Part shown: positions 1-64,000 of the stretch, one piece after another
Position numbering within the stretch: position 1 is the stretch's first letter
Layout of the letters: each line of letters starts with the position of its first letter
NCBI RefSeq assembly: GCF_030845195.1
Contig: NZ_CP132543.1
Location: 3,861,501 to 3,925,500, forward strand
Length of the DNA stretch: 64,000 nucleotides
Direction of reading: 5' to 3'
Source of the DNA: Sanyastnella coralliicola
GTDB lineage: Bacteria > Bacteroidota > Bacteroidia > Flavobacteriales_D > Sanyastnellaceae
The notes under the pieces: generated by a model
Told to the model about the DNA's origin: nothing
The model's database searches: none
Seen by the model: only the letters and a program-made list of their open reading frames with translations
Position numbers and translations under genes: made by a program

Positions 1-270
1 CTCCTCTGCGATTTTCTGACCGTGTTCCTTAACGCGTTCGCGGTAAGTGGTCATCAACGCATCGAATTGCTCATCTTCCGCCGCTGGCGTGTAGTTGAAC
101 TCTTCTCCTTCTTCATGTTCTTCGCCTTGCCATTTCTCTAGCTGGATCTGCCGATCTTTAGCATTTGCTGCTTTAAAGTCGGCCAGCAGATCTCTTACAC
201 CTTGTTTGATCGATGTAATGTCATCTGTCTGTAGCAGGCCCTCCAGTTTCTCTACGATTTCCGCTTTCAT
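1..270 (-). CDS. DUF349 domain protein, N-terminal part (cut by window edge)
   Basis: The first 90 codons are present; the rest lies beyond the left edge. The protein starts MKAEIVEKLEGLL, is very rich in Glu, Lys and Gln and has no signal peptide. A conserved-looking helical start is followed by an acidic linker and the segment DEQFDALMTTYRERVKEH. This pattern is typical of the long cytosolic coiled-coil DUF349 proteins of Bacteroidota, whose function is not established. The ATG was chosen because a good TAnnTTTG box lies 26 bases upstream and no in-frame alternative is needed. It is divergent from recX across a 145-base gap. The family assignment rests on overall resemblance of the N-terminus only. 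Confidence 0.7.
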   Translation of the reverse strand, partial: MKAEIVEKLEGLLQTDDITSIKQGVRDLLADFKAANAKDRQIQLEKWQGEEHEEGEEFNYTPAAEDEQFDALMTTYRERVKEHGQKIAEE

Positions 271-296
271 AACTGTTGTTAGTCCTTATGGGAGCA

Positions 297-304
297 CAAA
301 AATA
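297..304 (-). promoter_or_regulatory. -7 box of the DUF349 gene
   Basis: Read on the minus strand this is TATTTTTG, an exact match to the Bacteroidota -7 consensus TAnnTTTG, 26 bases upstream of the DUF349 start. No clear -33 TTG is seen at the usual spacing. The same divergent gap also holds a small GC-rich hairpin (arms GCCGCG/CGCGGC, 322-338) of unknown role. Confidence 0.55.
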
Positions 305-379
305 CAAATAATTCAAGGGTAGCCGCGAAATGCGCGGCCTTCTCCGACAAGAAACGAAGGCTTTCAGAAAAAGTTGCGC

Positions 380-411
380 TTGAAGGGGTTGGGCTGCAAT
401 TGTCATATTTG
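380..411 (+). promoter_or_regulatory. recX promoter, near-leaderless
   Basis: A TTG at 380-382 is followed after 21 bases by CATATTTG (404-411), one mismatch from TAnnTTTG. The box ends only four bases before the chosen recX ATG, so the transcript would be leaderless or nearly so. Confidence 0.45.
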
Positions 412-415
412 CGTT

Positions 416-889
416 ATGGAAGCAAGAGGGGAATATGAAGCATTGATTGCCCGCATGAGAAACTGGTGCGCACGCCGTGACCGAAGCACATCCGAGGTTG
501 AACGGAAGCTTCAGGAGCTTGGCATGGGTGAAAAAGACTTAGCCAAGGCCATCCAACAACTCACTTCTGAGCAATATTTAGATGACGTAAGATTCACAGA
601 AAGCTTCGTTTCTGGAAGGGTTCGAATCAAGAAATGGGGCCGCATTAAAATCAAGCATGCCTTGAAACCTCATCAAATCAGCGATTCCTTGATTTCCGCC
701 GCATTCCAGTCGGTCATCAAAGAAGATGAATACGAAGAGAACCTCCGATCAGTTTTGCACTCAAAGGGGTGGCGCCCAGGTAAAGACTTGAGCTATGAAC
801 AACGCCAAAAGTTGTTGCGCTATGCTTACCAACGAGGCTACGAAAGCTCGTTGATTAATGCTGTACTTGATGATCGAGGTTTCGCTTAA
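416..889 (+). CDS. recX: RecX family regulatory protein
   Basis: A 157-residue protein resembling RecX, the small all-helical modulator that binds RecA filaments and limits recombinase activity. It is built of three-helix repeats typical of the family: the segment RDRSTSEVERKLQELG near the N-terminus, then EQYLDDVRFTESFVSGRVRIKKWGR with the usual DD.RFA.sfv..R...k.G pattern, and a C-terminal repeat ending YQRGYESSLINAVLDD. The reading frame stays open further upstream, but the ATG at 416 (MEARGEYE) directly follows a -7-like box and gives the usual RecX length. The stop codon overlaps the stop of the convergent membrane-protein gene by four bases. No recA lies in the window, so regulation of RecA is inferred from the family. 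Confidence 0.88.
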   Translation: MEARGEYEALIARMRNWCARRDRSTSEVERKLQELGMGEKDLAKAIQQLTSEQYLDDVRFTESFVSGRVRIKKWGRIKIKHALKPHQISDSLISAAFQSVIKEDEYEENLRSVLHSKGWRPGKDLSYEQRQKLLRYAYQRGYESSLINAVLDDRGFA

Positions 890-1653
890 AGCGAGGCTTC
901 TTGCTTATTCCCAAGCCCAACAATATCAGCGTATGCTCCCAAGATGAGGCATTGCGATAGTGGCATCGTGAACAGCAATCCGACGTAACATGCGAAGGCA
1001 CCTGCTTGGCTAATCAAGCTGACTACAAACGCAAACAATAGAATCCACCAGAACTGCTTGCGAGCAATTTTAGCACTCCACTTAATCGCGTCCATAGTCC
1101 CAAGACCTCCAATAACAATCAGAGGGACAGAGAAAAATAGAAAGGCTTGAATCAAGACACTAATCACCATGATTAGAATCTGAAGTGGCCCAAGCATGAT
1201 TGCTGAAATCGCTTCTATGGCTTCGGAATTTGCAGCGTCAGCTATCGCCGAACCCATCCCAAAGATGAGCGCGAAAGGAACAATAAAGACAAGTGAAAGC
1301 AGCACCATAATCAATAGATAGCCCAAGAGAGGTCCAAAGAATTTAAAACCTTCGAAGAACGTGTTGAATTCGCGTGTCTCTTTTTTGAGCGCGTAGCTTC
1401 CGTAGATCATGACACCGGCTGAAAGTGGCATTGCGATGAGAATCGGTCCAACAATCGTAATGAGACTGGCGATGATGATCACAAGCATGACCAAGGTGTA
1501 CAAAATGTACTGCCCAATGTCATCTTTGAAGGCCGCCCATCCTGTTTCAAAGGCTCGGCTAAAATCAAATTTGTAGCCCTCGGCATCAAGTTGAGACAAT
1601 GAAGGTCCGTCTTGCTGATTGCTTTCGTGCTGAATGTCAAGAATATCTTCCAT
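886..1653 (-). CDS. polytopic membrane protein, function unknown
   Basis: A 255-residue protein with a soluble N-terminus of about 45 residues (acidic and Gln-rich, then FSRAFETGWAAFKDDIG) followed by roughly five to six hydrophobic segments: about residues 46-75, 105-135, 150-185 and 195-240. The FDFSRAFETGWAAFK entry into the first membrane segment resembles Bacteroidota proteins of the DUF975/GlyMP-like class, which are inner-membrane proteins without an assigned activity. No catalytic motif is visible. It ends in a TTAA sequence shared with the recX stop codon. It is probably transcribed alone, since prfB upstream runs the other way. Confidence 0.7.
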   Translation of the reverse strand: MEDILDIQHESNQQDGPSLSQLDAEGYKFDFSRAFETGWAAFKDDIGQYILYTLVMLVIIIASLITIVGPILIAMPLSAGVMIYGSYALKKETREFNTFFEGFKFFGPLLGYLLIMVLLSLVFIVPFALIFGMGSAIADAANSEAIEAISAIMLGPLQILIMVISVLIQAFLFFSVPLIVIGGLGTMDAIKWSAKIARKQFWWILLFAFVVSLISQAGAFACYVGLLFTMPLSQCLILGAYADIVGLGNKQEASL

Positions 1654-1697
1654 GGTGTTTTGGCTGTGCCCATGAAATTAGAAAATGATCTTTAATT

Positions 1698-1710
1698 CGC
1701 TAGCGCGGAA
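1698..1710 (+). repeat. recurrent motif CGCTAGCGCGGAA
   Basis: Exact copy of the recurrent 13-mer found across the window, here intergenic between the membrane-protein gene and prfB, about 35 bases before the prfB -7 box. Function unknown. Confidence 0.6.
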
Positions 1711-1744
1711 GCGATTTTCCGTTCCTCAGAATAGGCAATTGCAT

Positions 1745-1752
1745 TACCTTTG
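1745..1752 (+). promoter_or_regulatory. prfB -7 box, near-leaderless
   Basis: TACCTTTG matches TAnnTTTG exactly and ends five bases before the prfB ATG at 1758. Transcription starting about seven bases downstream would give a leaderless or nearly leaderless message. Confidence 0.6.
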
Positions 1753-1757
1753 CCGCC

Positions 1758-2871
1758 ATGATCACAAGTGATAACGTAGCAGCATTAGCTGGGCGCCTGG
1801 AAGCGCTAAGGGGGTATCTTTGACGTCGATAAGAAACTGATCGAGATACAAGAAGACGAAAAGCTGACGCAAGACCCTGAATTTTGGAACGATCCCAAGA
1901 AAGCAGAGGGTGTGATGCGACGCATTCGTACCAAGAAATCATGGACAGACAGCTACGCAAGTTGTACACAAGCCGTAGACGATTTGAATGTCCTTTACGA
2001 GTTCTTCAAGGAAGGAGAAGCCTCAGAAGATGAGGTGAAGTCATCATACAATGACGCCATTACCAAGATCGAAGAACTTGAATTCAAGAACATGCTTTCC
2101 AATGAAGAAGATGCCCTCAGCGCCGTGATGCAAATCACCGCCGGAGCAGGTGGAACCGAGAGTTGTGATTGGGCTTCAATGCTCATGCGCATGTACTTGA
2201 TGTACGGCGAAAAAGCCGGATACAAAATCCGTGAAATTGATATCCAAGAAGGAGATGTTGCCGGGATCAAGCAAGTAACGCTTGAGTTCGATGGTGAATT
2301 CGCTTTTGGAATGTTGAAAGGAGAAAATGGAGTGCACCGATTGGTGCGTATCTCGCCTTTTGATTCGAATGCGCGCCGTCACACGAGCTTCGTTTCTGTT
2401 TATGTCTACCCATTGGTAGATGATTCTATTGAAATTCATGTGAATCCAGCTGACATCTCATGGGAGACCTTCCGATCTGGAGGTGCCGGTGGACAGAACG
2501 TGAACAAGGTAGAAACTGGGGTTCGTCTTCGTCACAAACCAACAGGTATTGTCATTGACAACACAGAAACACGTTCGCAGCTCGGAAACAAAGAGAAGGC
2601 GATGCAGTTGTTAAAATCGCAGCTCTATGAAATGGAGATTGCGAAACGCAACGAAGCACGAAGCGAAATCGAGGCAGGCAAGAAGAAAATCGAATGGGGT
2701 TCACAAATCCGTTCGTACGTCATGCAGCCTTATAAACTCGTCAAGGATAACCGCAGTGCCTACGAGAGCTCAAATGTTGATGGTATCATGAACGGTGATA
2801 TCGAAGACATGCTCAAGGCCTACCTAATGAGCGCAGGAAGTGGCGCCAAAACCGAATCAGAGGAAATTTGA
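1758..2871 (+). CDS. prfB: peptide chain release factor 2 (programmed +1 frameshift)
   Basis: RF2 recognises UGA and UAA stop codons and triggers peptide release. The gene is read in two frames: 1758-1820 gives 21 residues ending RGYL, an in-frame TGA follows at 1821-1823, and translation continues in the +1 frame from 1822 (GAC) to 2871, for about 370 residues. The second part carries the anticodon-mimic tripeptide SPF in [16 protein letters not shown] and the peptidyl-transfer motif GGQ in [15 protein letters not shown], both diagnostic of RF2. Without the frameshift, an annotation starting at the internal ATG at 1912 would lose about 50 N-terminal residues. fumC follows at once, so the two are probably co-transcribed. 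Expression is autoregulated through the UGA: low RF2 favours the shift. Confidence 0.96.
1809..1824 (+). promoter_or_regulatory. RF2 programmed frameshift site
   Basis: AGG GGG TAT CTT TGA C: an internal Shine-Dalgarno-like AGGGGG, three-base spacer, slippery CTT, then the in-frame TGA. This is the classical RF2 autoregulatory site. The SD-like element stands out in a genome whose genes mostly lack strong Shine-Dalgarno sequences. Confidence 0.95.
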
Positions 2872-2885
2872 TAACCAAACCAGCA

Positions 2886-4277
2886 ATGGAATACCGCATA
2901 GAAAAAGACACCATCGGACAGGTAAAAGTACCTGCCGATAAATACTGGGGAGCACAAACTGAGCGCTCTCGTAATAACTTTAAGATCGGACCGGTGGCTT
3001 CCATGCCAATGGAGATCGTTCAAGCCTTCGCATACCTGAAGAAGGCCGCAGCATATACTAACGCTGAATTGGGCGGACTCGCCGAAGAAAAGCGTGACTT
3101 GATCGGACAAGCATGTGATGAAATCCTTGCGGGGAAGTTGGATGACCAATTCCCACTGGTAATCTGGCAGACAGGTTCTGGAACGCAGAGCAACATGAAC
3201 GTGAATGAAGTGGTGGCCAACCGCGCACACGTGTTGAACGGAGGAAAGCTAGGTGAAGGCGAACGTCCGCTACACCCAAATGACGATGTCAACAAGTCTC
3301 AGTCTTCGAACGATACCTTCCCAACTGCAATGCACATTGCCGGGTACAAAAAGGTTGTAGAAGTGACCATCCCTGGAGTAGAGAAACTTCGTGATACACT
3401 TCAGAAGAAATCTGAAGAGCTTGATAACGTCGTAAAGATTGGACGTACGCACCTGATGGACGCTACGCCATTGACGCTAGGCCAGGAGTTTAGTGGTTAC
3501 GTTGCTCAGCTAAATTTCGGATTGAAAGCACTGAAGAATACCTTGGCGCACCTGTCACAGTTGGCTCTTGGTGGTACAGCTGTTGGAACAGGAATCAACA
3601 CACCAAAAGGATACTCGGAAACAGTTGCGAAGTACATCGCTGAGTTCACGGGGCTTCCGTTTGTGACGGCAGAGAATAAGTTCGAAGCACTTGCAGCGCA
3701 CGATGCAATGGTAGAAACGCACGGTGCACTGAAGCAAATTGCTGTGAGCTTGAATAAGATTGCCAACGACATTCGCATGATGGCGAGTGGTCCACGTTCA
3801 GGAATTGGCGAATTGATCATCCCAGCGAATGAGCCAGGATCTTCAATCATGCCTGGGAAAGTCAACCCAACACAATGTGAAGCCATGACCATGGTTTGTG
3901 CACAGGTAATGGGTAATGACGTGGCTGTTTCTGTAGGTGGAACCCAAGGTCACTATGAACTGAACGTGTTCAAGCCCATGATGGCAGCGAACTTGCTTCA
4001 GTCGGCTCAGTTGATTGGTGACGCGTGTGTGTCATTCAACGATCATTGTGCTGCTGGTATCGAGCCGAACACCAAGCGCATCAAAGAATTGGTAGATAAT
4101 TCATTGATGTTGGTGACAGCATTGAATACAAAGATTGGCTACTACAAAGCAGCTGAAATTGCAGGTAAGGCACATGCTGAAGGGAGCACACTGAAAGCAG
4201 CGGCACTTGCACTCGGTTATCTAACCGAAGAAGAATACGACGAGTGGGTTGACCCGCTCAAGATGATTGGACGCTAA
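2886..4277 (+). CDS. fumC: class II fumarate hydratase
   Basis: A 463-residue cytosolic enzyme that interconverts fumarate and malate in the TCA cycle, of the iron-free class II homotetrameric type. Visible landmarks are the N-terminal [25 protein letters not shown], the segment [14 protein letters not shown], the [14 protein letters not shown] substrate-binding region, [18 protein letters not shown], and the fumarase/aspartase signature [11 protein letters not shown] with its flexible catalytic loop. Length fits the family. The ATG at 2886 was preferred over a TTG at 2868 that overlaps the prfB stop, because [11 protein letters not shown] aligns with typical fumarase starts. It lies 14 bases after prfB, so probably in the same transcript. 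Its stop overlaps that of the convergent guanylyltransferase gene by four bases. Confidence 0.96.
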
Positions 4278-5362
4278 ACGTAGTCCTCTTCCTTGCTGGT
4301 CTTCAAATCGTTCACGATGGACTTGATCTTCTGTTCATCTGACTTTTTGCAGATCAGCAAGGCATCTTTGGTATCCACCACGATGAAGTCGTTCAATCCT
4401 TGAAGAACGACAAGCTTATTTGGTTGACCGTAGACCACATTGTTGACCGCCTGGTAAGCCATACAATCACCGACTACACCGTTTCCTTGATCGTCTTGAT
4501 CTAGGTGTGTGTACAGTGACCCCCAAGTTCCAAGGTCGCTCCATCCGAAGTCGCTCAATACCACTTTCACGTTTTGCGCTTTCTCCATGATTCCGTAGTC
4601 GATGGAGATGTTCTCGCATGAACCATAGATCTGCTCGATCGCGGTTGTCTCATCGTTTCCGCCGAAGGCGTCATTCTTAGACAAGAACAATTCGTACATC
4701 TCAGGCAAGTGATCCTGGAAAGACTGCTGGATGTTCTCCAAACTCCAGATGAAGATTCCTGAATTCCAGTAGAAATCACCAGAGTCTAGGAAGCTTTGAG
4801 CCAGCTCTAAGTTTGGCTTTTCTGTGAACGTTTTCACGTTCATGATGCGGTCAGAATCCGTGTCTTGATCTTCCTCAAATTGGATATAGCCATAACCTGT
4901 GTCAGGACGATGCGGCTTGATTCCAAGTGTGACGAGGTTCTTTGAAGTAGACGTTTCTTCAAGGGCCAATTCAAGGGTCTCAATGAACCCTGATTCATCA
5001 GTAATCAAGTGATCAGATGGGGCCACTACGATGCGTGCCTTCGGATCACGTTGAGCGATGCGGAAGTTGGCATAAGCGATACACGGGGCAGTGTTTCGCA
5101 TGAATGGTTCACATAACACTTGGTCAGCCTTCATTCCTGGAAGTTGTTCCAAGACCAAATCGCGGTAACGTTCGTTGGTCACAACGAAGATATTTTCCTC
5201 TGGAGTCACCTTTGCCAAACGATCAAAGGTCATTTTGATGAGGGTTCTTCCTGTTCCTAGAATGTCATGAAACTGCTTCGGGAATGAAGCGCGTGACATT
5301 GGCCAGAATCGACTGCCAATTCCACCAGCCATGATCACTGCGTAGTTATGTGGATTCACCAT
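4274..5362 (-). CDS. manC: mannose-1-phosphate guanylyltransferase
   Basis: A 362-residue nucleotidyltransferase that makes GDP-mannose from GTP and mannose-1-phosphate, supplying precursors for surface glycans. The N-terminus [18 protein letters not shown] followed by FPKQF is the GGxGxRxWPxSR...PKQF signature of the family. Further motifs are [24 protein letters not shown] and the WNSGIFIW segment. The isomerase domain found in long bifunctional ManC/AlgA proteins is absent, as is usual in Bacteroidota. It follows the aminotransferase gene by 12 bases and is likely co-transcribed with it. The four-base overlap with the fumC stop leaves no room for a terminator between the convergent genes. 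Confidence 0.93.
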
Positions 5363-5374
5363 TGGTATCGTAGT

Positions 5375-6631
5375 TTAAACGTTAACAGGGCTCAGCTTTG
5401 CTCGCAATGCGTCAAATACTTCAGCAATGCTTGCTTCAGAGGCTGTTCCCACCGAAAGACGGAACCAAACCGAAGTCTCTGATGCACCAAATGCATAGAA
5501 TGGGACAATCGCCAATCCTACTTCGTTGATCAAGAAAGAAGCAACTTCTTTCGTAGAGTTCATTACGGTTCCGTTGTATTCAAAACCTTTCAGGTCAATC
5601 TTCACCGTGAGGTAGATCGCACCTTGAGGTTTGATGGCATCTACAGGATAGCCATCTGCTTTCATGGCTTGGAATCCTTGGTAGAATCCGTTGAGGCGCA
5701 TTGAAAGGCGTTCTTTAATATCTGTGAGGTAGGCTTCTACCTTATCTTCTTGTTTGAGGTATCGCTCTGTTGCCATCTGTTCAGCCTTTGGAGACCAAGC
5801 TCCAATGTGACCTAGAATAGCACGCATCTTTGCGATGATGTGTGGAGGTCCAAAAGACCACCCAACGCGAACTCCAGTTGCGGCAAAGGCTTTGGAGAGC
5901 CCATCAATGAAGATGGTGTACGGGCGCATTTCTTCAAAGAGACTCACTGGATCAACGTGTGCTGTTTCACCGTAACAAAGCATCCAGTAGATCTGATCGT
6001 ACAATACGTACAATGGGTCGTTCTCTCCACGCTCTTTGTTGATCTCTAGCACCACTTCACAAATGGCTTCTAGCTGTTCTTTGCTGAAAACAGTTCCAGT
6101 AGGGTTCAGCGGTGAACAAAGCGCCAACATACGAGCGTCTTTGAGGTGCTCCTTCAATTGATCAGCGGTAGGCATGAAGTTCGACTCAGGAGAAGTCTCG
6201 ATCATCACACGTTCGGCGTGAGCCATGTGCGTGTAGTGATTGTTATTCCATGAAGGAACAGGAAATACGACTTTATCACCTGGATCAACCAATGCTTGGT
6301 ATACTGCGTGAATAAGCGGACGAGCACCACCAGCTACCAAGAACTCATCTGGGCTGTATGATAGGCCTTGGTTTTTCTTAATGAAACGAGCAAGCTCTTC
6401 TCTAAGCCCTTGCATTCCGTTGGCAGCAGGGTAGTTGGTGTGACCTTCACGAATGGCTTTAATCAACTCTTCTTCAAGTGCATTCGGAATCGGGAAGATC
6501 TCAGGATTGAAATCTCCAATTGTAAAGTTGTGTATGCGTTGTCCTTCGGCGATTTTGGCCTTGATTTCACCAGCAAGTTTGATGATCTCTGATCCAACGA
6601 GGTTGGCAGCCATGTTTGATACCTTGGTCAT
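5375..6631 (-). CDS. PLP-dependent class I/II aminotransferase
   Basis: A 418-residue fold type I aminotransferase. The lysine expected to bind pyridoxal phosphate is K247 in FIDGLSKAFAATGVRVGW. Other family landmarks are NYPAANGMQGLREELA, SPLNPTGTVFSKEQLEAI, the YDQIYWML segment after the Asp that contacts the cofactor, and the C-terminal WFRLSVG with the carboxylate-binding Arg. It resembles aspartate aminotransferase-like enzymes, but the amino-acid substrate cannot be fixed from sequence. The start at 6631 (MTKVSNMAANLVGSE) was preferred to an upstream in-frame start at 6685, because an exact TAnnTTTG box sits at 6675-6682 and the upstream residues are atypical. Confidence 0.88.
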   Translation of the reverse strand: MTKVSNMAANLVGSEIIKLAGEIKAKIAEGQRIHNFTIGDFNPEIFPIPNALEEELIKAIREGHTNYPAANGMQGLREELARFIKKNQGLSYSPDEFLVAGGARPLIHAVYQALVDPGDKVVFPVPSWNNNHYTHMAHAERVMIETSPESNFMPTADQLKEHLKDARMLALCSPLNPTGTVFSKEQLEAICEVVLEINKERGENDPLYVLYDQIYWMLCYGETAHVDPVSLFEEMRPYTIFIDGLSKAFAATGVRVGWSFGPPHIIAKMRAILGHIGAWSPKAEQMATERYLKQEDKVEAYLTDIKERLSMRLNGFYQGFQAMKADGYPVDAIKPQGAIYLTVKIDLKGFEYNGTVMNSTKEVASFLINEVGLAIVPFYAFGASETSVWFRLSVGTASEASIAEVFDALRAKLSPVNV

Positions 6632-6674
6632 GTAAGAAGAGAATAAGCGTTCGTAGTGCCACTTTTTGGCCGTG

Positions 6675-6682
6675 CAAAAGTA
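6675..6682 (-). promoter_or_regulatory. -7 box of aminotransferase/manC operon
   Basis: Minus-strand TACTTTTG matches TAnnTTTG exactly, 43 bases upstream of the aminotransferase ATG and just after the stop of the SprT-like gene. It argues against the longer start at 6685. Confidence 0.55.
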
Positions 6683-6688
6683 CAAATT

Positions 6689-7300
6689 TCACTGTGGCTC
6701 ACCGACATATACCCGCACCAAAGGTTGAAAAATATATCGTCTCTGGTCTCGTGTACGAATGACACGAATCCTTTTGCGCAAGGGTTGCTCGACTTCGTAT
6801 TCCTCATTTCTAAAGTGAAATCGTTGACCTATTGATAACGTACGAATCTCTGTGCCTTCTTCATCTCGTTGATCTAGGACATAACGATACAAGGCCTGGT
6901 CAGCACTGATATTTGCCCGAGGGTTTTGCATGTGTCGGACAATGAGCGGGAATAACGTTTTGCCTAGGCTGTCTTCGTTCAAGAAAGGCAACATCAGTGA
7001 GCGAAAATTCATCTTCCACTCAACGCCATGTGGGGGAACTTTCCTTCCATAGTCTCGCGTGGTTTGATGATGGGCGAACTCATGCAAAAAGGTCATGAGG
7101 AAAAGAGGAGGCTCAAGATTTCGATTGACAGTGATGGCTGGTTGAATGGAACGACCAAAGCGATAATCACCCCATTTGCTCGAACGAGGTCTGCTCAGCT
7201 TAAAGGCAACATCCGATTCCGCCAATAGTCGAAAACAATATTCAAGTGCCTCACCAGAGAGCACAGATGCTAAAGAATGATAACGAGGGTCTGTGGTCAC
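6689..7300 (-). CDS. SprT-like zinc metalloprotease domain protein
   Basis: A 203-residue cytosolic protein with the zincin motif HEFAH at residues 73-77 and a probable third zinc ligand H91 in PPHGVEWK, the arrangement of SprT-like proteins. The core MTFLHEFAHHQTTRDYGRKVPPHG is well preserved, so activity is plausible. SprT-like domains occur in SPRTN-type DNA-protein crosslink proteases and in many uncharacterised bacterial proteins; the substrate here is unknown. The C-terminal 70 residues form a basic beta-rich tail (KRIRVIRTRDQRRYIFQPL). The start codon overlaps the stop of the upstream small lipoprotein gene by four bases, which indicates translational coupling. Confidence 0.85.
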   Translation of the reverse strand: MTTDPRYHSLASVLSGEALEYCFRLLAESDVAFKLSRPRSSKWGDYRFGRSIQPAITVNRNLEPPLFLMTFLHEFAHHQTTRDYGRKVPPHGVEWKMNFRSLMLPFLNEDSLGKTLFPLIVRHMQNPRANISADQALYRYVLDQRDEEGTEIRTLSIGQRFHFRNEEYEVEQPLRKRIRVIRTRDQRRYIFQPLVRVYVGEPQ

Positions 7301-7440
7301 TCAGTAGGGACTTCTATCTGATCTTTCCAGACAGGACAGGTGTTACAGCGATTCTTTTTACGGAATGCGGAGCAAGAAGACATCGACACTGAGAACAACA
7401 CAGCGAGGATGATAAGCGTTGGAAGAAAAAGTCGTTTCAT
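7297..7440 (-). CDS. small lipoprotein, 47 residues
   Basis: Starting at the ATG at 7440, this encodes MKRLFLPTLIILAVLFSV followed by SMSSC: a lipoprotein signal peptide with the lipobox cysteine. The mature part is only about 27 residues (CSAFRKKNRCNTCPVWKD...), with a CxxCP motif. Such tiny Cys-containing lipoproteins are common in Bacteroidota and have no known function. An upstream in-frame start at 7494 would add 18 residues before the signal peptide and is less likely, because a TAnnTTTG-like box lies at 7464-7471. The ATGA overlap with the SprT-like gene suggests an operon. Confidence 0.7.
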   Translation of the reverse strand: MKRLFLPTLIILAVLFSVSMSSCSAFRKKNRCNTCPVWKDQIEVPTE

Positions 7441-7463
7441 ACGTAGATCATTCCCTTTACATA

Positions 7464-7471
7464 CAAAGGTC
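7464..7471 (-). promoter_or_regulatory. -7-like box of the lipoprotein/SprT operon
   Basis: Minus-strand GACCTTTG, one mismatch from TAnnTTTG, 23 bases before the lipoprotein ATG. Confidence 0.4.
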
Positions 7472-7601
7472 ATGAAAGATACAGAGAAATTCATGCACTC
7501 TCAGTGCTTTAACAAACTGCCTTTATCGAACGGCAAACCTTGAAAAGTTATTTCTGGCTTAGCATAGTACCTGTTGTCTTGTTCTAATTTAGCTCTCACC
7601 A

Positions 7602-8342
7602 ATGCAGATATTCTTCCACATAGGTAGATTCTTCCTTTTGATGCGCACCACCTTCCGTAGGCCGGAGAAGTGGAAGCTATTCTTCCGTCTGATGGTCACT
7701 GAAATTGACAAGATTGGGGTGCAAAGTGTGGGGATTGTTGCGCTGCTCTCCTTGTTCATGGGAGCGGTGATCTGTCTGCAAACAGCGGCACAGATTGAAT
7801 CTGGATGGATTCCGCTCTACACTGTTGGTTTCACCGTACGTCAAACCATGATACTCGAGTTTGCTCCTACCATCATTCCGGTGATTATGGCTGGGAAGGT
7901 CGGGTCGAACATCGCTTCGGAGATTGGAACGATGCGCATTACAGAGCAAATCGATGCCCTGGATATTATGGGGGTGAACTCTGCAGGCTATTTGATCTTG
8001 CCGAAAATCGTTGCTTCGGTGATCATCTTTCCCTTCCTGATTATTGGTTCGATGTTCCTGGGAGTCACGGCAGGGGCCATTATCGGTGAGTTGGCCAATG
8101 TCATTCCCGTAGCAGACTACGAAGTCGGGATTCAATATGATTTCAACACCTTCCAAGTAGCGTATGCTTTGATCAAGACGACGGTATTCGCCTTTATTAT
8201 CGTTTCGGTTTCAGCCTACCACGGTTATCATACGAAGGGAGGGGCGCTAGAAGTAGGTCATTCGTCTACACAAGCCGTGGTATACAGTATTGTACTGATC
8301 ATGGTGACCAACTTATTACTCACTCAATTGCTCTTGACATGA
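7602..8342 (+). CDS. mlaE: MlaE-family lipid ABC transporter permease
   Basis: A 246-residue inner-membrane permease of the MlaE/YrbE family, which with MlaF and an MCE protein moves phospholipids between inner and outer membranes. Diagnostic stretches are GVQSVGIVALLSLFMGAVICLQTA, the ILEFAPTIIPVIMAGKVGSNIASEIGTMRITEQIDALDIMGVNS core containing the EIGTMRvtEQIDAL motif, and five to six membrane spans. Its last four bases overlap the ATPase gene. No MCE (MlaD) gene lies next to the pair, so that partner must be encoded elsewhere. The start region has only a weak promoter candidate (TAATTTAG, about 20 bases upstream). Confidence 0.92.
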   Translation: MQIFFHIGRFFLLMRTTFRRPEKWKLFFRLMVTEIDKIGVQSVGIVALLSLFMGAVICLQTAAQIESGWIPLYTVGFTVRQTMILEFAPTIIPVIMAGKVGSNIASEIGTMRITEQIDALDIMGVNSAGYLILPKIVASVIIFPFLIIGSMFLGVTAGAIIGELANVIPVADYEVGIQYDFNTFQVAYALIKTTVFAFIIVSVSAYHGYHTKGGALEVGHSSTQAVVYSIVLIMVTNLLLTQLLLT

Positions 8343-9094
8343 TCCAGGTAGTTGATGTGAATAAGACATTTGGTGAGCAGCATGTCCTCAAAGATGTGAC
8401 GGCCACCTTCCAGACGGGTAAAGTGAACTTTATCATTGGTCGTTCGGGTAGTGGAAAATCGGTGACAACGAAATGCATCGTTGGTCTGCTTGAGGTTGAT
8501 TCCGGGCAGATCCTTTATGATGGACGTGATTTCACGTCGATGAATAACAAGGAGCGCAAAGAGATCCGGAAGGAGATTGGGATGCTGTTTCAAGGCAGCG
8601 CGTTGTTTGACTCGATGACCGTTGAAGAGAATGTTGGTTTTCCTCTGCGGATGTTCGGTGGTATGAGCGAGGAAGAAATGCAAGAGCGTATCAATTTCTG
8701 TTTGAAGCGTGTGCAGCTCGAAGGTTCGAACAAGAAATTTCCTGCTGAGATTTCAGGGGGTATGCAGAAGCGGGTTGGTATCGCGCGCGCCATTGCTATG
8801 AATCCAAAGTATTTGTTCTGCGATGAACCGAACTCTGGACTCGATCCGCAAACGGCCATTGTCATCGATAACTTGATCCATGAGATTACTTATGAGTTCA
8901 AAATGACCACCGTAGTCGTATCGCACGATATGAACTCTGTGATTGAAGTAGGTGATAATATCAACTTCGTGAATAAAGGAATGATTTGGTGGACTGGCAG
9001 CAAAGACGACATCCTCCATTCCTCGAATCAAGAGCTAAATGACTTCGTTTATGCTTCTGATTTCATGAAAATCGTCCGTAAGAACCTCTCATAG
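8339..9094 (+). CDS. mlaF: MlaF-family ABC transporter ATPase
   Basis: A 251-residue ABC ATPase that powers the MlaE permease. It carries Walker A GRSGSGKS, Q-loop MLFQGSALFDSMTV, ABC signature ISGGMQKRVGIARAIA, Walker B YLFCDEPNSGLDP and the switch His in VVVSHD. The SGGM signature with Met and the EPNSGLDP wording are characteristic of MlaF-type ATPases rather than amino-acid importers. Its ATG lies inside the last codons of mlaE (ATGA overlap), so expression is coupled. Confidence 0.93.
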   Translation: MIQVVDVNKTFGEQHVLKDVTATFQTGKVNFIIGRSGSGKSVTTKCIVGLLEVDSGQILYDGRDFTSMNNKERKEIRKEIGMLFQGSALFDSMTVEENVGFPLRMFGGMSEEEMQERINFCLKRVQLEGSNKKFPAEISGGMQKRVGIARAIAMNPKYLFCDEPNSGLDPQTAIVIDNLIHEITYEFKMTTVVVSHDMNSVIEVGDNINFVNKGMIWWTGSKDDILHSSNQELNDFVYASDFMKIVRKNLS

Positions 9095-9101
9095 GTTTTC
9101 T

Positions 9102-9114
9102 CGCTAGCGCGGAA
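9102..9114 (+). repeat. recurrent motif CGCTAGCGCGGAA
   Basis: Exact copy of the recurrent 13-mer, intergenic, starting eight bases after the mlaF stop. Confidence 0.6.
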
Positions 9115-9143
9115 TCGTTTAATTTTCGTGATAGCATCCATCA

Positions 9144-9160
9144 GCAATATCCGATATTGC
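9144..9160. promoter_or_regulatory. palindromic operator candidate
   Basis: GCAATATC-C-GATATTGC: perfect 8-base arms around one central base, ending 23 bases before the flavoprotein ATG. The size and place suit a dimeric repressor or activator site. No T-run follows, so it is not a terminator. No regulator gene is adjacent. Confidence 0.5.
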
Positions 9161-9183
9161 ATTCCACTATTAAATCATTAACC

Positions 9184-9852
9184 ATGGCTGAAAGCAGTAC
9201 GTTCATCCCGTATCCGGGAGTTCAATTCGAAGAGGAGGAAATGATCCGCCGCAGTAGAGAATACTACGAGTTCATGAACAAGCGCCGCAGTGTGCGAACA
9301 TTTAGTGATCGACCAGTGCCGAAAGAGGTAATAGAGAATATTCTTCGTACCGCTGGAACGGCACCAAGTGGAGCTCACAAAGAGCCATGGACTTTTTGCG
9401 TGGTACAGGATGGAGAGCTTCGGAAAGAAGTTCGTCGATTGGCCGAAGAGGAAGAGTACCGCAACTACAATGGACGAATGAGCGACCGTTGGCTAAAAGA
9501 TTTAGAGCCCTTCGGAACAGATCATATCAAACCCTTTATAGAAGTAGCACCTGCGCTGATTGTAGTGTTCAAGCATTCATATACCACAGATGAAGCTGGA
9601 AAACGCGCCAATAATTACTACGTCAATGAATCTGTAGGGATTGCGGTGGGTATGATGCTAGCGGCCGTGCATAACGCTGGTTTGGTCGCGCTGACTCATA
9701 CACCAAGTCCGATGAATTTCTTGGAGAAGGCGCTTGATAGACCCCCGAATGAAAAGGCCTATTTGAACATTCCAATCGGATATCCAGCAGAAGGTACTGA
9801 GGTGCCTGAACTCACACGCAAGGGGCCAGATAAGCTCATTAAGTGGTATTGA
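9184..9852 (+). CDS. iodotyrosine deiodinase-like nitroreductase
   Basis: A 222-residue FMN-dependent nitroreductase-superfamily protein close to iodotyrosine deiodinase (IYD), which reductively removes halogen from halotyrosines. The FMN phosphate-binding segment is NKRRSVRTFSDRPVP (about residues 32-46), followed by RTAGTAPSGAHKEPWTF. The three active-site-lid residues that bind the substrate zwitterion in animal IYD (Glu157, Tyr161, Lys182 of the human enzyme) align by spacing with E91, Y95 and K116 here. YYVNESVGIAVGMMLAAVHNAGLVALTHTPSPM and IPIGYPAEG also match the family. There is no membrane anchor, unlike the vertebrate enzyme. ATG 9184 was chosen because upstream in-frame codons overlap the operator candidate. 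The physiological substrate is inferred, not shown. Confidence 0.82.
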   Translation: MAESSTFIPYPGVQFEEEEMIRRSREYYEFMNKRRSVRTFSDRPVPKEVIENILRTAGTAPSGAHKEPWTFCVVQDGELRKEVRRLAEEEEYRNYNGRMSDRWLKDLEPFGTDHIKPFIEVAPALIVVFKHSYTTDEAGKRANNYYVNESVGIAVGMMLAAVHNAGLVALTHTPSPMNFLEKALDRPPNEKAYLNIPIGYPAEGTEVPELTRKGPDKLIKWY

Positions 9853-9901
9853 TACATACCGAAAGATTATTAAACGCCTGATACACAGAAAATTAAATCA
9901 A

Positions 9902-9932
9902 TTGGTGGTAAGAGTAAAGTTTATTTACTTTG
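9902..9932 (+). promoter_or_regulatory. acpP operon promoter
   Basis: TTG at 9902-9904, a 20-base spacer, then TTACTTTG (9925-9932), one mismatch from TAnnTTTG. The -33/-7 spacing is as expected for Bacteroidota. It ends 24 bases before acpP. Confidence 0.55.
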
Positions 9933-9956
9933 CACCGAATTTTTAAACAAATCAAT

Positions 9957-10193
9957 ATGTCTGACGTAAGTTCAAAAGTTACAGCGATCATTGTTGACAA
10001 GCTAGGAGTAGATGAAGGAGAAGTTACTTCTGAAGCAAGCTTCACAAATGATCTAGGTGCAGACTCTCTGGATACTGTTGAGTTGATCATGGAGTTCGAA
10101 AAAGAATTCAACATCGCTATTCCAGATGACCAGGCTGAAAAGATCAATACTGTTGGTCAAGCCGTAGAATACATCGAAAATAACGCTAAGTAA
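9957..10193 (+). CDS. acpP: acyl carrier protein
   Basis: A 78-residue, strongly acidic acyl carrier protein that holds growing acyl chains on 4'-phosphopantetheine during fatty acid synthesis. The attachment serine is S37 in [19 protein letters not shown], the canonical DSL motif. The length is typical. The ATG at 9957 was chosen over an in-frame upstream start at 9930, which would overlap the -7 box. It heads an acpP-fabF-rnc operon with a 12-base gap to fabF. Confidence 0.97.
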
Positions 10194-10205
10194 GGGTACG
10201 CCTAT

Positions 10206-11450
10206 ATGGAGCTGAAGCGCGTCGTTGTCACCGGAATTGGGGCACTCACACCGATTGGAAATAATGCCCAGGACTACTGGAAAAATCTAATCGATGGTGT
10301 TAGTGGTGCCGCACCGATCACGCATTTTGATGCTTCGAAGTTCAAGACTCAGTTTGCGTGCGAAGTAAAAGGATTTAATGCCCAAGATCATTTTGATCGT
10401 AAAGAGGCACGAAAACTTGACCAGTTCGCACAGTACGCATTGGTTACTGTTGATGAAGCAGTAAAGGATGCGAACATTACTGAAGATCTTGATCGCGATC
10501 GTATCGGGGTGATTTGGGGTTCAGGTATTGGTGGGTTGAAAACATTCCAAGATGAATGTATCAACTTCGCTAATGGTGACGGAACACCGCGTTTCAATCC
10601 TTTCTTTATTCCGAAAATGATCGCAGATATCGCCTCAGGGCATATCTCGATCAAATACGGATTCCGTGGCCCTAACTTCACAACCGTTTCCGCTTGCGCT
10701 AGTTCTACTAACGCACTTATTGATGCCTTCACTTATATCCGTTTGGGTAAAAGCGATATCATCGTGAGCGGTGGTTCTGAAGCAGCCGTTAATGAAGCTG
10801 GAATCGGCGGATTCAACGCACTTAAAGCCCTATCTACGAACAACGAAAATTACGCTACGGCATCTAGACCATTTGATGCCACTAGGGATGGGTTCGTTTT
10901 GGGTGAAGGTGCAGGATGCGTGATTCTAGAAGAATACGAGCACGCGAAAGCTCGTGGAGCGAAGATCTATTGTGAACTCGTTGGTGGAGGTCTCTCTGCC
11001 GATGCACACCACATGACAGCTCCACATCCAGAAGGTCTAGGCGCTTCGAATGTAATGCGTTACTCGTTGGAAGATGCGGGAATGCAAGCAGATGAGATCG
11101 ATTACATCAACGTTCACGGCACAAGTACACCACTTGGAGACGTAGCGGAGACAAAAGCGATCCAACAAGTATTCGGAGATCACGCGTACAACCTCAATAT
11201 TTCTTCGACTAAGTCAATGACTGGTCACTTGCTCGGTGCTGCAGGTGCGATCGAAGCGATCGCCTGTATCCTCGCCGTGCAGAACGATATTGTTCCTCCA
11301 ACAATCAACTTCGCCAACACTGACCCTGAATTGGATGAGAAGCTCAACTTCACATTCAATAAGGCACAGAAAAGAGAAGTGCGTGCGGCCTTGAGCAACA
11401 CATTCGGTTTCGGTGGACACAATACATCAGCGATTTTCAAGAAAATCTGA
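10206..11450 (+). CDS. fabF: 3-oxoacyl-ACP synthase II
   Basis: A 414-residue condensing enzyme that elongates acyl-ACP with malonyl-ACP. The active-site cysteine is C164 in TVSACASSTNALIDAF; the two catalytic histidines lie in NVHGTSTPLGD and in KSMTGHLLGAAG. The C-terminal NTFGFGGHN is also typical. Length and motif order fit FabF rather than FabH. It lies between acpP and rnc with gaps of 12 and 2 bases, a common Bacteroidota operon that couples lipid synthesis genes to RNase III. Confidence 0.97.
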   Translation: MELKRVVVTGIGALTPIGNNAQDYWKNLIDGVSGAAPITHFDASKFKTQFACEVKGFNAQDHFDRKEARKLDQFAQYALVTVDEAVKDANITEDLDRDRIGVIWGSGIGGLKTFQDECINFANGDGTPRFNPFFIPKMIADIASGHISIKYGFRGPNFTTVSACASSTNALIDAFTYIRLGKSDIIVSGGSEAAVNEAGIGGFNALKALSTNNENYATASRPFDATRDGFVLGEGAGCVILEEYEHAKARGAKIYCELVGGGLSADAHHMTAPHPEGLGASNVMRYSLEDAGMQADEIDYINVHGTSTPLGDVAETKAIQQVFGDHAYNLNISSTKSMTGHLLGAAGAIEAIACILAVQNDIVPPTINFANTDPELDEKLNFTFNKAQKREVRAALSNTFGFGGHNTSAIFKKI

Positions 11451-11452
11451 GC

Positions 11453-12178
11453 ATGGGAGTAGGCCGTTTTTTTCAACGATTCTGGAAAAAACAAACCAAC
11501 GACCCTCGCATCGCTGATTACATCCAGAAACATTTCAATTACCGCCCAGGTGATACCACCTTGTACACGCAAGCATTGCGTCATAGCTCTGCCGTGAAAC
11601 GAGGCGCTACTGGTGTGCATGGTTCCAACGAACGATTAGAGTTCCTTGGTGATGCGGTGCTGGATGTTATTGTAGCTGAATATCTCTATCAAGAACACGA
11701 AGGACTTTCAGAAGGAGAACTCACCAAGATGAAAGCCAAAGTAGTGAGCAGAAAAATGCTCAACATGGTAGGTGACAAACTTGAGATCAGCGAATACCTC
11801 ATTGCCCGTCTTGGCAAGCAGCCGGTGCACCGATCAATGATAGGAAACGCACTTGAAGCGCTTATTGGAGCGATCTACCTCGATAAAGGGTATGAATTCA
11901 CTGCAAAGAAGGTGTTGGCCCTGTTGAAAGACAACGGTATAGACAAACGCGTTCATACAGTAACAGATTTTAAAAGTAAACTGCATGAATGGTGTCAAAA
12001 ACGAAAAGTCTCGCTTAGCTTTGAGGTGATCCGCGAGAACCCGATAGTTGACGCCCCCGATCGCTACGAGATCGTGGCTTTTGTTGACGGCGATGCACTT
12101 GGTCGAGGTAAAGGAAAATCGAAGAAAAGTGCTGAACAACAGGCCGCTAGAGAGGCTTGTGAGGCAATTGCGGAGTAA
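11453..12178 (+). CDS. rnc: ribonuclease III
   Basis: A 241-residue double-strand-specific endoribonuclease for rRNA and mRNA processing. The catalytic signature NERLEFLGDAVLD lies at about residues 59-71, and the second acidic cluster is in GNALEALIGAIYLDKGY. A C-terminal dsRNA-binding domain runs from DFKSKLHEWCQKR to KKSAEQQAAREACEAI. It starts two bases after the fabF stop. A 23-base inverted repeat begins directly after its stop codon. Confidence 0.96.
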   Translation: MGVGRFFQRFWKKQTNDPRIADYIQKHFNYRPGDTTLYTQALRHSSAVKRGATGVHGSNERLEFLGDAVLDVIVAEYLYQEHEGLSEGELTKMKAKVVSRKMLNMVGDKLEISEYLIARLGKQPVHRSMIGNALEALIGAIYLDKGYEFTAKKVLALLKDNGIDKRVHTVTDFKSKLHEWCQKRKVSLSFEVIRENPIVDAPDRYEIVAFVDGDALGRGKGKSKKSAEQQAAREACEAIAE

Positions 12179-12201
12179 CTAAGTGTGCAAAATACACTTA
12201 G
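12179..12201. terminator. inverted repeat after rnc (terminator or operator)
   Basis: CTAAGTGT - 7 bases - ACACTTAG, perfect 8-base arms starting at the first base after the rnc stop. A T-rich stretch (TGCTTTATCTTT) follows, so it may end the acpP-rnc transcript. It also lies immediately upstream of the next gene's -7 box (12208), so an operator role is equally possible. Confidence 0.45.
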
Positions 12202-12207
12202 GTGCTT

Positions 12208-12215
12208 TATCTTTA
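12208..12215 (+). promoter_or_regulatory. -7-like box, near-leaderless
   Basis: TATCTTTA, one mismatch from TAnnTTTG, ends four bases before the ATG at 12220. Confidence 0.4.
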
Positions 12216-12219
12216 CATT

Positions 12220-12630
12220 ATGAAATATAAGCTTGACTTTGAGTTTGATTACAGCTTCCTACTTTTCGGAATCAGTTGTCATGACTCGAGTCACCGCTTG
12301 TGCTGGTACCTCAATAAGGAGCTCGACCTGAAGTTAAGTATGGAAGGAGAGCACGAGGTACCGCAGCGCTCAGGAAAGAGCAGACATGTGTTATACCAAC
12401 ACGTAGCAGAAGACGAATTGCAGGTGTGGTCATTGATCGCAAACCATAGTACTGACGGGCCGTTAATCCCTGAACTAAAGCAATTCGATTATTTGCTCAA
12501 GATCGAAGAAGGTGACCATCTGAATGAAACAGATATTTCGAACCAGATTCGCTCGCTTTCACCGGTAATCGCATGCTTCCCTCTTGACGCTGCAGGGTTG
12601 AAACACAAAGACAACCTGATTTTTGAATAA
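12220..12630 (+). CDS. IPExxxVDY family protein
   Basis: A 136-residue cytosolic protein of the small Bacteroidota family named for its IPExxxVDY motif, present here as LIPELKQFDYLLKIEE with Phe at the Val position. It begins MKYKLDFEFDYSFLLFGISCHDSSHRLCWYLN, as usual for the family. No biochemical function is known. Its place between rnc and pyk is typical for the family in Flavobacteriia. The ATG at 12220 was preferred to one at 12202 that falls inside the inverted repeat. Ten bases separate its stop from the pyk ATG. Confidence 0.85.
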   Translation: MKYKLDFEFDYSFLLFGISCHDSSHRLCWYLNKELDLKLSMEGEHEVPQRSGKSRHVLYQHVAEDELQVWSLIANHSTDGPLIPELKQFDYLLKIEEGDHLNETDISNQIRSLSPVIACFPLDAAGLKHKDNLIFE

Positions 12631-12640
12631 GGAACTGACG

Positions 12641-14059
12641 ATGAAAAGAACCAAAGTAGTAGCTACGATAGGACCAGCGAGTTCTCCGAAGGATGTACTA
12701 AAGCAAATGGTACAGGAAGGAGTGGACGTTGTCCGCTTGAATTTCTCTCACGGCGCACATGAAGTGCACAATGAGGTGATCAAGACCATCCGAGAAATAG
12801 ACGTTGAATTGGGTACGCACACCGCGATCCTCGCTGACCTTCAAGGTCCGAAGTTGCGTGTGGGAGAAGTAGAAAACAACGGAGTAGATCTCGTAGCTGG
12901 GAAGCAATTGAAAATCACAACGAAGGAAATGGTAGGAACAGCTGAAAAGGTGTTCACCAACTACGAAGACTTCGCTAAGGATGTAAAGCCAGGTGAATCT
13001 GTTCTTCTAGATGACGGTAAGCTGGTGCTACGAATCGCTTCCACGAATGGTAAAGACGAAGTGGTATGTGACATCATCCATGGAGGTGTATTGAGTTCGA
13101 AGAAAGGGATTAACCTTCCAAATACGAAGATCTCACTACCATGTTTGACGCCGAAGGATTTGGTTGACCTCGAGTTTGCGCTCGAGCAGAATGTTGACTG
13201 GATTGGGTTGTCATTCGTACGTTCAGCGCGAGATATCATTGAGCTGAAGCACATCATTAAAGACAAGGAGAAGCACGCTCGTGTTATCGCCAAAATCGAA
13301 AAGCCAGAGGCAATGGATGAAATCGATGATATCATCCTTGAAACTGACGCGGTTATGGTAGCACGTGGAGACCTTGGGGTAGAGGTGCCAATGCAGAACG
13401 TTCCGTTGATCCAGAAGTCGATTATACAGAAGTGCATTAGCAACTCGAAACCTGTCATCGTGGCTACACAGATGATGGAGACGATGATTACCAATATTAC
13501 TCCAACACGTGCCGAAGTAAACGACGTTGCGAATGCGATGTTAGACGGCGCTGATGCGGTGATGTTGAGTGGAGAAACTTCAGTAGGTAAGCACCCAGTT
13601 GAAGTCATCAAGGCCATGGTGAAGATTATCGACGAAATTGAGCGCCATGATCACATTTACTACCACGAAGAGCCACCAGCAGAATCCAACGAAGATCGTT
13701 TCGTTTCTGATTCTATCTGCTACAATGCGTGCCGTCTAGCGAAACGAGTAGAAGCCAAGGCCATCGTAACCATGACATTCTCAGGCTACACTGGATTTAA
13801 GGTGTCATCACAGCGCCCTAGAGCAAGAACCTTCGTCTTCACTGGAAACCGCAAGATTCTCACGCTAATGAACCTTGTATGGGGTGTAAAGGCCTTCTAC
13901 TATGATAAGATGGTCAGCACAGATCACACGATCGCTGACATCAAGTACATTTTGAAGAAACAAGGGTATCTGCAAGAAGACGATTTTGTCATCAACATCG
14001 CTTCAATGCCGATCTCAGAGCAAGGCATGACCAACATGCTGAAGCTGTCAAAAGCATAA
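12641..14059 (+). CDS. pyk: pyruvate kinase
   Basis: A 472-residue glycolytic enzyme that converts phosphoenolpyruvate and ADP to pyruvate and ATP. Landmarks are the N-terminal RTKVVATIGPASS, VVRLNFSHGAHEVH, the phosphate/metal segment ILADLQGPKLRVGE, the signature IAKIEKPEAMDEID with the catalytic Lys, VMVARGDLGVEVP and MLSGETSVGKHPVE, followed by the C-terminal effector domain. The start at 12641 (MKRTKVV) has a purine-rich AAGGAAC seven bases upstream and overlaps nothing, whereas an ATG at 12623 lies inside the preceding gene. A strong terminator follows six bases after the stop. Confidence 0.97.
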   Translation: MKRTKVVATIGPASSPKDVLKQMVQEGVDVVRLNFSHGAHEVHNEVIKTIREIDVELGTHTAILADLQGPKLRVGEVENNGVDLVAGKQLKITTKEMVGTAEKVFTNYEDFAKDVKPGESVLLDDGKLVLRIASTNGKDEVVCDIIHGGVLSSKKGINLPNTKISLPCLTPKDLVDLEFALEQNVDWIGLSFVRSARDIIELKHIIKDKEKHARVIAKIEKPEAMDEIDDIILETDAVMVARGDLGVEVPMQNVPLIQKSIIQKCISNSKPVIVATQMMETMITNITPTRAEVNDVANAMLDGADAVMLSGETSVGKHPVEVIKAMVKIIDEIERHDHIYYHEEPPAESNEDRFVSDSICYNACRLAKRVEAKAIVTMTFSGYTGFKVSSQRPRARTFVFTGNRKILTLMNLVWGVKAFYYDKMVSTDHTIADIKYILKKQGYLQEDDFVINIASMPISEQGMTNMLKLSKA

Positions 14060-14064
14060 AAAAG

Positions 14065-14091
14065 AAAAGGGGCCCCAAAGGCCCCTTTTTT
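14065..14091. terminator. bidirectional intrinsic terminator after pyk
   Basis: AAAAGGGGCC - CCAAA - GGCCCCTTTT, a perfect 10-base stem ending in a T-run on the plus strand. A-rich sequence before it gives a T-run on the minus strand too. It therefore serves pyk and the convergent OmpA gene. Confidence 0.9.
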
Positions 14092-14109
14092 ATTCTCATT
14101 CTACCCCTA

Positions 14110-14137
14110 GTTAAGGATGCACATGTGCATCCTTAAC
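14110..14137. terminator. 28-base perfect palindrome between convergent genes
   Basis: Two 14-base arms (GTTAAGGATGCACA and its complement) with no loop. It lies between the pyk terminator and the OmpA stop. It could fold as a hairpin in the OmpA message or be a protein site; no T-run follows directly on either strand. Confidence 0.5.
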
Positions 14138-14152
14138 CTCTTATTCTTCCTT

Positions 14153-16330
14153 CTACTCTTCCTCTAACGCAGTCGGATCTCCCGCCACAAACAAAACCTC
14201 CACTCTTCGGTTGAGCGCGTGGTCTGCTTCGGAACATGGTTGTCCTTCACAGTCGATAAACAACTCGCTTTCTCCTACCCATGCAATTTTGAATCGCGAT
14301 TTGTCGATGCCGTACTTTGCTAAGTACTTCTCGATACTCTTCGCTCGGCGCATCGAGAGAAGGAGGTTGTAGTTTTCATCTCCACGAGAGTCTGTGTGGG
14401 CTTTGACGACCACGTTGACGTTCGGATCATTCTCCATGATCTCGATCAATGCTGTTGCTTTTTCGCGCTCTGAGCGACGAATAGCATAGCTATCGAACCC
14501 GAAGTAGATGTTATTGAGCTCGTACTGTCTCAATTCAGCATTTTTCGCTTTGACGACTTCGTCTTGTTCTAAGACCAGTCGATCCAATTCGGAGTTGTCA
14601 ATGAGTTCACTGGACGTAAGCTCGTCGAATTCAGTATTGGATAAGAAGTGGGTTTCATCCCGCAATCGCTCCAAGAGTCCCCTGATTTCTGCTCCTTTCT
14701 CTGCCGCACCAAGAGAGTCCCCTTCCGCGATAGCGAGTTGAAGCTCAATTACCTCTTCAATCAAACCAGCGTCAATCAACGCTTGCTTGGAAACTTTGAA
14801 TGTTCCAAGATCTACAAAGGTCTCAGTGAGCTCTTCATCAATCTCAAAAGACAGGATAGGCTCACTGCTCATCGTCTCGCCCTGACCCATGAATACTTCG
14901 AAGCTATGTCCGGCATCTAACAAGGCCTGGAAGCTTCCGTTTTCGTCAAGTCGAATGACAGAATCTTCTTCCATGGTCAATGAACGAAGGGTCACGAATT
15001 TCCCGGCCATCAAAACGTTTTCGTCAGTCTCAAAGTTCAAGGCAACAATCTGTTGCATGAAGCGAACGGTGCTGAATCGATAGATGTTATCCGATCCTTG
15101 TCCGTTTCGGTTTGAAGAGAAGTAACCCATCTCTTCTATCTCATTGTAATGGATTCCAAAATCGTCTTTCGACGAGTTAATCGGGTAACCAAGGTTGATT
15201 GGTTCCGAATAACCTTCATCGCTAATCTCAGCAACGAAAATGTCAAGACCACCAAGACCAGCATGACCATCTGAAGAGAAATATAGAATTCCTTCATCTG
15301 AGATGAATGGGAACATCTCGTTTCCTTCAGTATTGATCGCAGGACCAAGATTTACAGGCTCCGTCCACCCATTTTTAGTGTAGCGAACCTCGTATAGATC
15401 AGTTCCACCGTACCCACCCAACATGTTCGATACAAAAATCATACGAGTTGACTCGATATCGAGCGTAGGGTGTCCGGTGGAGAAATCGTCAGAGTTGAAT
15501 GGCAGTCCTTCAGCCTTACTCCAGTCGCCGTTTTGAAGACGCATCGCATAGATTTGAAGATTGGCCGTACCAGACTTATCATAGACCGGACGACCACCTT
15601 TCATGTTATTACGCGTTACGTACATGACCTGGTAATTCTCGTCAAAGAATGCTGGTCCGTCGTGATATTTACTGTTTACGTTACCGTTCAATCGTTCTGG
15701 ATTGATCGCTTCTCCTTCTTCATCCAGATCACACGCATAGACGTCGAGGAAGGGCACCTCATCAAAGGCGTCTTCTTCTAGAAAGGAGTTGTTAATTCCT
15801 GCGGAGCAGAAAACATAACGACCATTAAAGCGACACATACCAAACGACGGCTTATCACTGTTGATCTCTAGACGGTGAATCTCATATTTCAGGGAATCAG
15901 CCCACAGATCTCGGAAATACTGCGTGTCTCGAATGTGTTTTTGAGCTCTTCTATCTTCTGGCCTATCGGCCGAATAGCGTGCGTACCAGAACACAGACTT
16001 GGAATACTTCATCTGAGCCTTCAATGACTCAGCGTAGTACAGCTTGTCTTCGGGAACGTCACTGCCCATGTCAATGGCTTTGAGGAACCACAGACCACTT
16101 TCTTCCATCATTCCCAGTTTACGCATACACAAACCAATGTGCCGCACCGAATAGATAGATGTAGAATCTTCCGCGAAAGCGTCTTGATAATAGTAAAGCG
16201 CTTCGCCATAATTGAATTTGTCAAAAAGCTTATCACCACGTTCGATCAGGGCTTCCTGGGAAACCGCGGACATAGCGAGGCCTAGAATGAACAGAACGAG
16301 CGTTAATCGTTTCATAGGGTGGGTGTTCAT
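14153..16330 (-). CDS. TPR / PD40 beta-propeller / OmpA outer-membrane protein
   Basis: A 725-residue exported protein with signal peptide MKRLTLVLFILGLAMSAVSQ. In order: TPR-like helical repeats (about 25-130, GDKLFDKFNYGEALYYYQ), a WD40-like PD40 propeller (about 165-400, with repeated FSS/ISDEGILYFSSDGHAGLGGLDIFVAE and YFSSNRNGQGSDNIYRF), a beta-sandwich resembling a carboxypeptidase regulatory domain (about 405-500), and a C-terminal OmpA domain with the peptidoglycan-binding pattern AHTDSRGDENYNLLLSMRRAKSIEKYL. This is the PorE-like architecture of T9SS-linked proteins that tie outer-membrane complexes to peptidoglycan. The ATG at 16330 overlaps the PorP/SprF stop by one base; a second ATG at 16315 is directly before the signal peptide and may be the true start. 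Two copies of the recurrent motif (14723, 16169) lie in the gene. Confidence 0.88.
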   Translation of the reverse strand: MNTHPMKRLTLVLFILGLAMSAVSQEALIERGDKLFDKFNYGEALYYYQDAFAEDSTSIYSVRHIGLCMRKLGMMEESGLWFLKAIDMGSDVPEDKLYYAESLKAQMKYSKSVFWYARYSADRPEDRRAQKHIRDTQYFRDLWADSLKYEIHRLEINSDKPSFGMCRFNGRYVFCSAGINNSFLEEDAFDEVPFLDVYACDLDEEGEAINPERLNGNVNSKYHDGPAFFDENYQVMYVTRNNMKGGRPVYDKSGTANLQIYAMRLQNGDWSKAEGLPFNSDDFSTGHPTLDIESTRMIFVSNMLGGYGGTDLYEVRYTKNGWTEPVNLGPAINTEGNEMFPFISDEGILYFSSDGHAGLGGLDIFVAEISDEGYSEPINLGYPINSSKDDFGIHYNEIEEMGYFSSNRNGQGSDNIYRFSTVRFMQQIVALNFETDENVLMAGKFVTLRSLTMEEDSVIRLDENGSFQALLDAGHSFEVFMGQGETMSSEPILSFEIDEELTETFVDLGTFKVSKQALIDAGLIEEVIELQLAIAEGDSLGAAEKGAEIRGLLERLRDETHFLSNTEFDELTSSELIDNSELDRLVLEQDEVVKAKNAELRQYELNNIYFGFDSYAIRRSEREKATALIEIMENDPNVNVVVKAHTDSRGDENYNLLLSMRRAKSIEKYLAKYGIDKSRFKIAWVGESELFIDCEGQPCSEADHALNRRVEVLFVAGDPTALEEE
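14723..14735 (-). repeat. recurrent motif, variant CGCTATCGCGGAA
   Basis: Inside the OmpA gene, sense orientation, encoding AIAE. Confidence 0.5.
16169..16181 (-). repeat. recurrent motif, variant CGCTTTCGCGGAA
   Basis: Inside the OmpA gene, sense orientation, encoding AFAE. Confidence 0.4.
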
Positions 16331-17274
16331 TAGAAGTAGCGAGGGTACACGATACGCTTACGCTTCGCTTTGAGCTGATAAGACGCCATGATTTCATGGC
16401 TACCGAAGTTTGTCGTGATCGCGCGGTGTGCAAAGACATCCACAGAGTATCCGAACTTCAGCTTCTTATTCACCTCATATTGGATGAAAGCGCCGGCCAC
16501 CTCTTTATAGTAGTAGTATGCACCTACCTTGAACGTATCTTGTATGAAAAGGTTCGCATTCGCGCCAATTGATAGCGGTGCATTAGCTGTAGCACGCATC
16601 ATTAACGTTGGCTGAAACTTGAACTGACGGTCAATCTTCCAGATTTTTCCTGCCATCAAGAACGCTGTAGGCTGCACAACACCTTCACTAAAAGCGTAGG
16701 CATCAGAGTTCTTTTTGTCAAGCTGATTCTCCAACAAACGCGGTACAGAAACACTTACAAAGTGCGCACGGTCATGGTAGAAGAATCCGAAGCCAATGTT
16801 TGGCATGAACACGCTTTGCGGGTTGTTCGAGAAGAAGTCATCCTGCTGATCGTAGTGCGTAGAAGTCAACGTTACGTCAGAGAAATTCGTCTGGAACATT
16901 GATGCTGTTGCCTTCAATCCGAAGCTCATGAATCCAGTACGGTTCACTTGCACTCGTGCTGTAGCATCCATCATCAACGACAACTCGCTAGTCGGTCCGA
17001 TCTTGTCGTGATTGATCGTACCTCCCCAAGCGAATTTACCGCGCTTGATAGGCATGTCGAACGACAAGGTCTGCGTGCTTGGAGCGCCTTTGAAACCGAC
17101 CCACTGTGAACGGTGGAATGCGGTAAACACAGCGGTCTCTTTGTATCCCGCATAAGCAGGATTGACACGCAACATATTCATTAAGTTTTGAGCATGTCCG
17201 GCCTCTTGCTGCGCGTTGGCAACGCAAGAGAAAATGAACAATGCAGCTAGGGTAGTTAGTATCTGGTAACGCAT
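16330..17274 (-). CDS. PorP/SprF family T9SS outer-membrane protein
   Basis: A 314-residue outer-membrane beta-barrel of the PorP/SprF family. It has signal peptide MRYQILTTLAALFIFSCVANAQQ, then the family hallmark NLMNMLRVNPAYAGYKE, FHRSQWVGFKGAPSTQTLSFD and alternating beta strands to the C-terminus ending in Phe. Members such as SprF are required to export or attach cargo with a type B (gliding-type) sorting domain. The giant upstream gene, 15 bases away, ends in exactly that domain, so this protein is very likely its dedicated partner. The downstream OmpA gene overlaps its stop, giving an operon adhesin-porP-ompA. Confidence 0.93.
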   Translation of the reverse strand: MRYQILTTLAALFIFSCVANAQQEAGHAQNLMNMLRVNPAYAGYKETAVFTAFHRSQWVGFKGAPSTQTLSFDMPIKRGKFAWGGTINHDKIGPTSELSLMMDATARVQVNRTGFMSFGLKATASMFQTNFSDVTLTSTHYDQQDDFFSNNPQSVFMPNIGFGFFYHDRAHFVSVSVPRLLENQLDKKNSDAYAFSEGVVQPTAFLMAGKIWKIDRQFKFQPTLMMRATANAPLSIGANANLFIQDTFKVGAYYYYKEVAGAFIQYEVNKKLKFGYSVDVFAHRAITTNFGSHEIMASYQLKAKRKRIVYPRYF

Positions 17275-17289
17275 ATGCGTAGGTTTTTC

Positions 17290-20200
17290 TTATCGGTTGA
17301 GGTAAACGTATCCTTTCACTGGGCGGAGTGCTCCGTTCTCCAGTTCAAGTACAATGAAGTAGGTTCCTTCAGGAAGGGCTCCTGACCCTAGAGTCAAGGC
17401 ATCCTGTGATGTTCCATCCCAATCGTTCTGGTAGTCTTCTGATTCGTAAACCAGACGTCCCCAACGGTTGTAGATGCTTAGTCGGTTAACTGGGTAGTCT
17501 TCCAGTCCGATGATCTCGAATGTATCATTCACTCCGTCGCCATCAGGTGAAATACCTTCTGGGATGATGAGGTCAATGAAACACTCAACTTCTACGACGA
17601 TCTGTGCCGTATCGCAAGCCATGAATGGGTCGCAGATAACGTAAGTGATCGTATCAGTTCCACACCAGTCAAGGAATGGATCGTAGTTGATTCCTCCAGC
17701 GCTGTTGATAGTCACATCACCGTTCTGTGCTTCCACATAAGTGATCGTGATATCATCGCCGTCTGGATCGTAGTCGTTATCTAGTGGGTCGATGTTGATA
17801 TCATCGTCTTCCTCGAATACTTCTGCTGTATCATCTTCAGCTACTGGAGGAGTGTTCACCAAGATCGTGAAGCTACAAGTGTCAGCATTTCCAGCAAGGT
17901 CAGTTGCTACGTATACAATCTCAGTGTATCCGTGAGGGAATTCGCTTCCACTTTCCATTCCTTCAAGAAGGATCAAGTTCGCTTCACAGTTGTCAGTGAA
18001 GAATGGCTCGTCGAAGAATACCACTGGGTCAATCTGTGTGATGTCTTCCGGGCAAAGGATCACTGGAGCTTCTGTGTCTTCCACTGTTACAATGAAGCTA
18101 CAGTTGCTCACATTTCCACTTCCATCAATCACCTCGAAACTCAATACCGTCTCACCTACCGGGAAGAGTTCTCCTGAAGGAATTCCTTCAAGCATTACTA
18201 CTTCACCAGCTTCACAGTTATCAGTTACTGTAGGTAGTGGGTAGTTCACGAATGCTCCACAGATGCCAGTATCGTTTGATACTGTCATGTCACCAGGACA
18301 AGTAATTGTTGCTTCCTGTGTGTCGTTCACTGTTACTGAGAACGAGCAGTAGCTTGTGTTTCCAGCCTCATCAGTGAATGAGTAAGTCATCTCTGTAGTT
18401 CCAAGTGGGAAGAAGCTTCCAGGCTCCAATCCAAGTTCAAGAACTACAGCAGTCACTGCACAATTATCAGTGGCAGTTGGCAATTCAAAGTCAACCACTG
18501 CACCACATTCATCCAGGTCGTTTTCAACCACGATGTTCTCAAGACATCCGTCTACTACTGGTGCAAGTGTATCAGTGATCTCAACATTGAAGCTGCATGT
18601 GTTTACGTTTCCGTTGACATCGATCGCTTCGTAAGTCACTGTGGTGATTCCTACTGGGAATACTTCTCCTGAAGCCAACCCTTCAATCATATTCACTTCC
18701 GCGATAGCGCAGTTATCAGAAGTCGTAGGCAGATCGTAAGTCACTACCGTACCACATTGATCAGCATCCGCGTTAGCGAAGATATCTGCAGCACAAGTGA
18801 TCGTTGGAAGCTCGTTGTCAATCACCGTTACAGTGAATGAACAGTTAGCTGTGTTTCCGAATCCGTCAGTTACTTCGTAGCTCACTACCGTTTGACCCAC
18901 TGGGAATACTTCTCCAGAGTTCAGTCCTTCAGTCAATACAAGAGATGCTACTGTACAGTTATCATCCGTTTCAGGAAGGTCGTAGTTCACAAGTGCACCA
19001 CATACTCCAAGGTCATTGTTCAACTCGATGTCTGCCGGACAAACAATCGTTGGTGCGATGAAGTCTTCTAGGATCACTTCGAACTGGCATAGTGAGAAGT
19101 TTCCGTAGATATCTTCTGACATCACTGTGATCGTTGTGTTTTCGAAGATCTCAGTGCCTGCAGCCGGACTTTGCGTCAATGTAACATCGCTACAGTTATC
19201 GTTGCTCTCTACCATTGACAAGTAGTCAGGAAGAGTGAATGAACAGTCATCACCAAGTGGCTCAATCTGATCTTCTGGACAAACGATCATCGGAGGTGTG
19301 CTATCGATCACGTTGATCTGGAACGTACAGCTCGTTTCGTTTCCGTCTGGGTCAACAGCTGTGATTGTTACATCATGAGTTCCAAGTCCTACGATGGTAC
19401 CTACTGCTGGAACTTGTGATAGCACAGGCACACTACAGTTGTCAGCAGCTACTGCCATTCCAGTGTAATCTGGAATCTCGAAGTTACAGTCACCGTCTAC
19501 AATCTCAGTTTGGTTCTCAGGACAAACAATCGATGGAGCGATCACATCATCCAAGGTGATGTTGAAGGCACACGTTGTGTTGTTCCCGCTATCATCCGTA
19601 GCCGTGATTTCAATCACCTGCAATGTTCCGGATCCTGAGATTACAGTTCCTGGTGCTGGCACTTGAGTCAAATCAAGGTCAAGGTCACAGTTGTCTGAAG
19701 TGACTGCAAGCGCAGTGTAATCAGGGATGATGAATTCACATGCATCGTCAACCAACTCTACCATGTCTTCAGGACAAGTAATCACAGGCACTTCGTCATC
19801 AGTTACTGTTACAGTGAATGCGCAGATTGAAACGTTACCGTGGATATCAGTCACTGTGTACGTCACAGTCGTTGTTCCAACTGGGTATACATCCGAAGCA
19901 TCCGCAGTTCCGTTGTAATCATTCACAATCGTGTCAACCGCACAGTTATCAGCCGTCTCAATCGCAGGGATTGTAATTACTGCCTCACACACCCCAGCGT
20001 CCGCTGTCTGGATGATGTTTTCAGGACAAGTAATAACTGGCGCTTCGTCATCAGTTACTGTCACGTTGAATGCACATTCAGTTACATTTCCGTGGATATC
20101 CGTCACTGTGAATGTCACCGTTGTTGTTCCTACTGGGTACACGTCAGAAGCGTCTGAAGTACCGTTGTAGTCGTTCACGATCGATGCGATATCACAGTTG

Positions 20201-23200
20201 TCTGTTGCTGCTAGCGCAGGAACGCTAACGCTTGCTTCACACACTCCAGCATCCGCTGTTTGGTTGATCTCAGCCGGACAAGTGATGACTGGTGCTTCAT
20301 CGTCAGTTACTGTTACTTCAAACGTACACTGCGTTTCATTTCCAGCATTATCTACTACAGTATAAGTCACAACTGTTGTCCCTACTGGGTATACATCAGA
20401 CGCATCTGCTGATCCGTTGTAATCGTTTGTTGCGCTCGCCACTCCACAGTTATCATCTGTGAATGGAAGGTCAATCGAGATCATTGCTTCACATACTCCA
20501 GCATCTGCTGTTTGAGTGATGTCTGAAGGACAGTTAATCACTGGAAGTTCGTCGTCAGTAATTGTTACTTCGATCGCACACGTTTCTGTGTTTCCATGGA
20601 TATCAGTGATCGTCCATGTTACTGTTGTAGTTCCGATGGTGTAGATGTCTGAAGCATCCGCAGTACCGTTGTAATCGTTCACGATAGACGCTACACCACA
20701 GTTATCATCACCTGTTGGAACTGGAATCGATACTACAGCGTCACAACCACCTGCATCCGCAGTTTGAGTGATTGACGCAGGGCAGTTAATTGCTGGTGCT
20801 TCGTCATCAGTTACTGTCACTGTGAACGCACATGTTGAGACGTTTCCGTGGATATCAGTTACTGTGTAAGTCACCGTAGTTGTTCCTACAGGGTAGACAT
20901 CAGAAGCATCTGCAGTACCGTTGTAATCGTTCACGATTGATGCGATATCACAGTTGTCAGTTGCTGCTAGCGCAGGAACGCTAACGCTTGCTTCACATAC
21001 TGTAGCATCCGCCGTCTGGTTGATATCAGCAGGGCAAGTAATTACCGGAGCTTCATCATCCGTCACTGTTACAGTGAATTCACATGTTGAAACGTTTCCG
21101 TGGATATCAGTCACTGTGTACGTCACCGTAGTTGTTCCAACTGGATACACGTCAGATGCATCCGCAGTTCCGTTGTAATCGTTCATGATTGATGCGATAT
21201 CACAGTTGTCAGTTGCTGCTAGCGCAGGAACGCTAACGCTTGCTTCACATACTGTAGCATCCGCTGTCTGGTTGATATCAGCCGGGCAAGTAATTACCGG
21301 AGCTTCATCATCCGTCACTGTTACAGTGAAAGCGCATATTGAAACGTTACCGTGGATATCAGTCACTGTGTACGTCACCGTAGTTGTTCCTTCTGGATAC
21401 ACGTCAGATGCATTAGCAGTTCCGTTGTAATCGTTCACGATCGATGCGATATCACAGTTGTCAGTTGCTGCTAGCGCAGGAACGCTAACGCTTGCTTCAC
21501 ATACTGTAGCATCCGCTGTTAGGTTGATATCAGCAGGGCAAGTAATTACCGGAGCTTCATCATCAGTTACTGTGACAGTGAACGCACATGTTGAAACGTT
21601 ACCGTGGATATCAGTCACGGTGTACGTCACCGTTGTTGTTCCAACTGGGTACACATCAGAAGCATCTGCAGTACCATTGTAATCATTCACGATGGATGCG
21701 ATATCGCAGTTGTCAGTTGCTGTTAGCGCAGGAACGCTAACGCTTGCTTCACATACTGTAGCATCTGCCGTCTGGTTGATATCAGCCGGACAAGTGATTA
21801 CCGGTGCTTCATCATCATTCACTGTGACAGTGAATTGACATGTTGAAACGTTACCATGGATATCAGTCACTGTGTAAGTCACTGTAGTTGTTCCAACTGG
21901 GTACACGTCAGAAGCATCCGCAGTTCCGTTGTAGTCGTTCACGATCGATGCGATATCGCAGTTGTCAGTTGCTGCTAGCGCAGGAACGCTAACGCTTGCC
22001 TCACATACTGTAGCATCCGCCGTTTGGTTGATGTCACCCGGACAAGTGATCACTGGTGCTTCATCGTCAGTGATTGTCACTTCGAATGAACACTGTGATT
22101 GGTTTCCAGCGTTGTCAATGATTGTGTAAGTCACAGTTGTTGTTCCAACTGGGTAAACGTCTGTTGCGTCGTTTGAACCGTTGTAATCGTTCGTTACGCT
22201 CGCGATACCACAGTTGTCAGAAGTTGGAGGAATCGCAATCGATACCAGCGCTTCACATACTCCAGCATCCGCCGTTTGGTTAATGTCGTCAGGACAAATG
22301 ATCGCAGGATCTTCGCTGTCAACGATGGTTACTACCATTGAGCACTGCGCTTCATTTCCATGAATGTCCGTTACAGTCCAGATTACTGTTGTGTTTCCTG
22401 GAGGGTAAACTCCAGAAGCGTTATCTGTACCGTTGAAGTCGTTCTCTACAGAAGCTACTGCACAGTTATCGTCAGTTGTTGGTAGTGGTACGATTACCGT
22501 TCCATCACATGAGCCTGCATCTGCAGCTTGAGTGATGTTCGCAGGGCAATCAATCGTTGGGTTTTCGTTGTCAGTCACCGTTACAGTGAATGCACACGTT
22601 GAAACGTTACCGTGGATGTCAGTTACCGTGAAAGTCACAGTGGTAGTACCTACCGGGTATACATCTGAAGCATCGTCAGTACCATTGTAGTCATTCACGA
22701 TGGTGTCTACTGCACAGTTATCGTCTTCTGCGATCGCAGGAACGCTAACGCTTGCTTCACATACTCCAGCGTCAGCTGTTTGTGTGATGTTCGCAGGACA
22801 AGTAATCTCAGGCGCTTCGTCGTCAGTGATTGTCACTGTGAAAGCACATGTTTCAATGTTCCCCGCTGCATCAGTTACCGTGTATGTTACTGTTGTCGTT
22901 CCTACTGGGTAAGTAGCAGAAGCATCATCAGTACCTGTGTAATCATTGATTACAGAAGCTACCGTACAGTTGTCATCTGTTGCAGGAACAGGAATTGCGA
23001 CGAACGCATCACAGCTACCGTTATCAGCAGTTTGTGTTAGGTTGGCAGGACAAGTGATCTCAGGGATCTCGTTGTCGGTAACCGTGATGTCGAACGCACA
23101 AGTAGTATCGTTTCCGTGGATATCCGTTACAGTGTAGATTACTGTAGTTGTACCCACAGGGTAAGTGTCAGAAGCATTGTTTGTGTTGTTGTAGTTGTTG

Positions 23201-26200
23201 ACTACAGAAGCCACCGCACAATTATCATCCGTAGTAGGAATAGCGATTGTGATAGCCGCGTCACAGTTTCCAGCGTCAGCTGAAACCGTGATATCAGCAG
23301 GACAAACAATCGAAGGCGCTTCGTTATCAGTTACTGTTACAGTGAATGAGCACATTGCTGTGTTCCCTGCAACATCAGTAACAGTGTACGTCACTGTTGT
23401 CGTTCCTACTGGGTAAGTAGCAGAAGCGTTGTCAGTACCTGTGTAATCATTGATCACAGAAGCTACCACACAGTTATCATCGGTTGAAGGAACTTGGATG
23501 GTTACTGCAGCGTCACAGTTGTTCGCGTCAGCAGTTACGGTGATGTTCGCTGGACAATCAATCGTTGGGTCGATGTCATCAAGTAGCGTCACATCGAAGG
23601 TACACTCATCCGTGTTTCCGTTGTCGTCAGTCGCAGTCAAGGTCACAGTGATCACTGTACCGTGTCCAGCGAATGAAGTACCAGGAGCAGGAGACTGAGT
23701 GAAAGTAACATCCGTGTCACAGTTATCAGTAGCCGCAGCTAGCGAAGTGTAATCAGGAAGTAGCGCTTCACAATCACCATCAACGTTGATAGTAGCATCT
23801 GGAGCACAAGTAGTGATCACAGGATCCGTGTTGTCTTCAACAATCAACTGGAAAGTACAGCTGTTGCTGTTCCCAGCATCATCAGTCGCAGTAACAGTTA
23901 CTGTTGTTGTACCCGCAACGATGTCTCCAGGAGCTGGAACTTGAACTAGATCAAGTGAAGTATCACAGTTGTCATCTGCTGATACCATCGCCAAGTAGTT
24001 TCCTACTGTGAAGGCACAGTTGGCGTCAGCTGATACGCTAATATCAGCAGGACAATCAATTGATGGAATTTCATCGTCAGCAACTGTCACTGTCTGTACA
24101 CATGTTGCAGTGTTACCCGCGTTATCAGTTACGGTCCAGGTAACGTTCGTCGTTCCGATTGGGAATGTTGCTGGTGCATCGTTAGAAACGTTCGCAACAC
24201 CACAGTTATCATCAGTAGTTGGTGTACCTAGCGCAACTGTCGCGAAACAGTCGTTATCGTCAGTACCAACAGAGATGTTCGCTGGACAATCGATCGTAGG
24301 ATCTTCATCATCAGCAACAGTCACAGTCTGAACACACGTTGCAGTGTTACCCGCGTTGTCAGTTACAGTCCAAGTAACGGTTGTAGTTCCTAGTGGGAAT
24401 GTAGCAGGCGCATCGTTTGATACAGAAGCTACCGCACAGTTATCGTCAGTCGTTGGTGTGCCAAGTGAAACTGTCGCGAAACAGTCGTCATCGTCAGTAC
24501 CAACAGAGATGTTCGCTGGGCAATCGATCGTTGGATCTTCGTCATCAGCAACAGTTACTGTCTGCACACAAGTAGCAGTGTTACCTGCGTTATCAGTTAC
24601 AGTCCAAGTCACGTTTGTAGTACCGATAGGGAATGTAGCAGGCGCATCATTTGATACAGAAGCGACCGCACAGTTATCATCCGCAATTGGCGTACCTAGC
24701 GCAACTGTTGCGAAACAGTCATCATCATCAGTTCCAACAGAGATGTTCGCAGGGCAATCAATCGTTGGGTTTTCGTTGTCAGTCACTGTAACAGTGAATG
24801 CACACGTTGAAACGTTACCGTGGATGTCAGTTACCGTGAAAGTCACAGTGGTAGTACCTACCGGGTATACATCTGAAGCATCGTCAGTACCGTTGTAGTC
24901 ATTCACGATGGTGTCTACTGCACAGTTGTCATCTTCTGCTAGCGCAGGAACGCTAACGCTTGCTTCACATACTCCAGCGTCAGCTGTTTGTGTGATGTTC
25001 GCAGGACAAGTAATCTCAGGCGCTTCGTCGTCAGTGATTGTCACTGTGAAAGCACATGTTTCAATGTTCCCCGCTGCATCAGTTACCGTGTATGTTACTG
25101 TTGTCGTTCCTACTGGGTAAGTAGCAGAAGCATCATCAGTACCTGTGTAATCATTGATTACAGAAGCTACCGTACAGTTGTCATCTGTTGCAGGAACAGG
25201 AATTGCGACGAACGCATCACAGCTACCGTTATCAGCAGTTTGTGTTAGGTTGGCAGGACAAGTGATCTCAGGGATCTCGTTGTCGGTAACCGTGATGTCG
25301 AACGCACAAGTAGTATCGTTTCCGTGGATATCCGTTACAGTGTAGATTACTGTAGTTGTACCCACAGGGTAAGTGTCAGAAGCATTGTTTGTGTTGTTGT
25401 AGTTGTTGACTACAGAAGCCACCGCACAATTATCATCCGTAGTAGGAATAGCGATTGTGATAGCCGCGTCACAGTTTCCAGCGTCAGCTGAAACCGTGAT
25501 ATCAGCAGGACAAACAATCGAAGGCGCTTCGTTATCAGTTACTGTTACAGTGAATGAGCACATTGCTGTGTTCCCTGCAACATCAGTAACAGTGTACGTC
25601 ACTGTTGTCGTTCCTACTGGGTAAGTAGCAGAAGCGTTGTCAGTACCTGTGTAATCATTGATCACAGAAGCTACCACACAGTTATCATCGGTTGAAGGAA
25701 CTGGGATGGTTACTGCAGCGTCACAGTTGTTCGCGTCAGCAGTTACGGTGATGTTCGCTGGACAATCAATCGTTGGGTTGATGTCATCAAGTAGCGTCAC
25801 ATCGAACGTACACTCATCCGTGTTTCCGTTGTCGTCAGTCGCAGTCAAGGTCACAGTGATCACTGTACCGTGTCCAGCGAATGAAGTACCAGGAGCAGGA
25901 GACTGAGTGAAAGTAACATCCGTGTCACAGTTATCAGTAGCCGCAGCTAGCGAAGTGTAATCAGGAAGTAGCGCTTCACAATCACCATCAACGTTGATAG
26001 TAGCATCTGGAGCACAAGTAGTGATCACAGGATCCGTGTTGTCTTCAACAATCAACTGGAAAGTACAGCTGTTGCTATTCCCAGCATCATCAGTTGACGT
26101 CATCGTTACAGTAGTAGTTCCAGTAACCACAGTTCCTGGAGCCGGTGATTGAGTGATGTCAAGTGATAGGTCACAGTTATCATCCGAAGTCACCATGCTG

Positions 26201-29200
26201 ATGTAGTTACCTACAGTGAACGCACAGTTGGCATCTGCAGAAACGTTGATGTCAGCAGGACAATCGATTGATGGAATTTCATCGTCAGCAACCGTTACAG
26301 TCTGAACACATGTTGCAGTGTTACCAGCGTTGTCAGTTACAGTCCAAGTAACGTTTGTTGTACCGATTGGGAATGTTGCTGGTGCATCGTTTGAAACAGA
26401 AGCTACACCACAGTTATCATCAGCAGTTGGTGTACCTAGCGCAACTGTCGCGAAACAGTCGTTATCGTCAGTACCAACAGAGATGTTCGCTGGGCAATCG
26501 ATCGTCGGATCTTCATCATCAGTCACAGTCACTGTCTGCACACAAGTAGCAGTGTTACCTGCGTTATCAGTTACAGTCCAAGTAACGTTTGTAGTTCCTA
26601 GTGGGAATGTAGCTGGTGCGTCGTTAGAAACGTTCGCAACACCACAGTTGTCGTCAGTTGTTGGAGTTCCTAGAGCAACTGTCGCGAAACAGTCGTCATC
26701 ATCAGTACCCACTGAGATGTTTGCTGGACAAGAGATCGTTGGGTTCTCGTCATCAGCAACTGTTACTGTCTGCACACACGTTGCAGTGTTACCCGCATTA
26801 TCAGTTACAGTCCAAGTGACGTTTGTAGTACCGATTGGGAAAGTAGCAGGCGCATCATTCGATACAGAAGCTACCGCACAGTTATCATCAGTAGTTGGCG
26901 TACCTAGCGCAACTGTTGCAAAACAATCGTCATCATCAGTACCAACAGAGATGTTGGCTGGACAAGAGATCGTAGGATTCTCGTCGTCAGCAACTGTTAC
27001 CGTCTGCACACACGTTGCAGTGTTACCCGCGTTGTCAGTTACAGTCCAAGTAACGTTTGTAGTTCCGATTGGGAAAGTAGCAGGTGCGTCATTCGATACA
27101 GAAGCTACACCACAGTTATCGTCAGTCATTGGAGTTCCGAGAGCAACTGTCGCGAAACAGTCATCATCGTCAGTACCCACTGAGATGTTTGCTGGACAAG
27201 AGATCGTTGGGTCTTCATCATCAGCAACCGTTACTGTCTGAACACACGTTGCAGTGTTACCCGCGTTGTCAGTTACAGTCCAAGTAACGTTAGTTGTTCC
27301 TAGTGGGAATGTAGCAGGCGCATCATTCGATACAGAAGCTACACCACAGTTATCATCAGTAGTTGGCGTACCAAGCGCAACCGTCGCGAAACAGTCATCA
27401 TCGTCAGTACCCACTGAGATGTTTGCTGGACAAGAGATCGTTGGGTTTTCGTCGTCAGCAACCGTTACTGTCTGCACACAAGTAGCAGTGTTACCCGCGT
27501 TGTCAGTTACAGTCCAAGTAACGTTCGTAGTTCCGATAGGGAAAGTAGCAGGAGCGTTATTCGATACTGAAGCAACACCACAGTTATCATCAGTTGTTGG
27601 CGTACCAAGCGCAACTGTTGCAAAACAGTCGTCATCGTCAGTACCAACTGAGATGTTTGCTGGGCAATCAATCGTTGGGTTTTCGTTGTCAGTCACTGTA
27701 ACAGTGAATGCACACGTTGAAACGTTACCGTGGATGTCAGTTACTGTGAAAGTCACTGTTGTTGTTCCTACAGGGTAATCGTCAGAGGCATCATCAGTTC
27801 CGTTGTAGTCGTTAACGATAGTGTCAATGTCGCAGTTGTCGTTTGCTGCTAGCGCAGGAACGCTAACGCTTGCTTCACATACTCCAGCGTCAGCTGTTTG
27901 CGTGATGTTCGCAGGACAAGTAATAACAGGCGCTTCGTTATCTGTTACCGTTACAGTGAAGCTACAAGTTGTTGTGTTCCCAGATCCATCAGCAACAGTG
28001 TACGTTACCGTTGTTACTCCTACAGGGTAAGTGCCCGTAGCGTTGTTGGTTCCTGTGTAATCGTTGATTACTGAGGCAACGCTACAGTTGTCATCTGTAG
28101 TTGGAATAGCGATTGTAACAAGAGCACTACAGTTACCGTTGTCAGCGGTTTGTGTCAGGTCGGCAGGACAGCTAATAGTTGGGTTAATCACGTCAGTAAT
28201 GATCACTGTAAATGAACATGTACTTGTGTTCCCCGCTGAATCAGTGGTGCTTAATGTGACAACGGTATCTGAAGTAACTACAGTTCCAGGAGCTGGAGAC
28301 TGTGTGATGATTAGAATAGGGTCAGTGTTATCTGTGGCAGTTCCCAATCCTGTGTAATCAGGAAGAGTCAATGCACAGTCAGCGTCAAAGTTTTCTGTTT
28401 GATCTCCAGGACAAGTAATCTCAGGGGCTTCGTCGTCGCTGATGTTTACAGTTTGAACACAAGTAGTTGTGTTTCCTGCAGCATCAGTTACTGTCCAAGT
28501 GATTGTTGTAATACCTAGAGGGTAGGTTCCTGAAGCATTATCAGTACCTGTAATGTCGTTGGTTACTGAAACAACCGCACAGTTGTCATCAGTAGTTGGA
28601 ACAGGAATAGTCACCGTTGCGAACGACTCTCCGTCATCAGCAGGCTGTGTGATGTTTCCAGGACAAATGATCGTGGGATCCTCGTCGTCAGCAACTGTTA
28701 CTGTCTGAACACACGTTGCAGTGTTACCCGCGTTGTCAGTTACAGTCCATGTAACGTTCGTTGTACCGATCGGGAATGTCGCTGGTGCGTCGTTAGAAAC
28801 GTTCGCCACACCGCAATTATCATCAGTTGTTGGCGTACCAAGAGCTACAGTCGCGAAACAGTCGTCATCGTCAGTTCCAACAGAGATGTTCACTGGACAA
28901 GAGATCGTAGGATTCTCGTCGTCAGCAACTGTTACCGTCTGCACGCACGTTGCAGTGTTACCCGCGTTGTCAGTTACAGTCCAAGTAACGTTTGTAGTAC
29001 CAATAGGGAAAGTAGCAGGAGCATCATTCGATACAGAAGCTACTGCACAGTTATCGTCGGTAGTTGGCGTACCAAGAGCCACTGTCGCGAAACAGTCGTC
29101 ATCGTCAGTTCCAACTGAGATATTCGCTGGGCAATCGATCGTAGGGTCTTCGTCATCAGCAACGGTTATAGTCTGTACACAAGTAGCAGTGTTACCCGCG

Positions 29201-32200
29201 TTGTCAGTTACAGTCCATGTAACGTTCGTTGTTCCGATTGGGAAAGTTGCAGGTGCATCGTTTGATACAGAAGCTACACCACAGTTATCATCAGTAGTTG
29301 GTGTTCCAAGAGCCACTGTCGCGAAACAGTCGTCATCATCAGTACCAACCGAGATGTTTGCTGGACAAGAGATCGTTGGGTTCTCGTCATCAGCAACTGT
29401 TACTGTCTGAACACACGTTGCAGTGTTACCTGCGTTATCTGTTACTGTCCATGTAACGTTCGTAGTACCGATTGGGAAAGTAGCAGGCGCATCGTTTGAT
29501 ACAGAAGCTACTGCACAGTTATCATCAGTAGTTGGAGTTCCTAGTGCAACTGTCGCGAAACAGTCGTCATCGTCTGTTCCAACCGAGATGTTCGCTGGGC
29601 AAGAGATCGTTGGGTTTTCATCATCAGCAACTGTTACAGTCTGTACACAAGTAGCAGTGTTACCCGCGTTGTCAGTTACAGTCCAAGTAACGTTCGTAGT
29701 TCCGATAGGGAAAGTAGCAGGAGCGTTATTCGATACTGAAGCAACACCACAGTTATCATCAGTAGTTGGAGTACCAAGCGCTACCGTCGCGAAACAGTCG
29801 TCATCATCAGTACCAACCGAGATGTTTGCTGGACAAGAGATCGTTGGGTTCTCGTCATCAGCAACTGTTACAGTCTGTACACAAGTAGCAGTGTTACCTG
29901 CGTTGTCAGTTACAGTCCAAGTAACGTTTGTCGTTCCGATAGGGAAAGTAGCAGGCGCATCATTCGATACAGAAGCTACTGCACAGTTATCATCAGTAGT
30001 TGGAGTACCCAATGCTACGGTTGCAAAACAGTCGTCATCATCAGTACCAACAGAGATGTTTGCTGGACAAGAGATCGTTGGGTTCTCGTCATCAGCAACT
30101 GTTACAGTCTGCACACATGTTGCAGTGTTACCTGCGTTGTCAGTTACAGTCCAAGTAACGTTTGTAGTACCGATAGGGAAAGTAGCAGGAGCATCATTCG
30201 ATACAGAAGCTACTGCACAGTTATCGTCGGTAGTTGGCGTACCAAGAGCCACTGTCGCGAAACAGTCGTCATCGTCAGTTCCAACTGAGATGTTCGCTGG
30301 GCAATCGATCGTAGGGTCTTCATCATCAGCAACTGTTACAGTCTGAATACATGTTGCGGAGTTACCTGCGTTGTCTGTTACAGTCCAAGTAACGTTCGTT
30401 GTACCAATTGGGAAAGTAGCAGGTGCATCATTCGATACAGAAGCTACTGCACAGTTATCATCAGTAGTTGGAGTACCAAGAGCAACTGTTGCAAAACAGT
30501 CATCATCATCAGTTCCAACCGAGATGTTCGCTGGGCAAGAGATCGTTGGGTTTTCATCATCAGCAACTGTTACAGTCTGTACACAAGTAGCAGTGTTACC
30601 TGCGTTGTCAGTTACAGTCCAAGTAACGTTCGTTGTACCGATTGGGAATGTAGCTGGTGCGTCGTTAGAAACGTTCGCAACACCACAGTTATCATCAGTT
30701 GTTGGCGTACCAAGAGCAACTGTTGCAAAACAGTCGTCATCATCAGTTCCAACTGAGATATTCGCTGGACAAGAGATCGTTGGGTTCTCGTCATCAGACA
30801 CTGTCACCGTCTGAACACATGTTGCAGAGTTACCTGCGTTGTCAGTTACAGTCCAAGTAACGTTCGTTGTACCGATTGGGAAAGTAGCTGGTGCGTCGTT
30901 AGAAACGTCCGCAACACCACAGTTGTCATCAGTTGTTGGCGTACCAAGAGCAACTGTTGCAAAACAGTCGTCATCATCAGTTCCAACTGAGATATTCGCT
31001 GGACAAGAGATCGTTGGGTTTTCATCATCAGCAACTGTTACCGTCTGAACACAAGTGGCAGTGTTTCCAGCATTGTCAGTTACAGTCCAAGTAACGGTTG
31101 TTGTACCGATTGGGAATGTCGCAGGCGCATCGTTCGATACGGAAGCTACTGCACAGTTATCATCTGTAGTTGGCGTACCAAGAGTGACTGTTGCAAAACA
31201 ATCGTCGTTATCCGTTCCAACCGAGATGTTCGCCGGACAAGAGATCGTAGGATCCTCGTCGTCAGCAACCGTTACAGTCTGCACACAAGTTGCTGTATTA
31301 CCAGCATTATCTGTTACTGTCCATGTGACAGTTGTTGTTCCAAGTGGGAATGTAGCAGGAGCGTCATTTACAACTGATGCAACCCCACAGTTGTCAGTTG
31401 TACTTGGCGCTCCTAGCGCTACAGTCGCAAAACAATCGTCGTTATCCGTTCCAACCGAGATGTTAGCAGGACAAGAGATTGTCGGATTTTCGTCGTCAGC
31501 AACCGTTACCGTTTGAACACACGTTGCAGTATTACCTGCGTTGTCTGTTACAGTCCAAGTAACGTTTGTTGTTCCGACAGGGAAAGTAGCTGGTGCATCG
31601 TTCACTACAGATGAAACCCCACAGTTATCATCCGTAGTTGGAGTACCAAGCGCTACCGTCGCGAAACAATCATCGTTATCCGTTCCAACTGAGATGTTGC
31701 CAGGACACGAGATTGTTGGATTTTCGTTGTCTGATACCGTTACTGTCTGTGAACATGTTGCTGAATTACCAGCGTTGTCAGTCACAGTCCATGTAACAGT
31801 TGTTGTTCCAAGAGGGAATGTAGAAGGTGCGTTATTCGTTACAGAAGCCACCCCGCAATTATCATCAGTAGTTGGCGTACCAAGCGCTACCGTCGCGAAA
31901 CAATCATCGTTATCCGTTCCAACTGAGATGTTGCCAGGACACGAGATTGTAGGATCTTCGTCGTCAGCTACTGTCACCGTCTGCACACAAGTAGCAGTGT
32001 TGCCAGCATTGTCTGTTACGGTCCAAACAACATTCGTTGTTCCTACAGGGAATGTCGCAGGAGCATTGTTCGATACAGAAGCGACACCACAGTTATCATC
32101 AGTTGTCGGAGTTCCTAGAGCTACTGTAGCGAAACAGTCATCAGTGTCAGTTCCAACCGAGATGTTCGCCGGACAAGAGATCGTAGGATCTTCGTCATCT

Positions 32201-35200
32201 GCAACAGTCACTGTCTGAACACACGTTGCAGTATTACCAGCATTGTCTGTTACGGTCCATACAACGTTTGTTGTTCCAATTGGGAATGTTGCTGGAGCAT
32301 TGTTCGATACAGAAGCCACACCACAGTTGTCATTCGTTGTCGGCGTTCCTAGAGCTACTGTAGCGAAACAGTCATCAGTGTCAGTTCCAACAGAGATGTT
32401 CGCCGGACAAGCAATCGTAGGGTCTACGTCGTCAACCACAGTTACTGTCATTGAACAAGTAGCCGTGTTTCCGTTGTAATCTGTTACTGTCCAGTTTACA
32501 GTTGTTGTTCCTACTGGGTATGTGCCAGAAGCATCAGATGTACCTGTGTAATCATTTACGATTGATGCGATTGAACAGTTGTCGTTCGCTGTTACTGGAG
32601 GTACAGTTACTGAAGCGTTACATCCTGCAGCACTTGCTCCTACTGAAATGTTTGAAGGACAAGAAACTGTTGGAGGAGTGTTGTCAATATCAGTGAGAAC
32701 TACTGTTCCTAGAGTGATTGGACATTCATTGTTACCCCAGCGAGCAAGCAATGTGTATGATCCAGGCGCCAATCCATTGTAAGTAACAGATCCAATATTG
32801 TCAGCTACAGTGGTTTCGTATGAAGATCCTCCGTCAATGCTGAATTCGATACCTGTACGGTTTGGATGATCGGCAAAGTTGAAAGTGATTGATCCGTTGT
32901 TCAATCCACATGTTGGATCAACCGTAGTGTATGTTGCGTCTGGAGTTGACTCCACAGTCACAGTTACTTGATCTGTAGATGTACATCCGTTCGCGTCTGT
33001 TACCGTCACGTTGTACGTGAAGTTTTCGTTGGCATAAGCAGAAGGAATAGGAGACACCGTATGCGATGCTCCTGTTCCAAGTCCGCCATCCCACAAGTAG
33101 TTGAACGGACCAGAACCTGTAGCAGAAGCTGTCAGGGTGGTAGACTCTCCTTCACAGATGGTCACGTTCGTTCCAGCGTTAGCTGAAAGGTTGTTAGTAA
33201 CAGTAATATTTTGAGTACATGTTGCTGTGTTACCTGCGTTGTCAGTCACAGTCCATGTAATAGTCGTTGTACCTACCGGGTAATTGTCATTGGCGCTTGC
33301 TGTACCGTTGTAATCATTCGTTACAGAAGCAACAGAACAATTATCAGCTGTAGAAGGAGCAGGAACCGTTACGTTCGCAGTACATCCAGCAGCATTTGTA
33401 TTTACACTAACATTCCCCGCACAAGAGATCGTTGGGTTTTCGTCATCAGCTACGGTTACCGTCTGTGTACAAGTAGCCGTGTTACCCGCGTTGTCAGTCA
33501 CAGTCCAAACAACGTTAGTCGTTCCGATTGGGAATGTAGCTGGAGCGTTGTTCGATACAGAAGCAACACCACAGTTGTCATTCGTTGTCGGCGTTCCTAG
33601 CGCAACAGTTGCGAAACAGTCATCAGCATCTGTACCCACCGAGATGTTAGATGGGCAAGAGATCGTAGGGTCTTCGTCATCAGTAACAGTAACTGTCTGT
33701 GTACAAGTAGCAGTGTTACCTGCATTGTCAGTTACAGTCCATACAACGTTTGTTGTTCCGATTGGGAATGTAGCTGGAGCATTGTTCGCTACAGAAGCCA
33801 CACCACAGTTGTCATTCGTTGTTGGCGTTCCTAAAGAAACAGTTGCGAAACAGTCATCAGTGTCAGTTCCAACCGAGATATTCGCCGGACAAGCAATCGT
33901 AGGATCTACGTCATCAACCACAGTTACCGTCATTGAGCAAGTAGCCGTGTTTCCGTTGTAGTCAGTTACCGTCCAGTTTACCGTTGTTATTCCTACTGGG
34001 TAAGTGCCAGAAGCGTTTGATGTACCTGTGTAATCATTTACGATTGATGCGATTGAGCAGTTGTCGTTCGCTGTCACTGGAGGTACAGTTACCGAAGCAT
34101 TGCATCCTACAGCACTTGCTCCTACTGAAATGTTTGAAGGACAAGAAACTGTTGGAGGTGTGTTGTCAATATCAGTGAGAACTACTGTTCCTAGAGTAAT
34201 TGGACATTGGTCGTTACCCCAACGCGTTGTCAATGTGTATGAACCAGGAGCAAGTCCGTTGTATGTCACTGTGCCTGCATTGTCTGCAACAGCTGACTGG
34301 TAAGACGAACCTCCGTTCAAGCTGAATTCAATTGAACTGCGATTTGGGTGATCAACAAAGTTGAAAGTGATTGATCCGTTGTTCAATCCACATGTTGGAT
34401 CAACAGTAGTGTATGTTGCGTCAGGAGTTGACATAACTGTTACAGTCACCTGATCAGTATCTGTACATCCGTTCGCGTCTGTTACTGTCACGTTGTACGT
34501 GAAGTTTTCGTTGGCATAAGCAGAAGGAATAGGAGACACCGTATGCGATGCTCCTGTTCCAAGTCCGCTATCCCACAAGTAGTTGAACGGACCAGAACCT
34601 GTAGCAGAAGCTGTCAGGGTGGTAGACTCTCCTTCACAGATGGTCACGTTCGTTCCAGCGTTAGCTGAAAGGTTGTTAGTAACAGTAATATTTTGAGTAC
34701 ATGTTGCCGTGTTACCTGCGTTGTCAGTCACAGTCCACGTAATAGTCGTTGTACCTACCGGGTAGTTGTCATTAGCACTTGCTGTACCGTTGTAGTCATT
34801 CGTTAGAGAAGCAACAGAGCAGTTGTCAGCTGTAGAAGGAGCAGGAACGGTTACGTTCGCAGTACATCCAGCAGCATTGGTCGAAGCAGTAATGTCAGCT
34901 GCACATGTGATTGTAGGTGCAATGTCATCAATGATGGTGATGTTTGCTGTGCAAGTTCCAATGTTTCCGGCATTATCTTCAACAATCAGATCTACGGGAA
35001 CCGTATTTGAAGGCATTACAACAAATGTTTCTGGAATACCAGGGCCGGAGATTTGAATAGTAATGGTATTGCATCCTAAAGATTCTGGAGTTGCAGTTGC
35101 GCAATCAGAATCGCTATTGTAGCTGTTAGCAGAAGTAACACTCCCTGAACCGCCTGAATTAGGAAGATTGAAGAAATGATTCGCAGGGTCACATCCTATT

Positions 35201-38200
35201 GTTCCTTGAAGGGTGTAGAGGTTAGAAGGGATATTCACACCAGAGAAAGACACATCATAGTCTAATTCCACTGTGTAGTTATATCCCCACGGACACGACA
35301 CTGTTGCTGGATTTATGCTCACCGCATTAACATCTATAATGACATCGTAGCCATTTGATGAACTCACAATAAGAGGAGCAGATAGATCAGAACAATCGAA
35401 TGTGGTTTGACTTAGAGAGACATCGGCAATACCACAATTATCAGAGGAGCTTACTTCTATGTCAGAAGGGTTCAATGACGCTTGACCTGAAGCATCAAGG
35501 TACAGGGTCACGTCTTGACAAGTTGCAGTTGGGTCTTCTGTATCAGCCACGATGACGTCGTGCGAACAAGTAGAACTTGCACCTGCAGTGTTTGTCACAG
35601 TCCATGTTACCGTTGTAGTACCAAGCGGGTAAATGCCAGAGGCATCGTCCGTTCCAGTGTAGTCGTTGGTAACGGTCATACACTCCATCACAAGATCAGA
35701 GTATACCCATGCCGTGTTAACGTCCATGTTAACGAGTGCACCGTTATTCCCGTTTGTGCTTACATCTGAGGCTTGAGCGCTCCCTGCACCATCTTCGAAA
35801 TCTAGGTTCGTTACAATGTTGTTTGGAACAGCCGTCAGATCACCACAAGCAATTTCATTCACTGTAGTTGAGTTCAATCGCGTGTCGTAAATACGGAAGT
35901 TGTCGATCAAACCGTTGAATTCGTTCTGAGGAACTACATAAGCAGACCCATAAGTTCCAATGCGTGGAAGCTCGTAAGTCGTTGGCTTGGCAGAAGCATC
36001 TGTATCGTCAGATCCTGCAAGTGTTCCGTCAATGTACAGTTGGTGTTGGTCGTTCGCTCCGAATGTACCTACAGCTACAATGTGGTACCAACGTACTTCG
36101 CTGAAGTCGTAGTTCGCATCGATTTGAATATCCGCATCGTCATCTGATTCGAAGGCGAAAGTCATTCCACTGTCATCACCTGAGATGTAGAAGTAACGCT
36201 GGTTTGAACCTTGAGCCGCGTTGTCTTCTGACATGTCAAATAGTGTTCCTGACCAAGATGAAGCCTCAGGTTGGAACCAGAATTCAATTGAGAAATCACC
36301 GTTTGGAACGATGTCTTGTAGTCCAACGTAATCTCCGGTTGCTTCGAAATCAAGAGCGTTGAAGCCAAAGCAAGTACTCAATACACTTGGTTGAGGAACC
36401 GAGACGGTGCCGTCACATGAACCTGCGTCAGTATTTGCAGAAACAGCTGGAGGACAAACAACAGCTGGTGGAGCTGAGCAGTTACAGTCAATGACATTCA
36501 CCGTAAGGTCAACAACTGTTGATTCAGGAGAAGAGTTATTGTCTGTTGCAGTGAAAGTCAAAAGGTAAGTGCCAACGGCGTCACCGTTCAAGGTAAGATC
36601 GATCTGACCTGGGTTACCAGGTGTGTTACTGTTTACAGTCACGCCGCTCCAAGCGTAGTCGTTCATGCTGATAGAAACAGTCTCAGCAAACTCAGGACCT
36701 GTAAATCCGAGCGTAATGTCTTGTGTTTCTCCGTAACAAACGTTGATGGTGTTTCCTTGAGGGAATCCTTGAGCAACGGGAGGGAAGTTTGTTGCGCTTG
36801 ACACATCAAACTCAAGACACTGGTCTTCTAGCCAGTTTACCCCGTCGTTGTTTCCAGCAGGACCATCGTAGTCATCCGTGTCAGAATCAAACATACCCAT
36901 GAGGATGTAATCGACACCGTTACCTGCGTTGATACCTACAGTTGCAGGAGAACCACCGAATCCGTTTGTACCACCTGAGGCACTACCCGTTGTCCAATCC
37001 ATGTCACCATAGAAGAACGCAACGTTATTCCCAGGGGCTAGAACCGAACCTGAACCGTCACTCATTACAAGAGTGAAGGTGTCTTGAAGGTCATCGTGTG
37101 CAGCTGTACCTGCGTAGTAAGGACCAACATTCATCCAAGTCACGTAAAGTGCGTCTGGAGTTACGTTGTACCATACTTCACCTTGGTAACCGTTGGCGAA
37201 CCAGTCACGTGTATCAACATCGCCCCAGAATGGTGCTACCATTGGGGTTGTGATCGGGAAACCAGTTGAAGTGTACCACCAGTAAGGGTTGTCAAATGAG
37301 ACGTTACCGTTGTTGTTGATGTAAACACTGCTGTATGTAGTTCCATACAAGTCGAAGTCGAATGGAAGTGCAACCGGACCTACAGAACCATCATCGTTTG
37401 GTGAAATCTGTGTCCACGTGTATGGATCGAATCCAATCACACAGTTGTCAAGGCTCCCCTGGTAGATCAGTTCTACCGTTACTTCATCGATCATACCTGC
37501 CGCCGGACAAGTTGGGTTGTCTGACAAGTAGTAAGTGAAGCTGTCGATTCCTGTGAAATCCGCATCCGGAGTGTAAGTGATCGTGTTGTTTGCGTTGACT
37601 ACTGCTGTTCCGTTTGAAGGACCAGTTCCCAAAGTCGTCATCACTGTAAGTGGGTCTCCATCTGGATCGCTATCTACACCGTTGCCATTATCAGCGATGA
37701 CGTCAACAGTGATCGTCGTATTCTCAGTGTAGTAAACGATGTCGTTTTGCCCTTCAGGTGCATTGTTGGTAGAGGCTGCCGGAGCAATCTCGTACAACTG
37801 GTACGCGTAGTCTGCTGGACGAATCTCTTCGTTGATCTGTAGACGTTCTTCACCAACGATATTTGGGTAAGAAGCCTGAAGGATGTAGTAATCTGCAGGA
37901 CCATTTGGAAGACCAAAGTGGATACGAGCCACATCTTGTGTACCGTGTCCATTTCCTCCATTGATCTCGCGGATTCCTGAAATCACATTCCCTTCACAGT
38001 CAACAAGACGAAGAGTAGCTCCAAGTGCATCGCGCTCCACGCCTGAAGGCATATTTGCGCTCGCACGGTTTTCCTTGATATCTACAAAAAGGTAGTTGTT
38101 AGAAGGAGTTCCAGAAAGTTGGTTGATGAACAGACGGTTATTCCCATTGCGAATATTCACATAGAGATCCAGGTCACCATCGTTATCAACGTCTACAAAA

Positions 38201-39441
38201 GACGACCCTTCACCGTCGCCGCTGTAGAATGTGTAAGAGTCTTGAACAAAAGTCATCGGAGTACCAACATTGGCTCCGAGAATTGGGTCGTTAATCTGGT
38301 TGATGAACAAAATTCCTGTTTGGTCACCCGCGAGGAAAATATCGATGTCACCATCGTTATCAACGTCTCCACAAGTCATACCGTCAATTCGGTTGCTGCT
38401 AAAGCCTGTTGGAATACCGGTTGCAGTTCCTAGTGCGACAAAGTTACCGTTGTCGTTTTCAAAGATTTGGTTGTCATCATTCTCAGTCCAGAATAAATCA
38501 AAGTCACCGTCATTATCGAAATCCGAGAAGTTAACCGCACCCTTGTTTCCATTGCTAGCTTGTCCAACGTCAATGGATTCGTCGAAAGTACCTCCCACAT
38601 TTCGGAAAAAGTCAACCTGATCTCGTTTACGAGCAATGAAATCAACCCATCCGTCATTGTCGTAGTCGGTTGTTGATCCGTAGTCACCGTCAGTAGCTTC
38701 TTGAGCTAATCCTAGAGGCCAGCTCGCTGGATTCCACCATTGGTAGGAACCTGTGATGGCTGTTACATGTGTGAAATGACCGGTTCCGTCATTTTCGAGC
38801 ATGTCAATACCATAGTTGTGGTTGTCGAAAATGATGTCGAGGAATCCATCACCGTTGTAGTCCAGGAACCCCATCCCTTCACTGTTTACACCGTCAGCAA
38901 CGTAGAAACTACCCGAAGCCGACCCATTGTAATCTTGAGGCGTGTTTCCTCCAGTTCCATCACCAAAAGTGTTGGTGGTTGGATCTTGGAGGTAAACCTC
39001 GATTCCATCGAAGGCGGTGTTTCTAGCGAAATCAGGCCATCCATCGTTGTTCAAGTCTCCCCAAACAACGCAACGTTCACGTCCGTCCCACGCTAGCGCA
39101 GGAGCTACTGAACTTGTTACATCAGTAAATGAACCACCGTTGTTGCGGTAGAAGTAAGATCGGTTGTTGCGATTAACAACAAGGTCAAAATCTCCATCAA
39201 GATCATAATCGCAGAAAGCAAAACCACCATCCTTGTTACCACCGAGATCGATGTTATAACCGGATGCGTTTTCCGTCCATGACGTTTGAGCAAATGATGG
39301 GAAAGTAATCGCGAAGGTCAATAGGGTGAAGACCAATTTACTTGCACCAATTTGTGCAATGCGATGTGCGTAACCGCCTGGTGTAGAGGCGTTATGGCGG
39401 TTTGATCCACCAAAAAATAGAGACAATATTAGACTAGACAT
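17290..39441 (-). CDS. giant SprB-like T9SS adhesin, 7383 residues
   Basis: A single uninterrupted 22-kb frame. The signal peptide is long (about 51 residues, cleavage near PSFAQ). Then: seven FG-GAP/VCBS calcium-type repeats (DxDxDGxxD, e.g. DYDNDGWVDF), an ASPIC/UnbV-like region, an Ig-like VCBS domain, a nidogen-like domain (VYINNNGNVSFDN...APFWGDVDT), and a LamG domain (FSIEFWFQPEAS...LYIDGTL) nested inside the first HYR domain. Two PKD-plus-SprB-repeat blocks follow (CEGESTTLTASATG; DPTCGLNNGSITF). About 66 HYR repeats of 78-84 residues (typically ISCPANISVGTDDDDCFATV...DNCGVASV) fill most of the rest. The end is an Ig-like domain and the gliding-associated sorting domain (IPEGISPDGDGVNDTFEIIG...YNRWGRLVYES...YLNR). 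It is exported by T9SS to the cell surface, probably for gliding or adhesion. Most HYR units keep four cysteines. Substrate or ligand is unknown. Confidence 0.93.
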   Translation of the reverse strand: MSSLILSLFFGGSNRHNASTPGGYAHRIAQIGASKLVFTLLTFAITFPSFAQTSWTENASGYNIDLGGNKDGGFAFCDYDLDGDFDLVVNRNNRSYFYRNNGGSFTDVTSSVAPALAWDGRERCVVWGDLNNDGWPDFARNTAFDGIEVYLQDPTTNTFGDGTGGNTPQDYNGSASGSFYVADGVNSEGMGFLDYNGDGFLDIIFDNHNYGIDMLENDGTGHFTHVTAITGSYQWWNPASWPLGLAQEATDGDYGSTTDYDNDGWVDFIARKRDQVDFFRNVGGTFDESIDVGQASNGNKGAVNFSDFDNDGDFDLFWTENDDNQIFENDNGNFVALGTATGIPTGFSSNRIDGMTCGDVDNDGDIDIFLAGDQTGILFINQINDPILGANVGTPMTFVQDSYTFYSGDGEGSSFVDVDNDGDLDLYVNIRNGNNRLFINQLSGTPSNNYLFVDIKENRASANMPSGVERDALGATLRLVDCEGNVISGIREINGGNGHGTQDVARIHFGLPNGPADYYILQASYPNIVGEERLQINEEIRPADYAYQLYEIAPAASTNNAPEGQNDIVYYTENTTITVDVIADNGNGVDSDPDGDPLTVMTTLGTGPSNGTAVVNANNTITYTPDADFTGIDSFTYYLSDNPTCPAAGMIDEVTVELIYQGSLDNCVIGFDPYTWTQISPNDDGSVGPVALPFDFDLYGTTYSSVYINNNGNVSFDNPYWWYTSTGFPITTPMVAPFWGDVDTRDWFANGYQGEVWYNVTPDALYVTWMNVGPYYAGTAAHDDLQDTFTLVMSDGSGSVLAPGNNVAFFYGDMDWTTGSASGGTNGFGGSPATVGINAGNGVDYILMGMFDSDTDDYDGPAGNNDGVNWLEDQCLEFDVSSATNFPPVAQGFPQGNTINVCYGETQDITLGFTGPEFAETVSISMNDYAWSGVTVNSNTPGNPGQIDLTLNGDAVGTYLLTFTATDNNSSPESTVVDLTVNVIDCNCSAPPAVVCPPAVSANTDAGSCDGTVSVPQPSVLSTCFGFNALDFEATGDYVGLQDIVPNGDFSIEFWFQPEASSWSGTLFDMSEDNAAQGSNQRYFYISGDDSGMTFAFESDDDADIQIDANYDFSEVRWYHIVAVGTFGANDQHQLYIDGTLAGSDDTDASAKPTTYELPRIGTYGSAYVVPQNEFNGLIDNFRIYDTRLNSTTVNEIACGDLTAVPNNIVTNLDFEDGAGSAQASDVSTNGNNGALVNMDVNTAWVYSDLVMECMTVTNDYTGTDDASGIYPLGTTTVTWTVTNTAGASSTCSHDVIVADTEDPTATCQDVTLYLDASGQASLNPSDIEVSSSDNCGIADVSLSQTTFDCSDLSAPLIVSSSNGYDVIIDVNAVSINPATVSCPWGYNYTVELDYDVSFSGVNIPSNLYTLQGTIGCDPANHFFNLPNSGGSGSVTSANSYNSDSDCATATPESLGCNTITIQISGPGIPETFVVMPSNTVPVDLIVEDNAGNIGTCTANITIIDDIAPTITCAADITASTNAAGCTANVTVPAPSTADNCSVASLTNDYNGTASANDNYPVGTTTITWTVTDNAGNTATCTQNITVTNNLSANAGTNVTICEGESTTLTASATGSGPFNYLWDSGLGTGASHTVSPIPSAYANENFTYNVTVTDANGCTDTDQVTVTVMSTPDATYTTVDPTCGLNNGSITFNFVDHPNRSSIEFSLNGGSSYQSAVADNAGTVTYNGLAPGSYTLTTRWGNDQCPITLGTVVLTDIDNTPPTVSCPSNISVGASAVGCNASVTVPPVTANDNCSIASIVNDYTGTSNASGTYPVGITTVNWTVTDYNGNTATCSMTVTVVDDVDPTIACPANISVGTDTDDCFATVSLGTPTTNDNCGVASVANNAPATFPIGTTNVVWTVTDNAGNTATCTQTVTVTDDEDPTISCPSNISVGTDADDCFATVALGTPTTNDNCGVASVSNNAPATFPIGTTNVVWTVTDNAGNTATCTQTVTVADDENPTISCAGNVSVNTNAAGCTANVTVPAPSTADNCSVASVTNDYNGTASANDNYPVGTTTITWTVTDNAGNTATCTQNITVTNNLSANAGTNVTICEGESTTLTASATGSGPFNYLWDGGLGTGASHTVSPIPSAYANENFTYNVTVTDANGCTSTDQVTVTVESTPDATYTTVDPTCGLNNGSITFNFADHPNRTGIEFSIDGGSSYETTVADNIGSVTYNGLAPGSYTLLARWGNNECPITLGTVVLTDIDNTPPTVSCPSNISVGASAAGCNASVTVPPVTANDNCSIASIVNDYTGTSDASGTYPVGTTTVNWTVTDYNGNTATCSMTVTVVDDVDPTIACPANISVGTDTDDCFATVALGTPTTNDNCGVASVSNNAPATFPIGTTNVVWTVTDNAGNTATCVQTVTVADDEDPTISCPANISVGTDTDDCFATVALGTPTTDDNCGVASVSNNAPATFPVGTTNVVWTVTDNAGNTATCVQTVTVADDEDPTISCPGNISVGTDNDDCFATVALGTPTTDDNCGVASVTNNAPSTFPLGTTTVTWTVTDNAGNSATCSQTVTVSDNENPTISCPGNISVGTDNDDCFATVALGTPTTDDNCGVSSVVNDAPATFPVGTTNVTWTVTDNAGNTATCVQTVTVADDENPTISCPANISVGTDNDDCFATVALGAPSTTDNCGVASVVNDAPATFPLGTTTVTWTVTDNAGNTATCVQTVTVADDEDPTISCPANISVGTDNDDCFATVTLGTPTTDDNCAVASVSNDAPATFPIGTTTVTWTVTDNAGNTATCVQTVTVADDENPTISCPANISVGTDDDDCFATVALGTPTTDDNCGVADVSNDAPATFPIGTTNVTWTVTDNAGNSATCVQTVTVSDDENPTISCPANISVGTDDDDCFATVALGTPTTDDNCGVANVSNDAPATFPIGTTNVTWTVTDNAGNTATCVQTVTVADDENPTISCPANISVGTDDDDCFATVALGTPTTDDNCAVASVSNDAPATFPIGTTNVTWTVTDNAGNSATCIQTVTVADDEDPTIDCPANISVGTDDDDCFATVALGTPTTDDNCAVASVSNDAPATFPIGTTNVTWTVTDNAGNTATCVQTVTVADDENPTISCPANISVGTDDDDCFATVALGTPTTDDNCAVASVSNDAPATFPIGTTNVTWTVTDNAGNTATCVQTVTVADDENPTISCPANISVGTDDDDCFATVALGTPTTDDNCGVASVSNNAPATFPIGTTNVTWTVTDNAGNTATCVQTVTVADDENPTISCPANISVGTDDDDCFATVALGTPTTDDNCAVASVSNDAPATFPIGTTNVTWTVTDNAGNTATCVQTVTVADDENPTISCPANISVGTDDDDCFATVALGTPTTDDNCGVASVSNDAPATFPIGTTNVTWTVTDNAGNTATCVQTITVADDEDPTIDCPANISVGTDDDDCFATVALGTPTTDDNCAVASVSNDAPATFPIGTTNVTWTVTDNAGNTATCVQTVTVADDENPTISCPVNISVGTDDDDCFATVALGTPTTDDNCGVANVSNDAPATFPIGTTNVTWTVTDNAGNTATCVQTVTVADDEDPTIICPGNITQPADDGESFATVTIPVPTTDDNCAVVSVTNDITGTDNASGTYPLGITTITWTVTDAAGNTTTCVQTVNISDDEAPEITCPGDQTENFDADCALTLPDYTGLGTATDNTDPILIITQSPAPGTVVTSDTVVTLSTTDSAGNTSTCSFTVIITDVINPTISCPADLTQTADNGNCSALVTIAIPTTDDNCSVASVINDYTGTNNATGTYPVGVTTVTYTVADGSGNTTTCSFTVTVTDNEAPVITCPANITQTADAGVCEASVSVPALAANDNCDIDTIVNDYNGTDDASDDYPVGTTTVTFTVTDIHGNVSTCAFTVTVTDNENPTIDCPANISVGTDDDDCFATVALGTPTTDDNCGVASVSNNAPATFPIGTTNVTWTVTDNAGNTATCVQTVTVADDENPTISCPANISVGTDDDDCFATVALGTPTTDDNCGVASVSNDAPATFPLGTTNVTWTVTDNAGNTATCVQTVTVADDEDPTISCPANISVGTDDDDCFATVALGTPMTDDNCGVASVSNDAPATFPIGTTNVTWTVTDNAGNTATCVQTVTVADDENPTISCPANISVGTDDDDCFATVALGTPTTDDNCAVASVSNDAPATFPIGTTNVTWTVTDNAGNTATCVQTVTVADDENPTISCPANISVGTDDDDCFATVALGTPTTDDNCGVANVSNDAPATFPLGTTNVTWTVTDNAGNTATCVQTVTVTDDEDPTIDCPANISVGTDDNDCFATVALGTPTADDNCGVASVSNDAPATFPIGTTNVTWTVTDNAGNTATCVQTVTVADDEIPSIDCPADINVSADANCAFTVGNYISMVTSDDNCDLSLDITQSPAPGTVVTGTTTVTMTSTDDAGNSNSCTFQLIVEDNTDPVITTCAPDATINVDGDCEALLPDYTSLAAATDNCDTDVTFTQSPAPGTSFAGHGTVITVTLTATDDNGNTDECTFDVTLLDDINPTIDCPANITVTADANNCDAAVTIPVPSTDDNCVVASVINDYTGTDNASATYPVGTTTVTYTVTDVAGNTAMCSFTVTVTDNEAPSIVCPADITVSADAGNCDAAITIAIPTTDDNCAVASVVNNYNNTNNASDTYPVGTTTVIYTVTDIHGNDTTCAFDITVTDNEIPEITCPANLTQTADNGSCDAFVAIPVPATDDNCTVASVINDYTGTDDASATYPVGTTTVTYTVTDAAGNIETCAFTVTITDDEAPEITCPANITQTADAGVCEASVSVPALAEDDNCAVDTIVNDYNGTDDASDVYPVGTTTVTFTVTDIHGNVSTCAFTVTVTDNENPTIDCPANISVGTDDDDCFATVALGTPIADDNCAVASVSNDAPATFPIGTTNVTWTVTDNAGNTATCVQTVTVADDEDPTIDCPANISVGTDDDDCFATVSLGTPTTDDNCAVASVSNDAPATFPLGTTTVTWTVTDNAGNTATCVQTVTVADDEDPTIDCPANISVGTDDNDCFATVALGTPTTDDNCGVANVSNDAPATFPIGTTNVTWTVTDNAGNTATCVQTVTVADDEIPSIDCPADISVSADANCAFTVGNYLAMVSADDNCDTSLDLVQVPAPGDIVAGTTTVTVTATDDAGNSNSCTFQLIVEDNTDPVITTCAPDATINVDGDCEALLPDYTSLAAATDNCDTDVTFTQSPAPGTSFAGHGTVITVTLTATDDNGNTDECTFDVTLLDDIDPTIDCPANITVTADANNCDAAVTIQVPSTDDNCVVASVINDYTGTDNASATYPVGTTTVTYTVTDVAGNTAMCSFTVTVTDNEAPSIVCPADITVSADAGNCDAAITIAIPTTDDNCAVASVVNNYNNTNNASDTYPVGTTTVIYTVTDIHGNDTTCAFDITVTDNEIPEITCPANLTQTADNGSCDAFVAIPVPATDDNCTVASVINDYTGTDDASATYPVGTTTVTYTVTDAAGNIETCAFTVTITDDEAPEITCPANITQTADAGVCEASVSVPAIAEDDNCAVDTIVNDYNGTDDASDVYPVGTTTVTFTVTDIHGNVSTCAFTVTVTDNENPTIDCPANITQAADAGSCDGTVIVPLPTTDDNCAVASVENDFNGTDNASGVYPPGNTTVIWTVTDIHGNEAQCSMVVTIVDSEDPAIICPDDINQTADAGVCEALVSIAIPPTSDNCGIASVTNDYNGSNDATDVYPVGTTTVTYTIIDNAGNQSQCSFEVTITDDEAPVITCPGDINQTADATVCEASVSVPALAATDNCDIASIVNDYNGTADASDVYPVGTTTVTYTVTDIHGNVSTCQFTVTVNDDEAPVITCPADINQTADATVCEASVSVPALTATDNCDIASIVNDYNGTADASDVYPVGTTTVTYTVTDIHGNVSTCAFTVTVTDDEAPVITCPADINLTADATVCEASVSVPALAATDNCDIASIVNDYNGTANASDVYPEGTTTVTYTVTDIHGNVSICAFTVTVTDDEAPVITCPADINQTADATVCEASVSVPALAATDNCDIASIMNDYNGTADASDVYPVGTTTVTYTVTDIHGNVSTCEFTVTVTDDEAPVITCPADINQTADATVCEASVSVPALAATDNCDIASIVNDYNGTADASDVYPVGTTTVTYTVTDIHGNVSTCAFTVTVTDDEAPAINCPASITQTADAGGCDAVVSIPVPTGDDNCGVASIVNDYNGTADASDIYTIGTTTVTWTITDIHGNTETCAIEVTITDDELPVINCPSDITQTADAGVCEAMISIDLPFTDDNCGVASATNDYNGSADASDVYPVGTTVVTYTVVDNAGNETQCTFEVTVTDDEAPVITCPAEINQTADAGVCEASVSVPALAATDNCDIASIVNDYNGTSDASDVYPVGTTTVTFTVTDIHGNVTECAFNVTVTDDEAPVITCPENIIQTADAGVCEAVITIPAIETADNCAVDTIVNDYNGTADASDVYPVGTTTVTYTVTDIHGNVSICAFTVTVTDDEVPVITCPEDMVELVDDACEFIIPDYTALAVTSDNCDLDLDLTQVPAPGTVISGSGTLQVIEITATDDSGNNTTCAFNITLDDVIAPSIVCPENQTEIVDGDCNFEIPDYTGMAVAADNCSVPVLSQVPAVGTIVGLGTHDVTITAVDPDGNETSCTFQINVIDSTPPMIVCPEDQIEPLGDDCSFTLPDYLSMVESNDNCSDVTLTQSPAAGTEIFENTTITVMSEDIYGNFSLCQFEVILEDFIAPTIVCPADIELNNDLGVCGALVNYDLPETDDNCTVASLVLTEGLNSGEVFPVGQTVVSYEVTDGFGNTANCSFTVTVIDNELPTITCAADIFANADADQCGTVVTYDLPTTSDNCAIAEVNMIEGLASGEVFPVGITTVTYEAIDVNGNVNTCSFNVEITDTLAPVVDGCLENIVVENDLDECGAVVDFELPTATDNCAVTAVVLELGLEPGSFFPLGTTEMTYSFTDEAGNTSYCSFSVTVNDTQEATITCPGDMTVSNDTGICGAFVNYPLPTVTDNCEAGEVVMLEGIPSGELFPVGETVLSFEVIDGSGNVSNCSFIVTVEDTEAPVILCPEDITQIDPVVFFDEPFFTDNCEANLILLEGMESGSEFPHGYTEIVYVATDLAGNADTCSFTILVNTPPVAEDDTAEVFEEDDDINIDPLDNDYDPDGDDITITYVEAQNGDVTINSAGGINYDPFLDWCGTDTITYVICDPFMACDTAQIVVEVECFIDLIIPEGISPDGDGVNDTFEIIGLEDYPVNRLSIYNRWGRLVYESEDYQNDWDGTSQDALTLGSGALPEGTYFIVLELENGALRPVKGYVYLNR
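18697..18709 (-). repeat. recurrent motif, variant CGCTATCGCGGAA
   Basis: Inside the adhesin gene, sense, encoding AIAE in a late HYR repeat. A one-mismatch copy (CGCTAACGCGGAT) lies at 18776-18788. Confidence 0.45.
20800..22060 (-). repeat. tandem 252-bp HYR units (type PADINQTADATVCEAS)
   Basis: Five consecutive 84-residue HYR units nearly identical in DNA, inside the adhesin gene. Each carries the plus-strand sequence GCTAGCGCAGGAACGCTAAC or a close variant, which resembles the recurrent motif with one inserted A. Confidence 0.8.
22534..23885 (-). repeat. 1.35-kb internal duplication, copy 1
   Basis: Near-identical to 24742-26093 with a constant offset of 2208 bases; only scattered single-base changes are seen. 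Encodes five to six diverse HYR domains, including ITTCAPDATINVDGDCEALLPD. Confidence 0.85.
24080..24760 (-). repeat. three 234-bp HYR units between the duplicated blocks
   Basis: Three 78-residue units of the DDCFATVALGTPTTDDNC type separate the two copies of the 1.35-kb block. They belong to the same unit family as the arrays at 26.3-27.7 and 28.7-32.4 kb. Confidence 0.75.
24742..26093 (-). repeat. 1.35-kb internal duplication, copy 2
   Basis: Second copy of the block at 22534-23885 (offset 2208 bases, 736 codons, so in frame). Confidence 0.85.
26290..27680 (-). repeat. six 234-bp HYR units
   Basis: Six near-identical 78-residue units, acidic run GTDDDDC conserved, inside the adhesin gene. 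Confidence 0.8.
28690..32440 (-). repeat. sixteen 234-bp HYR units
   Basis: About sixteen consecutive 78-residue HYR units. Units nearer the 5' end of the gene (31-32.4 kb) are more diverged (GTDTDDC, GTDNDDC); those further on are almost uniform (GTDDDDC), a pattern of recent tandem expansion or gene conversion. Confidence 0.85.
32230..33390 (-). repeat. HYR-SprB-PKD-HYR block, copy 2
   Basis: Closely matches 33712-34872 at a constant offset of 1482 bases (494 codons, in frame). Some stretches around 33.0-33.2 kb are almost identical. Boundaries are approximate. Confidence 0.8.
33712..34872 (-). repeat. HYR-SprB-PKD-HYR block, copy 1
   Basis: First copy in gene order of the 1482-base-offset duplication; carries the PKD segment CEGESTTLTASATG and the SprB repeat DPTCGLNNGSITF. 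Confidence 0.8.
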
Positions 39442-39743
39442 AACTTGTGGGAGTTATGGGTAAATACTTAGTAAGTGCGTGTAACGCTATGTAATCAGGG
39501 TGTGCTTAACGCTTTTGACAGGACGGTTGTGAGTCAAAAAAACGTACCTGAGATTCAGGTTTCTTGCAGTGATCTGTAGTTAGCGTTCTCATCGGGTTCT
39601 AAATTGTATTTAGTCAGGTTAGATAGTGTGTGTTGTCGTAGTTTTCATATCCTTTTACTGGAGGACTACACAAAAGGTTATGTTTTGAGGGCACTTTTTT
39701 CAGAATTGTCCTACAAGCCTTGTCAGACGCTGACTTTCAAGAC
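39442..39743. other. non-coding leader/promoter region of the giant adhesin
   Basis: About 300 bases without a credible gene between the adhesin start and the terminators of the upstream OmpA gene. It holds a hairpin with a T-run (39536-39560, minus). A weak -7-like GTATTTAC lies about 25 bases before the adhesin ATG. If transcription starts upstream of the hairpin, the adhesin has a long leader with an attenuator-like element; if downstream, the hairpin is unexplained. Confidence 0.5.
39536..39560 (-). terminator. terminator-like hairpin in adhesin leader
   Basis: Minus strand ACCTGA - ATC - TCAGGT, then ACG and seven T. The stem is short (6 bp), so strength is doubtful. Confidence 0.4.
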
Positions 39744-39774
39744 AAAAAAAATGTGCATCCAATTTAGATGCACA
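39744..39774 (-). terminator. second terminator after OmpA gene
   Basis: Minus strand TGTGCATC - 7 bases - GATGCACA followed by eight T. It lies directly behind the stronger hairpin at 39781-39802. Confidence 0.8.
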
Positions 39775-39802
39775 AAAAAAGGCCCCGACTTTCGCCGGGA
39801 CC
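39774..39802 (-). terminator. first terminator after OmpA gene
   Basis: Minus strand GGTCCCGGC - GAAA - GTCGGGGCC (9 pairs including G-T wobbles, GAAA tetraloop) followed by seven T, 22 bases after the stop codon. Confidence 0.88.
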
Positions 39803-39824
39803 CGAGCCAATTGTATGGCCAGCC

Positions 39825-42275
39825 TTAGTTGTTCGGTACGATCGTGCCTGGAATGATCAAATGGATCTCCGCACGTCGGTTCAGTCTATGTTGTGTTGAA
39901 TTACAGTCGACACCATCAAAACAGTCGTTTACTGGTTCTTCTTCTCCAAGAGATACAATCTTGATGCGAGAGGCATCAATGCCCATGGAGGCGAACTTTT
40001 TCTTGGTGCTTTCTGCTCGTCGTTGAGAAAGTCGTTTGTTATAGGAAGAACTACCTCTTGAATCGGTGTGTGCCCGAATCTCCATTTCCATCTCAGGATG
40101 TGAGATCATTTGTTGGGCGATTTCTTCGACTTTAAATGCTTCTTGTTCCGAAACGGTACTCTTGTCGAATCCAAAATAAAGGTCTTCTGCGTGCACGATG
40201 GTTGAACTACCTGCCACGCGTATGTCTCTACCCTCTTCGGCGTAAGCCAAAAGCTCACCAGCATCTTCAGCTGTCACCACTCCACCTTCGGTGGAAGCCA
40301 TCAAGGCGGCTACCAAAGTGACTTCGGTATCAGTATTTTCCTCCATTTGAGGCTCTTCGTTGAGCGCCAAATTCCAGTTGTCTGCCGGTTGAAGGAATCG
40401 CAGATGACCTTCATCATCTGTAACGTATCGCGTTTGTTGAACTCCGTCGGCATCTTTCCATGTCATCGCCTGCATGTGCCCAGGAGCAATCTTGAATTCC
40501 GCGCTAGCGTCTTTCGTATTGAAAGCTTTGACAGAACCTGTTTCCAAGTCTTTAATGAATACACGCGTACCAGGTGCAGGACAATGAGGTGACAATGGAT
40601 TCCACTGCGCCATCAAGTATTGCTCGCCTTCGGCTTCTTCCGCCGGATAGTCAGCATGGTCAGTCAAATTCTTGTCTTGCCAATATTTCGTTGGGATCTT
40701 CTTTTTACGATAAGTGCCGGTTCGGTAAGCGTTCAATTCCGCATCAGCGAGGAAAGACTCACGATTTGGACTATCATAAACGTACTTCAAACCATAAGGT
40801 GTCTCTTCAGGTTTGCAGTGCATGACCATCGGATTTCCATCTTGCTGCCATGTAATTTCATAGGTGTCTTGACCATTGAATTCTGCCTGGAAATGTCCGC
40901 GCATTGCAGATTTTACCGCTAACTCATCTGTTGTCAAGTTTCGAACTTCTACCCGCTCAGGGTAAAGCGGATTACCACTAGGATCCATCAGTACAATTTC
41001 AGCTTCAATGATCTCATTCATCTTTTCCCAGAAGAAAAGGTCATCTCCACCGAGCGTTACATCACGATTAGAAGTAAAGTATCCATATTCTCCACCCATG
41101 TACACCAGACCGAAATCATCATCACGGCTATTGACAGGCATTCCAGGGTTGGTTACCACCATCGGATTCATGTTGATGTCTGCAAAGAAAATGTCCAAAC
41201 CACCAAGGGTAGGGTGTCCATCTGATGCGAAACAGAATGTTCCATCAGGAGCAAAGGAAGGGTAGATCTCATTTCCTTCGGTGTTTACCTCCATGTCAAG
41301 CGGACGAGGAGTATCCCAGCGATTGAATTCTTCGAGCCAATCGCAGTAATAGATGTCCATTCCGCCCATTCCACCTTTTCGGTTGGAACTAAAAAATAGC
41401 TTCGAACCATCTGGAGAAATCGCTGGGTAAGCGCAACTCGTCAGGTCGTCATTGTGCTCAAAGACAGGGACTTCCATCCAAACGCCTTCGATCATCTTAT
41501 AACTCAAGATCATTGAAAATACAGCACCTTTCTCATCAAGCGCAGGTTCGCCTTTCTTGGCGAGGAATTTCGTTACATACAACACTTCGCGTTCAGCATC
41601 AAAGCATGAAGGACCTTCATTGAAACGTGAGTTTACTTGTCCTTTCAATGGCTCAGCTGATACAAGATTGAAAACGTCATCTACAGTAGTTTGGTAGAGG
41701 TCATAGTTCTGTAGAAAACGCTTGTGTGGGTACCATCCTTCGTCAATACCCGTGGCAATAGGTACAATCAATAGATCATTGTACTTCGTTGGACTAATCA
41801 AGGCGCGTTGCTCGTTGGCCCCAATGCCTTGCACTTGATATTCATGCTTGTCGATCTCAAGGTCGGCATAGTACTTCGGGTCACTCATCACGCGTTTTGA
41901 ACGGGAGTCACCTGGGATTTGAGTCTGATACTGCTGCATCCAATACGTTGCAGCTTCATATTCGCCCAGGCTACGATGAACCTCACTACAATAGTAGTAA
42001 TCCAAGGCGTCGTATGAACCCATGTCTACAGCCTGTTTATAGTACTCCTTAGCTTCTTCAGGAACGCCCATCAAACGATAGCAATCGGCGATTCTACGAA
42101 GTACAAAGGCACTTTCAGGATGTTTTTGATGAACACGATTGAACTCTTCAAGAGCATCGAAATAATCGTACTCAATGAAGAGAATCTCACCCTTTCGGGC
42201 CCACTTAGGAATGTCTTCTGCTGCGAATGTCGAAACGCTGAGCAAAAGCAATAGGATGGCGCTTAAGTGTTTCAT
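39825..42275 (-). CDS. TPR / PD40 / OmpA outer-membrane protein, second copy
   Basis: An 816-residue paralogue of the OmpA protein at the other end of the adhesin locus. Signal peptide MKHLSAILLLLLSVSTFAAE; TPR-like repeats (about 25-130, FDALEEFNRVHQKHPESAFVLRRIADCYRLMG); PD40 propeller (about 160-420, with SPDGSKLFFSSNRKGGMGGMDIYYCD and FAPDGTFCFASDGHPTLGGLDIFFAD); a regulatory-type beta domain; an extra region of about 200 residues absent from the first copy; and a C-terminal OmpA domain (FGFDKSTVSEQE...AHTDSRGSSSYNKRLSQRRAES). It is expected in the outer membrane, binding peptidoglycan. It has its own tandem terminators, so it is probably transcribed separately from the adhesin-porP-ompA operon. 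Confidence 0.87.
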   Translation of the reverse strand: MKHLSAILLLLLSVSTFAAEDIPKWARKGEILFIEYDYFDALEEFNRVHQKHPESAFVLRRIADCYRLMGVPEEAKEYYKQAVDMGSYDALDYYYCSEVHRSLGEYEAATYWMQQYQTQIPGDSRSKRVMSDPKYYADLEIDKHEYQVQGIGANEQRALISPTKYNDLLIVPIATGIDEGWYPHKRFLQNYDLYQTTVDDVFNLVSAEPLKGQVNSRFNEGPSCFDAEREVLYVTKFLAKKGEPALDEKGAVFSMILSYKMIEGVWMEVPVFEHNDDLTSCAYPAISPDGSKLFFSSNRKGGMGGMDIYYCDWLEEFNRWDTPRPLDMEVNTEGNEIYPSFAPDGTFCFASDGHPTLGGLDIFFADINMNPMVVTNPGMPVNSRDDDFGLVYMGGEYGYFTSNRDVTLGGDDLFFWEKMNEIIEAEIVLMDPSGNPLYPERVEVRNLTTDELAVKSAMRGHFQAEFNGQDTYEITWQQDGNPMVMHCKPEETPYGLKYVYDSPNRESFLADAELNAYRTGTYRKKKIPTKYWQDKNLTDHADYPAEEAEGEQYLMAQWNPLSPHCPAPGTRVFIKDLETGSVKAFNTKDASAEFKIAPGHMQAMTWKDADGVQQTRYVTDDEGHLRFLQPADNWNLALNEEPQMEENTDTEVTLVAALMASTEGGVVTAEDAGELLAYAEEGRDIRVAGSSTIVHAEDLYFGFDKSTVSEQEAFKVEEIAQQMISHPEMEMEIRAHTDSRGSSSYNKRLSQRRAESTKKKFASMGIDASRIKIVSLGEEEPVNDCFDGVDCNSTQHRLNRRAEIHLIIPGTIVPNN
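40497..40509 (-). repeat. recurrent motif CGCTAGCGCGGAA
   Basis: Exact copy, inside the second OmpA gene, sense, encoding ASAE. Confidence 0.55.
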
Positions 42276-42523
42276 AATTATAGACTTCTACAAAACGAAT
42301 GTACTCTCAGTGTTGCGCCTGGTTGGTAAGCTGGAGGACGATGCCTCTGTGGGGAAATTCTGACATCCTGATGCTTTGAAGAATCAATCTTCGCAAGATG
42401 CTTAGACGTTAAAGTGTGTCAATATCCTAGAAGCACTGTGAGCGCTGGCTTTTCACGCTGATCGCGGAAGCGGAATTCTAGCTCAGAATTCATTATCTTC
42501 GCACACTTTCAAAAAGCACAAAA
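42276..42523. other. divergent intergenic region, ompA / ileS
   Basis: No gene seen. It holds a near-copy of the recurrent motif with one extra base (CGCTGATCGCGGAA, 42456-42469), a small inverted repeat (GAAGA-N5-TCTTC, about 42378-42392) and the ileS -7 box. On the minus strand a weak CGTTTTG box lies about 20 bases before the OmpA start. Confidence 0.5.
42494..42501 (+). promoter_or_regulatory. ileS operon -7 box
   Basis: TATCTTCG, one mismatch from TAnnTTTG, 22 bases before the ileS ATG. No clear -33 TTG. Confidence 0.45.
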
Positions 42524-45500
42524 ATGTCTGCTAAGTACCCTGAATACAAGAACCTTGATCTCCCAGCAGTGGCTGAAGAGGTCTTAAAGATCTGGGAAGA
42601 TGAAAAGGTTTTTGATCGTAGTATGACCACGCGAGAAGGGAAGGAACCATTCGTATTCTTCGAAGGACCGCCCTCTGCTAACGGTATGCCTGGAATTCAC
42701 CACGCATTGGCTCGTGCTATTAAAGACATTTTCTGTCGTTACAAGACCTTGAAAGGTTACCAAGTAAAACGTAAGGCTGGTTGGGATACCCACGGTTTGC
42801 CGGTAGAGCTTGGTGTGGAGAAGGAATTAGGGATCACCAAAGAAGATATCGGTTCAAAGATCACGGTTGAAGAATACAACCAAGCTTGCCGAACGGCAGT
42901 GATGCGCTACACTGATGTATGGAATGATCTGACCCTGAAAATGGGCTACTGGGTTGATATGGATGAGCCATATGTGACCTACGAAAACAAGTACATCGAA
43001 TCCGTATGGTGGTTGCTTAAGCAGTTGAGCGACAAGGGAATGCTTTATAAAGGTTATACCATCCAGCCATATTCGCCGAAGGCAGGTACGGGGTTGAGTT
43101 CACACGAGTTGAACCAACCGGGTACTTATCGAGATGTGAAAGATTCAACGATTGTCGCTCATTTTCTCGCTAGCGCGGAAGGGCGTACTCGCCTGCAGGA
43201 GTTGGCAACTGATGGCACAATCACAGACAAAACAGGTCTACTAGCCTGGACGACCACTCCGTGGACGCTTCCTTCGAATACGGCTTTGACTGTTGGTCCA
43301 AAGATCGATTACGTCATCGTCAATACGACAAATAAATACACTGACGAGCCGATCACCGTAGTGATGGCCGAAGCCTTGATGTCAAAGCACCTTCCAGTGA
43401 AGAAAGGTGTCGAGTTTGAGGTGATTGGAAAATGTATAGGAGCTGATCTTGTTGGAATCACCTACGAGCAACTCCTTGATTGGGCAACACCAATGGATGA
43501 TGCGGAACAAGCTTTCCGAGTGATTCCTGGTGATTTCGTGACTACTGAAGACGGTACAGGTATCGTTCACACGGCGCCTACCTTTGGTGCTGATGATGCC
43601 AAGGTGGCGAAAGATGCCGGTGTTCCTCCACTGCTCGTTGATGATGGCACTGGAAAAGGAGTTCCATTGGTTGACCTTCAAGGACGCTTCATTGCCGGTC
43701 CTTACGAAGGCAGCTATGTGAAAAATGAATACTACGACGAAGGCGAGGCGCCAGAGAAGTCAGTTGATGTACTGATCGCCATTAGCTTGAAAGAGCGTGG
43801 CTTGGCCTTCAACGTTGAGAAATACGAGCACAGCTACCCACATTGTTGGAGAACAGATCGTCCGATCTTGTACTACCCATTGGATAGCTGGTTCATCAAG
43901 GCTACCGCGGTAAAAGACCGCATGGTGGAATTGAATAAAACCATCAACTGGAAACCGGCGGCTACAGGAACAGGGCGTTTCGGTAACTGGCTTGAGAACT
44001 TGAATGACTGGAACTTAAGTCGTTCACGTTTCTGGGGTATTCCAATCCCAATCTGGAGAACAGAGGACGGGAACGAAAGCGTAGTGATTGGTTCTGTAGA
44101 AGAACTGAAGGCAGCATGTGAAAAGGCTGTGGAAGCAGGAGTAATGGATGCGAATCCACTTGCTGATTTCACTCCTGGTGATATGTCGCAAGAGAACTAC
44201 GACAAGTTCGACCTGCACAAACCGTACGTAGATAAGATTGTATTGGCTTCTTCTTCAGGAGAGCCGATGCGTCGTGAATCTGACTTGATCGACGTTTGGT
44301 TCGATTCAGGTTCGATGCCTTACGCGCAGTGGCATTATCCATTTGAGAACAAAGAACTCATCGATGAAGGGAAGTCTTTCCCAGCTGATTTCATTGCTGA
44401 GGGGGTTGATCAAACACGTGGATGGTTCTACACCTTGCACGCTATCGGAACTATGTGTTTTGATTCTGTGGCATACAAGACAGTAGTATCTAACGGACTG
44501 GTTCTAGACAAGAATGGACAGAAGATGTCTAAGCGTCTAGGAAATGCGGTTGATCCGTTTGAGACATTGAAGAAATACGGACCGGACGCCACACGCTGGT
44601 ACATGATTACCAATGCGCAACCTTGGGATAACCTCAAGTTTGATGTCAACGGGATCACAGAGGTACAGCGAAAGTTCTTCGGTACGCTTTATAACACTTA
44701 CAACTTCTTTGCACTGTACGCGAACATTGACGGCTTCAGCCTGAAGGAAGCGCCAGTTGCGATGGAAGACCGTCCAGAACTTGATCGTTGGATCTGGTCG
44801 AAACTGCACACCTTGATCAAGGAAGTTGACCAAGCGTATGCTGACTTCGAACCAACACGCGCCGGACGTTTGATTCAAGAGTTTACTGTAGATCAGTTGT
44901 CTAACTGGTACGTACGCTTGGCAAGACGTCGATTCTGGAAAGGAGCCTACAACAGCGATAAGATTTCAGCTTACCAGACACTGTACACGTGTTTGGAGAC
45001 GATCTCTCTGTTGGCAGCACCTATTGCTCCGTTCTACTCTGAGAAGCTCTACCGTGACCTTGTGGCGGTAACAGGAAGAACAGAAGAGAATTCAGTGCAT
45101 TTGGCTGATTTCCCTGAAAGCGACGCTTCTTGCATCGACGAGGCACTCGAAGAGCGAATGGATATCGCTCAACGTGTGACGTCTATGGTGCTCGGTCTTC
45201 GTAAGAAGGAGCGCCTTCGTGTACGTCAACCGCTTCAGAAGATCATGATCCCAATCTTGAGTGAAGGATTTGAAGAGCAGTTGAAGCAGGTAGAAGGATT
45301 GATTCTTTCCGAATTGAACGTGAAAGAGCTCGAATACCTGCACGACACTGGAGTGTTGGTGAAGCAGATTAAGCCGAACTTCAAGGCTCTAGGGCCGCGC
45401 TTTGGTAAGCAGATGAAGGAAGTAGCCGCAGCCGTTGGGCAGATGGATCAAGATGACATCGCTTCTCTCGAGAAGGATGGCAGTTTCAAGATCTCCATCT

Positions 45501-45886
45501 CAACTGGTGAAGCTGACGTCCACCTGAGTGATGTCGAAATCAGCTCACAGGATATCCCTGGTTGGTTGGTAAGCGCTGAAGGTGGGTTAACCGTAGCGCT
45601 AGATATTACGTTAACAGAAGAATTAAAGAACGAGGGAATCGCTCGAGAGATGGTGAACCGTATCCAAAACCTGCGTAAAGACAGTGGTTTGGAGGTGACC
45701 GATAAGATTGCCTTGTACATTGCGCGCACCGACGCAATCGAAGAAGCGGTGGCGAGCAATTTGGAATATATTTGCCAGGAAACTCTGGCAGGAAAATTGG
45801 AGATGGTTGATAGCCTAGACAATGGCCATCCGGTAGAAGTGAGTGATGAAATCTCTACCGAAATCTCTATTGAAACACTAAATTAA
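42524..45886 (+). CDS. ileS: isoleucyl-tRNA synthetase, IleRS2-like
   Basis: A 1120-residue class I synthetase charging tRNA-Ile. Landmarks: FVFFEGPPSANGMPGIHHALARAIKD (HIGH region), KAGWDTHGLPVELGVEKELG, editing domain (LLAWTTTPWTLPSNTAL), GVDQTRGWFYTLH and KMSKRLGN at residues 667-671. KMSKR rather than KMSKS, and the long C-terminal part, place it with the eukaryote-like IleRS2 type. The HIGH motif reads GIHH (57-60) instead of HxGH. The swapped form GxHH is known from IleRS2 enzymes with very high mupirocin resistance, so resistance is predicted. A copy of the recurrent motif at 43168 encodes part of a variable segment, LASAE. It heads an ileS-dksA-lspA operon. Confidence 0.95.
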   Translation: MSAKYPEYKNLDLPAVAEEVLKIWEDEKVFDRSMTTREGKEPFVFFEGPPSANGMPGIHHALARAIKDIFCRYKTLKGYQVKRKAGWDTHGLPVELGVEKELGITKEDIGSKITVEEYNQACRTAVMRYTDVWNDLTLKMGYWVDMDEPYVTYENKYIESVWWLLKQLSDKGMLYKGYTIQPYSPKAGTGLSSHELNQPGTYRDVKDSTIVAHFLASAEGRTRLQELATDGTITDKTGLLAWTTTPWTLPSNTALTVGPKIDYVIVNTTNKYTDEPITVVMAEALMSKHLPVKKGVEFEVIGKCIGADLVGITYEQLLDWATPMDDAEQAFRVIPGDFVTTEDGTGIVHTAPTFGADDAKVAKDAGVPPLLVDDGTGKGVPLVDLQGRFIAGPYEGSYVKNEYYDEGEAPEKSVDVLIAISLKERGLAFNVEKYEHSYPHCWRTDRPILYYPLDSWFIKATAVKDRMVELNKTINWKPAATGTGRFGNWLENLNDWNLSRSRFWGIPIPIWRTEDGNESVVIGSVEELKAACEKAVEAGVMDANPLADFTPGDMSQENYDKFDLHKPYVDKIVLASSSGEPMRRESDLIDVWFDSGSMPYAQWHYPFENKELIDEGKSFPADFIAEGVDQTRGWFYTLHAIGTMCFDSVAYKTVVSNGLVLDKNGQKMSKRLGNAVDPFETLKKYGPDATRWYMITNAQPWDNLKFDVNGITEVQRKFFGTLYNTYNFFALYANIDGFSLKEAPVAMEDRPELDRWIWSKLHTLIKEVDQAYADFEPTRAGRLIQEFTVDQLSNWYVRLARRRFWKGAYNSDKISAYQTLYTCLETISLLAAPIAPFYSEKLYRDLVAVTGRTEENSVHLADFPESDASCIDEALEERMDIAQRVTSMVLGLRKKERLRVRQPLQKIMIPILSEGFEEQLKQVEGLILSELNVKELEYLHDTGVLVKQIKPNFKALGPRFGKQMKEVAAAVGQMDQDDIASLEKDGSFKISISTGEADVHLSDVEISSQDIPGWLVSAEGGLTVALDITLTEELKNEGIAREMVNRIQNLRKDSGLEVTDKIALYIARTDAIEEAVASNLEYICQETLAGKLEMVDSLDNGHPVEVSDEISTEISIETLN
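43168..43180 (+). repeat. recurrent motif CGCTAGCGCGGAA
   Basis: Exact copy, inside ileS, sense, encoding ASAE in a variable part of the editing domain region. Confidence 0.55.
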
Positions 45887-45897
45887 TTGATGCAGCG

Positions 45898-46269
45898 ATG
45901 GCAGAAGTAAGATACTCTGATAGCGACTTGAACGAATTTGCAGAACTCATTAATGAGAAGCTGGTTCAAGCACGCCAAGATCTTGATCAGTTGAAAAGAT
46001 CTCTATCACACGAAGACGATAATAGTACAGACGATACCTCACCAACTTTCAAAATGATGGAAGATGGTTCAGAGACAATGAGCCGTGAAGAAACAGCTCA
46101 GTTGGCAGCACGCCAGGAGAAGTTCATTCGTAGCTTGGAAAACGCTCTACTACGCATTAAGAACAAGACTTACGGTGTTTGCCGTGAAACAGGGAAGTTG
46201 ATCTCAAAAGAACGTCTTCGCCTAGTTCCTCATGCTACTTTGAGCATCGAAGCAAAGAATCGTCAATAA
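45898..46269 (+). CDS. TraR/DksA-family protein with reduced zinc finger
   Basis: A 123-residue protein with a long N-terminal coiled coil (about 5-85, Lys/Glu/Gln-rich) and a short C-terminal globule YGVCRETGKLISKERLRLVPHATLSIEA. That tail matches the DksA/TraR C-terminal region, but only one cysteine remains of the four that bind zinc in classical DksA. DksA-type proteins act through the RNA polymerase secondary channel and modulate transcription initiation, often with ppGpp; whether this variant does so is inferred. It lies 11 bases after ileS and before lspA, a frequent Bacteroidota order. Confidence 0.85.
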   Translation: MAEVRYSDSDLNEFAELINEKLVQARQDLDQLKRSLSHEDDNSTDDTSPTFKMMEDGSETMSREETAQLAARQEKFIRSLENALLRIKNKTYGVCRETGKLISKERLRLVPHATLSIEAKNRQ

Positions 46270-46311
46270 ATTTCTCTTTAAGTCGTTGTGTCTAGTGCAC
46301 AACCTTTGCCC

Positions 46312-46962
46312 ATGTTAAAACGCGTACTCCTCGTCGTTGGATCAGTCTTGCTGATCGACCAGATCGTCAAGATTTATATCAAGCTGAATTTTCGGATTGG
46401 AGAACGCTTCCCTGTACTCAAGGATATCTTTGAGATTCACTTCATAGAGAACAAGGGAATGGCTTTCGGAATGGAGATTCCGAGCGCATGGGGGAAAATC
46501 GCATTGAGTCTGTTCAGGATTGTTGCGGTGGTCGTCATCTCGCTGTATTTGAGACGAATCATCCGTGAAGGGGCCCACAAAGGTTTTGTGACCTGCGTGG
46601 CCTTAATCCTCGCGGGCGCCGTTGGGAATATTATCGATAGTGCATTCTATGGTATGTTGTTCAGCACGAGCAGCATCGTTCAAGCGGCTACCTTCTTACC
46701 TCCAGATGGTGGATATGCTCCTTTCCTTCATGGTGATGTAGTGGACATGCTCCACTTCACCGTCAAATGGCCGTCATGGCTAGGGGGTAATGGAATCAAC
46801 GAAATCTTCCCACCGATCTTCAATATTGCCGATGCGGCGATCACAGTCGGTGTCATCTGGATTCTAATTAGACAGCGTGTCTACTTCGCTAAACCTGAAG
46901 AGGAGAAGAGCGAAGAGCCAGAAGTTGCTGGAAATCCGGAAGAAGGAGCGGTACAGACTTAA
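46312..46962 (+). CDS. lspA: lipoprotein signal peptidase II
   Basis: A 216-residue inner-membrane aspartyl protease that cleaves prolipoprotein signal peptides after lipidation. Four membrane segments are seen. The catalytic aspartates are in GDVVDMLHF and FNIADAAITVG; other landmarks are LLIDQIVKIYIK and IENKGMAFGME. An insertion of about 30 residues before GDVVD is common in Bacteroidota. The ATG at 46312 was chosen over a GTG at 46288, because a CAACCTTTG box ends only three bases before it and the protein then starts MLKRVLLVVG. Ends with an acidic tail. Its stop overlaps the convergent ispG stop by four bases. Confidence 0.93.
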   Translation: MLKRVLLVVGSVLLIDQIVKIYIKLNFRIGERFPVLKDIFEIHFIENKGMAFGMEIPSAWGKIALSLFRIVAVVVISLYLRRIIREGAHKGFVTCVALILAGAVGNIIDSAFYGMLFSTSSIVQAATFLPPDGGYAPFLHGDVVDMLHFTVKWPSWLGGNGINEIFPPIFNIADAAITVGVIWILIRQRVYFAKPEEEKSEEPEVAGNPEEGAVQT

Positions 46963-48866
46963 TTCGGAGCTACCCAATCACCATGTTCATCGATCAGATT
47001 GATCAATTCTTGAACGGCTTCATCTTCAGGGACATTCTTTTTTACCACCTCTTTCTCCTTGTATAGACTGATCTTTCCTGGACCGGTTCCTACGTATCCG
47101 TAATCAGCATCGGCCATTTCTCCTGGTCCATTTACAATACAACCCATGATCCCAATCTTAATACCTTTCAAGTGGCTGGTGGCGTTGCGAATCTTCGCGG
47201 TGGTCTCTTGAAGGTCAAACAGCGTACGTCCACAACTTGGACAAGAGATGTACTCTGTCTTTGAGATGCGTGTTCTCGTGGCTTGAAGGATTCCGAATAG
47301 GGTGTCATTGACGAGCTTAGGTGCCATATCAGGAGCAAACGCCCATACCCCGTCTCCGAGTCCATCAATGAGCAAGGCTCCAAGATCAGTTGAGGCATGC
47401 AACAAGAAGTGATCCTTGTCGATGTTGTGATATGCTCGTTTTGTAATTACCGGAACATCGCATCCGCCATGCAATAGCTTGAAATATGCTGTGCGCTGTT
47501 CTACCATTCCATGTTGGTGGTCAGTTACCAAAACGAGAATAGCTGTTGGGTCAGCTTTCAGTTGACTGATGAATTGCTCGTTGAGGTCATTCAGTGAGGC
47601 CTCAATGAAATTGATATCAGCCGAAGCAGGGCCTTTTTCAAGGTAAGCTGCAGCCTTCCAGAGCGGGTAGTGTCGTGTTTTTGCCTCCCAATGGTCAGCG
47701 TCTACAATTACGCCTAAGGTTCCTGGAATTTCAAAGTCAAGCGAGCGCGTGCCTGCATAGACCAAATCACATGCTGCATCTGTCATGCTCCACTTGTCGA
47801 GCTTGATAGAGTACATGTATCCTCCGGCGAAAAGTGAGGCAGGAATGATTTGATCTTTGTGGCTTAAATCAAGAACAACAGCAGGCACGTGCGGCTTACC
47901 GAAGTTTAGAACTTCGCGTGAATCTCTTCGGTGGTATGAGAAAGGATCAATCGCCATCTCCATCGGTTCGATGGGTGCGTGTCCAGCTCTATTCATGTAT
48001 CGCTCCGCGAGCATGCGTGCCACTGGAATTTCAGCTTCCGGCTCTTCAGTCAATGAAACACGAATGGTATCACCGATTCCATCTTCGAGCAAGGCGCCAA
48101 TTCCGATGGCCGACTTGATGCGTCCGTCTTCACCGTCTCCGGCTTCAGTCACTCCCAAGTGCAGCGGGTAATTCATGCCTTCCTCTTGCATGGTTTTCAC
48201 CAACAAGCGGTAAGCTTGAATCATTACCTGAGGGTTGCTGGCCTTCATACTGATCACCAGATCGTGATAATCGTTATCACGGCAGATGCGTAGGAACTCC
48301 ATCGCTGATTCAACCATGCCAAGCGGCGTGTCTCCATAACGCGACATAATGCGGTCTGAAAGTGAACCATGGTTAGTTCCAATGCGCATAGCACGTCCGA
48401 GGTCACGGCATTTGATCACCAGTGGAGTGAATCGTTCGCGAATACGATCTAGCTCTTCGTTGTAAGAAGCGTCAGTGTAGTCGATTTCCTGGAAGCGCTT
48501 CTTGTCAGCGTAGTTTCCAGGGTTGACGCGGATTTTTTCAACGTAATCAGCAGCGAGTTCTGCTGCGTTTGGAGTGAAGTGAATGTCAGCTACCAATGGA
48601 GTATCGAACCCCTTGGCTTGCAAACCGGCTTTGATGAGTTCCAGGTTGGCGGCGTCTTTCTTACTCGGTGCGGTGATACGAACCAATTCACAACCAGCCT
48701 CAATCATGCGGATAGACTGCGCAATGGTTGCTTCAGTATCCATGGTGTCTGTGGTAGTCATTGACTGCAAACGGATAGGTTGATCACCGCCCATTTTCAG
48801 TTGACCAATACTCACTTCGCGTGTTTTGAAACGCTGATAATTGAAGGGATCGCTGCAGTACTGCAT
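46959..48866 (-). CDS. ispG: IspG (GcpE), three-domain type
   Basis: A 635-residue 4-hydroxy-3-methylbut-2-enyl diphosphate synthase of the MEP isoprenoid pathway. The N-terminal TIM barrel has PIRLQSMTTTDTMDTEATIAQSIRMIEAGCELVRIT and LVADIHFTPNAAELAADYVEKIRVNPGNYADKKRF. A central extra domain of about 250 residues follows, as in plants and Bacteroidota. The C-terminal reductase domain carries the [4Fe-4S] cysteines in ISCPSCGRTLFDLQ and IGIMGCIVNGPGEMADADYGYVG. Two upstream in-frame ATGs (48887, 48905) exist, but MQYCSDPFNYQRFKTREV at 48866 matches usual family starts, and a -7-like TACCTTG lies just ahead. Its stop overlaps that of lspA. Confidence 0.95.
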   Translation of the reverse strand: MQYCSDPFNYQRFKTREVSIGQLKMGGDQPIRLQSMTTTDTMDTEATIAQSIRMIEAGCELVRITAPSKKDAANLELIKAGLQAKGFDTPLVADIHFTPNAAELAADYVEKIRVNPGNYADKKRFQEIDYTDASYNEELDRIRERFTPLVIKCRDLGRAMRIGTNHGSLSDRIMSRYGDTPLGMVESAMEFLRICRDNDYHDLVISMKASNPQVMIQAYRLLVKTMQEEGMNYPLHLGVTEAGDGEDGRIKSAIGIGALLEDGIGDTIRVSLTEEPEAEIPVARMLAERYMNRAGHAPIEPMEMAIDPFSYHRRDSREVLNFGKPHVPAVVLDLSHKDQIIPASLFAGGYMYSIKLDKWSMTDAACDLVYAGTRSLDFEIPGTLGVIVDADHWEAKTRHYPLWKAAAYLEKGPASADINFIEASLNDLNEQFISQLKADPTAILVLVTDHQHGMVEQRTAYFKLLHGGCDVPVITKRAYHNIDKDHFLLHASTDLGALLIDGLGDGVWAFAPDMAPKLVNDTLFGILQATRTRISKTEYISCPSCGRTLFDLQETTAKIRNATSHLKGIKIGIMGCIVNGPGEMADADYGYVGTGPGKISLYKEKEVVKKNVPEDEAVQELINLIDEHGDWVAPN

Positions 48867-48938
48867 TGTAGCCGTTTTCACTTCCATATGGCAAGGTAAC
48901 ACCATGCCGCGGAAATTGTTGTATTCCGTGGGGATTCC

Positions 48939-49820
48939 TTAACGTTTGATCAAGATGATCTCGATGCGTCGATTCGCTTCGTTTTCCTTACGGTTCTTCG
49001 GATCTTTGTAGATCTTGTCGGTACCACCTTTCCCTTCACATGTGATGCGATCTTCCGATACACCTTGCATCACCAAGAAGTCGCGGATCGATTCCGCGCG
49101 AGCGAGAGAAAGATGCTTACCATTCTTGTAAGCCACCTTTTCAGGATTCGACTTGGCAGCGCGCTTGAGATATTTCTTACCCATGTGTCCGTTGACATGG
49201 CCTTCGAGAAGGATGTCGTACTCAGGGTGGTCGAGGAGGTACTGAGCAACATCCAGCAGCGTGCTTTCCGACTCATCGAGGTAGATAGCACTATTGCCTT
49301 CGAAAAGGATGTTATTGAGCGTGAAGCGCATTTCATCACCATTCTTGCGTGCCGTCATAGACGCGGGCAAGGTCTCTTCTTTAAACTCTTCAGGGAAAAG
49401 CGCTCGAGGCGGATCAACCAAAAATGGACCTTCCTTTTCAACGAAATACGCAGTAATGCGAACGCAGTCAGCCTTGGCGTGGCCTTCGTCATTTCCATTG
49501 AAAGGCTGCATTTTGATTTCGAAAACGCTTTGATTTTCTGGGAGCTTTTGAGTGAGGAAATCATAGACCACCATGCTGCGGTCTTGTGCCAATTTCATGG
49601 TGTAGTAATCCAGCTCCCCTGCCTCACAAAGGCTAGAGATGTCTACCTTTTCCACAATGAAGTCGTCGCTTAGGGCAAAGAATTCGCCCAGCGTCTTTCG
49701 CGCTTCTAGGGAAAGTTCGGTACTGTTTTCACCAAAATCGACCATGCGTTCCATCTTAATGGCCGCCAGCGATGAGGTGCTTAACAGTGCTAAACACAAG
49801 ATTGACAGTACTTTTCTCAT
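48939..49820 (-). CDS. OmpA-family periplasmic/outer-membrane protein
   Basis: A 293-residue protein with signal peptide MRKVLSILCLALLSTSSLAA. The C-terminal half is a clear OmpA peptidoglycan-binding domain (NNILFEGNSAIYLDESESTLLDVAQYL...LLEGHVNGHMG...LSLARAESIRDFLVMQGV...NEANRRIEI). The first half repeats the same outline in diverged form (MVDFGENSTELSLEARKTLGEF...KLAQDRSMVVYDFL), so it may contain two tandem OmpA-like folds. In the C-terminal domain the usual TD.rG is replaced by VNGHMG, so peptidoglycan affinity may be altered. ATG 49820 was preferred to 49865, because a GAGCTTTG box ends two bases before it. A diverged recurrent motif (CGCTCGCGCGGAA, 49092-49104) lies in the gene. Partner unknown. 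Confidence 0.8.
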   Translation of the reverse strand: MRKVLSILCLALLSTSSLAAIKMERMVDFGENSTELSLEARKTLGEFFALSDDFIVEKVDISSLCEAGELDYYTMKLAQDRSMVVYDFLTQKLPENQSVFEIKMQPFNGNDEGHAKADCVRITAYFVEKEGPFLVDPPRALFPEEFKEETLPASMTARKNGDEMRFTLNNILFEGNSAIYLDESESTLLDVAQYLLDHPEYDILLEGHVNGHMGKKYLKRAAKSNPEKVAYKNGKHLSLARAESIRDFLVMQGVSEDRITCEGKGGTDKIYKDPKNRKENEANRRIEIILIKR

Positions 49821-49909
49821 AACAAAGCTCAACAGGGTGGAGGATGTGAACTTAGTCAGGGTCACTCAGGTTAAATTTAAGAAGAATTAATATGCGCTGA
49901 CGAGGCGAA

Positions 49910-51031
49910 ATGCCGAACTTTCAACAAGCTATGCTTGGAATACGCTTTTCAGAACACACCCCCGAAAAAGATCAACGAAGTCGCTTTGAACGCCTGAAAG
50001 ATATCTTCCTGGAGTTGGTAACGCACACCTCTGGAGATGTTGATGAGGCATTCGATTGGATGAAGCAATTGGATCAAGAATACTCGCTCTTTGATGACGA
50101 GTACACCTTTGATGATTTTGTAGACGAGTTGAAACAACGCGGTTACTTGCGTGACCCTGATCGTCAAGGTCAAGGACCTGGTCTATCATCAAAAGGGGAG
50201 CAAGAGATTAGACAACGTGCATTAGACCAAATCTTCGGCAATCTCAAGAAAGGAGGGAGCGGGCAGCACCGCACCCGACATATTGGAGGAGGAGACGAAG
50301 CCACAGAAGACCGTAGACCTTTCCGTTTCGGCGATAAGCCAGAACAGATTGATTTTGCAGAAAGCTTCAGGAACGCTCAAATCAATCACGGGTTAGATAG
50401 CAATATCTGGCTCACCGAGAATGATTTGGAGGTGGTTGAACGAGAGTATCGATCGATGACGTCGACGGTGTTGATGATAGATATCTCACATTCGATGATC
50501 CTCTATGGAGAAGATCGCATCACTCCTGCGAAGAAGGTGGCCATGGCCTTGAGTGAATTGATCATGCGCAAGTATCCGAAAGACACGCTAGATATTGTAG
50601 TCTTTGGAGACGATGCATGGGAGGTTCAGATTAAAGACCTGCCGTACCTGAATGTTGGTCCATATCACACCAATACGGTTGCGGGGTTGGAACGTGCTAT
50701 GGATATTCTCCGTCGCAGAAAAACGGCGAATAAGCAGATTTTCATGATCACCGATGGTAAGCCTTCGTGTTTGATTGAAAACGGTGAATTCTACAAGAAT
50801 AGCTGGGGCCTAGACCCATACATCGTTGGAAAGTGCTTGAATCTCGCGCGGCAATGCCGCAAGCTGAAGATTCCGATCACCACTTTCATGATCGCCTCAG
50901 ATCCATACCTCCAACAGTTCGTGGAGGATTTTACAGAAGCAAATAATGGCCGTGCTTTCTTCACCGGCCTCCAAGGTTTGGGAGACATCATGTTCTCTGA
51001 CTTTGAAAAGAACAGAAGAAGGAAGCTTTAA
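49910..51031 (+). CDS. VWA domain protein with intact MIDAS
   Basis: A 373-residue cytosolic protein without signal peptide or membrane spans. Residues 1-110 are helical and acidic, 110-180 form a linker with a Gly/His-rich patch, and about 183-373 a von Willebrand A domain. The metal site is complete: DISHS (191-195), the Thr in PYHTNTVAGL (about 254-256) and MITDGKPS (Asp 282). It precedes an AAA ATPase gene by six bases. VWA-MoxR/ChlI-type pairs act as metal-chelatase or chaperone-like remodelling complexes in known cases such as CoxD-CoxE, RavA-ViaA and Mg chelatase; the client here is unknown. Confidence 0.85.
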   Translation: MPNFQQAMLGIRFSEHTPEKDQRSRFERLKDIFLELVTHTSGDVDEAFDWMKQLDQEYSLFDDEYTFDDFVDELKQRGYLRDPDRQGQGPGLSSKGEQEIRQRALDQIFGNLKKGGSGQHRTRHIGGGDEATEDRRPFRFGDKPEQIDFAESFRNAQINHGLDSNIWLTENDLEVVEREYRSMTSTVLMIDISHSMILYGEDRITPAKKVAMALSELIMRKYPKDTLDIVVFGDDAWEVQIKDLPYLNVGPYHTNTVAGLERAMDILRRRKTANKQIFMITDGKPSCLIENGEFYKNSWGLDPYIVGKCLNLARQCRKLKIPITTFMIASDPYLQQFVEDFTEANNGRAFFTGLQGLGDIMFSDFEKNRRRKL

Positions 51032-51037
51032 AACAGC

Positions 51038-52513
51038 ATGGAAACAAAAGAAATGACCTCCATCACCACATTAGGTGAACTCAAGAATAGCGGATACGTG
51101 AGTAAAACCGTTCGCGATGAAATGCGTGACAATCTCATTGTTCGACTTCGTAACAACGAGCGCGTATTTAGCGGTATTCAAGGATATGAGGAAAGCGTGA
51201 TCCCAGAGATTCAACGTGCAATATTGGCACGTCACAACATGAATTTACTCGGACTCCGCGGTCAGGCGAAAACGCGTTTAGCGCGCCAAATGACCGAACT
51301 ACTAGATGAGTACATTCCAGTATTGGCGAGCAGTGACTTGAACGAAGATCCGCTCACACCATTGACCACTAAGTCGCAAGCGGAAATCGCTGAAAAAGGC
51401 GATGAGACTCCGATTCGTTGGATGCATCGCAGTGAGCGATACGTAGAGAAGCTAGCAACACCCGACGTAACAGTAGCAGATTTGATTGGAGATGTTGATC
51501 CGATTAAAGCGGCTAACCTACGTCTCGATTACAGCGATGAGCGTGTGATTCACTTCGGATTGGTGCCACGTGCGCACCGATGCATTTTTGTGATTAACGA
51601 GCTACCTGATTTGCAGCCGCGTATTCAGGTGGCGCTCTTCAATATCCTTCAAGAAGGAGATATTCAGATTCGTGGATTCCAGTTGCGTTTGCCATTGGAT
51701 GTTCAGTTCGTGTTCACAGCGAACCCTGAAGATTACACGAATCGTGGGGCCATTATTACCCCATTGAAAGACCGTATTCAGTCGCAGATTCTGACGCATT
51801 ACCCGCGTTCATTAGATATTTCAAAGACGATTACCCAGCAAGAAGCGAAGATCAATGAGGCGCAGCGCGACGCTGTACAAGTGCTTCCATTGATGGAGGA
51901 TTTGGTGGAACAAGTTTCTTTCGAAGCGCGTGAATCTGAATTCATTGATCAGAAATCGGGGGTTTCAGCTCGATTGACAATTTCAGCTTTTGAAAATTTA
52001 GTCAGCACGGCTGAGTTGAGAGGATTGAAGAATGGTGATGCGAGCACGAAGGTTCGTGTTGCAGACCTGCTCGGGATTGTTCCTGCGGTCACAGGTAAAG
52101 TGGAATTGGTTTACGAAGGAGAACAAGAAGGACCACAAGGCGTAGCGCTGCATCTAGTCGGAAAGGCGATTCGAACGCGATTCCCTCAGTCTTTTCCTGA
52201 TCCTGAACTCGCTAAACGCGGAAAAATCGAAGATCCTTATGTGAAGATCACGGATTGGTTTTCTGTAAACCAACTGGAGATCATGCACTCTGATAGCGAC
52301 ATCGCCTATCAAGAGAAGCTACACATGATTGATGGTCTTGAAGAGGTAGTAGATCGCTATGTGCCTGATGCCGGTGAAAGCAAACTGCTATGGATGGAAT
52401 TCGTGCTTCACGGATTAGGTGAATACAGCCTGTTGAACAAGCACGTATTGGAGAATAAGGTCAGCTTCAGCGACCTTTTCAATAACCTATTCTCTCCAGG
52501 AGAAGAGGATTAA
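51038..52513 (+). CDS. MoxR/ChlI-like AAA ATPase
   Basis: A 491-residue AAA ATPase of the MoxR/magnesium-chelatase subunit I type. Walker A is GLRGQAKT (72-79); the Walker B position reads IFVINE (183-188), with Asn in place of the usual Asp before Glu; sensor 1 is in FTANPEDYT; an Arg-containing TPLKDRI follows. A C-terminal helical region of about 200 residues is unlike short MoxR proteins. It lies six bases after the VWA gene, so the two should form one complex. Its stop overlaps that of the convergent DUF3592 gene. No metal-cofactor pathway genes are nearby, so a chelatase role is not supported by context. Confidence 0.85.
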   Translation: METKEMTSITTLGELKNSGYVSKTVRDEMRDNLIVRLRNNERVFSGIQGYEESVIPEIQRAILARHNMNLLGLRGQAKTRLARQMTELLDEYIPVLASSDLNEDPLTPLTTKSQAEIAEKGDETPIRWMHRSERYVEKLATPDVTVADLIGDVDPIKAANLRLDYSDERVIHFGLVPRAHRCIFVINELPDLQPRIQVALFNILQEGDIQIRGFQLRLPLDVQFVFTANPEDYTNRGAIITPLKDRIQSQILTHYPRSLDISKTITQQEAKINEAQRDAVQVLPLMEDLVEQVSFEARESEFIDQKSGVSARLTISAFENLVSTAELRGLKNGDASTKVRVADLLGIVPAVTGKVELVYEGEQEGPQGVALHLVGKAIRTRFPQSFPDPELAKRGKIEDPYVKITDWFSVNQLEIMHSDSDIAYQEKLHMIDGLEEVVDRYVPDAGESKLLWMEFVLHGLGEYSLLNKHVLENKVSFSDLFNNLFSPGEED

Positions 52514-52842
52514 GACTTTTCAGGATATACGATTCGAACGGCCTTTGGGTCTTTCGGATCGTATTTCACTTCTACTTCCGTACCCACTGGATATTCAGGT
52601 TGACCCTCGCAGCGATCGTCGCTTGCATGCGTAATCTCCGTGCCTTCGTGATCAATGTATTTGATGATGGGCTTGTAGATGGTTTTCCCTTTTTGCTTCG
52701 CACTCATCCAGTTCACAATCACACCACGAACTTTTTTCGCTCGTCGATCAAAAAAAATGACAGGTCCGAGACGCCAAACGAGAATGGCCACTACGGCAAC
52801 AATACATAGAATGCTTAGGATCCACTTTACTTCTTCGCTCAT
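52510..52842 (-). CDS. DUF3592-like membrane protein
   Basis: A 110-residue protein with one N-terminal membrane span (about 5-28, WILSILCIVAVVAILVW) and a small beta-rich domain: VRGVIVNWMSAKQKGKTIYKPIIKYIDHEGTEI then YPVGTEVEVKYDPKDPKAVRIVYP. The V.G.I......k...y.P...y....G and YpvG..V.V.YdP.nP..a pattern is that of DUF3592 domains, whose function is unknown. The ATG at 52842 was preferred to 52866, because a TAGTACCTTG box lies just upstream. A terminator and a structured RNA region precede it by about 50 bases, so attenuation is possible. Confidence 0.75.
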   Translation of the reverse strand: MSEEVKWILSILCIVAVVAILVWRLGPVIFFDRRAKKVRGVIVNWMSAKQKGKTIYKPIIKYIDHEGTEITHASDDRCEGQPEYPVGTEVEVKYDPKDPKAVRIVYPEKS

Positions 52843-52891
52843 TATAATCTTCGATGCTTGGTGCAAGGTACTACATAGAACGCGGGGTGAA

Positions 52892-52922
52892 AAAGAAAGA
52901 GCTAACGCGTTCGTTAGCTCTT
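52892..52922 (-). terminator. terminator of the structured RNA
   Basis: Minus strand AAGAGCTAACG - AACG - CGTTAGCTCTT, an 11-pair stem followed by TCTTTTTC. No protein gene ends just upstream of it, so it must end a small RNA or act as an attenuator for the DUF3592 gene 50 bases on. Confidence 0.8.
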
Positions 52923-52936
52923 CCCAACCGAGTACA

Positions 52937-52981
52937 TTAGTAAACCAAAATCAATGTACGACTATGAAGTCGTCGTCTCAT
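52937..52981 (-). CDS. possible leader peptide of 14 residues
   Basis: ATG to TAA reads MRRRLHSRTLILVY, with four Arg in the first eight residues, lying across the two competing hairpins. The layout (Arg-rich mini-ORF, alternative stems, terminator, gene) recalls ribosome-mediated attenuation. No Shine-Dalgarno is seen, and the match may be chance. Confidence 0.3.
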   Translation of the reverse strand: MRRRLHSRTLILVY

Positions 52982-53064
52982 CGACGTCGATACCTGATAA
53001 ATGGATTATCAGTGTTTTCTGACATGGATTACGGGGTGTTTCCTTCAAAGTTTCAGGAGAGGGC

Positions 53065-53096
53065 AAAAAAAACAGGACAACCTTTCGATTGCCCTG
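53065..53096 (-). terminator. strong intrinsic terminator, minus strand
   Basis: Minus strand CAGGGCAATC - GAAA - GGTTGTCCTG, ten pairs with a GAAA tetraloop, followed by eight T. There is no protein gene upstream on this strand before recO, which runs the other way. Confidence 0.88.
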
Positions 53097-53186
53097 CCTA
53101 ACCTAACTTTAAACTATGTGCAAATGAATACTTACACTAGCACCTTGAATATTTTGAAAGCATGAAATGCCGTATGCTTCTGATTC
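53065..53186 (-). ncRNA. candidate small RNA ending at strong terminator
   Basis: An exact -7 box (minus-strand TACATTTG, 53187-53194) lies about 90 bases before the terminator at 53065-53096, so a transcript of about 110-120 bases is expected. No coding frame longer than a few codons is present. Function unknown; a -33 TTG at the normal distance was not found. Confidence 0.5.
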
Positions 53187-53292
53187 CAAATGTAGTTGAT
53201 GCACCTTCGTCCATATGCTGCACGCGAACTAGAAGTGAACAGAAAACTGTGGATAGCTTGTTGAAAACCTCTAGAGCCCTTGGTATACCTGC

Positions 53293-54009
53293 GTGAGAGC
53301 GATCGTCTTACATAGCATTCCGTACACAGACTCGAGTAGAATTGTGCGCATTTTTACCGAATCAAATGGTCTACGAGCCTATTTGGTTCGAGGCGTGGGG
53401 AAGAAAAGATCGTCTTCGAATGCGCTACTTCAGCCATTATCATTGGTTGAGATCACAGAACGTGAACGCAGTCGAGGTTCCCTGTATCAAATTGCAGAGC
53501 ACAAGCGCGCCGTGGTGCTTACTCACATGAGCATTGAGCCGTACAAAGGCATGTTGGCCATGTTTATGGCCGAGCTGGTTCAACACTGCATCGCTGAAGA
53601 CCACGCGCATCCTGAACTGTTTGATTACCTCTGGAATACAACTCAAATGATGGACATTGACGACCAGCCGGGTGTTTATGCCATCCTGTTAGCTGGCCGC
53701 TTGATGAAGTTTTTGGGGGTCATGCCTGATGAAATGCCACTGGGTTTCAAGCAAGAAGAAGGTTTTCTCGATTTGGCTTCTGGTCATTGGAGTTACCGTG
53801 CGCCCTTGCATAATGCCGTGATCGAAGGCCAATTAGGAAGTTATTTACGTAATAGCTGTGCTGAATCACCTGAGGCGTTTCGTAGGTATTCGCTAACGCG
53901 GAACGACCTGCGGTCTTTATTAGATGCTCAGGTAAAGTACCTTCAACTGCACATTAATGATCAAAGAGAATTGAAATCACTAGAGGTTTTACGCGAGGTC
54001 TTTGCGTGA
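53293..54009 (+). CDS. recO: DNA repair protein RecO
   Basis: A 238-residue protein of the RecFOR recombination-mediator pathway, which loads RecA on SSB-coated DNA. The N-terminal OB fold reads RAIVLHSIPYTDSSRIVRIFTESNGLRAYLVRGVGKK, the usual RecO opening; a helical domain follows (AELVQHCIAEDHAHPELFDYL). The start is GTG at 53293. A TTG, a 20-base gap and TATACCTG (about 53283-53290) just upstream form a modest promoter. The zinc-finger cysteines of some RecO proteins are absent. A copy of the recurrent motif lies near the 3' end. Confidence 0.9.
   Translation: MRAIVLHSIPYTDSSRIVRIFTESNGLRAYLVRGVGKKRSSSNALLQPLSLVEITERERSRGSLYQIAEHKRAVVLTHMSIEPYKGMLAMFMAELVQHCIAEDHAHPELFDYLWNTTQMMDIDDQPGVYAILLAGRLMKFLGVMPDEMPLGFKQEEGFLDLASGHWSYRAPLHNAVIEGQLGSYLRNSCAESPEAFRRYSLTRNDLRSLLDAQVKYLQLHINDQRELKSLEVLREVFA
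53891..53903 (+). repeat. recurrent motif, variant CGCTAACGCGGAA
   Basis: Inside recO, sense, read in a different frame from the other coding copies (SLTRN). Confidence 0.5.
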
Positions 54010-54021
54010 CGCTTCAATTGC

Positions 54022-54029
54022 TACTTTTG
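54022..54029 (+). promoter_or_regulatory. holB -7 box, near-leaderless
   Basis: TACTTTTG matches TAnnTTTG exactly and ends four bases before the holB ATG; a TTG lies 17 bases upstream at 54002. Confidence 0.55.
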
Positions 54030-54033
54030 CCCT

Positions 54034-55164
54034 ATGCTTTTTCGCGACGTCATCGGACAAGAAGAACTCAAGAGAGGATTGAGAGAACGCGCCCGTCAAG
54101 GGATGATTCCTCATGCCAATCTGTTTTTGGGGGAAGAAGGCGCTGGCCCATTCGCCTTGGCTATGGCGTTAGCGCAATACATGAGCTGTCTGCACAGAAC
54201 GGATGACGATAGTTGTGGTGAATGTGATTCGTGTAAGAAGTTCACAAGCTTCCAGCATCCAGACATGCACTTCACCTATCCGATTTATACGAAGGGTGAT
54301 GTTTCTAAGAATGTCAGTACCAGCTTCAATGAAGAGTGGCGAAACTTTATCATTGGAAAGCCCTACCCGACATTCACGTCATGGATTGAGCACCTAGATG
54401 CCGCTGGGAAGAACATGGAAGTCTTCGTTGGAGAAGCTGAAGTGATCTCAAGAAACATGGCACTCCGTTCGTACGAAGGAGGTTACAAGTTTCAAGTGAT
54501 CTGGTTGGCGGAGTATCTCAGACCGGAAACCGCCAATAAGCTCCTCAAAACAATTGAAGAACCAACCGAAGGAACCATTTTCCTCTTGGTAGCTTCTTCT
54601 TCTGATCGCATGCTGTCCACCATCCTTTCGCGAACACAATTGGTGAAAGTGAACGCCATTGCCGACGAAGATTTGACGGGAGCGATTCAACAACGCCACG
54701 GACTAGATCCTCAGCAAGCGCGTGATTTGTCGCAATTCGCCGAAGGTGATTATGCGAAGGTGCTGGCTATGCTGAACAATGCTGAGGGACAAAAAGAACT
54801 TCTTGGCCAGTTCACCTCTTGGATGCGGGCCTGTTACAAGCGTGATGCTTCTGAGCTCGTGAATCTGTCTGCAGCCTTGGGAGGAGCACCCAAGCAATCA
54901 CAACGTCAATTCCTTTCGTATGCCTTGCATTTTGTGCGTCAGTGCATCGTCAATAATTACGGTCAAACAGATTTGGCAAGGTTCACCAGTGAAGAAGGGG
55001 CTTTCGCTTCGAAATTTGCTCCGTTCATTCACCACGGCAATGTGCTACGCATTACTGAACTTTTGAATGAAGCAATGTCTGATCTCTTCAGAAATGCGAA
55101 TGGAAAGATGGTCTTCATGGACCTTTCACTCCGTCTACACCACGAACTACACCGCCCTCAGTAG
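54034..55164 (+). CDS. holB: DNA polymerase III delta-prime subunit
   Basis: A 376-residue clamp-loader subunit of the AAA+ family. The P-loop is degenerate (LFLGEEGAGPFALA, Pro at the Lys position), as expected for the non-hydrolysing delta-prime. A zinc module follows (CGECDSCKKFTSFQHPDMHF), then VIWLAEYLRPETANKLLKTIEEPTEGTIFLLVASSSDRMLSTILSRTQLV, which carries the SRC-like sensor region as SRTQ. The C-terminal domain is helical. It follows recO by 24 bases but has its own promoter. It supports replication together with subunits encoded elsewhere. Confidence 0.92.
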   Translation: MLFRDVIGQEELKRGLRERARQGMIPHANLFLGEEGAGPFALAMALAQYMSCLHRTDDDSCGECDSCKKFTSFQHPDMHFTYPIYTKGDVSKNVSTSFNEEWRNFIIGKPYPTFTSWIEHLDAAGKNMEVFVGEAEVISRNMALRSYEGGYKFQVIWLAEYLRPETANKLLKTIEEPTEGTIFLLVASSSDRMLSTILSRTQLVKVNAIADEDLTGAIQQRHGLDPQQARDLSQFAEGDYAKVLAMLNNAEGQKELLGQFTSWMRACYKRDASELVNLSAALGGAPKQSQRQFLSYALHFVRQCIVNNYGQTDLARFTSEEGAFASKFAPFIHHGNVLRITELLNEAMSDLFRNANGKMVFMDLSLRLHHELHRPQ

Positions 55165-55224
55165 TATTCACGACAAAAGGTTAATCAAATCATACTTCGG
55201 CCTCATCTGAGCCGTTTGAGTTTA

Positions 55225-55254
55225 TATCTTTGAACAAATAGGTGAGTAATCACC
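55225..55254 (+). promoter_or_regulatory. ricT -7 box and 5' hairpin
   Basis: TATCTTTG (55225-55232) is an exact TAnnTTTG match. Just after the expected start of transcription lies GGTGA-GTAA-TCACC (55241-55254), a small hairpin that would sit at the very 5' end of the ricT message. Confidence 0.5.
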
Positions 55255-55269
55255 ATAATACACCGCCGT

Positions 55270-56637
55270 ATGGGATGTGAAAGTTGTTCGAACAATTCGA
55301 ATGGCTTGCCGAAGGGATGTAAAAACAACGGAGCTTGCGGTGTTAGTGGCTGTAATAAGTTAGAGGTATTTGACTGGCTATCAGGGATGCAACTCCCAGA
55401 CAACCAGAACCCTTATGATATTGTAGAAGTGCGATTCAAGAATAGCCGAAAGGGATTCTATCGCAATTCAGAAGGATTAGAACTCCATATCGGAGATGTA
55501 GTAGTGGTGGAATCTTCACCAGGCTACGATGTTGGAGTTGTGTCATTGACAGGAGAATTGGTGAAGATCCAATTGAGTAAAAAGAACGTCAAAGACAACC
55601 ACGAAATCCGCAAGATACAGCGCAAAGCAAGCGACAAAGACATCGATCTTTGGCAAGAAGCCAGAATGAAAGAGAAGGAGACCATGATCAGGTCTCGAGA
55701 GATAGCGCAGCACTGTGGGCTTGCGATGAAAATCAGCGATGTTGAATATCAAGGAGATAGCGCGAAAGCTACCTTCTATTACACCGCTGAAGACCGTGTT
55801 GACTTCCGAGAATTAATCAGAAAATTAGCTGAGGCCTTCAAGGTGCGCATCGAAATGCGCCAAATCGGAATGCGTCAGGAAGCCGGAAGACTAGGTGGAA
55901 TTGGATCGTGTGGGCGCGAACTATGTTGTTCCACATGGTTGACTGATTTCCGCAGTGTATCAACTGGAGCAGCTCGTTACCAGCAGCTAAGCTTGAATCC
56001 TCAGAAACTGGCTGGGCAATGTGGAAAGCTGAAGTGCTGTCTCAACTATGAGCTTGATCAGTACAAAGAAGCAGTGAAGGAATTCCCTTCTTCAAATGTT
56101 CGCCTTGAATTGGAAGGTGGACGCGCAAACCACTTCAAAACAGACATCTTCAAACGCATCATGTATTTCATGATTGAAGGTGAACGCGGTGGTTCTCCAG
56201 TAGCTGTTGGCCTGGATGATGTTCTTGAGATCATGGAGATGAACAAACGCGGTGAAAAACCGATGTCGCTGCAAGATTTCTCGATCACTCAAGAGGTTGA
56301 GGTAGAAGACGATTTCATGAACGTGGTGGGTCAAGACAGCCTCACACGTTTTGACAAGAAGAAGAAGCGCAAGAAGCGTCCATCGCGTAACAGGCGTTCA
56401 GGTCAACCTCAGAATAAGCAAGGAGGAGGACAGAAACCGAAGTCGGGTGGCGGCCAGTCAAAGGCCAGAAACGACAAAGGTGGAGCCCAAAATAAGGGAG
56501 GAAATACTCAGCAGAAGAGTAACAACCCCCAAAACAAAAGTAACTCTGGGCAACGTCCGAACAGAAACAAACGAAGAAGACCAAGCGGAAAAGGCAAAGG
56601 GCCGGCTCAAGGAGGTGGACCGAAAAAAGAAGGATGA
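55270..56637 (+). CDS. ricT: RicT/PSP1-domain protein
   Basis: A 455-residue protein with the PSP1 domain of RicT (YaaT), part of an iron-sulfur-containing complex that in Bacillus affects RNA maturation and phosphorelay. Cysteines are prominent: an N-terminal cluster MGCESCSNNSNGLPKGCKNNGACG, then CGRELCCSTW and CGKLKCCLNYE, the conserved cluster-binding parts. The last 90 residues are a low-complexity Lys/Arg/Gln/Gly/Asn tail (QNKQGGGQKPKSGGGQ...), likely disordered and perhaps RNA-binding. The stop overlaps the gldH start by four bases, a common Bacteroidota pairing. Confidence 0.9.
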   Translation: MGCESCSNNSNGLPKGCKNNGACGVSGCNKLEVFDWLSGMQLPDNQNPYDIVEVRFKNSRKGFYRNSEGLELHIGDVVVVESSPGYDVGVVSLTGELVKIQLSKKNVKDNHEIRKIQRKASDKDIDLWQEARMKEKETMIRSREIAQHCGLAMKISDVEYQGDSAKATFYYTAEDRVDFRELIRKLAEAFKVRIEMRQIGMRQEAGRLGGIGSCGRELCCSTWLTDFRSVSTGAARYQQLSLNPQKLAGQCGKLKCCLNYELDQYKEAVKEFPSSNVRLELEGGRANHFKTDIFKRIMYFMIEGERGGSPVAVGLDDVLEIMEMNKRGEKPMSLQDFSITQEVEVEDDFMNVVGQDSLTRFDKKKKRKKRPSRNRRSGQPQNKQGGGQKPKSGGGQSKARNDKGGAQNKGGNTQQKSNNPQNKSNSGQRPNRNKRRRPSGKGKGPAQGGGPKKEG

Positions 56638-57119
56638 TAACTCGACTCCATACCATCTTAGCTTGTTTGACGCTCATCAGCGTGTTGTACGCTTGCACTC
56701 CAGCACCGTTTTATGAAGAAATGAAGACGGTGAATGGGACGTGGGATGCGAACGATCCTGGTGTGTTTGAATTCGAGATTTCAGACACTACACAGAAGTA
56801 CACCATGCTGATGAATCTCCGTCACACGGAGGCGTATCCGTACAGCAATATGTATGTGTTCATGCAGCTAGACTTCCCCAATGGAAAGAAGTCCGTGGAT
56901 ACCCTTGAGTGTTTGCTAGCCGACCCTCGCGGTAAGTGGGGTGGAAGGAGTATGGGTGACCTCGTTGATCACCGCATCGGTTTACGACAGAAGAATGAAC
57001 CCGTGATATTCCCGCTGAAAGGAACCTACAAGGTGACCATCACCCAGGCTATGAGAGAAGATCCCCTCAGAGAAGTGATGGACATTGGTTTTGCCTTGGA
57101 AGAGTGGGAATCAAACTGA
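56634..57119 (+). CDS. gldH: gliding motility lipoprotein GldH
   Basis: A 161-residue lipoprotein with signal MITRLHTILACLTLISVLYAC, lipobox LYAC. The body has the GldH pattern: NMYVFMQLDFPNGKKSVDTLECLLADPRGKWGGRSMGDLVDHRIGLR, then FPLKGTYKVTITQAMREDPLREVMDIGFALEE. GldH is one of the Gld lipoproteins needed for gliding in Flavobacterium; it is also found in non-gliding Bacteroidota with T9SS. Coupled to ricT by ATGA overlap. The last nine bases overlap the convergent small membrane gene. Confidence 0.88.
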   Translation: MITRLHTILACLTLISVLYACTPAPFYEEMKTVNGTWDANDPGVFEFEISDTTQKYTMLMNLRHTEAYPYSNMYVFMQLDFPNGKKSVDTLECLLADPRGKWGGRSMGDLVDHRIGLRQKNEPVIFPLKGTYKVTITQAMREDPLREVMDIGFALEEWESN

Positions 57120-57332
57120 GCCTTTTACTTTTAAGTAGAGCGCTCGAAAGAGCAATAACCAGGGTGTACCATGCAAAGCAAGGTCAGCCCAATCCATGAG
57201 TTTCATGCCTTCAGCTCCGCCAATGACCCATCGTAATTTCCCGATGAGATGTGGTTCTGGAACGAAAGGAGCGAGCCCCAGGGTCAAGCTCAATAGTAAC
57301 ATGAGCTTCCAGTTATTCAGCGTAGCCAGCAT
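57111..57332 (-). CDS. small membrane protein, 73 residues
   Basis: One or two membrane segments (MLLLSLTLGLAPF; HGTPWLLLFRALYL) flank the conserved-looking stretch HLIGKLRWVIGGAEGMKLMDWADLALHGTPW. Short proteins with this G.l.Wv.GGa.GM...DW.D...HG.P pattern are widespread, sometimes labelled RND transporter without evidence. The ATG shares one base with the stop of the rhodanese gene, so the two are translationally coupled. Function unknown. Confidence 0.75.
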   Translation of the reverse strand: MLATLNNWKLMLLLSLTLGLAPFVPEPHLIGKLRWVIGGAEGMKLMDWADLALHGTPWLLLFRALYLKVKGSV

Positions 57333-57772
57333 TACTTCGTCGTAGGGAATCCGCTATTTTTCCAAGCACGGTAGCCTCCGTCGAGATTGTAAACTTCTTT
57401 GAAGCCCATTTCGTGCATGATGTCCATGGCTTTACCGCTTCTGCCACCAGCTGCGCAGTACACGAGCACTGGACGAGATTTATCGAAACCTTCCAATTGA
57501 GTCTTGAAGTCGTCGTCATAGAAGTCTCTATGTTCCGCGTTAGCGATCATACCAGCATCAGCTTCTTCAGGAGTACGAACATCCAGTATTAGTGCGTTTG
57601 ACTTGGAGTTCATCAACTCTTGAAAGGTGCTTGGGTCTACATCTTTCGTTATAGTTGCTGCTTCCGTTTGAGTCATCCCTTCTGAGATGTCGTTCGAAGG
57701 AGGTGGAGCTTCATTTCCGCCGCAGGCGAAAAGAAAAGCGATCATAAGAGCGCTGAGAAAAGTGTATTTCAT
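57332..57772 (-). CDS. lipoprotein rhodanese-domain protein
   Basis: A 146-residue protein with signal MKYTFLSALMIAFLFAC, lipobox LFAC then GGN, a short Pro/Ser/Thr linker and a single rhodanese domain (about 45-146). The active-site loop CAAGGRSG fits the sulfurtransferase pattern CxxGxRS, with DVRTPEEADAGMI and LDGGYRAWKNSGFPT also typical. It should act outside the inner membrane, anchored by lipid; its sulfur donor and acceptor are unknown. The start at 57772 was preferred to an in-frame ATG at 57808, which lacks a signal-like beginning. A recurrent-motif copy lies in the gene. Confidence 0.88.
   Translation of the reverse strand: MKYTFLSALMIAFLFACGGNEAPPPSNDISEGMTQTEAATITKDVDPSTFQELMNSKSNALILDVRTPEEADAGMIANAEHRDFYDDDFKTQLEGFDKSRPVLVYCAAGGRSGKAMDIMHEMGFKEVYNLDGGYRAWKNSGFPTTK
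57533..57545 (-). repeat. recurrent motif, variant CGCTAACGCGGAA
   Basis: Inside the rhodanese gene, sense, encoding ANAE. Confidence 0.5.
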
Positions 57773-57843
57773 GATGATGTTTCTAATCCTAATGTAGCCA
57801 AAGATCATGAGTATGGAACTGAGCTACAGTGATTGTGGTCACC

Positions 57844-57873
57844 AAAAAGAAAGTCCCGGCTTTCACCGGGACT
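57844..57873 (-). terminator. intrinsic terminator after creD
   Basis: Minus strand AGTCCCGG - 6 bases - CCGGGACT followed by TTCTTTTT, five bases after the creD stop. Confidence 0.88.
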
Positions 57874-57877
57874 AACA

Positions 57878-59218
57878 CTAAACCTGCTCGCGTTCTTCCT
57901 GCTTACTTTCGGGAGGGGAAGCAGAAAGTTCGTACCAGTCGATTCCACGGGAAAGTCCCATGACGACAGCTAACACCGTGAAGACACCCAGACTACCAAT
58001 CAAGAGAGAGTAGTGCTCCATCTGAATGATGGTGAAAATGAAACCATAAAGCACAACCAACACGCCCGTGGTCAGCGCCGCCAAACGCAAACTCTTGAGA
58101 ACTGCTCGGGTGTAGAAGGCTATGAGGATCAGCGTCATAAGCGCCGACACGATGTATGCAATGTTGAAGAGTACGTACTCACTCAAGGAGAGGAGCAGCA
58201 CATAGAATACCACCAAAGAAATTCCAACGAGGAGGTATTGAATCGGGTGTACGTGGATGCCCTTGATGACCTCCACGAAGAAGAACACCAAGAAGGTACA
58301 AGCGATGAAGAGGATAGCGTATCTCGTCACTCGGTGCGCCTTTGTGTAGTTGTCTACCGGCATTAATAGATCAACCCCAAAACTGCTTCCGTAGAAGTTA
58401 AACTCACCACCTTTCCATTGCTGAGGGAAGTGACGATTCAGGTGAAGAATCTTCCATTTGGCGGTGAATCCATCGTCACTTACTTGGCGTTCATCCGGTA
58501 AGAAATTCCCAGTGAATCCTGGATCAGCCCACGGGCTATTTAGCGTCAGTTGGGATGTTTTTCCTACTGGAACAAAGAACAGACGTTCGCTTCCTTTCAG
58601 GTCAAGTTGGAAACTGAAATGTTGCTCAGCGATAGCCTTGTCGAAGTTCACTGCAGCTTGAAGACCAGAGTTCACAATTTGTTGGGTACGAACCCCCTGT
58701 TCGAATCTACTGGTGTTTTTATTCCACTGCAATTCAATTTGTTCGTCAATTCCTTTAAGATCAGATAGGCCTACATTGAGTACCGCTTGATCATAGTGGA
58801 TTTCAGTATTGGCGGTGTCTACTTGACCGAGATTCGGGGCAGTGAAGAAACCATCAATATTGATTTTGCTGCTGTAAACCACGGCTTCGTAAATCCCTCT
58901 GTTTCGTTGTTGAGGGTCGATGTCACCGGTCATATTGAGTTCTTCCGGCATGATGTGAAGGTAGAAGCGTTCCTTTTTGACATTAATGCGTCCGTCTCCC
59001 ATTTTCGTGCGTTGGAGGATTTTGTCACAAGGGATGGTGATGAAAGGTCCAGAAATTGTTTGTTGCGCACCCCATTGAGAAGAGACTTCGTTTCGCGCTG
59101 ATTGCTGAAGCATTTCGCGTTCGTTCACAAGATTCTGAACGAGGAGGGCAGGGAAAAGGAGTATAATGACCAGAAGGATCACTGTTAACACCTTGAATAA
59201 CATGCGGCTAGTTTTCAT
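57878..59218 (-). CDS. creD: CreD family inner-membrane protein
   Basis: A 446-residue membrane protein. An N-terminal span (LFKVLTVILLVIILLFPALLVQNLVNERE) precedes a periplasmic domain of about 270 residues containing WGAQQTISGPFITIPC and the repeated FxxPxL-type patterns of CreD. A block of five to six C-terminal spans follows (IQYLLVGISLVVFYVLLLSLSEY...GIDWY). CreD proteins are linked to cell-envelope integrity and, in Gammaproteobacteria, to the CreBC regulon; no creBC lies nearby. Probably transcribed alone with its own terminator. Confidence 0.9.
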   Translation of the reverse strand: MKTSRMLFKVLTVILLVIILLFPALLVQNLVNEREMLQQSARNEVSSQWGAQQTISGPFITIPCDKILQRTKMGDGRINVKKERFYLHIMPEELNMTGDIDPQQRNRGIYEAVVYSSKINIDGFFTAPNLGQVDTANTEIHYDQAVLNVGLSDLKGIDEQIELQWNKNTSRFEQGVRTQQIVNSGLQAAVNFDKAIAEQHFSFQLDLKGSERLFFVPVGKTSQLTLNSPWADPGFTGNFLPDERQVSDDGFTAKWKILHLNRHFPQQWKGGEFNFYGSSFGVDLLMPVDNYTKAHRVTRYAILFIACTFLVFFFVEVIKGIHVHPIQYLLVGISLVVFYVLLLSLSEYVLFNIAYIVSALMTLILIAFYTRAVLKSLRLAALTTGVLVVLYGFIFTIIQMEHYSLLIGSLGVFTVLAVVMGLSRGIDWYELSASPPESKQEEREQV

Positions 59219-59289
59219 TTGATTCGGTTTGATGTTCCAAATCTCTAGCCTAGAATTCTCTCAATGAAGGGGAAATAGTAAGCGCGTCG

Positions 59290-59311
59290 TCACGACAGGA
59301 ACTCGTCGTGA
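59290..59311 (-). terminator. hairpin after TonB receptor gene
   Basis: TCACGAC - 8 bases - GTCGTGA, seven perfect pairs, 24 bases past the receptor stop on the minus strand. There is no T-run, so it is weak as a terminator; it could be a regulatory site upstream of creD. Confidence 0.35.
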
Positions 59312-59335
59312 ATTCGAAAGTGTTAACAAGATTGA

Positions 59336-61648
59336 TTACAAAGATCTAAGTCGAATTCCCGCGAATATGGTACGTGGCATCGCAGGACCGTAAACATAAT
59401 TGCTGTCACGGTTTTTTCCGGTATCGAAATCGTTTTGATAGGCGTTGGTAATATTTCGTACACCTCCGAATATCTCTAGTCCACTGCTCTCGCTAACGCG
59501 GAATAGGTAGGAGCTTCTGATGCCTATTTCCGTAAACACTTCGGATGTCTCGTAGGCGTCTTCTTCTTGCTCAGGAGCTCCCGCAAAATGGGCAATTAAC
59601 ATCGAGCCAGTGTGCACGAGATTCACCGTTGTCTTCCATTTGTTTGATGGAGTGAATGTAAAAGTACCGTAGCCGTACGCATCCGGAGTTCTAAGAAATC
59701 TTGCCGTTGGTTCTAACCCCTCAATGACATCCACAGGGTTGTCAAATTCGCTTTGTTGTAGTGTGAATCCAACTTCGGCTTGAACCTTGCCGTCGTAATT
59801 TGCTCGTCCCTCTACCGTAATACCCTGAACTATAGCACCATCACCGTTTTGCTTCTCGAAACGAGCCCCAAAGTCATCGAACCCAAGAGGCGCAAGGAAG
59901 AAAGCGTCGTCGAGCTCCGTATAGAAGGCTTCAAGGGTGATTCCGACGATGGAGTTCATTCTTGGACGATCGTAATTGAACGAAGCAGTGAAACTATTTG
60001 ACCGCTCTTCAATGAGGGTTGGAGCCAAATTCACGCGAGAAATACCTCCTCCGGCAAACGCAATATGAAGGTCAGTATCAAAGGCTTGAGGAGCTCTGAA
60101 GCCGCGACCCCAGGCAAACCGGAGCTGCGTGTATCTTTTGGGCGTATACATCAGTGAGACCCTTGGAGAGATAATCGCTCTGTCTACCAAATTGTGTTCG
60201 TCAATCCGGGCACCTGCTAGAAGGTTTACTTTTTCGCCCACCTTCCAGTCAGATTGTACAAACGCTCCGAAGTTCTTCGTCTGCTGATCAATCAAATAAT
60301 TGTAGCTAGGAATTCTATCGTCGACATCGTCTAGTAAATATTCACCTCCAACTGTAATCACATTTTCGCCAAGTGGAAAGCTCCGGAAGCGATGATTGAG
60401 TTGCAGACCACCTTGCATAGTCGTTGTCAAAGATGTTCCGTAAGGAGGGTTGAGCAGAAAGGCAGTCAATTCATCTTCGTCATCGGGGAGAATGCCGGTG
60501 TAATGATCTCGATCGGTCCGTTGCCCGGCGACGTAAGCAATGAGCGAAGAATTGTAGTCTTTTGAATTAATCTGATAGTCGATGTTTCCCATCAATACGT
60601 TGTGGGTGCGGTCTTCCGCTTGCTGTGCTAGATGGGCCGGTCCATCGACCATTTCTCCACCATATCTCTGTTCAACCATACTGCTAAAGTTGATTTCCAA
60701 CTTTTGATTGGTTGTAGGGAGAAAAAAGTAGCTTCCTCCAAACGCATTTAAGTCGAGGGAGGGTAGCTCAGAATAGTTGTCACCGTTATGGTCATACCAT
60801 TCTCTTTGCCTGTGGTTGAGATAAAGGGCGACCCCTGACTTTCCCGAATTGCTCAGGATGGTACCATTGGCCATTGTCATCACATCATTGGCCTCACCAT
60901 TGATGGAGCTGTAACGAGTGGAAATATCAAAAGTATTAGCACTTGGAACTTTCGTGATGACATTGACCGTACCACCAATGGCACTGGACCCATACAGAGC
61001 ACTTCCGCCTCCGCGCACGATCTCGATACGCTCGATCATATTAGCTGGAAGTTGCTCCATGCCATATAGGCTAGTTAAAGGACTGAAAATTGGTCGTCCA
61101 TTAATCAAGATTTGAGAATAACCACCCGCAAGACCATTCATCCGGAGTTGCGTGTAATTACATGTTTGACAGTCTGTCTCTACGCGTAATCCTGGTTGGA
61201 AGATTAAGCCGTCCGATAAGTTGCATGCCCCGACGTTCTCCAATTGAATATCATCTATGATATTGACAATTACCGGTGTTTCAGTCTGCCTCTTATTGGT
61301 TCTTGTGCCGGTGACTACGACTTGGTCAAATTCAATCACATCCACTTCAAGAGTTTCGGTGAGATGAACATGTGATTCCGAAGAAGGGATATATACAACG
61401 CGCTTCTTGGTTTTGTAACCTAGGCTGTGGAATTCCAGGTAAATGGAATCAACAGGAAGGTCAAAGATGGAAAAATTGCCCTCCGCGTCTGTCTGTAATC
61501 CTTGTTGTCCCGAAGATGAGGTAGACCAGAGCACACCTGCAAAAGGTAGTGGCTCTCCTTGAGATTGAATAGAACCATGAATCTGGCCTTTTTGCGCAAA
61601 CAGCGAATTGGCTAATAACAGCGCAACGATGACAATCAGGTGCTTCAT
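59336..61648 (-). CDS. TonB-dependent outer-membrane receptor
   Basis: A 770-residue receptor that takes up a ligand across the outer membrane using TonB. Signal peptide MKHLIVIVALLLANSLFAQ; a carboxypeptidase-type regulatory domain (about 20-100, GQIHGSIQSQGEPLPFAGVLW); a plug domain (about 110-230, VVVTGTRTNKRQTETPVIVNIIDD...IERIEIVRGGGSALYGSSAIGGTVNVIT); then a 22-strand-type barrel to the C-terminus. The plug has a Cys pair in ETDCQTCNYTQLRMNG. No SusD partner is next to it, so glycan import is less likely than metal, siderophore or vitamin uptake; the ligand is not determinable. An antisense copy of the recurrent motif lies at 59491. Confidence 0.93.
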   Translation of the reverse strand: MKHLIVIVALLLANSLFAQKGQIHGSIQSQGEPLPFAGVLWSTSSSGQQGLQTDAEGNFSIFDLPVDSIYLEFHSLGYKTKKRVVYIPSSESHVHLTETLEVDVIEFDQVVVTGTRTNKRQTETPVIVNIIDDIQLENVGACNLSDGLIFQPGLRVETDCQTCNYTQLRMNGLAGGYSQILINGRPIFSPLTSLYGMEQLPANMIERIEIVRGGGSALYGSSAIGGTVNVITKVPSANTFDISTRYSSINGEANDVMTMANGTILSNSGKSGVALYLNHRQREWYDHNGDNYSELPSLDLNAFGGSYFFLPTTNQKLEINFSSMVEQRYGGEMVDGPAHLAQQAEDRTHNVLMGNIDYQINSKDYNSSLIAYVAGQRTDRDHYTGILPDDEDELTAFLLNPPYGTSLTTTMQGGLQLNHRFRSFPLGENVITVGGEYLLDDVDDRIPSYNYLIDQQTKNFGAFVQSDWKVGEKVNLLAGARIDEHNLVDRAIISPRVSLMYTPKRYTQLRFAWGRGFRAPQAFDTDLHIAFAGGGISRVNLAPTLIEERSNSFTASFNYDRPRMNSIVGITLEAFYTELDDAFFLAPLGFDDFGARFEKQNGDGAIVQGITVEGRANYDGKVQAEVGFTLQQSEFDNPVDVIEGLEPTARFLRTPDAYGYGTFTFTPSNKWKTTVNLVHTGSMLIAHFAGAPEQEEDAYETSEVFTEIGIRSSYLFRVSESSGLEIFGGVRNITNAYQNDFDTGKNRDSNYVYGPAMPRTIFAGIRLRSL
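59491..59503 (+). repeat. recurrent motif, variant CGCTAACGCGGAA
   Basis: Inside the TonB receptor gene, but antisense to it (encoding FRVSE on the gene strand). Confidence 0.5.
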
Positions 61649-61667
61649 GAGCAGTTTTTTCCTATTG

Positions 61668-61675
61668 CAAAGATA
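61668..61675 (-). promoter_or_regulatory. -7 box of TonB receptor gene
   Basis: Minus strand TATCTTTG, an exact TAnnTTTG match, 19 bases before the receptor ATG. Confidence 0.6.
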
Positions 61676-61734
61676 GATATTTAGGTTAGTCTAAAAAATA
61701 ATATCGAATACAGGAAAATGTTCTATTTGGGTAA

Positions 61735-61760
61735 TAAAAAAGCCCCGCGTTAACGGGGCT
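61735..61760 (-). terminator. intrinsic terminator after PLD-type gene
   Basis: Minus strand AGCCCCG - 6 bases - CGGGGCT followed by six T, about 24 bases after the stop. Confidence 0.88.
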
Positions 61761-61783
61761 TTCGAATATGTTGCGATGGATAC

Positions 61784-63976
61784 TTACAGCTTCACAAATC
61801 GTGTGCTGATCATTTGTGTATCATCAGAGTAGTTCAAGAGGTAAGTACCTGTAGGTAGTTCACTCAAGTCAATTTGGATCATTTGCTGAGATGACTGCGC
61901 AGTCAAAACTGTACGTCCGCTAAGATCAACAATGGTGATCTGTCCGCCATTCAATGGCTGAGAACTCTTCACTGTTAATACTCCTTCTGTAGGGTTCGGG
62001 TAGGCGATCAATTTCGTTGCGGCTATTTCTTCTACGCTTACGAAGTCATTCACGATTCCTTGGAATGCTTGGTGGTATAGGTTCGCAATGCGCGCATCGT
62101 GAACGATGACCGTATTCTCGTCATTTACCGTTTCGGCAGAAGTAGACCAGTTGTGTGAACCTGTTACAACCATTGGGTCAGCCAATGTCTGAGAGTGATC
62201 GACGATAGCAAACTTGTGGTGCATCTGATTTGTAACAGCTGAGTGGTCGTATACAGTGATACCAGCGTTCACAAGCGTTTCGTATTCTGAACCAGTATTG
62301 TTCACTTGTTCCATCACAACGATTGGGTTGATGAAGATGCTTTCTCCCATTTCAACTACTGCTTCGCCAAGGTCGTTACGAGTGAACGAAAGTGTAGCGA
62401 TCTCTAAGTCGTATTCTGTAGTTAGAATCGCGTTTTCGATCGCACGAGTTGTTCCGTCAGAAGGACTGAAGTACAGCTCTACATCAGAACCACCGATGAT
62501 GAATTTCTCTGGTGTATTCACCAATTTATCTCCACCGAAACGAGCGTTACCTGCGTTTGGCTCTGGTCCGTCGGTTCCCCACATCTCGTTGAACTCAAGT
62601 GTGTATGCGCGAGCCAAACTTTGATCTTGGAAAATGATCAGGTTGTTAGGATCTGTAACCAGGTTGCTTGTTGTCAAGTTGGTAGATCCCGTCAATACAA
62701 ACGCAAGGTCTGTGTAGTCAGCATCCATCACCAAGAACTTGTTGTGCATACCTGAACCTTCGTCATCCGGACGGAACAATACTGGAATTCCAGCATCGAA
62801 ATCATCTACACCGATGTTCGCAGTGCCACTGTGGGCGATGTAACGTACTTGTACTCCGTTACTCTGTGCTTCATTGATGGCATCGACGATGACATCATTA
62901 TTGATGTTGTATGCAGCGATGTCAAGTGTGTGCTCTGCTCGAGTGATGTAAGCAGCGATGGTATCGTTCATGTCAGCACCGATGTTCAGTGCGAGTTCGT
63001 CTGTTGCTACACTGTTGTCAACAGGGTGGTTGAAGTAAGCGAGAATGTCACCGCTCGATTCAGAAACGGTTGCAAAAGCCAACACGTTCGATTCAGTATT
63101 GTCTTCACCAGCCGCAGATGAAACACGACAGAAGTAAATAGTTCCAGGCATCAATCCTGATAGATCAATAGAGTGATCTGTAACCGCGTCTGCACTGTAT
63201 ACTTCGTCATCCAAGGCGTCTGGTGACAAACCGTACTCAACTTTCGAGTCACCAGCATTGTCAGTCAACCACTCCAGTGTAAACGAAGTCGTCGTAATGT
63301 TGTCTTGATCAACTGTAGATGCAATATTGATTGCTGACGAAGGGATCAAATCGTCAGTAGAACGAGGAAGGATTTGGTATCCATCTCCTGTTCCATCTGG
63401 ATCGAATTGAGATAGAATCCCGATGATCGTTACTTCACCTGCAGGAAGAAGCTCGTCTACAAGGTAGTTCCCGTTACGTACGTAGATCACTCCTTGTTGT
63501 CCACTAGCTTGGTAATTGTATGTGCTGTTTCCAGAGATGATTGTTCCACCTTGATCGAAGGTAGCTGCCTCTACCGTTAGGAGTACACCTTCTAGGTCTT
63601 CTTCCAGCTGATCAGGAGTGATCGTCATTGGAGCTGGTAGTGGGTTGCCGCTGCTGTTAATAGTTACAGACGCCAATGTTGGACCAACTTCTAGAAGTCC
63701 GTTGAATTCACTGATTGTACCTGTTACTGTTACTTCGTCACCGAGTTGTGGTTCGTCCCATCCTTCCCAATCGAATCCTGGGTAAAGTGCGATTCCACCC
63801 GTTGCATCTTGGATGTAGCGCACAGAACCCAAACTAGCGTCGTTCGTTACAATTCCAGTTACTGTCACCTCGTCATCAATGCCGTAGTTAGTACGTGCAT
63901 CAAGGATGTCTGTCTGTGCGAAGCTTACAGCGCTCACCAATGTGAACGCAATGAGTAGTAGTTTTTTCATTTTCAT
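61784..63976 (-). CDS. secreted PLD-family protein with T9SS sorting domain
   Basis: A 730-residue secreted protein. Signal peptide MKKLLLIAFTLVSAVSFAQ; two OB-like/DUF5689-type domains (about 25-210, DDEVTVTGIVTNDASLGSVRYIQDATGGIALYPG); one fibronectin type III domain (about 215-305); and a phospholipase D-type double domain (about 310-640) with two HKD motifs: HNKFLVMD followed by GSTNLTTSN, and HHKFAIVD followed by GSHNWSTSAE. The C-terminal 80 residues are a type A T9SS sorting domain (YPNPTEGVLTV...TGTYLLNY...STRFVKL). PLD-type active sites serve nucleases and phospholipases; extracellular nuclease is a reasonable guess but unproven. Two ATGs (63976, 63970) are possible. It starts three bases after an outer-membrane protein gene. 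Confidence 0.9.
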   Translation of the reverse strand: MKMKKLLLIAFTLVSAVSFAQTDILDARTNYGIDDEVTVTGIVTNDASLGSVRYIQDATGGIALYPGFDWEGWDEPQLGDEVTVTGTISEFNGLLEVGPTLASVTINSSGNPLPAPMTITPDQLEEDLEGVLLTVEAATFDQGGTIISGNSTYNYQASGQQGVIYVRNGNYLVDELLPAGEVTIIGILSQFDPDGTGDGYQILPRSTDDLIPSSAINIASTVDQDNITTTSFTLEWLTDNAGDSKVEYGLSPDALDDEVYSADAVTDHSIDLSGLMPGTIYFCRVSSAAGEDNTESNVLAFATVSESSGDILAYFNHPVDNSVATDELALNIGADMNDTIAAYITRAEHTLDIAAYNINNDVIVDAINEAQSNGVQVRYIAHSGTANIGVDDFDAGIPVLFRPDDEGSGMHNKFLVMDADYTDLAFVLTGSTNLTTSNLVTDPNNLIIFQDQSLARAYTLEFNEMWGTDGPEPNAGNARFGGDKLVNTPEKFIIGGSDVELYFSPSDGTTRAIENAILTTEYDLEIATLSFTRNDLGEAVVEMGESIFINPIVVMEQVNNTGSEYETLVNAGITVYDHSAVTNQMHHKFAIVDHSQTLADPMVVTGSHNWSTSAETVNDENTVIVHDARIANLYHQAFQGIVNDFVSVEEIAATKLIAYPNPTEGVLTVKSSQPLNGGQITIVDLSGRTVLTAQSSQQMIQIDLSELPTGTYLLNYSDDTQMISTRFVKL

Positions 63977-63979
63977 CTA

Positions 63980-64000
63980 TTAGAAACGTACGCGGATCGA
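63980..64000 (-). CDS. C-terminal end of an outer-membrane beta-barrel protein (partial)
   Basis: The last codons on the minus strand read S-I-R-V-R-F then TAA. A terminal aromatic residue with alternating polar and hydrophobic residues is typical of the last strand of TonB-dependent receptors and similar barrels. The gene lies beyond the window and would be in one operon with the PLD-type gene. Confidence 0.55.
   Translation of the reverse strand, partial: SIRVRF

Follow-up and report, generated by a model that had tools for sequence, protein, structure and literature searches.

A conserved small RNA gene of Sanyastnella coralliicola with a putative ECF-like promoter and a putative seed complementary to mRNA leaders

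The window, a stretch of 64,000 nucleotides, is part of the Sanyastnella coralliicola genome (G000), a single contig of 4.1 Mb. Its minus strand carries two conserved RNA units in tandem between recO and a DUF3592 gene (Table 1), and both appeared as conserved blocks when minus-strand positions 53130-52870 were searched against 40 relatives. Unit 1 is the more strongly conserved RNA, has a terminator of its own and lies directly upstream of unit 2; it was absent from the initial annotation, which had described a structured RNA of about 150 nt from position 53040 in a stretch without a protein gene, with DUF3592 starting about 50 nt past the terminator. The missing protein gene and the position of DUF3592 (start at 52842) are as described, and the size is close, but a start near 53021 and a length of about 130 nt are likelier. 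Searches of the 64-kb window with Rfam 15 gave no match at the gathering score and nothing convincing at permissive thresholds; unit 2 had no match.

Table 1 Features of the two RNA units and their neighbours, in window positions
Feature	Position	Strand	Description
recO, divergent neighbour of unit 1	53293..54009	+	PF11967/PF02565
sRNA unit 1	53065..53141	-	5' hairpin, invariant GUUUAAAGUUAGGUUAGGCAGGGC, terminator with U8; model R2 98.3 bits
ECF-sigma-like promoter TGAAAC-N15-CCGTA(AT)	53028..53055	-	-35 at 53055-53050, -10 at 53036-53028
sRNA unit 2	52890..53022	-	predicted ~130-nt transcript; probable start ~53020-53023, end in U-run
Unit 2 conserved core	52890..52960	-	loop AUUUUGGUUUAC, CUCGGUU linker, terminator; covariance models R1/R3
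Mini-ORF MRRRLHSRTLILVY	52937..52981	-	14 codons; judged a chance frame
7-bp hairpin with conserved loop GAUUUUGGUUUACU, putative seed	52932..52959	-	94% of cells paired, 2 pairs changed on both sides
Unit 2 intrinsic terminator	52897..52922	-	11/11 pairs, U-run; both-side changes at 10/11 pairs
Putative sigma-A-like -7 box TACCTTGC for DUF3592	52863..52870	-	sequence reading
DUF3592 gene	52510..52842	-	PF12158 5.4e-08; downstream neighbour, uncoupled from the RNA

The terminator arms of unit 2 (52897-52907/52912-52922) pair at all positions, and UUUCUUUUU comes next on the minus strand. Upstream lie the 7-bp hairpin stem (52932-38/52953-59), a 6-bp stem (52958-63/52968-73) that shares bases 52958-52959 with it, and a 7-bp stem at 52994-53000/53006-12. 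The four inverted repeats, the terminator and the two-base overlap that had been reported are all present; the 6-bp repeat at 52980-85/52986-91, however, has a loop of zero and a pairing probability of 0, and cannot fold into a hairpin. The whole span folds better than its dinucleotide shuffles (z = -5.35, none of 200 shuffles as good; z = -4.7 in a second run). The bulk of this signal comes from the terminator, and z is -2.0 for the span without it and -0.5 for the hairpin at 52932-52959 by itself. This 5' hairpin is only moderately stable, with a pairing probability of about 0.35 in the full transcript, and its covariation is slight.

The unit 2 core recurs in eight genomes from four genera of related marine and freshwater flavobacteria (G000, G001, G002, G003, G007, G069, G008 and G058), with 91-97 bits in G000 and G001 (models R1/R3) and 65-74 bits in the six others (R3). 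Its loop AUUUUGGUUUAC is nearly invariant across the four genera, while the flanks and the terminator stems diverge almost fully. Covariation with homologues, which had been proposed as a check, gave a score of 0.762 against 0.320 for shuffles and at most 0.220 for slid controls, with 96% of cells pairing and 12 of 18 pairs changed on both sides; since the alignment (A5) was fitted to the model structure, these figures lean towards that structure. The terminator sequence has changed almost completely in the eight genomes with pairing always kept, and terminators read by eye, apart from the model-fitted alignment, are near-perfect stems; the upstream hairpin has both-side changes at two pairs. 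The distance of unit 2 from unit 1 varies by genome (about 0.1, 0.5, 1.6 and 2.3 kb), and in genera g1 and g6 it lies only about 100 nt behind. The stretch encodes a previously undescribed, presumably regulatory small RNA and is mostly an RNA gene rather than a leader, and the proposal of a new small RNA is borne out by homologues in four genera, compensatory changes, a promoter-like element of its own and a conserved terminator. We are confident that unit 2 is a conserved, genuine RNA gene.

The promoter-like element occupies the gap that separates the unit 1 terminator from the first hairpin of unit 2. At promoter spacing upstream of unit 2, seven of the eight carriers have such an ECF-like element (TGTAACC/CGTAACC then C/GCGTA; TGWAAC). 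It reads TGTAACCCTTGTCAGACGATTCCGTA in G002 and TGTAACCCTTGTAAGACAATTCCCGTA in G007, a near-copy is found in G069, G001 has it as well, and G008 and G058 have CGTAACC-N-GGCGTA at a distance of about 200 nt from the core, on its upstream side; in G003 no ECF promoter was recognisable upstream of unit 2. Such elements are rare in the 1.26 Mb of G000 sequence examined (1.2 Mb of sampled stretches plus the window), and their intergenic copies mostly precede genes for signal-peptide or secreted proteins, lipoproteins or proteins with a T9SS tail (sorting domain). As read from the sequence, unit 2 has the ECF-type promoter expected of an ECF-sigma-dependent trans-acting sRNA, and its predicted 3' end is marked by a terminator conserved with covariation. 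The element makes an ECF sigma factor the candidate, and we consider it likely that unit 2 is an independent transcript, here a predicted one, driven by an ECF sigma factor. Another ECF-like promoter, around 16506 on the minus strand of L204 (G000:C1, about 2016506), precedes an ORF-free stretch of about 230 nt and a terminator, and may mark one more sRNA, which would overlap the end of the convergent gene.

A different role had also been considered, that of a cis-acting leader in which translation of the Arg-rich mini-ORF would choose between competing hairpins and thereby attenuate DUF3592. The 14-codon frame exists and spans both overlapping stems, these stems split the pairing probability about evenly in folding calculations of the alternative states, and DUF3592 is the next gene in G000, G001 and G002. 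The mini-ORF and the competing stem (52958-63/52968-73) are, however, restricted to G000 and its near-identical sister species G001, and on this ground the competing-hairpin switch was rejected. Among the carriers, DUF3592 was seen directly behind unit 2 in genus g1. In G007 unit 2 is followed by a convergent gene and no DUF3592, and in G018 DUF3592 lies directly behind unit 1 without unit 2; because the two occur without each other, attenuation of DUF3592 is not supported. The gene also has a promoter-like box of its own, TACCTTGC, which was compared with the enriched leader words TACCTTT/CCTTTGC of this genome and with the SM5 motif TAnnTTGY of Flavobacterium psychrophilum (PMC9723704). Neither a conserved leader peptide nor a conserved downstream structural gene was found, as a ribosome-mediated attenuator would have, and we give this reading next to no probability.

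The complement of the unit 2 loop core, AACCAAA, occurs 25 times in positions -40 to -1 of 947 leaders of G000, whose gene starts were called crudely, against 4.8 expected, and peaks at -20 to 0 (19 in this bin against about 2-3 per 20-nt bin elsewhere). It ranks top of its 21 permutations and is exceeded among all 7-mers only by words of the sigma-A -7 box; words containing ATG were discarded from the seed scan, as the start codon enriches them trivially. The second carrier examined, G002, gave 9 against 1.3 expected, again top of the 21 permutations. In G026, which lacks unit 2, the count was 4 against 2.3 and not top of the permutations; this sole non-carrier control belongs to another family and has a lower G+C content. 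Pairing of the loop with leaders beats 60 of 60 shuffled loops at both -11 and -10 kcal/mol, and the genome has 12 exact copies of TAAACCAAAA, of which two lie a short distance before the ATG of signal-peptide proteins. The enrichment is not confined to genes for secreted proteins. A-rich leaders are general in Bacteroidota, and AACCAAA might function by itself as a translation element. TTAACCA (9 in leaders against 0.85) suits the paralogues better than unit 2, and so does the leader consensus TTAACCAAA, a closer match to UUUGGUUAA of the paralogues than to UUUGGUUUA of unit 2. With the complement enriched at -20 to 0, pairing of the seed at the start codon region, as in FopS, is predicted, and we lean slightly towards unit 2 acting by pairing near start codons.

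The paralogues form a wider group. Exact TTTTGGTTAAGGT sites number eight in the own genome, most of them directly before an intrinsic terminator; two follow a stop codon within a 3' UTR (L255, L256), and another (L257) is preceded by an ECF-like promoter. More broadly, a multi-copy UUUUGGUUAAGG motif immediately precedes intrinsic terminators, in some cases within a 3' UTR and in others stand-alone (L255-L258, L260-L262, L269, L283, L284 and L288). Tandem or multi-copy units carrying one to three UUUGGUUAA or AUUGGUUAA motifs also occur in other genera and in another family of the order, several of them behind the same promoter type as unit 2 (L049, L050, L138, L141, L143, L146, L150 and L154). 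Genus g9 has repeated UUUGGUUAA/AUUGGUUAA units with ECF-like promoters (L049, L050, L053, L138); an explanation of the repeated g9 matches as integron attC sites was rejected, the sequences reading as sRNA-like units with such promoters. In family f4 (L143) three tandem copies lie about 211 nt apart. Another recurring RNA, GUUCUCAUGUAGAGAUAUUUAGAUAGUUUAAUUGUUUUCAUUUAUU plus terminator, was seen in at least five genera (L286, L056, L060, L062, L068); its copy in G000 (G000:C1:3950333-3950413, L286) has the ECF-like promoter TGTAACC-N14-CCGTTA.

Covariance searches found unit 1 once in each of 25 genomes, which all belong to this family, G069 having one extra weak match; the sole matches elsewhere among 399 genomes of the order were two weak ones, and an exact 19-mer of unit 1 is found in 22 public genome records. 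Its invariant stretch measures 24 nt, and its 5' hairpin changes in sequence from GUGUAAG...UUUGCAC here to ACAUCGUCC-GAAA-GGGCGGUGU in G013 and CAUCACC...GGUGAUG in G010. In five relatives (L075, L076, L079, L080, L094) the next same-strand gene after unit 1 encodes a secreted QSPGGVSSGL... protein, and its leader holds (GC)CCUGUCUAACC(G/U)AAAC, which is predicted to pair with the invariant sequence at -24 to -29 kcal/mol. Unit 1 and this leader are a candidate sRNA-target pair, and their complementarity supports pairing as a general mode of action of these RNAs. No homologue of the secreted protein was found in the own genome, where leader enrichment of the unit 1 complement (CTAACCT and similar) was not clear.

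Unit 2 resembles FopS and GibS, two sRNAs of Bacteroides thetaiotaomicron, of which FopS is Rfam family RF04319 (BTncRNA_FopS; PMC11697453). All are short RNAs with a conserved U/G-rich seed upstream of an intrinsic terminator, relatives are multi-copy and some 3'-UTR-derived, an RRM protein is present, and the seeds target, in the case of unit 2 presumptively, the regions where translation of envelope-protein mRNAs begins. In our reading unit 2 shares its mode of action with FopS/GibS without belonging to their family: it has no Rfam match (unit 1 reaches 20.5 bits, E 1.8, against a gathering score of 56), an ECF-like rather than a sigma-A promoter, and comes from another order. The FopS layout of a single-stranded 5' seed (R1) with the terminator directly behind it was not found in unit 2, whose 5' part is structured and whose motif sits in a hairpin loop; the paralogues L255-L262 look closer to it. 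In F. psychrophilum the sRNA Rfp11 is expressed, along with T9SS genes, from a sigma-ECF motif (SM6) that has CGT in its -10 box (PMC9723704), and the combination of a CGT-type -10 box with an sRNA alongside T9SS and envelope genes recalls unit 2; Rfp11, which has no known target, was likened to unit 2 by description and not by sequence. Rfp18 of the same species, predicted to pair via its third stem-loop and needed for full metalloprotease mRNA levels, which its deletion lowers (PMC9723704), likewise resembles unit 2, by description rather than sequence, as an sRNA conserved in flavobacteria and connected with secreted proteins. A similar logic is known in enterobacteria. There, MicA, RybB and MicL are sigma-E-dependent sRNAs that silence envelope-protein mRNAs under an envelope-stress sigma factor; they differ from unit 2 in their unrelated sequences, their dependence on Hfq and hosts with Shine-Dalgarno sites.

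Taken as a mechanism, an ECF sigma factor probably makes unit 2 from the element behind unit 1, and transcription would stop at the intrinsic terminator to give the RNA of about 130 nt. AUUUUGGUUUAC, in the hairpin loop or single-stranded, would then most likely pair with (U)AACCAAA immediately upstream of start codons and prevent translation from starting on a group of mRNAs, among them those of secreted and outer-membrane proteins; pairing there would block initiation because, in Bacteroidota, Shine-Dalgarno sites are missing and the initiation regions are A-rich. The probable outcome is that unit 2, paired to the bases just ahead of their start codons, turns envelope-protein messages off. 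It would act as the RNA branch of a sigma regulon concerned with the envelope and may belong functionally with the multi-copy UUUUGGUUAAGG-plus-terminator RNAs of the same genome. We consider this picture of an ECF-driven, trans-acting, FopS/GibS-like repressor of envelope and secreted-protein mRNAs moderately probable. Its extension to the Flavobacteriales, in which ECF-driven and 3'-UTR-derived UUUGGUU(A/U)A RNAs, unit 2 among them, would jointly silence a genome-wide class of messages that share UUAACCAAA just ahead of the start codon, is tentative and on balance doubtful.

The same motif could instead be a protein site: UUUUGGUUUA of unit 2 would bind an RRM protein, as in the case of RbpB, so that the RNA acts as a sponge or is stabilised without any leader pairing. 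The genome encodes one RRM_1 protein, the UUUUGGUUAAGG copies L255 and L256 follow stop codons immediately, inside 3' UTRs, where a protein site would be expected, and RbpB binds single-stranded parts of FopS (PMC11697453). Protein binding by itself gives no account of the clustering of AACCAAA, the exact complement, right before the start codons of carrier genomes, and we find it rather unlikely as the whole explanation; it is compatible with leader pairing. Still simpler would be a strong terminator for read-through from unit 1 with neutral sequence upstream, in line with the terminator's share of the folding signal and with the short spacing in g1 and g6. The near-invariance of AUUUUGGUUUAC between diverging flanks and terminator stems, and a unit 2 that lies as much as 2.3 kb from unit 1 behind a promoter-like element of its own, make this very unlikely.

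Control by pairing of an ECF-driven RNA with leaders is our preferred reading. To our knowledge, post-transcriptional control in Bacteroidota is poorly known outside gut Bacteroides, and the phylum has neither Shine-Dalgarno sites nor, as far as we know, classical RNA chaperones. Two conserved sRNA families, together with a candidate sigma class and a candidate leader motif, would allow a direct test of how sRNAs locate their targets in such bacteria, and the leader motif offers a route to genome-wide target prediction. If true, a shared anti-leader code would be the counterpart of Shine-Dalgarno-targeting sRNAs elsewhere, and unit 2 would give an RNA arm for the control of envelope and secretion in abundant aquatic flavobacteria.
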